Assembly (NCBI GenBank): GCA_012522955.1
Contig: JAAYJK010000090.1
Location: 1-37,987 of the forward strand
From: Syntrophomonadaceae bacterium
Lineage (GTDB): Bacteria; Bacillota; Syntrophomonadia; Syntrophomonadales; Syntrophomonadaceae
Direction of reading: 5' to 3'
DNA: 37,987 nt
In this document: positions 1 to 37,987 of the stretch, one piece after another
How the letters are laid out: each line of letters opens with the position of its first letter
Position numbering within the stretch: the first letter of the stretch is position 1
The notes under the pieces: generated by a model
Databases searched by the model: none
What the model was told of the DNA's origin: nothing
The model's input: the letters and a program-made list of their open reading frames with translations, nothing else
Made by a program: the position numbers and the translations under genes

Positions 1-603
1 GTCATATTTACTAATCTGCAGGTCATCTTTGTACTCCTATTTTCCTTCTTGTTGCTCCATGAAAAAATAAATATCAAAGCGGTGGGGGGCATCCTGTTGG
101 CCCTGGTAGGCAGCTCCTTTATTGCCGGGGGCGACTGGCATCAGGGTCGGCTGATGGGAGACCTGATGGCCCTTTTAAGCGGCCTGTTCGTGGCGGTATA
201 TATTTTAGTGGGGCGTCGGGTAAGAGCCCGAGTAGAGGCCATGAGCTATACCGCCTTGGTCTCAGGAGTGGCTGGTATAACCCTCTTCTTAGCCACCTTG
301 ATCAGTGGGCAGGAATTCTTCAGTTATCCAGCTCAGGATTGGCTGTTATTTGTACTTTTAGCCCTAGGACCAGGTATCGCCGGACATGGCATAATAATCT
401 GGGCCCTAAAATATGTAAAGGCTCCCGTGGTAGCTGTATCCATTTTGGGAGAATCAGTGGGAGCCAGTATACTAGCCTTTTTTATTTTTTCAGAGTCTCT
501 GTTATGGTATCAACTAGCTGGGGGTCTCCTAATTCTGAGCGGCATTTACACTGCAGCTGTAAACGACCGCAGTGGAGATGGAGCTGCTGAGGAGGGTGTA
601 TGA
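1..603 (+). CDS. EamA/DMT-family permease, 5'-truncated by window edge
   Basis: The frame is open from the first base, so the gene begins upstream; 200 residues are present. It is almost wholly hydrophobic, with about six membrane segments separated by short loops. The pattern LxVIFVLLFSFLLLHEKI followed by GGILLALVG is typical of the end of the first EamA repeat. A second repeat follows, from the GDLMALLSGLFVAVYILVGR region to the ESLLWYQLAGGLLILSG end. Family members export metabolites or amino acids through the inner membrane; the substrate cannot be predicted. It converges on spoIID across a 315-base gap. An internal TTG at 49 is not the real start. Confidence 0.85.
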   Translation, partial: VIFTNLQVIFVLLFSFLLLHEKINIKAVGGILLALVGSSFIAGGDWHQGRLMGDLMALLSGLFVAVYILVGRRVRARVEAMSYTALVSGVAGITLFLATLISGQEFFSYPAQDWLLFVLLALGPGIAGHGIIIWALKYVKAPVVAVSILGESVGASILAFFIFSESLLWYQLAGGLLILSGIYTAAVNDRSGDGAAEEGV

Positions 604-918
604 AGGTGCTGCCAGCCCCAGGATTCACTGATGAAAGGATATATCCAAATATAAACGAATAAATAAGAAAGGGGGTTGGCAGTTTTGCATAATACAAAAA
701 TCTAGCTTGTCATTTTGAGTGCAGCGAAGAAGATTTTAGATCCCCCCTACCGAGACTACAATGTGCTGCTTAACAGCACTATACGGCGGATACCCACAGA
801 GACTGATAACCTAAAAAAAAAATTCCTGATAGTTCACCAGTCAAGCTGTGGGTGTATCCAGACTGTTTAGAGATTCGGGGAATGTCCCGACAGAAGATAT
901 AGCGAATACTAACTCCTT
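604..918. other. Gene-free gap with repeat fragment and long hairpin
   Basis: There is no credible gene between the permease and spoIID. At about 708-741 lies a TCATTTTGAGTGCAGCGAAG sequence, resembling a dispersed repeat common in clostridial genomes; a relative is at 21388-21414. At 788-859 there is a long imperfect hairpin: GGATACCCACAG (788-799) pairs with CTGTGGGTGTATCC (846-859), and GACTG (801-805) with CAGTC (838-842). At 875-890 a TCGGG/CCCGA hairpin could act as a weak terminator. None of these has a known function here. Confidence 0.5.
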
Positions 919-1908
919 TTAATCATACAATTTGAGCCAGCTGAGCCGGGGGAAGTAATGCTGCACGATTTCCCGAGCATTCTTGCCTTTGTCGGCCATG
1001 AGCTGGGCGCCCCATTGCTCCATTCCTACTCCATGACCCCATCCGCTGCCCTTAAAAATGATATTATTTCCCTCAGCTTTAATATTGGTGAAATAGGTGG
1101 AGTACAGGCGATCAAAGCCGATTTTTTCCCGCAGGTCCACCGCAGGAATGGAAGCCTCCCCGGCGGTAATGGTCAATGCCCGGCCAGAAGGACCTTTTTT
1201 GCCAATTTTAATATCGCTCAAGTCCCCAGCCTTGGAACCCATAATATTGCGTACTTCACTTAGGGGTACCTTTACCGTCCAGTTGCGATATTTTTCGGGA
1301 GCTATACTGATGCCATTGGTCTCCACCGGCACCAGGTATCCGGCCTTGTCTTTCAGCTTGGGAAACCCCTCCTCGATGCTGGCGGTTTTAGTTCCAGAAA
1401 CCGAGCTAAACAAGGCGTAGGCAAACTTACCCTGGTAAGTCAACACCTCCCCCCGAGTTTCATCCACCGCCTTGGCTATGCGTTCCGTAATGCGCTTTTC
1501 ATCGTAGGCTTGAAATTCAGTATGATCATCACTGGCATCGGTATTATACTTACCCCGGGTCCCGTTTTCATATTCCAGCAGAGCCAGAGTCATGGTTCGG
1601 GCTACGATGGCCTGAGCTTTAAGAGCTTCCATAGGGAATTTATCCCCGATTTCCGCTGCCACCACTCCTTTAATATACTGTTCCAGCTTAAGCTGTTGTT
1701 TAGCCCCGGTACTCTTGCGGTACAGGCTGATGGTGGGCTCCTGGCCCTGATATTTTTCTACCTCATCGGCCAGGTTAGCAGTATTGGCTTTAGGAAGCTG
1801 GGGCTTCTTAGTGGGTGCCTGCTCCTCCTTGGGGGCACAGCCGCAAATGCTCAAGACCAAGAACAACGACAGCAATACAAGCCATAGATTACGATGCTTA
1901 TTAGGCAA
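919..1908 (-). CDS. spoIID: Stage II sporulation protein D (SpoIID)
   Basis: This is a 329-residue SpoIID/LytB-type lytic transglycosylase, which trims peptidoglycan during engulfment of the forespore. The N terminus (about 1-24) is a signal peptide ending in SICGC, so it may be a lipoprotein. The core contains the VKGVVAAEIGDKFPMEALKA motif, whose Glu in AAE matches the catalytic residue of the family, then ARTMTL. The C terminus carries GSGWGHGVGMEQWGA, the family signature. The start is TTG with GGAAGGAG about ten bases upstream. Its presence implies an endospore former. It stands alone, without spoIIIA or other sporulation genes in view. Confidence 0.93.
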   Translation of the reverse strand: MPNKHRNLWLVLLSLFLVLSICGCAPKEEQAPTKKPQLPKANTANLADEVEKYQGQEPTISLYRKSTGAKQQLKLEQYIKGVVAAEIGDKFPMEALKAQAIVARTMTLALLEYENGTRGKYNTDASDDHTEFQAYDEKRITERIAKAVDETRGEVLTYQGKFAYALFSSVSGTKTASIEEGFPKLKDKAGYLVPVETNGISIAPEKYRNWTVKVPLSEVRNIMGSKAGDLSDIKIGKKGPSGRALTITAGEASIPAVDLREKIGFDRLYSTYFTNIKAEGNNIIFKGSGWGHGVGMEQWGAQLMADKGKNAREIVQHYFPRLSWLKLYD

Positions 1909-2006
1909 AGATTTATCACTCCTTCCTTTTATCGATAGTTTATCCTGTCTACCCGCTCTTATGCGAGTGTTAAGTTATTGGGTAAGCCTCTAAAAAAGTT
2001 CACCCA

Positions 2007-2027
2007 TAAATGGTTTATCCCCATTTA
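2007..2027. repeat. Small hairpin upstream of spoIID
   Basis: TAAATGG (2007-2013) and CCATTTA (2021-2027) form a perfect 7-bp stem with a 7-base loop, in the 374-base gap (1909-2282) between the divergent spoIID and trmL. Apart from this hairpin and the REP at 2054 the gap holds no gene. It could be an operator or structural debris; I see no evidence to choose. Confidence 0.35.
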
Positions 2028-2053
2028 CCCAGTGGTTCTAATCGCCCAATAAT

Positions 2054-2078
2054 TGTAGGGGCGGTCTTTGACCGCCCG
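2054..2078 (+). repeat. REP-like palindrome, GGCGGTC family, copy 1
   Basis: TGTAGGGGCGGTC-TTT-GACCGCCCG. Eight-base arms GGGCGGTC/GACCGCCC surround a TTT loop (2059-2077). The same unit recurs at least eight more times in this window, always outside intact genes. Confidence 0.9.
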
Positions 2079-2282
2079 TTTGGAGCCAAGAATTCGAATA
2101 CTAGCGTGTGTTCCATGTGGTTGATAAGTTCCTGCCTGACACCCCCGGTAGACAAGGGTATAAGGCTAGTAATATAATTAGAAAATAACTCCAGGGGATA
2201 AAAGCTGGTAAGCCAGGGCATAAGGGATCAATATTGGTGCTGGGGCTAGTCCGGCCTTTACATTGATGAGGAGGTTTTTTTT

Positions 2283-2741
2283 ATGCATATTGTACTGGTA
2301 GAACCCGAAATACCTCAAAATACTGGAAATATAGCCCGCACTTGCGCTTTGACCAGGAGCAAACTGCACCTGATTCAGCCCTTGGGTTTTTCTCTGGAGG
2401 ACCGCTACCTGAAACGGGCTGGACTTGATTACTGGCCTTTGGTAGATCTTAAGGTATGGGATGATTTTTCCCAGTTTCAGGCTGGTATGAAAAATGGCAA
2501 TATATACCTGGCCACAACCAAGGCTGATCGCTGCTATCAGCAGGTAAATTATGGAGATCAGGATGCCATCGTTTTTGGCTGTGAAACTAAAGGACTGCCA
2601 GCCTCCATTTTAGAAGCCTTCCCCGATTCGCGGATCCGCATACCAATGCTGAATATAGGGAGATCACTTAATCTAGGTAATTCTGCCGCCATCATCCTCT
2701 ATGAAGCTTTAAGACAACTGGATTTTAATGGTTTAAAATAA
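2283..2741 (+). CDS. trmL: tRNA (cytidine/uridine-2'-O-)-methyltransferase TrmL
   Basis: A 152-residue SPOUT-fold methyltransferase that 2'-O-methylates the wobble base (position 34) of leucine tRNAs, using S-adenosylmethionine. The family motifs are visible: the N-terminal EPEIPQNTGNIARTCA, the central VFGCETKGLP, and the C-terminal IPMLNIGRSLNLGNSAAI that forms the trefoil-knot SAM site. Length matches the family (about 150-160). The start ATG has AGGAGG at 2269-2274. It is a single gene that ends in a shared bidirectional terminator with the convergent ferredoxin gene. Confidence 0.93.
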   Translation: MHIVLVEPEIPQNTGNIARTCALTRSKLHLIQPLGFSLEDRYLKRAGLDYWPLVDLKVWDDFSQFQAGMKNGNIYLATTKADRCYQQVNYGDQDAIVFGCETKGLPASILEAFPDSRIRIPMLNIGRSLNLGNSAAIILYEALRQLDFNGLK

Positions 2742-2743
2742 AT

Positions 2744-2780
2744 GATTCCCCTGCGGTTACGTTACGCGGAAAGGGGAATC
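2744..2780. repeat. Hairpin with GATTCCCCTGCG arm
   Basis: GATTCCCCT (2744-2752) pairs perfectly with AGGGGAATC (2772-2780), with GCG/CGC inside. The 12-base arm GATTCCCCTGCG is the same as the left end of the repeat at 9257, so this may be the collapsed ends of that element. Confidence 0.55.
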
Positions 2781-2800
2781 AAAAATAATTCAGAAAAAAT

Positions 2801-2829
2801 AAAAACCCGACACAAAAACCGGGTTTTTT
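2801..2829. terminator. Bidirectional Rho-independent terminator
   Basis: AAAAACCCG (2801-2809) pairs with CGGGTTTTT (2820-2828). The flanking A and T runs allow termination of trmL on the plus strand and of the ferredoxin gene on the minus strand. Confidence 0.8.
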
Positions 2830-2842
2830 AAATATTATTGCT

Positions 2843-3022
<180 letters not shown>

Positions 3023-3130
3023 TTATTATATCCTCCTTTGCTACATTTAGGCTAAGTAGAATTATAATCATATAGAATTTCTTTGTCAATTTAAGAAGTA
3101 TAATATTTTTCACCCCGATCTTTACCATAT

Positions 3131-3153
3131 TGTAGGGGCGGTCTTGGACCGCC
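3131..3153 (+). repeat. REP-like palindrome, GGCGGTC family, copy 2
   Basis: TGTAGGGGCGGTCTTGGACCGCC, one base off copy 1 in the loop. It lies in the ferredoxin-thiN gap. Confidence 0.88.
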
Positions 3154-3240
3154 AGGAATCAGATATATATGTATCTCTCCAAAAACATTTGCCAGGGGCT
3201 TATCTCTGGTATAGTATTTTATTGGATAAACAAGTTATTC

Positions 3241-3290
3241 CACTACTCGAAGGGTACTACCATGCTGCATCAAATTGTTTTTGCAGGAGA
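3241..3290 (+). repeat. Fragment of the ATGCTGCATCAAAT repeat family
   Basis: The stretch AAGGGTACTACCATGCTGCA followed by TCAAATTGTTTTTGCAGGAG matches the core of the longer repeats at 9257-9400 and 20355-20520. Only the core is present, and it ends just before the thiN ribosome binding site. Confidence 0.6.
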
Positions 3291-3316
3291 ATCACAAGTA
3301 GATCGGGAGAATTGGT

Positions 3317-3961
3317 ATGAAGTGTATAATAATGGCCAATGGTGAGTATGGAGATCTTAGCCGGTATAAAGAAATTTTATCATCCGCTGACAGGATTATT
3401 TGTGCGGATGGGGGAGCCAATTATGCTCAGATCTTGGGAGTTATGCCGGACTGTATTATCGGCGACCTGGATTCCATAAGCATTAAGACCAAAAACTTTT
3501 ATGCCGTGCAGGGAGTATCTTTTCAGCAATATCCCAGGCGCAAAGATTTTACAGATATGCAGTTGGCTTTGCAGGTGGCAGCCGGGATGGAAGCCAAAGA
3601 AATAATATTGCTGGGCAGTCAGGGTGGGCGTTTGGACCATAGCTTGAGCAACCTGTACAGTGGAATAGATTATGTAAGGAACAACATAGAGATTATCCAT
3701 TACAGTCCTAGCTGCACTATCTACCTATTGACGGGCCAAATGTCCCTGTCCGGGCAGGTGGGAGATCTGGTTTCTCTGCTGCCCCTGGGGGGAGAGGTCC
3801 AAGGAGTAAATATCAGGGGATTTGCCTATCCCCTGGAAAATGCTCTGTTGCAGTGTGAGAATCCCTATGCCATATCCAATGTGCTGGTAAATGAAACGGC
3901 TAAGATACAGATAGCAAGAGGGGTTTTAGCGGTTTTGCATTATCCTCGGTCAGGAGCTTGA
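3317..3961 (+). CDS. thiN: Thiamine pyrophosphokinase
   Basis: A 214-residue enzyme that transfers pyrophosphate from ATP to thiamine, giving thiamine diphosphate. Signature motifs in order are CADGGANYA (about 29-37), CIIGDLDS (46-53), the DFTDMQLAL metal/ATP segment, and LGSQGGRLDHSLSNL, which binds thiamine. The C-terminal half has the beta-sandwich pattern with NETAKIQIARGVLAVLHY. The ATG follows GGGAGAA. It stands alone between the ferredoxin gene and cdaA. Thiamine diphosphate serves pyruvate and 2-oxoacid oxidoreductases in such anaerobes. Confidence 0.93.
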   Translation: MKCIIMANGEYGDLSRYKEILSSADRIICADGGANYAQILGVMPDCIIGDLDSISIKTKNFYAVQGVSFQQYPRRKDFTDMQLALQVAAGMEAKEIILLGSQGGRLDHSLSNLYSGIDYVRNNIEIIHYSPSCTIYLLTGQMSLSGQVGDLVSLLPLGGEVQGVNIRGFAYPLENALLQCENPYAISNVLVNETAKIQIARGVLAVLHYPRSGA

Positions 3962-4041
3962 GATTAGTAGGACCATGGTTGCGATTAGCATTGATTTGTT
4001 ATACAGTTAGTCTTAAGTTTACATAAAAGTTGGAGGTCAAA

Positions 4042-4899
4042 ATGGATCTCAGTATACTGTCGGGGGTAATTGCCAGCCCCTGGGACATAATCCGCACTTT
4101 GTTGGATATTGCCATAGTTGCCTATGTATTCTATCGCATCCTACGTGTAATCAGCGGAACCAGAGCGGAGCAGCTGCTTAAAGGCTTGGTGCTCTTACTG
4201 GGCTTTTCTGTCTTAATAAGCTATTTGAACCTGAGCATGGTCAAGTGGCTGATGGAGAAACTATGGATAATCTTTGCCATCACCCTTCCCATTGTATTTC
4301 AACCTGAACTAAGGCGCATACTGGAACAGATTGGTCGGGGCAGCTTTTTTACCACCCGGAAAAGGACGGCTTCCCAGAATAATTCGGAGCATATGGTCCG
4401 CCAACTCAGTGCTGCCGCCGCAGTGCTGTCCCGCAACCAGGTGGGGGCCTTAATAGTTATCACTCGGGAAACCGGGATCGGGGAATATATGGAGAGCGGG
4501 GTAGACCTGGATGCCCAGGTATCAGCGTCTTTGCTGATAAATATTTTTGTGCCCAATACCCCTTTGCATGATGGAGCTGTGGTTATTTCCAATCTGCGCA
4601 TTGAGAAAGCCGCCTGTTTCCTCCCTTTAAGTGATAATCCCTACCTGGACCCGGAATTAGGCACCCGTCACCGGGCAGGGATAGGCATTACTGAGGTATC
4701 AGATGCCATTGCAGTCATAGTATCGGAAGAAACCGGTGCTATCTCCATAGCCAAGGAAGGCAAATTGCAGCGTCACCTGGATGAGGTAAGTCTCAGGGAT
4801 AACCTCTTGGAAGAATTAGGGGGAGGCGAGGACTGGCGCAGCAGCCTGAAAAGGAGGTGGTTCGGTGAAACAGCGTGCGAGCCAGAACGGGAATCGTAG
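4042..4899 (+). CDS. cdaA: Diadenylate cyclase CdaA
   Basis: A 285-residue membrane enzyme making cyclic di-AMP from two ATP. Three hydrophobic helices lie at about 15-95, followed by the DAC domain. Its catalytic motifs are LHDGAVVI (Asp-Gly-Ala at 177-179) and GTRHRAGIG (Arg-His-Arg at 209-211), both intact. GGAGG at 4032-4036 places the start at ATG 4042, not the in-frame TTG at 4030. The gene overlaps cdaR by 35 bases. The cdaA-cdaR-glmM order is conserved in Firmicutes, where CdaR and GlmM modulate the cyclase and so tie the second messenger to cell-wall precursor synthesis. Confidence 0.95.
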   Translation: MDLSILSGVIASPWDIIRTLLDIAIVAYVFYRILRVISGTRAEQLLKGLVLLLGFSVLISYLNLSMVKWLMEKLWIIFAITLPIVFQPELRRILEQIGRGSFFTTRKRTASQNNSEHMVRQLSAAAAVLSRNQVGALIVITRETGIGEYMESGVDLDAQVSASLLINIFVPNTPLHDGAVVISNLRIEKAACFLPLSDNPYLDPELGTRHRAGIGITEVSDAIAVIVSEETGAISIAKEGKLQRHLDEVSLRDNLLEELGGGEDWRSSLKRRWFGETACEPERES

Positions 4900-5806
4900 A
4901 AAGACAGGATTTAAGATAATATCAATAGTACTGGCTCTCTTATTATGGTTTTATGTAGTCAACGAAGGTTCTTACGGAGCCGGCCAGAACGTGGTAACAG
5001 TAGACCTGCTCTATGAAAATATACCGGAGGGAATACAGGTTGTGGGGCCCCAGCAGGTACAAGTAAAACTGTGGGGGGTTTTCCAGGAAACCGAGGATAT
5101 TAAGCCTTATGTAGATTTGGAGGGAAAAACCCCCGGGTCCTATACCCTGCCCGTCAAACTAGGTGCAGTTATGGGAGCATTATTTACCAGTGTTGAGCCT
5201 AAAAGCATTAATGTAACTCTGCAGGCCACTCAGGAGCTGATTGTACCGGTAAGGTATAAGATTCTGGCCGAGCCTCCAGCCGGTTATACTTTGATCGATC
5301 TCATTACTGAACCGGAGCAGTGCTTGATCAGGGGGGAACAGGAGATGACCAAGCAGGTGAATGCAGTCTTATGTTCGGTTGACCTGTCCACTACCCGTTC
5401 AATCAGCAGCCTGGAACTTAAGGTGACTCCTTTGGACCAAAAGGGACAGGCCATCACCCAGGGGCTGGAAGTCTTTCCCGATAAGATAAAAGTAATTGCG
5501 GTGGTAGCAGAGCAAAAAGGTTTTAAAGAAGTACCCCTGAAAATTCAGTCTGAGGGAGAACCGGGCGCGGGTTACCAGCTGGTCAGCATTCAGTTGCAGC
5601 CAGCTACGGTGCAAATAGCCGGCAGCCAAGGAGACATAGCAGGTATAAGGGAGATAAACACCCCCGTAATAAATATAAATGAACTTGACCAATCCTTGAC
5701 TCAGCAGCTGGATTTGGAAGCTCCCAGCGGAACTACCTTATATCCGGCCCAGGTCCTGGCCATAATTGAAATAGAAGCAATAACAGAAAATGAGGAAGAA
5801 TTATGA
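4865..5806 (+). CDS. cdaR: CdaR/YbbR-domain regulator of CdaA
   Basis: A 313-residue protein with one N-terminal membrane helix (about 15-33, IISIVLALLLWFYVVNEG) and then about three YbbR repeats, each of roughly 80 residues. Repeats are marked by phrases such as IPLKI/VPLKIQSEGEPGAGY and VKVIAVVAEQ. It is expected outside the membrane, modulating CdaA activity. The start is GTG 4865 with AAAGGAGGTG upstream, inside cdaA. It overlaps the next gene by 4 bases (ATGA), which suggests translational coupling. Confidence 0.88.
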   Translation: MKQRASQNGNRRKTGFKIISIVLALLLWFYVVNEGSYGAGQNVVTVDLLYENIPEGIQVVGPQQVQVKLWGVFQETEDIKPYVDLEGKTPGSYTLPVKLGAVMGALFTSVEPKSINVTLQATQELIVPVRYKILAEPPAGYTLIDLITEPEQCLIRGEQEMTKQVNAVLCSVDLSTTRSISSLELKVTPLDQKGQAITQGLEVFPDKIKVIAVVAEQKGFKEVPLKIQSEGEPGAGYQLVSIQLQPATVQIAGSQGDIAGIREINTPVININELDQSLTQQLDLEAPSGTTLYPAQVLAIIEIEAITENEEEL

Positions 5807-7458
5807 TCGTAAGGATTGGAGGATTGAGACTCCCCCTGGATTACCAGGAACAGGACCTGCGCCGGGCCGCCGCCGCTAGGATTAATATTAATCCTGGGGC
5901 CATTTTGGATTGCCAGTTGGTTAAGCAAGCGGTAGATGCCCGACGGAATAAAATCTATTTTACCTTAGCGGTAGATCTCAACTTGCCTGACCAACTGCTA
6001 AAAGAGGAGCAGCTAAAGCCTGCTCCCGAAGTAAAAATCATTAAACCTCGGCTCCCTGAACCCGTGCTGCCAGGGGACCAAGCTCTGCCTTACTCGCCCT
6101 TGATTATCGGCGCAGGTCCGGCCGGACTATTTTGCGCCTTATTCCTGGCCCGCCATGGTTATCAGCCGGTAATCCTGGAACAGGGTCAAAACCTGGAGCG
6201 CCGGGTAAAAGCTGTGGAGAAATTCTGGCAAGGGGGGGAGTTGAATCCTTACTCCAACACCCAATTCGGAGAGGGTGGAGCCGGTACTTTTTCTGATGGC
6301 AAGTTAACCACTCGCATAGGTGATGAGAGGATATCCTATGTCCTGGATACCTTTGTTCAACATGGAGCCCCCCAGGAAATTAAATACGTTAAAAAACCCC
6401 ATGTGGGTACTGATCAGATTCGTCAGGTGATTAAGAATATCCGGCAGGAAATATTGGATCTAGGTGGAGAAATATACTTTGACAGTCGCTTGACAGACAT
6501 AAATGTTAACCACAGGTGGATAAAAAGCATAATAATAAATAAAGGCTCAAAACTGCCCTGTTCGGTCCTGGTATTGGCCATAGGCAACAGTGCCCGGGAA
6601 GTATATCGGCTCCTGGCTGCCCAGGGGATAGAACTGGAGCCCAAGGCTTTTGCCCTGGGAGTAAGAGTGGAGCACCCCCAAGCCTTGATTGACCGAATTC
6701 AATATGGTGACTATGCCGGTCACCCGCGGCTAGGGTCGGCAGATTATCATCTTACTTATCAGGATCTAAGCAGCGGCCGGTCCCTTTATACCTTCTGCAT
6801 GTGCCCCGGGGGGCAGGTAATAGCAGCCGCCTCCGAAGCGGGCGGAGTGCTTACCAATGGAATGAGTTACCTGGCTCGGGATAGCGGCATAGCCAATTCC
6901 GCCCTGGTGGTTACGGTCAAACCTGCTGACTGGAAGGGACAGCTCCTGGGTGGTATAATACTGCAGGAAACTTTGGAAAAAAAAGCCTTCCAATTGGGAG
7001 GCCAAGATTATCAGGCTCCTGCCCAGCTTATGGCTGATTTTCGGCAGCGGAGGAAGAGCCTGAAGCTGAACCCGGATTTGACTACTTACCAGCCCGGGGT
7101 AAAAGGGGCTAATCTGTGGGAGCTCTTGCCGGAGGAGATGGCCTCCGTACTGGTTCGGGGCTTGGCCTATTGGGAGCAGAAAATGCCTGCTTTCACGGAA
7201 GGCAGCCCGGTATTAACCGGAGTGGAGACTCGCACCTCAGCCCCGGTGAGGATTGTCCGTAACGAAAACAGATCGTCCCTTACCCTGGATAATCTTTATC
7301 CCTGCGGCGAAGGAGCAGGATATGCCGGAGGCATAATGAGTTCAGCAGTGGATGGTTTAAAAACGGCGGAAAAAATTATAAGTAAGTACCGATTGCCGGA
7401 TGAAAAAGCGGAACTATATGATGAAGAATCATTTAACATTAGGAGAATAGAGAGATAA
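5803..7458 (+). CDS. FAD-dependent dehydrogenase of the COG2509 type
   Basis: A 551-residue flavoprotein. An N-terminal alpha/beta domain (about 1-85) is typical of this family, followed by the dinucleotide-binding motif IIGAGPAGLFCALFLARHGY (about 101-120) and ILEQG. The GEGGAGTFSDGKLTTRI signature lies near residue 165. The C terminus has LYPCGEGAGYAGGIMSSAVDG, the second FAD contact. The physiological reaction of this family is not established. It sits between cdaR and glmM, coupled to cdaR by an ATGA overlap, so it is probably co-expressed with cyclic di-AMP and wall-precursor genes. Function in that pathway is unproven. Confidence 0.85.
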   Translation: MIVRIGGLRLPLDYQEQDLRRAAAARININPGAILDCQLVKQAVDARRNKIYFTLAVDLNLPDQLLKEEQLKPAPEVKIIKPRLPEPVLPGDQALPYSPLIIGAGPAGLFCALFLARHGYQPVILEQGQNLERRVKAVEKFWQGGELNPYSNTQFGEGGAGTFSDGKLTTRIGDERISYVLDTFVQHGAPQEIKYVKKPHVGTDQIRQVIKNIRQEILDLGGEIYFDSRLTDINVNHRWIKSIIINKGSKLPCSVLVLAIGNSAREVYRLLAAQGIELEPKAFALGVRVEHPQALIDRIQYGDYAGHPRLGSADYHLTYQDLSSGRSLYTFCMCPGGQVIAAASEAGGVLTNGMSYLARDSGIANSALVVTVKPADWKGQLLGGIILQETLEKKAFQLGGQDYQAPAQLMADFRQRRKSLKLNPDLTTYQPGVKGANLWELLPEEMASVLVRGLAYWEQKMPAFTEGSPVLTGVETRTSAPVRIVRNENRSSLTLDNLYPCGEGAGYAGGIMSSAVDGLKTAEKIISKYRLPDEKAELYDEESFNIRRIER

Positions 7459-7476
7459 TTGAGGAGGTTTAATATA

Positions 7477-8850
7477 ATGGGAAAACTGTTTGGCACCGAT
7501 GGAGTTAGAGGTATAGCCAATGCGGATTTAAATGCCGAGCTGGCCTTTCGTCTGGGCATGGCGGGCAGCTATGTATTGGCCCAACATAACAGCAGCAGCC
7601 GACCCCGTATTTTGGTGGGCAAAGATACCAGGATCTCCGGGGATATGCTGGAGGCAGCCCTGGTGGCTGGAATCTGCGCCACCGGATCCGATGCACTCTT
7701 GGCCGGCATTGTCCCCACTCCGGCGGTGGCTTTCCTGACCCTAAAATATGGAGCCTCTTGTGGCATAGTTATATCCGCTTCCCATAATCCAGTGGAAGAT
7801 AACGGCATCAAATTCTTTGGCTCCAATGGCTATAAACTGTTGGATGAAATCGAAGATGAAATTGAAGAGGTGCTGGAAAAGCAGCATTACTTGAAGCGGA
7901 TGCCGGTAGGAGGAGATGTGGGACGGGTTTATCACCTGGAAGACGGACTGAACAACTATCTTAAGCATCTAAGGGATTGTTATACCCTGGACCAGGATTT
8001 AAAAAATATTCGCATGGTGGTGGACTGTGCCAATGGCGCCGCCTATGCGGCGGCGCCTATGCTATGGGAAGAGTTGGGTGCCCGCGTCATTACCATTGGC
8101 AATAAGCCCAACGGACTCAATATCAATGACCGCTGTGGTTCCACCCATACCGACTATTTGAGAAGAACAGTACTGGAAAACAAAGCCGATATTGGCATAG
8201 CTTACGATGGCGACGCCGACCGCTGCATTGCGGTGGATGAGTGTGGGCAGGAGATCGATGGGGACCAAATCATGTGTATCACCGCCCTGGATATGCAAAG
8301 GAGAGGACTTTTGCACCCTTCTGAAGTAGTGGCTACGGTTATGAGCAATATTGGCTTGAATATCGCTTTGAGGAGAGAAAACATAGGAGTCAGCAGCTGC
8401 AAAGTAGGGGATCGCTATGTGCTGGAAAAAATGCTGCAGAACGGTGCCATTCTGGGGGGCGAACAATCCGGGCATATCATCTTTAAAGAGCATGCTACTT
8501 CCGGAGATGGCCTATTGACCTCCCTGAAGCTGCTGGAAGTCATGCAGCGCACCAGCCTGCCTCTATCCCGCTTGGCGGCTGAAATGGAGAAACAGCCACA
8601 ATTACTGGTTAATATTAAGTTGGAAAATGTAGAACAGGTAATGGCCCATGAATCAGTAGTAGAATCCATTGCCAGAGCCCAGCAAAAATTGGGTGAATGG
8701 GGCAAACTAGTGGTAAGGCCTTCCGGCACCGAACCCCTCTTGCGCATAATGGCTCAGGGGCCGGACCAATACCTGCTCAAGGAGGTGATTGAGGATATCA
8801 AAAGCCAGGTGGAACAGCTGGCCGAGAAGTATTCCGGCAGCTATGTTTAA
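7477..8850 (+). CDS. glmM: Phosphoglucosamine mutase GlmM
   Basis: A 457-residue enzyme interconverting glucosamine-6-phosphate and glucosamine-1-phosphate on the way to UDP-GlcNAc. It starts MGKLFGTDGVRG; the phosphoserine loop is VISASHNP with Ser102. The metal loop DGDADR is at 244-249, and the C-terminal sugar-phosphate loop VRPSGTEPLLRIM is present. GAGGAGG at 7461-7467 selects ATG 7477 rather than the TTG at 7459. The stop codon ends one base before the glmS ribozyme cleavage site, so glmM and glmS probably share a transcript that the ribozyme can cut. Confidence 0.96.
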   Translation: MGKLFGTDGVRGIANADLNAELAFRLGMAGSYVLAQHNSSSRPRILVGKDTRISGDMLEAALVAGICATGSDALLAGIVPTPAVAFLTLKYGASCGIVISASHNPVEDNGIKFFGSNGYKLLDEIEDEIEEVLEKQHYLKRMPVGGDVGRVYHLEDGLNNYLKHLRDCYTLDQDLKNIRMVVDCANGAAYAAAPMLWEELGARVITIGNKPNGLNINDRCGSTHTDYLRRTVLENKADIGIAYDGDADRCIAVDECGQEIDGDQIMCITALDMQRRGLLHPSEVVATVMSNIGLNIALRRENIGVSSCKVGDRYVLEKMLQNGAILGGEQSGHIIFKEHATSGDGLLTSLKLLEVMQRTSLPLSRLAAEMEKQPQLLVNIKLENVEQVMAHESVVESIARAQQKLGEWGKLVVRPSGTEPLLRIMAQGPDQYLLKEVIEDIKSQVEQLAEKYSGSYV

Positions 8851-8851
8851 A

Positions 8852-9128
8852 GCGCCTGACCCGACACTATAGGCCAGGCAGAGATGAGCCCAGTTGGGCA
8901 GCATAATCCTACCACCGGGTTTAGATCTTAGGCGGTTCCCGGTGGGAGCAGACTAAAGAGGTTCTGCTGCTTATGCTTGGTCCAGCCCGGAGTTTTTGTC
9001 TATGCCCAAATATAGTTCTTGGGTGACGAGGAGAGGGTTAATCGATTTATTCGGCGGATACCCTCCGGTGAACCACCATCGTAAACCTGACCACAAAACC
9101 GGATAGTAATATGCGGTACAAAAGGTTA
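8852..9128 (+). ncRNA. glmS ribozyme-riboswitch with enlarged P1
   Basis: The self-cleaving RNA uses glucosamine-6-phosphate as cofactor to shut off glmS. The 5' end AAGCGCC matches the family's cleavage site, so cleavage is expected between A8851 and G8852. The core TGACGAGGAGAGGG (9024-9037), TTAATCGA and TCGGCGG followed by ACCCTCC (9059-9065) matches the conserved P2/P2.1/P3 region. AACCT (9084-9088) and AGGTT (9123-9127) pair as P4. P1 is ACCC (8859-8862) with GGGT (9021-9024) plus ACTATA (8866-8871) with TATAGT (9011-9016). Beyond it lies a 139-base structured insert. The 3' end is approximate. Core recognition is by eye against the known family. Confidence 0.88.
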
Positions 9129-9164
9129 GATAAGTGGAAAAGAATAGAATGAATTTCGCAGTTA

Positions 9165-9230
9165 AACCTGGCAGATCCCAGTACTTTACACTGGCTTGAG
9201 CCATCTTAAGTGTAATGGATTCTGCCGGTT
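9165..9230 (+). other. Structured leader hairpin between ribozyme and glmS
   Basis: AACC (9165-9168) and GGCAGA (9170-9175) pair with TCTGCC (9221-9226) and GGTT (9227-9230). TCC(A) pairs with TGGA; TTACACT (9186-9192) pairs with AGTGTAA (9209-9215), closing over GGCT/AGCC (9193-9202). It is a 66-base multi-part stem inside the glmS leader. I do not recognise it as a known RNA family. Confidence 0.5.
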
Positions 9231-9256
9231 GGATAGCGGAAGTTGATCCTTAGTAA

Positions 9257-9400
9257 GATTCCCCTGCGAAAAGTTATATTTCGCATAGATGCATAAATAT
9301 TCGTCCCTCGGCTTCCCAGGGTGTTGCAACCATGCTGCATCAAATGGTTCCTACATATTCATGCATCCAAACCAGTTTTGCTGGATTTTCGCAGGGGGAT
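9257..9400. mobile_element. MITE-like repeat with inverted ends
   Basis: The ends GATTCCCCTGCGAAAA (9257-9272) and TTTTCGCAGGGGGAT (9386-9400) are inverted copies with one mismatch, enclosing about 113 bases. The interior has the AGGGTGTTGCAACCATGCTG and CATCAAATGGTTCCTACATA core shared with 3241 and 20430. No coding sequence is inside. It therefore looks like a small non-autonomous element inserted in the glmS leader. No clear target duplication was found. Confidence 0.6.
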
Positions 9401-9465
9401 GAGAATTAATTTTAGAAAAAGTGTTCAATAGCAGTGTCTGACGGGCCGCTTTGGCGCCCTGGAAG

Positions 9466-9492
9466 CCTCCCTATTGGCATTAATATTGGAGG
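9466..9492 (+). promoter_or_regulatory. Hairpin sequestering the glmS ribosome binding site
   Basis: CCTCC (9466-9470) pairs with GGAGG (9488-9492), and TATT (9472-9475) with AATA (9482-9485), leaving a GGCATT loop. GGAGG is the ribosome binding site of glmS (start 9501). A preceding GC-rich hairpin lies at 9443-9459 (GGGCCGC/GCGCCC). Pairing would lower translation; the trigger, if any, is unknown. Confidence 0.5.
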
Positions 9493-9500
9493 TTTTTGCT

Positions 9501-11327
9501 ATGTGTGGAATTATGGGTTATACCGGAAAAGGCAATGCAGTTCCGGTAATTATAGATGGTTTGGCCAAACTAGAATACCGGGGATATGATTCGGCCGGTA
9601 TCGCCATGTATGAAGATGGAAAAATTCAGGTTTGCAAGAGGAAAGGCCGGCTGGCTGATATGGTCAAGGTTCTTGGAGCGGACTGCTCTTGTCAGCTGGG
9701 TATTGGTCATACCCGATGGGCCACTCATGGAGTGCCCAGTGATCTTAATGCTCATCCCCATTGCGATTGTTCGGGTCGCATAGCCCTGGTTCATAATGGA
9801 ATTATAGAAAACTATGCCAGCTTAAGAAAAGAATTGATACTGGAAGGCCATGACTTTATATCCGATACTGACACCGAAGTTCTGGTTCATCTAATCGAGA
9901 AATTTTATACCGTTTCCCTGGAGGCAGCGGTAAGAAAAGCCCTGACCCTGGTCCGAGGTTCTTTTGCCATGGTAGCTATTTGCAGCGAAGAGCCGGATAC
10001 CATTGTAACAGCTAAAAAAGACAGCCCCCTGATCATAGGCCTGGGGGAAGGAGAAAACTATGTAGCTTCCGATATTCCTGCCATTCTGGGTAAAACCAAG
10101 CAGGTATACATTATGGATGAAAATGAGTTTGCGGTGCTGACCCCTCAGGGAGTGACAGTGACCGATTTTGAAGGCAATCCGGTGCATAAAGAAGTGTTTG
10201 CAGTCAACTGGGATCCAGTCTCAGCTGAAAAAGGCGGCTATGAGCATTTCATGTTAAAGGAAATTCATGAGCAGCCCAAAGCCATCCGGGACACCTTGGC
10301 TGGGAAATTTGAAGATGGACTTATTGATCTAAGCTCCTTGGAAATGGATGATACTTTCCGGCAAGCCGGCAAAATATTTATGGTAGCCTGTGGAACTGCC
10401 TATCACGCAGGCTTGGTCGGCCGATTAGCCATAGAAAAATTGGCCCGGGTACCGGTAGAAACAGATATCGCCTCCGAGTTCCGTTATCGGGATGTATTGT
10501 GGAATCCTCAAGATCTGATGATAGTAGTTAGCCAATCCGGGGAAACTGCCGACACCCTGGCTGCCCTGCGGGAAGCCAAGCGGCAAGGTGTGAAAGTGTT
10601 GGCAGTGACCAATGTGGTAGGCAGTTCAGTAGCCCGGGAGGCGGATAAGGTTATATATACCCATGCCGGTCCCGAAATTGCTGTAGCCTCTACCAAAGCC
10701 TACCTGACCCAGCTGCTGGTGATGTATGCCATCGCCATGTACCTGGCCCGGATCAGAGGCATTTCCAGTTTGGAAGAATTGCGGCAATTAGGGAGCCAGT
10801 TACAGGGTACCCATTCCCAGGTTCAGCAGATTTTAGATTGGGAACAAGACAGTGGACAGATTCGCCAGATGGCAGAAAAATACAGAGAAGTCCAGAGCAC
10901 CTTTTTCCTGGGCCGAGGATTGGATTATGCGGTAGCCATGGAAGGAGCCTTGAAACTCAAAGAAATATCCTATGTCCATGCCGAGTCCTATGCCGCCGGG
11001 GAATTGAAACACGGACCACTGGCCTTGATCCATGACGGAGTACCGGTTTTGGCCCTGATTACCCAGGATCAGCTGGTAGAAAAGACCATGTCCAATATCA
11101 AAGAAGTCAAAGCTCGAGGAGCCATAGTAGTAGCCATATGCAAACAATCTTTGCAGGAAGACTGTCAGGAATGCGATGATCAAATCCTCTTGCCGGATGT
11201 CAATCCGGTTTTGTCCCCCATCGTATCCGTAGTCCCCTTGCAGTTATTTGCCTATTACATGGCCATCTTCCGGGGAGCCGATGTAGACAAACCCAGGAAC
11301 CTGGCCAAATCGGTCACAGTGGAGTAG
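9501..11327 (+). CDS. glmS: Glutamine:fructose-6-phosphate aminotransferase GlmS
   Basis: A 608-residue enzyme forming glucosamine-6-phosphate from fructose-6-phosphate and glutamine. The N-terminal glutaminase domain begins MCGIMGYTG; Cys2 becomes the N-terminal nucleophile after Met removal. GHTRWATHG and the HNGIIENY motif follow. Two SIS sugar-isomerase domains form the C-terminal half, with VACGTAYHAG, SQSGETADT, and the terminal DKPRNLAKSVTVE that carries the conserved Lys. GGAGG at 9488-9492 selects ATG 9501 over the TTG at 9474. It is controlled by the ribozyme at 8852. The last ~120 bases are duplicated just downstream. Confidence 0.97.
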   Translation: MCGIMGYTGKGNAVPVIIDGLAKLEYRGYDSAGIAMYEDGKIQVCKRKGRLADMVKVLGADCSCQLGIGHTRWATHGVPSDLNAHPHCDCSGRIALVHNGIIENYASLRKELILEGHDFISDTDTEVLVHLIEKFYTVSLEAAVRKALTLVRGSFAMVAICSEEPDTIVTAKKDSPLIIGLGEGENYVASDIPAILGKTKQVYIMDENEFAVLTPQGVTVTDFEGNPVHKEVFAVNWDPVSAEKGGYEHFMLKEIHEQPKAIRDTLAGKFEDGLIDLSSLEMDDTFRQAGKIFMVACGTAYHAGLVGRLAIEKLARVPVETDIASEFRYRDVLWNPQDLMIVVSQSGETADTLAALREAKRQGVKVLAVTNVVGSSVAREADKVIYTHAGPEIAVASTKAYLTQLLVMYAIAMYLARIRGISSLEELRQLGSQLQGTHSQVQQILDWEQDSGQIRQMAEKYREVQSTFFLGRGLDYAVAMEGALKLKEISYVHAESYAAGELKHGPLALIHDGVPVLALITQDQLVEKTMSNIKEVKARGAIVVAICKQSLQEDCQECDDQILLPDVNPVLSPIVSVVPLQLFAYYMAIFRGADVDKPRNLAKSVTVE

Positions 11328-11345
11328 AGAGCAGGCTAAGCGGTC

Positions 11346-11462
11346 CTGTCCCCCATCATATCCGTGGTACCATTATAGTTATTCGCCTATTACATGGCCA
11401 TCTTCCGGGGAGCCGATGTAGACAAACCCAGGAAATTAGCCAAATCGGTCACCCTGGAGTAG
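11346..11462 (+). pseudogene. Duplicated 3' end of glmS
   Basis: This stretch repeats the last 39 codons of glmS at a spacing of 135 bases, down to the terminal GAGTAG and a few bases beyond. It has an in-frame TAG (11376-11378) in place of the CAG codon. Several differences are synonymous and others are not, for example AAC to AAA in the PRN segment. There is no start. It is a dead remnant, either of a tandem duplication or of a second glmS lost by recombination. Confidence 0.88.
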
Positions 11463-11513
11463 AGAATAGGCTATAGGCGAATGTTGTTGTAGCGTTGTAA
11501 GTTAACATATTGT

Positions 11514-11846
11514 TTATTTTGAATCCCTTGCTGCAATTGTAGGGGCGGTCTTTGACCGCCAGTTTCCAGCATCTAATACAATAATCATATGTATATGGTT
11601 TGGCATAATAACGTGTTTATTGATTTCAACATTTTGATAAATAGAATTGATTTTGTTTATTTCCGAATCAATAATTTCACCAATTTTAGATAATGGCGGT
11701 TTTTCAAACGGATCACCGCAGGTCGCCCCTGCTTTCCATAATATGCTTTTTTTATCCCGGGTACATATGCTTATAAAATAATATCCCCCTTGTGAATAAT
11801 CATAATTTCGTAACCTAATATTCTTTCTCTTTGGTAATTTATCCAT
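11514..11846 (-). pseudogene. Truncated REP-associated tyrosine transposase (RAYT)
   Basis: The reading frame begins MDKLPKRKNIRLRNYDYSQG and has GGYYFISICTRD, then VIMPNHIHMIIVLD. The His-x-His is the HUH metal motif of Y1 transposases of the IS200/RAYT group. The frame continues only 18 residues beyond it, and this tail is translated REP palindrome (WRSKTAPTI) at 11539-11560. The helix carrying the catalytic Tyr normally follows the HUH motif and is missing, so the enzyme should be inactive. A second REP-type sequence, GCAGGTCGCCCCTGC (11718-11732), is embedded in the middle of the frame. Confidence 0.85.
11539..11560 (+). repeat. REP-like palindrome, GGCGGTC family, copy 3
   Basis: GTAGGGGCGGTCTTTGACCGCC. 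It forms the truncated 3' end of the RAYT remnant. Confidence 0.88.
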
Positions 11847-11906
11847 ATAACCACCATCCAGATTTATGTTGTTCATTCTCACTGTGTTAAATGGTATGTA
11901 ACATCC

Positions 11907-11929
11907 GCGGGCGACCTGTGGTCGCCCGC
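11907..11929. repeat. REP-like palindrome, GGGCGACC family
   Basis: GCGGGCGAC (11907-11915) and GTCGCCCGC (11921-11929) form a perfect 9-bp stem with a CTGTG loop. It lies just upstream of the broken RAYT gene. Confidence 0.85.
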
Positions 11930-12018
11930 AAATGCTTTAAACGCCGTGGAGGTACTTGTGCATAGAGATTCCTTGGAGTAAAATTTATTAGATTAAGACT
12001 TTTCAGGAGGGAATGAAT

Positions 12019-13089
12019 ATGCACAAGAAGTTATTTATACCAGGTCCGGTAGAAGTAAAAGGCGATGTGCTGGAAAAAATGGCTACCCCTATGATAGGGC
12101 ATCGCAGCAAAGATGCTTCTCAATTACAGCGTGGCATCAGTGACAAGCTAAGACAGCTATTCTATACAGAAAACCATATACTATTATCTACCACGTCCGG
12201 CAGCGGGCTGATGGAAGGAGCCGTTCGTTCCTGTACCCTGAAAAGAGCAGCCATTTTTTCGGTGGGAGCCTTCGGCAAAAGATGGTTCGACATGGCCCAG
12301 AGCAATAATGTACCAGCCGACATTTTTGAGGTGGAATGGGGGCAGGCCAATAACCCGGAAAAGGTGGAACAGGTCTTGTCCAGCGGAAAATATGACCTCT
12401 TGACCATTACCCATAATGAGACCTCCACCGGGGTCATGAACCCGGTAGAGGCAATTGCCCCGGTGTTGAAGAACTACCCGGAAGTAGTATTCTGTATGGA
12501 TGCAGTCAGTTCCGCTGGAGGCAGTAAAATAGAAGTAGATCAGCTGGGGATTGACATATGTATTACCTCTACCCAAAAAGCACTGGGATTGCCACCCGGA
12601 TTGGCCATCTGCACTTTTTCCGAAAAAGCCCGACGTAGGGCCGAGCAGGTACCTTACCGGGGCTATTACCTGGATCTACTGCAGCTTTATAAATATATTA
12701 TGGAAAAGGATCATCAGTATCCTTCCACCCCCTCCCTATCCCATATGTTTGCCCTGGATTATCAGTTGGATAAAATACTGGAGGAGGGTTTGGATAACAG
12801 GTTTAAGCGGCATATAGAGATGGCCGAATGGGTACGGGATTGGGCTCGGCGCCATTTCGCCATATTTGCCGATGAAAGATATCTTTCCAATACCCTTACC
12901 ACCATCAGCAACACTCGGGATATAGAAGTGGGAGCATTGAACCAGGAACTAGGTCGCAGGGGCTTCCAGATTTCCAATGGTTATGGCAAGATGAAGGAGA
13001 AAACATTCCGCATTGCCCACATGGCAGACTGCCATCTGGACGAGATAAAGGAATTACTAGGCAATATCGATGAGATCCTATCCCAATAA
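12019..13089 (+). CDS. PLP aminotransferase, alanine-glyoxylate/serine-pyruvate type
   Basis: A 356-residue class V aminotransferase of the small archaeal/bacterial type. It starts MHKKLFIPGPVEVK, which is characteristic, with the PMIGHRSKD substrate motif. VFCMDAVSSAGGSKIEVD contains the cofactor Asp, and ITSTQKALGLPPGLAI contains the Schiff-base Lys. AGGAGG at 12005-12010 favours ATG 12019 over the ATG at 12013, which is too close. The DUF1015 gene follows after 68 bases. In related anaerobes this pair often accompanies serA, suggesting a role in serine/phosphoserine metabolism; serA is absent here, so the exact substrate is uncertain. Confidence 0.87.
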   Translation: MHKKLFIPGPVEVKGDVLEKMATPMIGHRSKDASQLQRGISDKLRQLFYTENHILLSTTSGSGLMEGAVRSCTLKRAAIFSVGAFGKRWFDMAQSNNVPADIFEVEWGQANNPEKVEQVLSSGKYDLLTITHNETSTGVMNPVEAIAPVLKNYPEVVFCMDAVSSAGGSKIEVDQLGIDICITSTQKALGLPPGLAICTFSEKARRRAEQVPYRGYYLDLLQLYKYIMEKDHQYPSTPSLSHMFALDYQLDKILEEGLDNRFKRHIEMAEWVRDWARRHFAIFADERYLSNTLTTISNTRDIEVGALNQELGRRGFQISNGYGKMKEKTFRIAHMADCHLDEIKELLGNIDEILSQ

Positions 13090-13157
13090 TATAAGGCGGA
13101 GGTAAGACAGGGAGAAGTTTGGTCTGTCTTAGAGTTAAATTGGCAGGAGGGTATTTT

Positions 13158-14405
13158 ATGGCAATAGTAAAACCGTTCCGGGCTGTGCGGCCAGCACCGC
13201 AATTGGTGGATAAAGTGGCTGCCCTTCCCTATGATGTTATGAGCAGTGATGAAGCACGAGAAATGGTAAGAGGCAACCCTTATTCATTTTTGCATGTGGA
13301 CAAGGCCGAAATTGACCTGGATCCAAGTATAGATTTATATGATACCCGGGTGTATGAGAAAGCCCGGGAGAATCTGCACGGTATGATAGAAGAGGGAGTT
13401 TTTATAAAAGAAAACAGTGATTGCCTCTACCTTTATCAGCAGAAGATGGGGGAGCGGAAGCAAATCGGAGTGGTAGCCTGCGCCTCTATTGATGATTATC
13501 TAAACAACCTGATCAAAAAACACGAATTAACCAGGGCTGATAAGGAACAGGATCGCATCAAGCATGTGGATTATTGCGATGCCAATACCGGCCCCATATT
13601 TTTGACTTACCGGTCTAAGGAAGAGATCGATGCCCTGGTTCAGGACTGGGTGCAAAAGGAAACGCCTATCTACGATTTCGTATCCGAGGACGGCATCGCC
13701 CATACCATATGGGTTGTCCATCAGCCCCCAGTAATTCAAAGGCTGCTTGAACTCTTTGCCCAGGTGGAATGTCTCTATATCGCTGACGGCCATCATCGTT
13801 CCGCTTCGGCAGTGCAGGTAGGGCAGATGCGCAGAGCTGCCAACCCCGGATACAGCGGCGATGAAGAATACAATTTCTTTCTCTCCGTAATCTTCCCCGA
13901 TAATCAGCTACAGATCATGGATTATAACCGGGTGGTTAAAGATTTGAATGGTCTTAGCAGCCAGGAATTCCTGCAAGAGGTGAGCCAGTCCTTTAATATT
14001 GAGCCCTATCAAGGGTCCGGGCCCTATAAACCTGAGGCCCAGCGCACTTTTGGCATGTATTTGGATGGACAGTGGTACATTTTAAAGGCCAAAGAGGGCA
14101 GCTTTGATGATAATGATCCGGTAAAAAGATTGGATGTGTCCATAATGCAATATAATCTCTTAGGACCCATTCTGGGTATAACAGATCCCAGGACTGATAA
14201 AAGAATCGATTTTGTCGGAGGCATCAGAGGATTACAGGAGCTGGCAAGAAGAGTTGATGAGGGGATGAAAGTGGCATTTTCCATGTATCCTACCACCATA
14301 CAGGATCTAATGGATATTGCCGACGCGGATAAAATCATGCCTCCCAAATCCACCTGGTTTGAACCCAAGCTGAGGAGCGGCATCTTCATCCATCAGCTAA
14401 GGTAA
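13158..14405 (+). CDS. DUF1015 family protein
   Basis: A 415-residue protein starting MAIVKPFRAVRPAPQLVDKV, the family hallmark, then VAALPYDVMSSDEAR. The central CLYIADGHHRSASA (about residue 205-218) is its most conserved motif and resembles the phosphate-binding GxHR of ParB/Srx-fold serine kinases. RFDPVKRLDVSIMQYNLL-like and DFVGG segments follow. AGGAGG at 13145-13150 fixes ATG 13158. The aminotransferase directly upstream suggests a shared amino-acid pathway. A kinase role is inference from motif and context only. Confidence 0.85.
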   Translation: MAIVKPFRAVRPAPQLVDKVAALPYDVMSSDEAREMVRGNPYSFLHVDKAEIDLDPSIDLYDTRVYEKARENLHGMIEEGVFIKENSDCLYLYQQKMGERKQIGVVACASIDDYLNNLIKKHELTRADKEQDRIKHVDYCDANTGPIFLTYRSKEEIDALVQDWVQKETPIYDFVSEDGIAHTIWVVHQPPVIQRLLELFAQVECLYIADGHHRSASAVQVGQMRRAANPGYSGDEEYNFFLSVIFPDNQLQIMDYNRVVKDLNGLSSQEFLQEVSQSFNIEPYQGSGPYKPEAQRTFGMYLDGQWYILKAKEGSFDDNDPVKRLDVSIMQYNLLGPILGITDPRTDKRIDFVGGIRGLQELARRVDEGMKVAFSMYPTTIQDLMDIADADKIMPPKSTWFEPKLRSGIFIHQLR

Positions 14406-14592
14406 AAGAAAGCCCAAAATGGAGTGTGAGCACTATCAGCCAAATAGTCTTTGCGTGGCTTGCCAGTTCCCTTTTATATGTAGATTTGTGCAGGAATTTG
14501 GTTTAGAATACTGAGTAAGAGCTATCCATAAATCAAGCTTTTGACTGGCCGGGAATGGGGTGCAGACCTCAGGGCTGTAAGGAGGGTATAAG

Positions 14593-14874
14593 ATGTTTAA
14601 ATTTGACAAAGAAAAGCTGGAGCAGCAGGCTAACAAGTTGGTACAAAAATCTGGAGACTTGATGGAGAGCGGAAAAATTCGGCTCAATATTACCAATCTG
14701 GAAAAAGAAATCAACACCTTTAAGTCGGAGTTAGGCAATACCCTTTATAAGGCCTATAAAGACGGCGGAGAAGTGGAGAGTGAGTTGCAGGTTCTGTGCC
14801 GCAAGATTGATGAAAAATATGAGGAAATAGAGAAACTGCAGCAGCAATTGGATGAATTAAAGAATAAAGAGTAA
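14593..14874 (+). CDS. Small coiled-coil protein, function unknown
   Basis: A 93-residue, strongly charged protein, MFKFDKEKLEQQANKLVQ onwards. It is almost all predicted helix, with heptad-like patterns at about 22-45 and 66-92 (KIDEKYEEIEKLQQQL). It resembles the helical N-terminal part of small zinc-ribbon proteins but lacks the Cys pairs. GGAGGG at 14581-14586 gives a good ribosome binding site. It lies between the DUF1015 gene and larE, but the gaps do not suggest tight coupling. No function is assigned. Confidence 0.7.
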   Translation: MFKFDKEKLEQQANKLVQKSGDLMESGKIRLNITNLEKEINTFKSELGNTLYKAYKDGGEVESELQVLCRKIDEKYEEIEKLQQQLDELKNKE

Positions 14875-14966
14875 TCTGGGCTGTCCAGGTGTAAAAAGAA
14901 TACTCTAAATTGTTTATAAGCAGCCTGGTGCTGCTTAAATATTTTATGGAAACAGGAGCAAAATAG

Positions 14967-15773
14967 GTGCTGAAAGAAAAAAAGCTCCGGCTGCGGGGTG
15001 AAATCAAGGCGGCGGGCCAGTCAATTATAGCTTTTTCCGGGGGAGTTGACAGCACTGTGCTGGCCTGGGTGTGCCAGCAGGAATTGGGAAGTCATTGCCA
15101 AGCCATTACTGTTGACAATGGCCTCATGAGCAAATCCGAATTGGCCCGGGCCGGTGAATTGGCCCGAGATCTAGGCTTAAACCATAGCCTTCTTAAATTG
15201 GGACTGAGGGAGCAGGAAGAAATCAGGACCAACCAGCCCCGGCGTTGTTATTATTGCAAAAAATTCATCTTTACTAGGCTGCTGGAGCTGGCCCGACCCC
15301 AAGGGAGTCAGGTAATGGAAGGATCACACCAGGAGGATAGCCAGGGCTATCGCCCTGGGCAGCAAGCATTAAAGGAACTGGGGATATTAAGCCCCTTGCA
15401 AAAATATGGATTCAGCAAAAAGGAGATTCGGCAGTGGGCCTGGGAACTGGGTCTGCCAAATTGGCAGGCAGCAGCCACCCCTTGTCTGGCTACCCGTTTT
15501 CCCTATGGACAGCATCTAAACCTCCAGCTTTTAGAGCGAGTGGAAGAGGCCGAGGACATTCTTCGGCAGGCCGGGTTCAAACAGTTTCGGGTTCGGTCCC
15601 ATGGGGATTTGGCCCGGATCGAAGTGGACCCCACGGAAAGGCAGCGCTTTTTTGATTCCATTTTTATGGATAAAATAGCCATGGCCTTCAAGGAATTGGG
15701 TTATATATATGTTAGTCTGGACTTGAAGGGATACCGGATGGGCAGCCTGGATGAAAAGATAATAGGAGAGTGA
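14967..15773 (+). CDS. larE: LarE, sulfur-transfer enzyme for nickel pincer cofactor
   Basis: A 268-residue PP-loop ATPase that adenylates and thiolates pyridinium dicarboxylate mononucleotide. The PP-loop is SGGVDST at 24-30. Cys94 and Cys97 (RRCYYCKK) plus Cys173 (TPCLATRF) form the three-Cys pattern of LarE proteins that use a [4Fe-4S] cluster; Cys173 aligns with the sacrificial Cys of the Lactobacillus enzyme. The GYRPGQQALKELGILSPL motif follows the family. The start is GTG with CAGGAG upstream. larB follows after one base, so the two are translationally linked. It may also serve Ni-pincer racemases other than lactate racemase. Confidence 0.92.
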   Translation: MLKEKKLRLRGEIKAAGQSIIAFSGGVDSTVLAWVCQQELGSHCQAITVDNGLMSKSELARAGELARDLGLNHSLLKLGLREQEEIRTNQPRRCYYCKKFIFTRLLELARPQGSQVMEGSHQEDSQGYRPGQQALKELGILSPLQKYGFSKKEIRQWAWELGLPNWQAAATPCLATRFPYGQHLNLQLLERVEEAEDILRQAGFKQFRVRSHGDLARIEVDPTERQRFFDSIFMDKIAMAFKELGYIYVSLDLKGYRMGSLDEKIIGE

Positions 15774-15774
15774 G

Positions 15775-16557
15775 ATGTTGGAGAGAGAAGCACTCTTAAA
15801 GATATTGAAAAAGGTGCAGGAGGGCAGCCTGAACCCGGAAGGAGCACTGGATCGGCTGCGCCATTTGCCTTTTGAAAACCTGGGTTATGCCCGGGTGGAT
15901 CATCATCGTCATCTGCGCAACGCTTATCCGGAAGTTATATACTGCGGCAGCAAGGATGCCCTGCAGGTTAAAGGAATTGCCTCCGCCTTGCTGGCCCAGG
16001 GATTTAATCTCTTGGCTACCCGGGCCAATGAAGAAATATATCAGGTCATTAAGGACCTGCATCCAGCCGCAATTTTTCACCCCTTAGCCCGGCTGGTGGT
16101 GGTGCAGCAAAAAGCACCCCAACCGGTGAGCGGAATAATCTTGGTTATCAGTGCCGGCACTTCCGACCTGCCGGTGGCAGAAGAAGCCGCTCTGGTGGCA
16201 GAAAGCTGGGGTAATCGGGTGGAGCGCCTTTATGATGTGGGGGTAGCTGGAATTCATCGCTTACTGGCCAGTCTGGATTTGTTGGAACAGGCTCGGGTTA
16301 TCATAACCGTAGCCGGCATGGAAGGAGCCCTGCCCAGTGTAGTGGGAGGTCTGGTAGATAAACCGGTGATAGCGGTACCCAGCAGTGTGGGCTATGGCGC
16401 CAGTTTTGGCGGGCTGGCTGCCTTGCTGGCTATGCTTAACAGCTGTGCCACCGGTATTGGTGTAGTAAACATAGATAATGGCTTTGGTGCCGGCTGTCTG
16501 GCCAGCATTATCAACCGACAAGTGGACCAGGCTTTGCGCAGCTCGCCTCAGGAGTAA
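15775..16557 (+). CDS. larB: LarB, nicotinate adenine dinucleotide carboxylase/hydrolase
   Basis: A 260-residue protein catalysing the first step of nickel pincer cofactor synthesis: carboxylation at C5 and phosphoanhydride hydrolysis of nicotinic acid adenine dinucleotide. The C-terminal half is PurE-like, with VISAGTSDLPVAEEA (about 123-137), YDVGVAGIHRL, VAGMEGALPSVVGGLVDKPV and VPSSVGYGASFGG. The N terminus has FENLGYARVDHHRHLR, a family motif. The ATG follows larE at once (TGAG-ATG). Length is normal. Confidence 0.92.
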   Translation: MLEREALLKILKKVQEGSLNPEGALDRLRHLPFENLGYARVDHHRHLRNAYPEVIYCGSKDALQVKGIASALLAQGFNLLATRANEEIYQVIKDLHPAAIFHPLARLVVVQQKAPQPVSGIILVISAGTSDLPVAEEAALVAESWGNRVERLYDVGVAGIHRLLASLDLLEQARVIITVAGMEGALPSVVGGLVDKPVIAVPSSVGYGASFGGLAALLAMLNSCATGIGVVNIDNGFGAGCLASIINRQVDQALRSSPQE

Positions 16558-16578
16558 GGAATCAGGAAAGCCCGAGCT

Positions 16579-16601
16579 GGCGGTCAAAGACCGCCCCTAC
16601 A
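16579..16601 (-). repeat. REP-like palindrome, GGCGGTC family, copy 4 (inverted)
   Basis: GGCGGTCAAAGACCGCCCCTACA, the reverse orientation of copies 1-3. It sits in the 87-base larB-larC gap and would be in the operon transcript. Confidence 0.88.
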
Positions 16602-16644
16602 AACGCCGGCCCGGCGTGAATATTATTAAACGAGGAGAAATCAA

Positions 16645-17865
16645 ATGAACAAGATACTGTACTTTGACTGCTTTGCCGGTATCAGTGGTGATATGGTGGT
16701 AGGAGCCCTTTTGGACCTGGGGGCCAAAAAGGCAAAGCTCTGTCAGCATTTATCGGGTCTCAAACTTTCGGGTTATCGGCTGCATATAGAAAAACAGCAG
16801 AAAATGAGCATCTGGGGTACGGATTTTAGGGTAGTGCTGGAGGATGAGCCCCATTCTCACCATCATAACTCCCACAGTCATGGAAGCGGGCCCTCCCATA
16901 GTCATCGGGGACTAAAGGAAATATCCGCCCTGATTGGGGACAGCCTGCTCTCCCCCCAGGTAAAAAGCCGCAGCCTGGATATATTCTCCCGCATAGCCCA
17001 GGCTGAAGCCCGGGTACACGGCATTAGCCCGGAAGAGGTGCATTTCCACGAAGTAGGAGCGGTAGACTCCATTATCGATGTAGTGGCCGCCATGATTTGT
17101 ATAGAAGATATTAATATACAAGAGATATACTCCTCCCCTCTGCATTTGGGGGAAGGCCTGGTCTCCTGTGCCCACGGACTTTTGCCGGTGCCGGCCCCGG
17201 CGGTATTGGAAATACTGCAGGGAGTACCGGTATACACCAACGGTCTGCGCAGCGAATTAACCACCCCCACCGGAGCCGCCATTATAAGTCATTTGGCCAA
17301 AGAATTCGGTCCTTTGCCGGAAATTCAGGTGGAGGCTACAGCTTATGGCCTGGGGGATAAAAATTTGGAAATACCCAATCTCTTGAGGGTTATTAAAGGA
17401 CGCCTGACTCGACGCTCCCCCATGTGGATGATGGAGTGCAATATTGATGATATGAATACCCAATTCTATTCCTATATACTACCCTTATTGATGGAACAGG
17501 GGGCGGTGGATGTCTATTTATCCCCCCTGATTATGAAAAAGAACCGTCCTGGTCACTGCCTGAGCATACTCTGCGATGAGCAGAGCCTGGATAGGCTGGA
17601 GGCAGTATTGTGGCAGGAGACCAGCACCCTGGGGGTACGCAGGTTCAGGGTAGAGAGGCGTATATTGGAGCGGGAACTGCTCCAAGTGCCTACCCGCTGG
17701 GGAATAGTCCCAGTGAAAGCAGCTTATTATCAAGGCCAAAGGCTTAAATGTGCCCCGGAATATGAGGATTTAGCTCGGATCGCCCGGGAACAGCAACTGC
17801 CTTTGCCCCAAATATATAAAGAAGTACAGCTGGATATTGCGCATTGGCTGGCAGAGCAGGGCTAG
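16645..17865 (+). CDS. larC: LarC, nickel-inserting cyclometallase
   Basis: A 406-residue protein that inserts nickel into the pincer cofactor using CTP. It begins YFDCFAGISGDMVVGALLDLG, the family signature. A His-rich stretch (residues 70-87, His-Ser alternation) should bind nickel. PEEVHFHEVGAVDSIIDVV and ELTTPTGAAI follow, and the C-terminal LarC2 part has ECNIDDMN and LGVRR. It is one continuous frame, unlike species in which larC is split into C1 and C2 joined by frameshifting. GAGGAG precedes the ATG. No larA gene is in view. Confidence 0.94.
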   Translation: MNKILYFDCFAGISGDMVVGALLDLGAKKAKLCQHLSGLKLSGYRLHIEKQQKMSIWGTDFRVVLEDEPHSHHHNSHSHGSGPSHSHRGLKEISALIGDSLLSPQVKSRSLDIFSRIAQAEARVHGISPEEVHFHEVGAVDSIIDVVAAMICIEDINIQEIYSSPLHLGEGLVSCAHGLLPVPAPAVLEILQGVPVYTNGLRSELTTPTGAAIISHLAKEFGPLPEIQVEATAYGLGDKNLEIPNLLRVIKGRLTRRSPMWMMECNIDDMNTQFYSYILPLLMEQGAVDVYLSPLIMKKNRPGHCLSILCDEQSLDRLEAVLWQETSTLGVRRFRVERRILERELLQVPTRWGIVPVKAAYYQGQRLKCAPEYEDLARIAREQQLPLPQIYKEVQLDIAHWLAEQG

Positions 17866-18260
17866 GAACTGTCCCAGAAGGATCAGTACCTTGGTCGAGT
17901 CCGTCCCGAGTCCTAGTCCTAATTTTTTTTACAATATCACATAATTGGGGCAGCATTTATCCCACATTTATAGCTTAAATTATTAACATAGTAAGCAAAC
18001 ATAGTAAGTAAATAATTGCTCTTTAAGGAGGTGGGAAAACTATAGCGACAAATTTTTGTTCGGTAATAGGCAGGGAATTGACTCCCCCTGCAGCTGCCAG
18101 AGGAATTCCTTTGACCATAAGCTTTTTCCCCAAATTTTTATAAAGGAATATAATGGCTAGCAGATTTATCGAACAGGATAAATTTGATAAAATATATTTC
18201 AGAGACCCTTCCTCTTAATTAAGTTAAGCTAGAGCATGAACAAATCCAGGAGGACAGACA
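17866..18260. other. Gene-free gap before two-component operon
   Basis: No coding sequence was found in these 395 bases. A strong ribosome binding sequence AAGGAGGTGGG (about 18025-18035) leads only to a four-codon frame (GTG-GGA-AAA-CTA-TAG). The GCAGGG...CCCTGC hairpin at about 18071-18092 lies downstream. AT-rich stretches at 18130-18200 could hold the promoter of the two-component genes, but no convincing -35/-10 pair was seen. Confidence 0.4.
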
Positions 18261-18932
18261 ATGTCTTACAGAATTTACCTGGTAGAAGACGAAGAAAACC
18301 TGAACGAACTCTTATCCTCTTATCTCTCCAAAGAGGGCTGGCAAGTCCAGCCCTTTTTGTCTGGAGAAAAAGCCATGCAGGCCATACCTGAGCGGCCTGA
18401 CTTATGGATTTTGGATATTATGTTGCCCGATATTGACGGTTATCGCTTGCTGCAGTATATCAAGGCCGATGACCCGTCTATACCGGTTATTTATATATCG
18501 GCTCGAGATGCGGAATTGGACCGGGTTTTGGGCCTGGAAATGGGCAGTGATGATTATCTGCCCAAACCCTTTTTGCCCCGGGAGCTGGTGATTAGAACCC
18601 GCAAATTATTGGAGCGGGTATATACTGAACCCCAGTTCGATAGCAACCTGGTAAAAATCGACCCCTACTTAATCGATGAACAGAGGCGGAAAATAATGCA
18701 GGCCGGGTATGAAATCGATCTAACCTCAAAGGAATTCGATTTAATGGTCCTGCTGGCCCGTAATCAGGGACAGGCCTTCTCCCGTGAGCAGGTTTTGGAC
18801 CACGTCTGGGGTACAGATTATGTTGGATCGGATCGGGTGGTAGATGACCTAGTGAGAAGGCTGCGCAAGAAACTGCCCGAATTTAGAGTTGAAACCATAT
18901 ATGGCTATGGTTATCGGTTGGTGAAATCATGA
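18261..18932 (+). CDS. OmpR/PhoB-family response regulator
   Basis: A 223-residue regulator. The receiver domain has the acidic pair Glu9-Asp10, phospho-acceptor Asp52 (ILDIMLPD) and the YLPKPF Lys loop. The C-terminal winged-helix domain (about 128-223) has DLTSKEFDLMVLLARNQGQAFSREQ and VETIYGYGYRLV. AGGAGG lies upstream of the ATG. It overlaps the kinase gene by 4 bases (ATGA), the usual arrangement for a cognate pair. The signal and targets are unknown. Confidence 0.93.
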   Translation: MSYRIYLVEDEENLNELLSSYLSKEGWQVQPFLSGEKAMQAIPERPDLWILDIMLPDIDGYRLLQYIKADDPSIPVIYISARDAELDRVLGLEMGSDDYLPKPFLPRELVIRTRKLLERVYTEPQFDSNLVKIDPYLIDEQRRKIMQAGYEIDLTSKEFDLMVLLARNQGQAFSREQVLDHVWGTDYVGSDRVVDDLVRRLRKKLPEFRVETIYGYGYRLVKS

Positions 18933-20287
18933 AAAACAGCCCCCTGGCTTTCCAAATATGGAGTATATTTGTGATTATAACCATCGGGGTATCCACCTTA
19001 TTTATGCTGCTGGTGCCTTGGGCTTTAAGAGACTTTTTTACCCAGGAGACTTATGCCACCATAAGAGAAGCCCAGGCCACATATATTAGTAATGGCAAAA
19101 TGCTGGACGATATCGAGGATATTGCGGAATGGGATCAGGTACAGCAACAATACCAGACTGTTAAACATATACTATTCTTGCGGGACGGAGATGTGTTAGC
19201 CGGCTCCACCTCCCTGCTCATGTTCAACAACTATAATTTCATACTGGAAGAAGCCCGGGTACAGCAGGTAGCAGCCCAGCAATATGTAAGAACCATCAAT
19301 GGGGAAAAAATGTATTACATTATTCGTCAGGGAGAATTAGCCAGTTTCCCGGTCTATTTGTTTTCTTATACCTGGGAATCCTATCAGAATGATCTGGTAG
19401 AGAGTCTATTTGGCCAATTGCTGTGGTTAATTGCGGTTATCCTGCTCCTAAGCTGGGTCCCATCATTTCTGATGGCCCGCTATATTACCAAACCCATTAT
19501 CAAGATGGAAAACCACGTTCGAGATATAGCCAACCGGAATTGGTATGAATCCATAGACGTAGATCGGGATGACGAAATTGGCAAACTGGGACAGTCTATC
19601 GAGCGGATGAGAAAGCAGCTGGTAGAACAAGAAGATATGCAGCGCAGTTTCCTGCAGCATATATCCCATGAGTTAAAGACCCCGGTTATGGTTATCCGCA
19701 GTTATGCCCAGGCCATTGCCGATGGCATATTTCCTAAAGGAGGCCTGGAAGGATCCATTGAAGTAATAGATAAAGAAGCAGCCCGGATGGAAAAAAGGGT
19801 TAAAGATCTACTGTATTTGACCAAACTGGATTATTTATTTACCAAACGATCTTCAGAAGAAATCATTAAAATAGCAGATCTCATCCAGAATATAGTGGAA
19901 TTATTGCGCTGGCAGCGCCCGGAACTCAACTGGCAGCTGGATATAGCAGAAATAGAATTCAAAGGCAGCCTGGAACAATGGAAAGTAGTCATTGAGAACC
20001 TTCTGGACAATCAAATTCGCTATGCCGAAACCATTATAGTAATAAGGGTGAGCCAGCATTTAGTAAATAAACAACCCCATATGTTTATCCGCATATTCAA
20101 CGATGGTCCTCCCCTGGAAGAAGGTTTAATCGATCGCCTATTTGAAGAATACCAGCAAGGCTTCAAAGGAGAATTCGGCCTGGGCCTGGCCATTGTAAGG
20201 GAAATAGTCGGCTACCACAGCGGTAAAATATGGGTTAGCAACGAAGAAGACGGAGTAGCATTCCACCTGGAAATCCCTATCATCTAG
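18929..20287 (+). CDS. Membrane sensor histidine kinase
   Basis: A 452-residue kinase. Membrane helices lie at about 10-30 and 163-184, enclosing an extracytoplasmic sensor of about 130 residues. A HAMP linker follows (about 185-235), then the H-box HISHELKTPVMVIRSYAQ with His247. The ATPase domain has the N-box NLLDNQIRYA and the G-box FGLGLAIVREIVGYHSGKI. It is a complete kinase, coupled to the preceding regulator gene. The sensor domain has no recognisable ligand motif. Confidence 0.93.
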   Translation: MKNSPLAFQIWSIFVIITIGVSTLFMLLVPWALRDFFTQETYATIREAQATYISNGKMLDDIEDIAEWDQVQQQYQTVKHILFLRDGDVLAGSTSLLMFNNYNFILEEARVQQVAAQQYVRTINGEKMYYIIRQGELASFPVYLFSYTWESYQNDLVESLFGQLLWLIAVILLLSWVPSFLMARYITKPIIKMENHVRDIANRNWYESIDVDRDDEIGKLGQSIERMRKQLVEQEDMQRSFLQHISHELKTPVMVIRSYAQAIADGIFPKGGLEGSIEVIDKEAARMEKRVKDLLYLTKLDYLFTKRSSEEIIKIADLIQNIVELLRWQRPELNWQLDIAEIEFKGSLEQWKVVIENLLDNQIRYAETIIVIRVSQHLVNKQPHMFIRIFNDGPPLEEGLIDRLFEEYQQGFKGEFGLGLAIVREIVGYHSGKIWVSNEEDGVAFHLEIPII

Positions 20288-20520
20288 GCACATGGGGACG
20301 GTTCTCTTGTTCCACCACTTTCACATTTATCCCTTTGATCTGCCAGAACAGAATCGCCCCCTTTCGTCCTTGGGCTTCCTAAGGGTGTTGCAGCCTTAAT
20401 TGTGAAGGTAAGCAGAACATCAGTAGTACTCCAAGGGTGCTACCATGCTACATCAAATTACTCCTGCATATTTATGCATCCACACCAATTGGGCTAGGGT
20501 TTTAAAAGGGAAATCAATAA
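20288..20520. repeat. Gap repeats: GGGGACGGTTCTCTTG unit and ATGCTACATCAAAT element
   Basis: At 20293-20315 GGGGACGGTTCTCTTGTTCC resembles one arm of the palindrome at 34761. From about 20355 to 20520 comes a second long copy of the ATGCTGCATCAAAT family. It shares TTCGTCC..GGGCTTCC, AAGGGTG(C/T)T(A/G)CC, ATGCTACATCAAAT and CATATTTATGCATCCA with the element at 9257-9400. It lacks clean inverted ends and has an extra internal segment. No gene is seen from 20288 to 20884. Confidence 0.6.
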
Positions 20521-20660
20521 TAAAATGGAAACAAAATGCAGCACTCTTACTTCTGGCATAGTATTTGCATTAATAATCTATAGGGGAAAAAGCATACGGA
20601 CCAATATTGCACTACTTTGGTAAATAGCCCGAGCTGACTATATAATAACAGTCAGATATT

Positions 20661-20686
20661 TGACACTATTTCTAGGAATAATGTCA
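20661..20686. promoter_or_regulatory. Imperfect inverted repeat upstream of small Rossmann-like gene
   Basis: TGACACTATT (20661-20670) and AATAATGTCA (20677-20686) match at 9 of 10 positions. It may be an operator, about 200 bases before the gene at 20885. Confidence 0.35.
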
Positions 20687-20696
20687 ACAAATGGGC

Positions 20697-20720
20697 ATAA
20701 AGTGAATGAATTCACTTTAT
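20697..20720. promoter_or_regulatory. Perfect 24-base palindrome
   Basis: ATAAAGTGAAT-GA-ATTCACTTTAT: 11-base arms around GA. It lies 11 bases after the inverted repeat at 20661. It is a plausible dimeric regulator site controlling the gene at 20885, or a transcript hairpin. Confidence 0.5.
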
Positions 20721-20884
20721 TTGCGTCAATTTGGGGCTGAAGCCTCAATGAACTTATAATATCTGGCGAATATAGCTGGAACAATCAAATTTTAGATTTA
20801 ATTGTATTCTGATTATTCCAACTCTAATAAGAAGAACTTTAATTGCTGCAAATGTTTTTAAATGTGTTAGTGGAGGATAAACAG

Positions 20885-21256
20885 ATGATAAAACTTGAGC
20901 CTAATGTATTAATAGTATCCGGTCGCAATAAACGTACGAGCTATAATGTAGCCGCTCAGTATACCAAGCTGGGAGCGGCAGTGATGATAGTAGAATTTAA
21001 CCTGCGGTACAAAAGGCTCGTTATTGAAAATCTTAATGAAAAAGGGGACAAATATGCATCTATTACCCGGGAGGTATGTGATGAACATGAGGCTCAGGAG
21101 GTATTACATAACTACCTGGATGAATGTACCAAATTTGCAGTTGTCATTAATCTGGCTGGCGAAGAAAGCGCTGTAGCCAGCAGATTAACAGAAATGCTAG
21201 ATCCGGAAGGAGGAGTCCTTTACACTGACGTAATGGGCTGCTGCAGTCATTGTTGA
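20885..21256 (+). CDS. Small Rossmann/SDR-like protein with Cys-rich tail
   Basis: A 123-residue protein, MIKLEPNVLIVSGRNKRTSY onwards. The first strand and loop VLIVSGRNKRTSYNVA resemble the nucleotide-binding start of FabI-type short-chain dehydrogenases. The second strand AAVMIVEFN and a FAVVINLAGEES strand resembling the SDR NNAG motif follow. The catalytic Tyr-x3-Lys half is absent, and the protein ends with GCCSHC. GGAGG at 20872-20876 favours ATG 20885 over the TTG at 20843. No continuation is found downstream in any frame. It is either a truncated dehydrogenase or a small protein in its own right, possibly binding metal. Confidence 0.6.
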   Translation: MIKLEPNVLIVSGRNKRTSYNVAAQYTKLGAAVMIVEFNLRYKRLVIENLNEKGDKYASITREVCDEHEAQEVLHNYLDECTKFAVVINLAGEESAVASRLTEMLDPEGGVLYTDVMGCCSHC

Positions 21257-21261
21257 CAACC

Positions 21262-21360
21262 CTAAGACCGGAGACTGGTCTGGCGTTTACCATGCTAAGA
21301 CCGGGGGCACGTTGTTGGTGTTACCATGGTGCATGCTAAGACCCAGGGGACGTTTTGAGA
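21262..21360 (+). repeat. Degenerate tandem CTAAGACC repeats
   Basis: CTAAGACC occurs at 21262, 21295 and 21336. Two longer units, CATGCTAAGACCGGGGGCAC (21291) and CATGCTAAGACCCAGGGGAC (21332), are spaced 41 bases. TACCATG follows or precedes each unit. It lies just after the small Rossmann-like gene. Confidence 0.6.
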
Positions 21361-21387
21361 CCACTGAAAAAGTCTCTTAGTTGTGTC

Positions 21388-21414
21388 ATGCTGAGCATAA
21401 GCGAAGCTTCTTGT
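21388..21414 (+). repeat. TCATGCTGAGC..AGCGAAGC repeat fragment
   Basis: TCATGCTGAGCATAAGCGAA followed by GCTTCTT resembles a dispersed repeat seen across clostridial genomes, and the sequence at 708-741 here. Confidence 0.5.
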
Positions 21415-21483
21415 AACTGCCTTAACACCAATAGTACGTTCACACGAAAATGAACTACCCGCCGACAAATTGGTAGTCATTGC

Positions 21484-21502
21484 GGGCGACCACAGGTCGC
21501 CC
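21484..21502. repeat. REP-like palindrome, GGGCGACC family
   Basis: GGGCGACC-ACA-GGTCGCCC, perfect 8-base arms; CCTACA follows as in other copies. Confidence 0.88.
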
Positions 21503-21521
21503 CTACAGACCTTCACCGTTA

Positions 21522-21600
21522 ATATGGATCTCAGACGGGCATATGTAGGGGCGGTCTTTGACCGCCAGCCCGGCTTAGACCTTGCCATGCTCCCAGCCCC
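21522..21600 (+). repeat. Long REP unit, left copy flanking DUF4349 gene (GGCGGTC copy 5)
   Basis: AATATGGATCTCAGACGGGC leads into TGTAGGGGCGGTC-TTT-GACCGCC (21544-21566), then GCCCGGCTTAGACCTTGCC. A related unit with the same order lies at 22701-22775, on the other side of the lipoprotein gene. Confidence 0.8.
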
Positions 21601-21740
21601 CTTGCCACGTCCCAACCCCTATCTCTCGCCCAGCCGATCCCCCTGATTTGCTCCTGTAAGAACAGGCCCCGTTTTTTCATATAAACTATCAAAGCCATAA
21701 GGTACTGATATAATTGTAGGTATGGAGAAAGGAGGATATT

Positions 21741-22694
21741 ATGAATACTGTTTTCAAAGGGCATGGAAAACCTGCTACTATCATGGTTTTACTTCTGCTT
21801 ATCCTGTTTATTGCTGGCAGCCTGAGTGGTTGCGGAGGGTCCGCTTATAAAGAATCCAGACAGGATATCGCTCAGGAGGCGGCCCCGGAGTATGCCGTTG
21901 GCAATCGTGACAATGCCAGTTACGGGATGCCGGCCGGCCAGGCGGCATACAATGATAAGGTGGGACAGGTTCTGCCTGAAGAAAGAAAAGTCATACAAGA
22001 TGTCCTGCTGGTACTCTCAGTAGGTGATGTGAATCAGGTTATAGACAGGATTATGAAAATTGCGGAAGAGAACCAGGGCTATACGGTGAAAAGCAATTTA
22101 GCCCGGGGCAATGATTGGGTACGAGGGGAAGTTAGTATCAAGGTCCCTTCTTCCCGCTTGAATACGGTGACCGATTCCATAGCGGATTTAGGGGATATCC
22201 GGGACAAAAGCGTATCCACCCAGGATGTGACGGAAGAATATTATGATTCCCAGGTCCGACTAGCAGTGTTAAACAAAAAGGAAGAGCGCTTGCTGGATTT
22301 GATGGACCAGGCCAAAACCATTGAAGAAATAATAAGCGTGGAAAACGAATTAACCCGGGTAAGAACTGACATCGAAGTCTTACAGGGCCGGCTCAAATAC
22401 CTGGACAATGCTACTAGCTACAGTTCCATTTCAGTTTCCCTGAACCAGACCTCAGGCAGCAAAGTAGAGGTGCCCAAAGGGACCCTGGGTAAAGCCTTGC
22501 AATCCTTTATTGATAGCACCAATCACTTAGCTGAGTTCCTAAGCAATTTCTTCATTATGCTCATAGCCATAATACCCTGGGCCTTGCTGCTAGCCTTCAT
22601 CGCCTGGCTCTTATGGATTGGCAAGAAGAAGTATCACTGGGGCTTCAAAAGAAATAAAAAGCGGCCCGACGACCTTCCGCCGGCCAAAGAATAA
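21741..22694 (+). CDS. DUF4349 lipoprotein
   Basis: A 317-residue protein. It has a signal peptide with lipobox LSGC (Cys at about residue 31), then the DUF4349 domain. The domain starts at about residue 83 with RKVIQDVLLVLSVGDVNQVIDRI and includes VSTQDVTEEYYDSQVRLAVL. A coiled-coil hairpin follows, KEERLLDLMDQAKTIEEI to VRTDIEVLQGRLKYL. A C-terminal membrane helix (about 268-293) ends in a Lys-rich tail. It is likely anchored at both ends outside the cell. AAAGGAGGA precedes the ATG. The domain's function is unknown. Direct repeats flank the gene. Confidence 0.88.
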   Translation: MNTVFKGHGKPATIMVLLLLILFIAGSLSGCGGSAYKESRQDIAQEAAPEYAVGNRDNASYGMPAGQAAYNDKVGQVLPEERKVIQDVLLVLSVGDVNQVIDRIMKIAEENQGYTVKSNLARGNDWVRGEVSIKVPSSRLNTVTDSIADLGDIRDKSVSTQDVTEEYYDSQVRLAVLNKKEERLLDLMDQAKTIEEIISVENELTRVRTDIEVLQGRLKYLDNATSYSSISVSLNQTSGSKVEVPKGTLGKALQSFIDSTNHLAEFLSNFFIMLIAIIPWALLLAFIAWLLWIGKKKYHWGFKRNKKRPDDLPPAKE

Positions 22695-22700
22695 GGGTAA

Positions 22701-22775
22701 ATATGGATCTCAGGCGGGTATATATGTAGGGGCGGTCTGTGACCGCCCGCCGGGCTTGGCCTTTGCAACGCCCCA
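22701..22775 (+). repeat. Long REP unit, right copy flanking DUF4349 gene (GGCGGTC copy 6)
   Basis: ATATGGATCTCAGGCGGGTA leads into TGTAGGGGCGGTCTGTGACC and GCC (22725-22749), then GCCGGGCTTGGCCTTTGC. It is in the same order and orientation as the unit at 21522. Confidence 0.82.
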
Positions 22776-22896
22776 ACTCCTTGTCTACTCTCCACCACTT
22801 GCTCGCCCCAAACCCTTCTCCTTAGTTGCCACATTGTTTGTTTTTGTTCATAATGGTAATATCTAGGTAAAGATAAATGGGGGAGGATGGTTCCCG

Positions 22897-24075
22897 ATGA
22901 CGATAAGAGGAAGGACTGCCATCAGCGGTATGGCAGAACTGAAACCGCTTATAGATGCGGGGGGGCGCAGCAGTATGGAACTGTTGGCTGAGGTTGCGGC
23001 TCTGGCCATAGAGGATGCAGGTCTTAAAAAGAGCGATATTGACGGTTTGCTACTGACCCCTCCGGCTGAAGGTAACGGCTTTATGTGGCCAGCCCAGATG
23101 GCGGAATACCTGAAAATGAGTCCCAGCTATATCAATATGGTGGAACTGGGGGGAGCCAGTGCCTGTGCAGCCGCGACCCGGGCGGCATTGGGAGTAGCAG
23201 CCGGCTTATGCAAACACTGTTTGTGCTTGAGTGGAGGCATATGGGATCCCCAGGTTTTTAACGACCAGGAAGGCAAGACCGCCGTCATGTCCAAGGCAGA
23301 AATGGAATATGAGCTGCCTTATGGTCCTATGGGTTTTAACTCCGCTTATGCCTGGATAGCTCAGCGCCACATGTATGAGTTTGGGACCACCCCGGAGCAG
23401 ATGGCCAAAATTGCCGTAGATCAAAGGCAAAACGCCCTGGCCAATCCGGAGGCCCTGTTTAATGAGCAGGCACTAAGCATTGAAGATGTTTTGAATTCCC
23501 CTCTGATTGTAGACCCTATTCACCGCTTGGAAATTGTAAGGCCCTGCAGCGGCGCGGCAGCCGTTATAGTCAGCAGCTCGGAAATAGCGGCCGATATGCC
23601 CCAGCTACCGGTCTTTTTGTTAGGAATGGGAGAAGCCTGCAGCCACAACTCCATTGTATATTCCGATAATATCACCCTTAGCCCGGTTAAAGATTCAGCC
23701 CGGCGGGCTTTTGCTATGGCCGGTCAGGGGCCAGGGGATATGGATCTTCTTTCCCTTTATGATTGTTATCCCATAACCGTAATAATTACTATTGAAGATG
23801 CCGGCTTCTGTCCCAAAGGGGAAGGAGGTGGTTGGGTAGAGAGCAGAGACCTGACTTACCGGGGGCCACTGCCACTCAATACCCATGGGGGCCAGCTTTC
23901 CTTTGGTCAGCCCTCCTATGCCGGAGGCATGTCCCACTTAACGGAAGCGGTCCGGCAGCTAAGAGGCCAGGCCGGCAAGAGGCAGATTAAAAACCATAGG
24001 CTGGCCTTTGTCAACGGCAATGGAGGGGTTATGAGTACCCAATCCAGCCTGATATTGGGGAGGGATAGAGCATGA
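22897..24075 (+). CDS. Thiolase-superfamily protein (SCP2/Ltp2-like), DUF35 partner
   Basis: A 392-residue thiolase-fold protein. VELGGASACAAATRAALGVAAG (about 82-103) takes the place of the nucleophile loop; Cys90 is near but, on an ungapped alignment, two residues off the usual Cys. The C-terminal LNTHGGQLSFGQPSYAGG (from about 327) has Gln338 where thiolases have the catalytic His of GHP. VNGNGG (372-377) lacks the second catalytic Cys. These traits fit SCP2-like thiolases and Ltp2-type aldolases that work with a DUF35 protein, and the DUF35 gene overlaps by 4 bases. Its reaction could be thiolytic or retro-aldol cleavage of a CoA ester. GGGAGGA precedes the ATG. Confidence 0.85.
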   Translation: MTIRGRTAISGMAELKPLIDAGGRSSMELLAEVAALAIEDAGLKKSDIDGLLLTPPAEGNGFMWPAQMAEYLKMSPSYINMVELGGASACAAATRAALGVAAGLCKHCLCLSGGIWDPQVFNDQEGKTAVMSKAEMEYELPYGPMGFNSAYAWIAQRHMYEFGTTPEQMAKIAVDQRQNALANPEALFNEQALSIEDVLNSPLIVDPIHRLEIVRPCSGAAAVIVSSSEIAADMPQLPVFLLGMGEACSHNSIVYSDNITLSPVKDSARRAFAMAGQGPGDMDLLSLYDCYPITVIITIEDAGFCPKGEGGGWVESRDLTYRGPLPLNTHGGQLSFGQPSYAGGMSHLTEAVRQLRGQAGKRQIKNHRLAFVNGNGGVMSTQSSLILGRDRA

Positions 24076-24452
24076 AGGAAAGAGAAAAGGAGAGCATAAA
24101 AGATCAAGAAGATAGGAGTTTGAGCATCCAATACTGCCCGACCTGCGCCCAATATATATTTTACCCCCGGGCCCTATGCCCTCATTGCTGGCAAGGGGTG
24201 CCAGAATGGAAAGAAAGTTCGGGGCGGGGCAAAGTATATACTTATACTGTAGTGAGAAAAAGCTATCTACCGGAATTTGCCTCGCGAGTGCCCTATATCT
24301 ATGCCCTGGTGGAATTGGCTGAAGGCATACGCTTGCCCAGCAATATTATAGATTGCCCGGTGGAGCAGATTAGAATCGGTATGCAGGTAGAATTAGCATG
24401 GGTTCAAGGCGATTTTGGATTTATTCCGGTATTCCGCCGCATAGAAGTATAA
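24072..24452 (+). CDS. DUF35 OB-fold, zinc-ribbon partner of thiolase
   Basis: A 126-residue acyl-CoA-associated protein. The rubredoxin-like zinc ribbon has Cys-x2-Cys (YCPTCAQ) and Cys-x2-Cys (LCPHCW). The OB-fold follows, with GKVYTYTVV and PYIYALVELAEGIRL. In known systems such proteins form a tight complex with a thiolase or aldolase and position its CoA substrate. The ATGA overlap with the thiolase gene supports complex formation. It ends 3 bases from the convergent crotonase gene. Confidence 0.92.
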   Translation: MKEREKESIKDQEDRSLSIQYCPTCAQYIFYPRALCPHCWQGVPEWKESSGRGKVYTYTVVRKSYLPEFASRVPYIYALVELAEGIRLPSNIIDCPVEQIRIGMQVELAWVQGDFGFIPVFRRIEV

Positions 24453-24454
24453 AA

Positions 24455-25216
24455 TTATTTTTTCTCCACAAACTTTTTGATCCGCTGGCGGTAATTATCG
24501 GTATCCAACATCTCAAACAGGTACTGGCGTTCCAATTCCAGTCCCTGGCTCAGGTCCAGATCCAAGCCCTGATTTACCGCTTTTTTAATAGCTTGCAGGT
24601 TATAGGGGTCTTTGCTAGCAATACTGGCTGCCAACACCCGAGCCTGAGCCAGGGAGGTACCGGCCTGAACTACAAATTCAACCAGGCCCAGCTCATAAGC
24701 TTCCCGGGCTTCCATGCGGCGGCCGCTAAAGAGCATCTCCTTGGCCTTACCATAACCGATCAGGCGGGCCAGCCTCTGGGTGCTGAACACCAGTCCCAGA
24801 TTGACTCCAACTGCACCCATCACTGCAGTTTCATCGGCAATGCGGATATCGCATGACAGAGCCAATTCAAATCCACCCCCCAGGGTATAGCCATTAAGAG
24901 CGGCAATAACCGGAAAGGGCAGCCGGTAAATCATATCCAACATCCCGTATAAGCGCAAAAAGAAAGCGCGATTTTCTTCTTCGGAATTTTGATTTTGTTC
25001 CACAATGCTGAGGCCAGCGCTGAAGGAGTGCTGGCCGGCACCAGTTATAATCAGTACTGCCGTCTGCTCCGGCAGATTGATACAGGCCGTACTTAAAGCT
25101 TTGATCATAGCAGCGGAGAATACGTTGGCAGGTGGTGCATTCAAGGTAAGAATACTGATATTTCCGTCCGTTTCAGTATCTACCCGTGGTGTTTTTAGAT
25201 TATCGCTTGGCAACAA
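24455..25216 (-). CDS. Crotonase-fold protein lacking second hydratase Glu
   Basis: A 253-residue enoyl-CoA hydratase/isomerase family member. NGYTLGGGFELALSCDIRIA (about 109-128) keeps the first catalytic Glu (Glu117). The position of the second, in the usual QPE motif, is Gly137 (MGAVGVNLG). The oxyanion segments HSFSAGLSI and LGGG are intact. It probably binds an acyl-CoA, but a standard hydration cycle using both Glu is doubtful. Start is TTG with GGGGGT upstream. It converges with the thiolase/DUF35 pair. Confidence 0.87.
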   Translation of the reverse strand: MLPSDNLKTPRVDTETDGNISILTLNAPPANVFSAAMIKALSTACINLPEQTAVLIITGAGQHSFSAGLSIVEQNQNSEEENRAFFLRLYGMLDMIYRLPFPVIAALNGYTLGGGFELALSCDIRIADETAVMGAVGVNLGLVFSTQRLARLIGYGKAKEMLFSGRRMEAREAYELGLVEFVVQAGTSLAQARVLAASIASKDPYNLQAIKKAVNQGLDLDLSQGLELERQYLFEMLDTDNYRQRIKKFVEKK

Positions 25217-25478
25217 TTTAATACCCCCATTCTATAAAAAATAACTGTTATAATAATATTCAAGCTATTGGTAAATATTTTATATTGAATGAGCAAAATC
25301 CTTTAAACAGGAAAATAAAATGCGCAATTGTGCACCGGTATTTGGTGTGGTATATGCGGTGTATCTTAATATCGATTACATTCGTGTCCACCTGTAGAGG
25401 CGGTCTTCGACTGCCAGCTCGGGCCGATACCCAATATGGGTATTATCTGCAAAGCTATTACATATGAGGAGGCGTCTT
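25217..25478. other. Gap with degenerate REP
   Basis: No gene was found. TGTAGAGGCGGTCTTCGACT and GCC (25393-25415) is a decayed GGCGGTC-family palindrome with a broken right arm (copy 7). Confidence 0.6.
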
Positions 25479-26141
25479 ATGAAATTAGCCATTTTTGATT
25501 TTGATGGAACCTTATTTTTAAAAGACACTCTATTCTTCCTGGCCGAAGAATGGCTTCGGCAGGGTAAATCCAGGCTTAAATACATATCAATCTATCTCTC
25601 CATCATGCCCGTATTTATCATGTATAAATTGGGTCTGGTCTCCCGCGCCCATATGAAATACCAGGCCATGACCAAGTTCCAGAGAATATTCGCCGGCCTC
25701 AGCCAGTCACAGATTGGAGATTTCTTTCAGCAGACCAAACCCCATTTATCCCGCTATTACAACCCTCAGGTCCTGGCGGAAATTAAAAAGGCCCAGGCCC
25801 AGAGATTTCACCTGGTCCTGCTCTCCGGGGCTTATTCCATGCTCCTGGAACAGGTAGCCCAGGATCTCAAGTTGGATACGGTTATCGGGGCCGAGCTCTA
25901 TTTTAAGGATGGGACTATTGATTATCGCCGGGAAATATCCTTTGTAGACGGAATAAACAAGCTCAATTTGCTGCAAGAGGTCTTTGCCGAGCAGGAAGTG
26001 GATTGGTTGGCCAGCCGATCCTACGGCGACAGCTTCGATGATCTTCTGGCCCTGGAAGTAGCCGGGGAAAGAGTAGCAGTAAACCCGGAAACCAGGCTTC
26101 TGGATTACGCCCGGGATAATGACTGGCGGGTCCTGGCCTGA
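25479..26141 (+). CDS. HAD-superfamily (IB, SerB-like) hydrolase
   Basis: A 220-residue phosphatase-like protein. Motif I is FDFDGTLF (nucleophile and acid/base Asp at the start), motif II is LLSGAYSMLLEQVA, and motif III/IV is the YGDSFDDLLALEVAG segment. A helical cap fills residues 25-105. GAGGAGG at 25466-25472 favours ATG 25479 over ATG 25464. The IB subfamily includes phosphoserine phosphatase and membrane-lipid phosphatases; the substrate is not evident. It lies alone among acyl-CoA genes. Confidence 0.85.
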   Translation: MKLAIFDFDGTLFLKDTLFFLAEEWLRQGKSRLKYISIYLSIMPVFIMYKLGLVSRAHMKYQAMTKFQRIFAGLSQSQIGDFFQQTKPHLSRYYNPQVLAEIKKAQAQRFHLVLLSGAYSMLLEQVAQDLKLDTVIGAELYFKDGTIDYRREISFVDGINKLNLLQEVFAEQEVDWLASRSYGDSFDDLLALEVAGERVAVNPETRLLDYARDNDWRVLA

Positions 26142-26155
26142 CCTCAGGGAGGACC

Positions 26156-26180
26156 TGTAGGGGCGGTCTTCGACCGCCCG
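26156..26180 (+). repeat. REP-like palindrome, GGCGGTC family, copy 8
   Basis: TGTAGGGGCGGTCTTCGACC followed by GCCCG; arms are perfect and the loop is TTC. It lies between convergent genes. Confidence 0.88.
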
Positions 26181-26204
26181 CTATTACCGGTCGCCCCGGT
26201 TACA

Positions 26205-26966
26205 CTAGGTCAGGGGAGTAGCCATGAAAATCGGGGATTTACCCTCTTTAACATTTTCCGGCCGATAGTCGTAATACTGGGGATCCTCATTTTCCATCTT
26301 ATCCAAGATGTGCTGGTAGGTCCGTCTCTTCATCTCCGCCAGAGTAGTTCTGGATTTATTAAAAGTTCTGGCCAAAGCAACTGCTTCCTCCAGGGTTTTC
26401 TCCGAGTTTTCACAGGCCTTGAGAATAACATTATGCTTTTGGAGCTCAGCCGCTCCCACTCTTTCTCCGGTCCATAGCATTCTGATTAAGAGGTGATAGG
26501 GCATTATGCGTTTCATCCATTCAATCATGGAAGGGGCAAACTGAATGCCCAGATCAATTTCCGGGAAAACGAAATAACCCCGGTCCGATCGCATAAATCT
26601 GAAATCGCAGGCACCGGCCAGAAGGGCTCCATTGCCAAAAGCATGACCGGTGATAGCAGCAATGGTAGGAATAGGAGACATTAGCATGGTACGAAAGACC
26701 TCATTATTCCTATACATCCAGGCGCTAAGCAGGGTATAGTAATCCTTTTCTTGCCGCAACCTACCCATCCATTTCAAGTCCACCCCCAGGCAGAAATTCT
26801 TGGGGTCACTGGAAGTAAGCACCAGGGCTTTGATTTCGCTATCAGCTATTATTTCCTCGTAGGTCTCCAGCATGGATTCGGTCCATTCCGGGTTGTTCCG
26901 GTTCTCGCCGTTATTCATTATCATTATTGCCACTGTACCGTCTTTTTTCCATTCTACGATTGCCAT
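26205..26966 (-). CDS. Crotonase-fold protein, probable delta3-delta2-enoyl-CoA isomerase
   Basis: A 253-residue crotonase family member. GHAFGNGALLAGACDFRFMR (about 107-126) has Leu115 where hydratases have the first Glu. FPEIDLGI keeps the second (Glu136). A single Glu at this place, with the CDFRFMRSDRGYF context, fits the delta3-delta2-enoyl-CoA isomerase pattern (ECI/PECI). Such an enzyme shifts double bonds during oxidation of unsaturated fatty acids. It is divergent from the long acyl-CoA dehydrogenase gene, sharing a 130-base control region. GGAGGGC precedes the ATG. Confidence 0.82.
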   Translation of the reverse strand: MAIVEWKKDGTVAIMIMNNGENRNNPEWTESMLETYEEIIADSEIKALVLTSSDPKNFCLGVDLKWMGRLRQEKDYYTLLSAWMYRNNEVFRTMLMSPIPTIAAITGHAFGNGALLAGACDFRFMRSDRGYFVFPEIDLGIQFAPSMIEWMKRIMPYHLLIRMLWTGERVGAAELQKHNVILKACENSEKTLEEAVALARTFNKSRTTLAEMKRRTYQHILDKMENEDPQYYDYRPENVKEGKSPIFMATPLT

Positions 26967-27002
26967 GAGCCAGCCCTCCTAATGTAAGTTTTGCTACGTA
27001 TT

Positions 27003-27057
27003 ATACTAATCGTATTATATAGCAAAGAATATACTGTTACAATAATACGAATAATAT
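27003..27057. promoter_or_regulatory. Inverted-repeat operator in divergent promoter region
   Basis: ATACTAATCGTATTAT (27003-27018) and ATAATACGAATAATAT (27042-27057) are inverted copies, 14 of 16 matching, centred between the divergent isomerase and dehydrogenase genes. The AT-rich context also offers -10-like sequences both ways. MarR or TetR-type control is plausible; which regulator acts is not shown. Confidence 0.55.
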
Positions 27058-27096
27058 TATAATATAAGGTATAAATATATTTGAAAGGAGCCAGCT

Positions 27097-28812
27097 ATGA
27101 ACCTACTACTGAACCCTAAACAATACAGAGATCGGAATTACCCTGATGAACGTTCCAAAGAGATAATGCTAAAGATGATCGAATGGTTTGAGAACAAAGG
27201 ACTGGCAAATCATAAAGAACAGTACCATAAACATGAATTTTGTGAGGATTTCCAGCAGTTCGTAACCGAGGAAGGCTTCTTTGAAACTCTCTTCCTCCCC
27301 AGCGGCTATGGCTCTGATCCAGATCAGTACTACAGCACCTACCGGATGTATGAGTTTTCTGAAATCTGTGGCTTTTACGGAGCTGCCTACTGGTATGCCT
27401 TCCATGTGTCTACCCTGGGGCTGGATCCAGTTTTACTGGGAGACAATGAAGAAGCCAAACACCTGGCTGCTGCCAAACTCAAGGAAAATGCCCTCTGCGC
27501 CTTCGCCCTTTCTGAGAAAGAACATGGAGCAGACATCTATTCCACCGAAACCAAGCTGTATCCCCAAGAGGATGGAAGCTACCTAGCCCGGGGCAACAAG
27601 TACTACATCGGCAACGGCAATGTGGCTAGCACGGTAACGGTTTTCGGCAAGATCGATGGAACCGACGAATATGTGTTCTTTGTAGTGGATGCAGCCCATC
27701 CCAAGTATGAATGCGTCAAAAGAATAACCGATTCCAACCAGCAGTATGTGGCGGAAATCAAATTGCATGACTACCCCATTAGCGAAGCTGAAATACTGTC
27801 CCGGGGCCCCAAGGCCTGGGATGATATGCTGAACACTATCAACATATGCAAATTCAACATCGGCTCCGGTGCTACCGGCATAGTAACCCACTCTTTCTAT
27901 GAATCCTTAAACCACGCATATAAGCGGATACTCTACGGTAAAAGAGTCACCGAGTTTGCTCAGATCAAGCGGCTGTTCTGTGATTCCTGGCTGCGTATTA
28001 TGGGTATGAAGCTCTTTGGCCTCAGAGCCACCGACTATATGCGAGTGGCCAACGATAATGACAAGCGCTATCTGCTCTTTAATCCAGTTATGAAAATGAA
28101 AGTAGCCATGCAAGGGGAAAAAGTGCATGAACTACTCTTTGATATTATTGCCGCCAAAGGCTTTGAAAAAGACATGTATTTCGAGCAAGCAGTAAAAGAA
28201 CTAGTGGGATTCTCCAAACTGGAAGGTACCCGGCACGTGAACATGGCCCTGATCATTAAGCTCATTCCCAGTTATATGTTTAGTCCGGGAGAATTCCAAG
28301 AAATAGGTAGAATCACCGACAATCGCAATGAGGAATACCTCTTCCGGCAGGGACGTACCCGAGGATATGCCAGGACCAAATTCCATGACTTCAACTTAGC
28401 CTATAATAGTGTATCCCATCTTCCCAATGTCCAGGTATATATGGAGCAAATAAAGGCTTACCAAGAGTTCCTGAAAATATCCGGGGAAGGTCTCGACCAG
28501 CAAATGAAAGACTTCGATTATCTGCTGGCAGTAGGGGAAATCTTCACTATGGTGGCCTATGGTCAGCTTATCATTGAAAGCGCAAAAATTGAGGGCGTCA
28601 GTGATGAGATCCTGAACCAGATCTTCGACGTTTATGTAAGGGATTTCTCCGCCTATGCGGTAGAATTATACGGAAAACCCGTCAACACCGAAGCTCAGCT
28701 GGGAAGTATCATGAAAATGATCAAGCGGCCGGTACCCGACCAAGCCCAGTTCGAAAAGATACTCCAGGAAGAAGTATACAGCCTGGTAGATGTGTATATT
28801 CAGAATCCCTAA
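27097..28812 (+). CDS. Long acyl-CoA dehydrogenase
   Basis: A 571-residue flavoenzyme, about 190 residues longer than the classical family. CAFALSEKEHGADIYSTET and LARGNKYYIGNGNVASTVTV are the FAD/acyl-binding motifs of the middle domain. GFSKLEGTRHVNMALI includes an EGT that could supply the base. The extra C-terminal region (about 410-571) is mainly helical, as in very-long-chain or AidB-like members. GAAAGGAG precedes the ATG. It should pass electrons to an electron-transfer flavoprotein. Chain length is not predictable. Confidence 0.88.
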   Translation: MNLLLNPKQYRDRNYPDERSKEIMLKMIEWFENKGLANHKEQYHKHEFCEDFQQFVTEEGFFETLFLPSGYGSDPDQYYSTYRMYEFSEICGFYGAAYWYAFHVSTLGLDPVLLGDNEEAKHLAAAKLKENALCAFALSEKEHGADIYSTETKLYPQEDGSYLARGNKYYIGNGNVASTVTVFGKIDGTDEYVFFVVDAAHPKYECVKRITDSNQQYVAEIKLHDYPISEAEILSRGPKAWDDMLNTINICKFNIGSGATGIVTHSFYESLNHAYKRILYGKRVTEFAQIKRLFCDSWLRIMGMKLFGLRATDYMRVANDNDKRYLLFNPVMKMKVAMQGEKVHELLFDIIAAKGFEKDMYFEQAVKELVGFSKLEGTRHVNMALIIKLIPSYMFSPGEFQEIGRITDNRNEEYLFRQGRTRGYARTKFHDFNLAYNSVSHLPNVQVYMEQIKAYQEFLKISGEGLDQQMKDFDYLLAVGEIFTMVAYGQLIIESAKIEGVSDEILNQIFDVYVRDFSAYAVELYGKPVNTEAQLGSIMKMIKRPVPDQAQFEKILQEEVYSLVDVYIQNP

Positions 28813-28830
28813 TCCAAGAGTGTCCGAACA

Positions 28831-28852
28831 GGGGCACAGGTTTCCTGTCCCC
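28831..28852 (+). terminator. Stem-loop after long acyl-CoA dehydrogenase
   Basis: GGGGCACAGG-TTT-CCTGTCCCC: nine base pairs with one bulged C, just past the stop. There is no T run, so termination is uncertain. The GGGGACAGG arm resembles the units at 20293 and 34771. Confidence 0.5.
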
Positions 28853-28870
28853 CTGTCTCACACGTAAACA

Positions 28871-28937
28871 AGTCGCCCGTATGGGGGCGACCTACCATTC
28901 GCCCGCCACCATGTAGGGGAGACCTGAGGTCGCCCGC
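28871..28937. repeat. Two REP-like palindromes, GGGCGACC family
   Basis: AGTCGCCCGTATGGGGGCGA (28871-28890) and GGGAGACCTGAGGTCGCCC (28917-28935) are two imperfect members in tandem. Confidence 0.75.
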
Positions 28938-29033
28938 CCTGATCCCAGTAATATAATTTGGCCTAATCCTGGGCAAGCAGGATTAGGCTCTAATTAAGCC
29001 AATAAGGGGCCATTAATCTATAAGAGGGGGTGA

Positions 29034-29498
29034 TTGATTTTGGACTTCACAGACTTTGTTTGTTTTAACTTAAAGAGTATCAACAAAAGAGTTGAAAAGC
29101 ACATGGCCTTATTTTTTGATTCCTTTGGTATTAGTGTTTCCCAGGCCTTTATATTATTTTGTCTTTTGGACCATGATGGTTCCATCCTTTCAGAAATAGG
29201 AGCACGAGCCCAGATAGAAGCTTCCTCCCTGACTGCTATGACTGATAAGCTTGACCGGATGGGATTGGTGGAACGCACCCTGGATCCCCACAATCGAAGA
29301 ATAGTTAGACTTTATATCACTCCGAAAGGCAGAGAGACAGCCGAGATTATCAAGCAAAGAGGAGAAAAATTCGATCAATATTTACGCGGTAATTTGGGCC
29401 AGGATCTTGATAAATTATTTGATTGCCTGGCCAGTATTAATTCCAGTATCGATAAGCTTTCTCAATCTACCGATGGTCATGGAAATATCCAACTATAA
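29034..29498 (+). CDS. MarR-family transcriptional regulator
   Basis: A 154-residue winged-helix regulator. The helix-turn-helix is in GSILSEIGARAQIEASSLTAMTDKLDRMGLVERT; the wing is DPHNRRIVRLYITPKGRE. Helices at both ends give the usual dimer interface. The start is uncertain: TTG 29034 or TTG 29040, behind AGAGGGGG at 29022-29030. It precedes the DapB-like gene by 31 bases and probably regulates nearby acyl-CoA genes, its ligand perhaps an acyl-CoA. Confidence 0.88.
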   Translation: MILDFTDFVCFNLKSINKRVEKHMALFFDSFGISVSQAFILFCLLDHDGSILSEIGARAQIEASSLTAMTDKLDRMGLVERTLDPHNRRIVRLYITPKGRETAEIIKQRGEKFDQYLRGNLGQDLDKLFDCLASINSSIDKLSQSTDGHGNIQL

Positions 29499-29529
29499 GA
29501 CAAATATTATGGAATAGGGGCTGATATAT

Positions 29530-30570
29530 ATGAAGAAATATCGGGTAATCATTTGGGGAATGGGCAGTGTGGGACGCTATGCGGTAAAAATGATCCAGCA
29601 GAAAAAATCCTTGGAATTGGTTGGGGCCATTGATATTGATCCCTCCAAGGTAGGCCGGGATGCGGGCGAGGTTTTTGCTTTTCCTCACACCGGGGTCATA
29701 ATTTCGGATGATATCGATGCAGTGCTCAAGCTGGATGCCCATGTAGTTCTGCTCTACCTACCTACCATTTATGAATCTGGCAATATGCGTCCCAGCGGCT
29801 ATGGACCCATGGCAGAAAATATTTGCCGGGCCCTTAAGGCCAAGAAAAATGTGCTGACACCGCTTCCCGTTTACCATGTTCACAAAACAGCGCCTGCAAT
29901 ATATGAAATGATTAATCAATGTGCCCTGGAGAATGGAGTCAGCTATGTGCAGCAGGGGATTTTCCCGGGCTTGTTCAACCCCTACCTGCCGGTGGTTCTT
30001 TCTTCCATGGCAGGACGGGTGGACCGGGTAATTGTTACCGGTGGGGAGGATGACGCTAACAATGCCTCTCCCTGGGTGCGGGTATTCGGTTACGGAAAAG
30101 ATCCAGCCACCTTCAACAGCCAACGGCTTAAGGATATTATTACCTCTTACTATGGCCCGGCGGTAATGGAAATCGCGGACAGAGTAGGCCTTGAATATGA
30201 TGAATATGTGGAGAACCATGAAATCTTTACCGCCAAGGAGGAGCTAAATCCGCCCTGGGGCCCGGTAAAGCCGGGCAGTATTTCCGCCCACCTCTTTTCC
30301 ATGCGTTGTTTGCGGGACGGCCGGGAGCTTACTGGATTTCATTTTGTTCATAAGGTTTGCCATGAGCTCCAACCCGACCCCCCTATAGCAGATACAATTA
30401 GCATTGAAGGAGAGCCCAATATTAGCGTTAGCATAAAAGGCATGCTTCGATCAGTTGAACCTTTCGCCAGCAGTGCAGCGCCAAGTGTTAATCTTATCCC
30501 TCAGTGTGTTGAGGCCCCCCCTGGCTTTCAGAATGCCCTGGATCTTCCGGCATCCAAACCAGTATGGTAA
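29530..30570 (+). CDS. DapB-like NAD(P)-dependent dehydrogenase
   Basis: A 346-residue protein. The Rossmann motif VIIWGMGSVGRYAVKMI (about 6-22) and VGAIDIDPSKVGRDAGE fit the dihydrodipicolinate reductase N-terminal domain. The overall shape, with VSYVQQGIFPGLFNPYLP, fits 2,4-diaminopentanoate dehydrogenase-like proteins rather than lysine-pathway DapB. The substrate is unknown. It follows the MarR gene on the same strand and converges with the shortened acyl-CoA ligase; a REP array lies between. Confidence 0.8.
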   Translation: MKKYRVIIWGMGSVGRYAVKMIQQKKSLELVGAIDIDPSKVGRDAGEVFAFPHTGVIISDDIDAVLKLDAHVVLLYLPTIYESGNMRPSGYGPMAENICRALKAKKNVLTPLPVYHVHKTAPAIYEMINQCALENGVSYVQQGIFPGLFNPYLPVVLSSMAGRVDRVIVTGGEDDANNASPWVRVFGYGKDPATFNSQRLKDIITSYYGPAVMEIADRVGLEYDEYVENHEIFTAKEELNPPWGPVKPGSISAHLFSMRCLRDGRELTGFHFVHKVCHELQPDPPIADTISIEGEPNISVSIKGMLRSVEPFASSAAPSVNLIPQCVEAPPGFQNALDLPASKPVW

Positions 30571-30600
30571 GTCACATACCTAATTGCACCTGCGAGCAAA

Positions 30601-30624
30601 TGTAGGGGCGGTCTTTGACCGCCC
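30601..30624 (+). repeat. REP-like palindrome, GGCGGTC family, copy 9
   Basis: TGTAGGGGCGGTCTTTGACC followed by GCCC; perfect arms. It lies 110 bases from the truncated ligase end. Confidence 0.9.
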
Positions 30625-30673
30625 GTTACTACATATTAATGAATAATACCCACCGGTAAACCATGAGTCACAT

Positions 30674-30723
30674 GCGGGCGACCCCAGGTCGCCCCCTTGC
30701 ACGCCGTCGCAGGTCGCCCCTAC
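30674..30723. repeat. REP-like palindromes, GGGCGACC family
   Basis: GGGCGACC-CCA-GGTCGCCC (30676-30694), then a half unit GTCGCAGGTCGCCCCTACA (30706-30724). It stops about 10 bases from the stop codon of the shortened ligase. Confidence 0.82.
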
Positions 30724-30734
30724 ACCAATAGCTG

Positions 30735-32093
30735 TTAACGATTAATGAAGCGAAGACCATGGTAGTTGCGATAGTTATGATAATAGCCCTTTGTACCCAA
30801 ATAAAGGATACCTTCCTTGGTCTTTACTGCATCGGTGGCCTCTGGCTGATTATAATAGCCCAGGAACACCATGGGACCTTCAACGCAAACCTCGCCTATT
30901 TCTCCCGGATCAACTTCACACCGGGCGGTTCCCTTCGGGTCCATTGATCTGCGAACAGACACCTTAGCCAGGTCCGGGAAGGTCTGACCAACCTGATCCA
31001 GCACCTCACCCACGGTGGCTCCTTTGGTAGTGTGGCTTATATACCCAGCGGCTTCAGTTTTTCCGTAGGCCGTGTACCAAGTGGGAGCCATCTGGGCTAG
31101 TTTTTCCAGGAAAGCTTTATCCAGGGTACCCCCGTCAAAACCTACGCTGCGCAGGCTGGTAATATTATACTTCTGGTAAGCCGGTAAAGCCCAGATACTC
31201 TGAAGCTGAGAGGCAAGAAATATGGCATGGGTAGGTTGGAACTTTTCAATATTATTTAAGACCTCATCAGCTTTGAAGTCAGGCATGGTTACTACGCAGC
31301 CGCCGTTAGCCCAAGTAGCAGCGGGCTGAATGGTTCCAGCAAACTCACTGCTGGGTCTGGCATTTAATGACTTCCAATTGCTGCCAAACAAGCCGACTCC
31401 CCGCACCGTTAGCTGGGTATTTATTATAGTTGCTTCATGGCATATAAGGACTGGCTTAGTATCGCCGGTAATGTCCGAAGCAAAGAGAATAATGTGGGGA
31501 TCACGGGTGTTCAGTGAGGCATATGTCTGACGGGATAAATCTAAAAGATCCTGGCGATTCTCAATTTCTTTCAGGGCGGCGCCAGAAAAATACTGCTGAA
31601 AATCCAGGGACTCAGGGGCCAGACCTCCATTATCAGCGCTGGGGTCCAACTGGAATATATACTTAAGACTGGGGATTCCAGCTTTTAGGGCTGCGGCTAA
31701 TTCAGTAAATCCCCCCTTCGGAGTTTGACCCAGGAAAGCTACCGGTTTCAAGGGCTCAAGATCACGGACGACCTGGGCAGGCTGCAGCTCTACATCCATA
31801 GGTGCCAGGATTGCTCCTATGGAAGCACAGGCCATCATCATAAAATAGAATTCTGGCTCCGGCGGCATCTGTACCGCTACAATATCACCCTTTTTAACCC
31901 CCAACTCAAGCAATTTCATGGCATAGAGGGTGTTCATTTCATCATAATCCGTGTAGTCGTAGACCTGCTCAGTATCGGCACATATCAAAGCCTCTCCCTG
32001 AGGGGTGATAGTAGCCCACTTCTTTATATAATCAGGAAGCAACGGCAGCTTCCAGTATTCGTATACATCTTTGGATGCTGGAACCTTTAGCAT
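30735..32093 (-). CDS. Truncated acyl-CoA ligase paralogue, probably inactive
   Basis: A 452-residue homologue of the neighbouring ligase (both start ML-DVYEYWKLPL), collinear for its whole length. It ends at GLRFINR, where the neighbour has the hinge motif SGRRKFVIK. The whole C-terminal domain, with the adenylation Lys, is missing. The P-loop reads ASDITGDTK (205-213) where the neighbour has TTGTTGDPK. The YTGD motif is YLGTKG. It should not adenylate acids. The frame is nevertheless open for 452 codons, with AGGAAAGG before ATG 32093 (preferred over 32102). It may be a decaying duplicate or a non-catalytic partner. Confidence 0.85.
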   Translation of the reverse strand: MLKVPASKDVYEYWKLPLLPDYIKKWATITPQGEALICADTEQVYDYTDYDEMNTLYAMKLLELGVKKGDIVAVQMPPEPEFYFMMMACASIGAILAPMDVELQPAQVVRDLEPLKPVAFLGQTPKGGFTELAAALKAGIPSLKYIFQLDPSADNGGLAPESLDFQQYFSGAALKEIENRQDLLDLSRQTYASLNTRDPHIILFASDITGDTKPVLICHEATIINTQLTVRGVGLFGSNWKSLNARPSSEFAGTIQPAATWANGGCVVTMPDFKADEVLNNIEKFQPTHAIFLASQLQSIWALPAYQKYNITSLRSVGFDGGTLDKAFLEKLAQMAPTWYTAYGKTEAAGYISHTTKGATVGEVLDQVGQTFPDLAKVSVRRSMDPKGTARCEVDPGEIGEVCVEGPMVFLGYYNQPEATDAVKTKEGILYLGTKGYYHNYRNYHGLRFINR

Positions 32094-32162
32094 ATTGATC
32101 ATCCTTTCCTGCTAAAATGCTGTATTATAAACTGGAATTACTTGACAGCCAACCAGTATAGG

Positions 32163-33881
32163 TTAGCATAAGTCCCATTTGCCTTCTGAACGTAATTTAT
32201 CGGCAATCTCTACGGCCAATCTATTCATGGCCTGAACATCCACCTTGTTTACCCGATTGAGGGGCAAAGGCTGATCTGGGGGCCAGATTTCCACATGCAA
32301 GGGGCGTTTATAGGAAGCGATGCCTTTACAGAATTCCAATATTTCCTCGGAAGTAAGGTCCTGACCTGGCTGGGGTTGAACAAAGGCCATCACCCCGTCC
32401 ACAAAAATCTCATGGGGAGCGCTGGATACATGAGCCTGGTTCACTTTGGGATGAGTGGAAATATAGAAGGCCACTTCTTCCGGGAATACCAGGTAGCCCT
32501 TGGGCTTGATCACAAATTTCCGGCGGCCGGAAAAACTGATGCCTAGATAATTGCCGTAGTCACGCAAATAGCCCATATCTCCAGTGTACAATATCCCTTC
32601 CTTGGTCTTAACCATAGCAGTAGCTTCAGGATTATTGTAGTAGCCCAGGAAAACCAGGGGGCCATCTACACAGATCTCTCCCAGTTCTCCTACCGGCAGC
32701 TCTTCACCGGCGGTTCCGTCAGCATTCATGGGTTGACGGATGGTAACCTTGGCCAGATCGGGATTGGTTTGCCCTACTTGCCCAAACACCTCGTCCACCG
32801 TGGCTCCCTTGGGAGTAAAGGAAATATATCCGGCGCATTCGGTCATACCAAAACCAGTGGACCAGGTGGGTGCCATTTTACTCATCCTCTTTAAGAACGG
32901 CTTATCCACTGCACTGCCCCCGTAGGTGACCGCAGTTAAACTGGAAAGGTCATACTTATTATAATCAGGATGGGCCCATAACATGCGATACCCGGTTGGA
33001 ACCAGCCCCATGGCGGTAGGACGGTACTTATCGATGTTTTTCAGCAGCCCGTCGGGAGTAAATACCGGCATAGTTATAAAGCAGCCGCCTCGATGCCAGG
33101 TGCCAACGGCTCCCTGCAGGGTGCCAGTCACATGGCTGGTAGGCATACAGTTCATGACCGCATAATTGGGGCCATAAGTAGTACCTACTCGCAACATGAC
33201 CGCGTTGTTGGTTATGGTGTTTTCATGGCAGATTAAAGCCGGCTTTGGATCACCGGTGGTACCGGTGGTAAAGATAATCATATGGGGATCCCGCTTATCC
33301 ATGGCGGCATAGACTTTTTGCGCTTCACTCAGAAGATCCTGGCGCTTATCCACTGCCATTAGGGCTTCGGCGGAAAAAAAGTGGTCAAAATTCAGAGATT
33401 TTTCAGCAATTCCCTGTCCTTGCCGATCGAACTGGAACAGATATTTGAGACTGGAGATATTATCCCGAACCGCGTCCGCTACTTGGTTGAAATTACGGAT
33501 AGGAGTTTTTCCATGGACAAAAAAGGCCACCGGATCAACTTTTTTAAGATCCCGTACCACTTCATGTGCTTGCAGCCTCACATCCAGGGAAGCACAGATG
33601 GCACCCATGGAGGAACAGGCTAACATGAGAATATAGAATTCAGGTATGGCCAGCATCTGAGTAGCTACCACATCACCCTTTTTGATTCCCAGTTCCATCA
33701 GCTTTAAAGTATAGGAAGTTATTATTTCATCAAATTCAGCATAAGTATAAACCCGACCATCATCGCAGAAAACAAGAGCCCTTTCTTCCGGGGTGATAAG
33801 GGCCCATTTCTTCACATAATCGTTTATCAACGGCAACTTCCAGTATTCGTACACGTCCTTTTGTGGAGAAATTCTTAACAT
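32163..33881 (-). CDS. AMP-forming acyl-CoA ligase
   Basis: A 572-residue ANL-family enzyme that activates a carboxylic acid to its CoA thioester with ATP. The P-loop TTGTTGDPK is at 205-213, TGFGMTE at 342-348, YTGD at 432-435, hinge RRKFVIK at 453-459, and the C-terminal LNRVNKVD carries the catalytic Lys546. Length is normal for the family. AGGAGG precedes the ATG. Together with the acyl-CoA dehydrogenases and EtfAB it would start a beta-oxidation route. Substrate is not predictable, though family placement suggests a short, medium or cyclic acid. Confidence 0.93.
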   Translation of the reverse strand: MLRISPQKDVYEYWKLPLINDYVKKWALITPEERALVFCDDGRVYTYAEFDEIITSYTLKLMELGIKKGDVVATQMLAIPEFYILMLACSSMGAICASLDVRLQAHEVVRDLKKVDPVAFFVHGKTPIRNFNQVADAVRDNISSLKYLFQFDRQGQGIAEKSLNFDHFFSAEALMAVDKRQDLLSEAQKVYAAMDKRDPHMIIFTTGTTGDPKPALICHENTITNNAVMLRVGTTYGPNYAVMNCMPTSHVTGTLQGAVGTWHRGGCFITMPVFTPDGLLKNIDKYRPTAMGLVPTGYRMLWAHPDYNKYDLSSLTAVTYGGSAVDKPFLKRMSKMAPTWSTGFGMTECAGYISFTPKGATVDEVFGQVGQTNPDLAKVTIRQPMNADGTAGEELPVGELGEICVDGPLVFLGYYNNPEATAMVKTKEGILYTGDMGYLRDYGNYLGISFSGRRKFVIKPKGYLVFPEEVAFYISTHPKVNQAHVSSAPHEIFVDGVMAFVQPQPGQDLTSEEILEFCKGIASYKRPLHVEIWPPDQPLPLNRVNKVDVQAMNRLAVEIADKLRSEGKWDLC

Positions 33882-34225
33882 AATAAATCAATCCTCCTAG
33901 TGCAATTATTCGACAGCGTTCCTTAGCAGATTCTCCCACTCAAATAGCCAACTAAACCTCCTTTGCCAGAATTAGATATAGATTAATATAAAACGTAAAG
34001 CAACTAGACCTCCTGGGCCTGAATATAGACCAAAAAGATCCTGTTCCCTATATCATTAAGGATTTTGGCTCTGAAAAGAATACTTCATTCTCTTTATATA
34101 ACCATATAATGTGCAATAATTATGCCAATGTCCCAATAAATGAGAGTTCCTTGGCCAATTAGGGGTATAATGGCTGACCGGACATAAGTCCTTTATTACA
34201 TCCAATGGTGATGACTTCTTGATAA

Positions 34226-34244
34226 GTGTATAAAAATTATACAC
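34226..34244. promoter_or_regulatory. Palindromic candidate MarR operator
   Basis: GTGTATAA-AAA-TTATACAC, a perfect 8-base-arm palindrome of 19 bases. The size suits a MarR dimer site, and it lies upstream of a marR gene and of the divergent ligase. Confidence 0.5.
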
Positions 34245-34288
34245 CAATGTAGTAATATCAAACTTCAGCTCAAGCCCCAGCAGCAGCT

Positions 34289-34316
34289 TTGCCAGTTCGG
34301 AAAATTGAGTTATAAT
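34289..34316 (+). promoter_or_regulatory. Sigma-A-type promoter of marR
   Basis: TTGCCA (34289-34294) and TATAAT (34311-34316) with a 16-base spacer; the marR start is 30 bases downstream. Confidence 0.65.
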
Positions 34317-34345
34317 TGGAGAGATGATAGAAAAGGGAGAGTACT

Positions 34346-34756
34346 ATGGAACTTGAACAATGTGTGAATTTTGTATTAACCAAAGCCCAAAACTCAGTAC
34401 AACAATTGTTTAAAGCGGAGCTGGCACCCTTTGGGGTAACTCCCGGTCAATATGGAGTATTAAAATGTCTTTGGGATCAAAATGGACTGACCGCCAAACA
34501 AATGGCAGAAAGACTGAACCTGGACAGCTCAACTATTACCGGGATACTGGATCGAATGGAAAACAAGGGGCTGATTAACCGTTACCATGATGTCCGAGAC
34601 CGTCGTGCGCTCTGTGTTATGATCACCAAAGCCGGCCAGGAATTAGAAGAGCCAGTAACTCAAGCCATAATCAACGCCAACCAAAAAGTTTTGAAGAACT
34701 TTAATGAAGAGCAATCAGAACTATTAAAGAAACTTCTCCTGGAACTAAACTCATAA
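34346..34756 (+). CDS. MarR-family transcriptional regulator
   Basis: A 136-residue regulator. The helix-turn-helix runs NGLTAKQMAERLNLDSSTITGILDRMENKGLINRY, and the wing is DVRDRRALCVMITKAG. Terminal helices form the dimer. GGGAGAG precedes the ATG. It is divergent from the ligase pair and upstream of the acyl-CoA dehydrogenase-etf genes, so it is the natural candidate to control either; direct proof is lacking. It is a different lineage from the MarR at 29034. Confidence 0.92.
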   Translation: MELEQCVNFVLTKAQNSVQQLFKAELAPFGVTPGQYGVLKCLWDQNGLTAKQMAERLNLDSSTITGILDRMENKGLINRYHDVRDRRALCVMITKAGQELEEPVTQAIINANQKVLKNFNEEQSELLKKLLLELNS

Positions 34757-34760
34757 GAAG

Positions 34761-34823
34761 GTTACAATTAGGGACAGTTCTCTTGCTCAAAAGTTGAGCA
34801 AGAGAACTGTCCCTAATTGTAAC
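34761..34823. repeat. Perfect 30-base inverted repeat with 3-base loop
   Basis: The left arm is 34761-34790, starting GTTACAATTAGGGACAGTTC. The loop is AAG (34791-34793), and the right arm 34794-34823 is its exact complement. There is no T run, so it is not a normal terminator, although it starts five bases after the marR stop. Its GGGAC(A/G)GTTCTCTTG core recurs at 20293. It looks like a young repeat element. Confidence 0.92.
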
Positions 34824-34923
34824 ACCCGTGGATTTCACTCCTCATGGTTTTTCCTTCATTAATCGCCATTTAAAGCCGAATTCTATCGAAAATTGCTAAA
34901 ATAATTGGCATACAAATTAATAG

Positions 34924-34952
34924 TTGACAAAATAAATTCCTATCCTTAGAAT
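34924..34952 (+). promoter_or_regulatory. Sigma-A-type promoter of acyl-CoA dehydrogenase-etf operon
   Basis: TTGACA (34924-34929), 17-base spacer, TAGAAT (34947-34952). It is close to consensus. It would give a leader of about 175 bases before the gene at 35136. Confidence 0.72.
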
Positions 34953-34990
34953 CAAGTTAGGTGCTCAAATTCGCAGTTGTTTGCTAGAGA

Positions 34991-35023
34991 GCATAATATT
35001 TGGGGCGGAGCCAATTATTATGC
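34991..35023 (+). promoter_or_regulatory. Inverted repeat in leader of dehydrogenase-etf operon
   Basis: GCATAATATTTGG (34991-35003) and CCAATTATTATGC (35011-35023) match at 12 of 13 positions around GGCGGAG. It lies about 38 bases after the promoter's -10, so it suits a repressor roadblock or a transcript hairpin. Confidence 0.5.
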
Positions 35024-35135
35024 CCTACCCCAATGAGATAGTGCAAAGTGCGAAAAATGAGCTAAGTACTATAATTCTGGCAGTGGTATTTACCGTCCAA
35101 ATATTTCCTGCCGGTACAAAAAAGGAGAGAAAAAT

Positions 35136-36275
35136 ATGTATTTTAAACTGACTGAAGAGCAGGAATTGATCCGGGATAATATGCGCGAATTTGCCCGGAC
35201 CTATGTAGACCCGGTAGCAGTAGAAATAGACGAAAACAGCCGTTATCCGGAAGAAGTAATCAAGAAACTGGCAGAAGGCGGCTGGATGGGAATGCCTTTC
35301 CCAACTGAGTTCGGCGGAGCCGGGGTTGACTACCTTACCTATGCTATCGCAGTTGAAGAACTTTCTCGCTCCTGTGCGGCTACCGGATTCACCATGTCAG
35401 TACATACCGGACTAGCCTGCGGCCCCATAGCCCTATTTGGTAATGAAGAGCAAAAGAAAAAATACCTGACTCCCATGGCCAAAGGCCAACACCTGGGTGC
35501 CTTCGCTTTAACTGAACCGGGGGCTGGAACTGATGTAGGATCTGCCACCAGTACTGCGGTTCTGGATGGAGATGAGTATGTACTTAATGGAGTCAAAACC
35601 TTTACCTCCAATGGTCCGGTAGCCAATACCTATGTAACCTTTGCCTGGACTGATAAAAATGATAAGAGAAACGGAATGACCGCTTTTATCGTGCCTCGGG
35701 AAACCCCGGGATTGAGTGTTGGGGAACACTTTATGAAAATGGGTATCAGAGCCTCCCAGACTTCTGAAATGATTTTCAAGGACTGCCGAGTTCCCAAGGA
35801 AAACGTACTGGGCAAAGTTGGGGATGGCATGAAAATAGCCATGAACTCTTTTGACCATGGACGAATTGGGATTGCCGCCCAGGCGGTAGGTATTGCTCAG
35901 GCGGCCCTGGATGAATCCATCAGCTACTCCAAACAGCGGATACAATTTGGCAAACCCATTTCCAAGAACCAGGCCATACAGTGGATGATAGCTGATATGT
36001 ATACCGATATTACGGCCGGACGTTTCCTCTATTATTATGCCGCTTATTTGAAAGATCAGGGCCTGCCCTTCAGCAAGGAAGCGGCCATGGCCAAGGTATT
36101 CTGTGCTGAAATGTGTTCTAAACACGCCTCCAAGGCAGTGCAGATCCACGGCGGATATGGCTATTGCAAAGGCCAGAAGGTAGAGCGGCTGATGCGGGAT
36201 GCTAAAATAACTGAGATTTATGAAGGCACCTCGGAAGCCCAAAGAATGGTTATCGCCGGGAACGTATTGAGATAA
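35136..36275 (+). CDS. Acyl-CoA dehydrogenase
   Basis: A 379-residue flavoenzyme of classical length. GAFALTEPGAGTDVGSATST and VLNGVKTFTSNGPVANTYV are the FAD/acyl motifs. The C terminus has QIHGGYGYCKGQKVERLMRD and IYEGTSEAQRMVIAGNVL, with catalytic Glu363. It oxidises acyl-CoA to 2-enoyl-CoA and passes electrons to EtfAB, encoded next in the operon. AAGGAGAG precedes the ATG. The substrate is probably short to medium chain, by family only. Confidence 0.95.
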   Translation: MYFKLTEEQELIRDNMREFARTYVDPVAVEIDENSRYPEEVIKKLAEGGWMGMPFPTEFGGAGVDYLTYAIAVEELSRSCAATGFTMSVHTGLACGPIALFGNEEQKKKYLTPMAKGQHLGAFALTEPGAGTDVGSATSTAVLDGDEYVLNGVKTFTSNGPVANTYVTFAWTDKNDKRNGMTAFIVPRETPGLSVGEHFMKMGIRASQTSEMIFKDCRVPKENVLGKVGDGMKIAMNSFDHGRIGIAAQAVGIAQAALDESISYSKQRIQFGKPISKNQAIQWMIADMYTDITAGRFLYYYAAYLKDQGLPFSKEAAMAKVFCAEMCSKHASKAVQIHGGYGYCKGQKVERLMRDAKITEIYEGTSEAQRMVIAGNVLR

Positions 36276-36282
36276 GTTTTAA

Positions 36283-36310
36283 GGCAGGAGAAGAGCTTTC
36301 TTTTCCTGCC
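36283..36310 (+). terminator. Stem-loop between acyl-CoA dehydrogenase and etfB
   Basis: GGCAGGAGAAG (36283-36293) pairs with CTTTTCCTGCC (36300-36310): 11 base pairs including one G-T wobble, loop AGCTTT. ATTATTATTT follows rather than a pure T run. It may partly terminate or stabilise the dehydrogenase mRNA relative to etf. Confidence 0.6.
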
Positions 36311-36339
36311 ATTATTATTTGTAAAGAGAGGTGGGACCC

Positions 36340-37110
36340 ATGCCCAATATAGTATGCTGTTTCAAATGGGTGGTGGATGAAGCCTACATTAAGCCATCCA
36401 GCTCGGGAAAAATTGATCTGGAATGGGCTGAACACAAGCTAAGCGATTACGACCGCAATGCCATTGAAGAAGCGGTACGCTTGCAGGAAGCCTACGGGGG
36501 AAGTGTTACCGCAGTTACTGTGGCCCCTAGTGACGCCACCAAAGGCATTAAGGATGCACTTTCCCGAGGGCCGGAAAAAGCCTATTTCATTAATGATGAG
36601 GAATTGGAAAACCTGGAGCCCTCCCAGACCTCAGCCATGCTGGCCCAGGTAATAGGCGGCCAAATCGACTATGACCTGATTATCTGCGGAGAAGGTTCCA
36701 GTGACCTGTATGCCCAGCAGGTAGGACCCCGCTTGGCTGAAAAGCTGGGTATTCCCTGTATCGCCTTTGTGAAAAAACTGAGTATTGAAGGCCAGCGAGT
36801 AATCGCCCAGCGCAAAAGCGACGAAGGGGTAGAGGTGGTTTCAGCTCCTTTGCCCGCTCTGGTAACCGTCTTGCCCGACATAAATAATCCCCGGGTACCA
36901 GGACTTAAAGACACCCTGGCCGCCTCCAAAAAGCCGGTAGTGGAGATTAGCCTGGAGGACCTGGGGACTGAATATCCAGCTCTGATCACCGATAAAGGCT
37001 TACGGGCCGCTAGCCTGGTCAGGAACTGCACCCGTTTTGGCTCTTCTCCCGAGGACCTGCAAGCCTTTGTGGAAAGCATTAAAAAAACCGGCGTAATTGA
37101 TAGGGGGTGA
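36340..37110 (+). CDS. etfB: Electron-transfer flavoprotein beta subunit EtfB
   Basis: A 256-residue protein, MPNIVCCFKWVVDEAYI onwards. KLSDYDRNAIEEAVRLQEAYGG is the family N-terminal motif, and ICGEGSSDLYAQQVGPRLAE is the nucleotide-binding loop. LPALVTVLPDINNPRVPGLK is the segment near EtfA. GAGAGGTGGG at 36325-36334 favours ATG 36340 over the GTG at 36331. etfA follows 4 bases later. Its partner dehydrogenase lies upstream. Confidence 0.94.
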   Translation: MPNIVCCFKWVVDEAYIKPSSSGKIDLEWAEHKLSDYDRNAIEEAVRLQEAYGGSVTAVTVAPSDATKGIKDALSRGPEKAYFINDEELENLEPSQTSAMLAQVIGGQIDYDLIICGEGSSDLYAQQVGPRLAEKLGIPCIAFVKKLSIEGQRVIAQRKSDEGVEVVSAPLPALVTVLPDINNPRVPGLKDTLAASKKPVVEISLEDLGTEYPALITDKGLRAASLVRNCTRFGSSPEDLQAFVESIKKTGVIDRG

Positions 37111-37114
37111 AATA

Positions 37115-37987
37115 ATGGCAGGAGTATGGATTTATGCAGATAGAATTGAAGCAGGCCTAGAATTGCTCACGGCTGGAAGAGAACTGGCCGATGGTCTGGG
37201 CCAAAGCCTTACCGCCCTGGTAACGGGAGACCAGGATACGGCTCAGGATTTCATAGCCCGGGGAGCCGATGAGGTATTATTGCTGCCACCCCTGGCCGAA
37301 GGACAGCCGGTACAGGATTATGTACCCCTTCTGGCCCAGGAGGCTAAAGGGGCTGATCCCGATATCTTCCTGATCGCCGCCAGTCTCAAAGGCAAAGAAA
37401 TGGCAGCCCGGGTAGCAGCCCGGCTGGACACGGCCTTGTGTAGTGAATGTACCCTGATCAATCTTGGTGAGCAGGGCCAATTGCAGCTGGAACGCTTGAT
37501 GTACGGGGGAGCCGCCGTGCAAACCCTTAGCATCAACAGTAGGCCCCAGATGGCCACCATTCCTCCCGGCAGCTATGCCGCCGCCGAGCCCCAAAGCTCA
37601 CGGCAGGGAACAGTGAGAACCCTGGAGGCCCCAACTCCTTCCGGAGTGCAGATAATAGAACGGAAAGGTAAAGGAGCCGGCTCCGGGGACATCACCGCCG
37701 CCAAGGTAATCGTCTGTGCCGGCCGGGGTATAGAAAATCAGGAAGACCTGGCCATCTTGCAGGAATTGGCAGAACTCCTGGGAGCCGAAATAGCCTGCAC
37801 CCGTCCCATTGCGGAAGAGAAACATTGGATGACCGAGGAATCCTGTATTGGCCTGTCCGCCAAAGAGGTAAAACCCGCTCTATATATAGGAGTAGGAGTA
37901 TCCGGGCAGATCCAGCATATAGTAGGGATCAGAGAAGCCGGCATCATCTGCGCCATCAACTCAGATGAAAACGCACCCATCTTCGAA
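37115..37987 (+). CDS. etfA: Electron-transfer flavoprotein alpha subunit EtfA, 3'-truncated by window edge
   Basis: The first 291 codons are in the window, starting MAGVWIYADRIEAGLELLT. KIIVCAGRG-like VIVCAGRGIENQEDL and LAELLGAEIACTRPIAEE are the FAD-domain signatures. IGVGVSGQIQHIVGIREAG and INSDENAPIFE are the adenine-binding loops near the C-terminal third. About 30-40 residues should lie beyond the window. GGGGGTG precedes the ATG at 37115. It forms a heterodimer with EtfB, linking acyl-CoA dehydrogenase to the membrane or to further electron carriers. Confidence 0.94.
   Translation, partial: MAGVWIYADRIEAGLELLTAGRELADGLGQSLTALVTGDQDTAQDFIARGADEVLLLPPLAEGQPVQDYVPLLAQEAKGADPDIFLIAASLKGKEMAARVAARLDTALCSECTLINLGEQGQLQLERLMYGGAAVQTLSINSRPQMATIPPGSYAAAEPQSSRQGTVRTLEAPTPSGVQIIERKGKGAGSGDITAAKVIVCAGRGIENQEDLAILQELAELLGAEIACTRPIAEEKHWMTEESCIGLSAKEVKPALYIGVGVSGQIQHIVGIREAGIICAINSDENAPIFE

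Follow-up and report, generated by a model that had tools for sequence, protein, structure and literature searches.

The window (the whole 37,987-nt stretch of DNA analysed here, a contig of genome G000) carries a gene cluster in the order cdaA-ybbR-...-glmM-glmS, in which genes for a diadenylate cyclase (CdaA), a YbbR-domain protein, an FAD-dependent protein, and glmM lie 5' of a glmS ribozyme, and a Pfam-confirmed glmS lies 3' of it. The genome is placed in Syntrophomonadaceae, since the named GlmS sequences nearest to this one in the genome collection come from Syntrophomonadaceae and Syntrophomonas records. The features considered below all lie on the forward strand, and glmS, which the ORF finder lists from an upstream TTG, is given here from ATG 9501:

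7459–8850, + strand: glmM (phosphoglucosamine mutase), ending in stop codon TAA at 8848–8850 (ORF list; Pfam PGM_PMM I–IV)
8840–9141, + strand: glmS ribozyme (full-length RF00234 match)
8851–8852, + strand: scissile A(-1)/G(+1) of the ribozyme (sequence and RF00234 alignment)
8859–9024, + strand: P1 arm, 166 nt, with basal helix 8859–8864/9019–9024 and second helix ACTATA/TATAGT 8866–8871/9011–9016 (predicted fold; second helix identical in sister genome G013)
8872–9010, + strand: distal P1 insert, 139 nt, variable, unique in the genome
8901–8976, + strand: predicted enclosing helix GCATAA/TTATGC, 8901–8906/8971–8976
8912–8945, + strand: predicted hairpin CCACCGGG/CCCGGTGG, not kept across the genus
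8948–8967, + strand: predicted hairpin GCAGA/TCTGC
9025–9141, + strand: catalytic core 3' of P1, with P3/P4 periphery (RF00234 alignment; invariant core motifs in five congeners; consensus fold z -5.4)
9258–9400, + strand: MITE-like dispersed repeat, 143 bp, ATTCCCCTGCGAAAA ... TTTTCGCAGGGGGAT, between ribozyme and glmS (34 genome matches; terminal inverted repeats)
9488–9492, + strand: likely glmS ribosome binding site, GGAGG (sequence; within a predicted hairpin in G000)
9501–11327, + strand: glmS, start ATG (MCGI...; Pfam SIS and glutamine amidotransferase domains at 9501–11324)

A covariance model search supported the assignment to the glmS ribozyme made in a first-pass annotation of the sequence: the match to Rfam RF00234 covers the full model (positions 1–167) and scores 81.9 bits (E-value 1.7e-17) against a gathering score of 37 bits. 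It is the sole Rfam match in the window, and the sole glmS ribozyme match in the genome. The scissile A|GCGCC and the core GACGAGG...ATCGA...TTCGGCGG are present in the sequence and in a five-genome alignment of the genus, the core motifs are invariant across these five congeners, and helices P1, P2, P3, and P4 of the family model are found in the RF00234 alignment and the consensus fold. Together with the score above threshold and the position upstream of glmS, this places the element within RF00234. The cleavage position, which we take from established knowledge of glmS ribozymes to be A8851|G8852, falls one base past the glmM stop as the annotation had it, G1 of AGCGCC being base 8852. At the other end of the leader, the GGAGG of glmS pairs with an upstream CCTCC in a predicted hairpin (window 9465–9500; a shorter form exists in G013), which might damp glmS translation.

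The long P1 described from the sequence was recovered with exactly the same insert boundaries. In G000, the base of the arm pairs as ACCCGA/TTGGGT and ACTATA/TATAGT, mostly with a pair probability above 0.9. Three ordered hairpins had been proposed within the insert, two of which are well supported by the predicted fold, namely CCACCGGG/CCCGGTGG (pair probability 0.95–1.0) and GCAGA/TCTGC (in the minimum-energy fold), as is the enclosing helix GCATAA/TTATGC (0.77–1.0). The first hairpin, GCCCA/TGGGC, is unsupported: as written it leaves a 2-nt loop, and its 4-bp form GCCC/GGGC has a probability of about 0.001 because those bases pair long-range. P1 was more stable than 200 of 200 dinucleotide shuffles in G000 (z -3.4; inner part z -3.3), although a slightly different cut (8851–9021) gave a z of only -1.8, with 9 of 200 shuffles equally good, and it also beats shuffles in G013 and G015. 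In the predicted fold of the complete ribozyme with its insert, P1 and the core helices downstream of it are preserved.

Of 54 genomes from the family and 63 from the order, 41 and 48, respectively, have a match to RF00234. Among the 41 family ribozymes, P1 measures 17–67 nt in 30 and 95–375 nt in 11, the latter distributed over at least five genera. In the window genus, the arm is long in all five members (166 nt in G000, 244 nt in G013, and 147, 202, and 147 nt in the others), and the other long arms are those of G021 (119 nt), G022 (112 nt), G032 (139 nt), G037 (97 nt), G035 (375 nt), and G039 (95 nt). Across a phylum-wide sample of 398 genomes, the best 150 matches listed span about 150–212 nt with few exceptions (G408, 339 nt; G356, 243 nt; G211, 226 nt; P1 of 206, 107, and 93 nt, respectively), a list that disfavors long P1s, since inserts lower the score, and which the window genus scored too low to enter. 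In G408 (L089 643–816), P1 is a tandem duplication in which a unit of about 61 bp, each with a hairpin, occurs in about 2.8 copies.

Sequence conservation of the arm differs from that of its surroundings. Between G000 and its sister G013, glmM is 86% identical at the DNA level and the core 82%, versus 58% for P1, with 94 gap columns; for G014 and G016, the corresponding values are 93%, 92%, and 86%. Both basal P1 helices are kept in G013 and similarity extends over the final 30-odd bases of the arm, while the middle is largely replaced. When consensus folds of the five congeners were compared to column shuffles, the core (z -5.4) and the whole P1 (z -4.0) exceeded them, and the inner P1 did not (z 0.0). 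Hence the conserved pairing that the first-pass annotation had offered as a check on the insert is largely absent from relatives. For the G000/G013 pair alone, the inner P1 reached z -3.5, a value matched by 1 of 300 column shuffles, and the aligned G013 counterpart of CCACCGGG/CCCGGTGG can form 7–8 pairs, with several (four) two-sided changes. This counterpart nevertheless has zero probability in G013's own fold ensemble, because a stronger hairpin, TTTGGACCT/AGGTCCAAA with CTGCCC/GGGCAG, replaces the main hairpin. We read the pairing shared by the two sisters as no more than a remnant of an ancestral arm, and not as a conserved domain. A conserved insert structure was also considered: the annotated helices and the minimum-energy fold exceed letter shuffles on the five-genome alignment, but that count includes the reference itself, and the idea was rejected on the better test of consensus folding and on G013's own fold.

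A route by which P1 can grow is seen in G035 and G037, two members of one genus whose P1s align end to end save for an extra 273-bp element in G035 (L053 573–947; L052 in G037). This element has inverted repeats, starting with GACTCCACTGC and ending with GCAGTAGAATC, and is flanked on both sides by TGGATAT, a target-site duplication present once at the empty site in G037. Matches to it number 46 in G035, 57 in G036, and 59 in G037; within G035, many are 97–99% identical, and other copies show duplications of 6–8 bases. From the terminal inverted repeats and target duplication, alongside the many copies and the empty site in a relative, we infer that the G035 insert is a MITE-like element; with it in the P1 loop, the core of the ribozyme still scores 79 bits.

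The insert of the window could likewise derive from a mobile palindromic repeat that inserted into P1 and has since decayed, a reading that concerns its origin only and is compatible with the main explanation given below. Besides the G035 case, this would fit the AT-rich, repeat-like P1 stretches of G021, G022, and G032, which have partial copies elsewhere in their own genomes, the other palindromic repeats held by the same intergenic space in the window genus, and the MITE-like repeat at 9258–9400. Against it, the window insert (8872–9010) has a single match in its own genome, itself, and no convincing match in the 63 genomes of the order, and the G013 insert similarly has no other copy or convincing match within the genus. 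A lone 28-nt match to the window insert in G055 (E-value 1e-3) was taken as chance. Since no other copy exists in the genome, a mobile origin of the window's own insert lacks support, and we consider it possible but doubtful.

Other copies of the 9258–9400 repeat, which lies in the spacer between ribozyme and glmS, are flanked by duplications of about 6 bases, and the distance from cleavage site to glmS is the longest of the genus in G000. In G014, G015, and G016 (L042, L043, and L044), the same spacer holds long palindromes built on GGGGACGGTTCTCTTGTCC / GGACAAGAGAACCGTCCCC, two of them nested in G015, which look like repeated extragenic palindromes. Matches to microRNA families in L042 and L043 were below those families' own cut-offs and reflect the perfect palindromes, not microRNAs.

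The position of the glmM stop codon sets the window genus apart from nearly all others. Counted from the end of the stop, G1 lies at 1, 1, -1, 1, and 1 bases in its five members, versus 6–357 bases elsewhere (a count in which the upstream ORF of G009 is not clearly glmM), with one exception of 1 base in G026, where P1 measures 33 nt. In G014 (L042 near 1472), the stop is TAG and its G is G1, such that cleavage would split the UAG stop and leave a non-stop glmM message. The suggestion that cleavage gives glmM a clean 3' end is therefore doubtful, the cut lying one base past the stop, with no protective hairpin, and inside UAG in G014. While terminating on glmM, a ribosome would sit over the scissile site, and one could envision a translation-coupled timing in which this ribosome, covering also the P1 5' strand, blocks cleavage until it departs, the long P1 delays completion of the core during transcription, and cleavage makes glmM termination less effective or its 3' end less protected, so that glucosamine-6-phosphate (GlcN6P) lowers both glmM and glmS. 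The gap of the genus, the split stop of G014, and the fact that these five P1s are the longest apart from the element-bearing one all point in this direction. However, one clade amounts to one evolutionary event, G026 indicates that the two traits are separable, and the glmM proteins of the genus end with extra residues compared to most others, which may just reflect a frame that continued to its first stop, the TAA just before GCGCC. We consider this timing unlikely, and judge as even less probable the related proposal that the genus has fused the glmM stop to the cleavage site and kept a long P1 in order to place glmM translation and glmS mRNA cleavage under mutual control, with the cut destroying the glmM stop in one species.

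Finally, it is very unlikely that the insert is a selected accessory domain that senses a second signal, or that stabilises or destabilises the ribozyme or the mRNA: the better-than-shuffled folding of P1 in G000, G013, and G015, the long arm kept in all five congeners, and some pairing common to G000 and G013 would be consistent with it, but the genus has no shared inner structure, the aligned hairpin is absent from G013's own fold, the sister arms differ in size and mostly in sequence, and no Rfam family besides glmS was matched at E-values up to 1 in 8300–9700. A second aptamer was rejected given this lack of an Rfam match and of a structure common to the five congeners; with P1 also varying 17–375 nt within the family and holding a mobile element in one case, the second sensing or stability role raised in the first-pass annotation is not supported.

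Instead, the sequence comparisons make it very probable that the glmS riboswitch-ribozyme of the window is functional, that its catalytic core is ordinary, and that its P1 arm has been expanded by an insert that is tolerated, fast-evolving, and self-folding. We favor a tolerated expansion because P1 tolerates loss, the glmS core withstanding as many as eight deletions, most of them in P1 (PMC7125110), and because riboswitches are known to carry variable insertions that fold as stem-loops and leave the core undisturbed (Barrick and Breaker 2007, PMC2258182). The range of P1 lengths within the family, the intact predicted fold of the whole ribozyme with its insert, and the low P1 identity relative to the core in the G000/G013 pair all support tolerated padding. 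Two observations count against it, namely that none of the five genus members has a P1 shorter than 147 nt, a length that neutral drift alone might not keep, and the inner P1 signal of the G000/G013 pair with its 7–8 pairs preserved through compensatory changes at the main hairpin.

P1 points away from the active site, and its distal part can therefore lengthen while the base still pairs. Arms in this region grow when a palindromic mobile repeat is captured, as shown for G035/G037, when a stretch within the arm is duplicated in tandem, as seen in G408, or through other indels. When plentiful, GlcN6P would act as cofactor and the RNA would cut itself at A8851|G8852; the glmS-bearing fragment, with its 5'-OH, would then be degraded and GlmS would fall. 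In B. subtilis, GlcN6P-triggered cleavage yields a 5'-OH glmS fragment that is degraded by RNase J1 (PMC3997798), and we infer the same cleavage and decay here from the intact core.

Overall, the ribozyme of the window is real, and its P1 insert is real, long, folded, and ordinary in kind. More broadly, natural glmS ribozymes show P1 to be a permissive site, which ranges from 17 to 375 nt in one family and holds a multi-copy inverted-repeat element in one species where a congener has an empty site. This variation provides a ready natural test of how much load the arm can bear without loss of function, and cautions against taking each folded insert for a second sensor.

Compared to the glmS ribozyme/GlcN6P riboswitch family (RF00234), the covariance model and alignment show the same A|GCGCC, core, P1–P4 architecture, and location before glmS, the difference being a P1 of 166 nt where most relatives examined have 17–67 nt. 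The arm also parallels the variable insertions of riboswitch aptamers (PMC2258182), with the same long, nonconserved stem-loop at a permissive site and an intact core, whereas the relatives studied here include a direct case of a mobile element within the arm (G035). A further parallel is the leader of the pneumococcal trp operon, in which a BOX element lies between two T-box riboswitches (PMC3049150). There, as here, a dispersed repeat and a regulatory RNA form one composite leader; the BOX element, however, lies between aptamers, while the G035 repeat sits inside a ribozyme arm and the window repeat lies downstream of the ribozyme.
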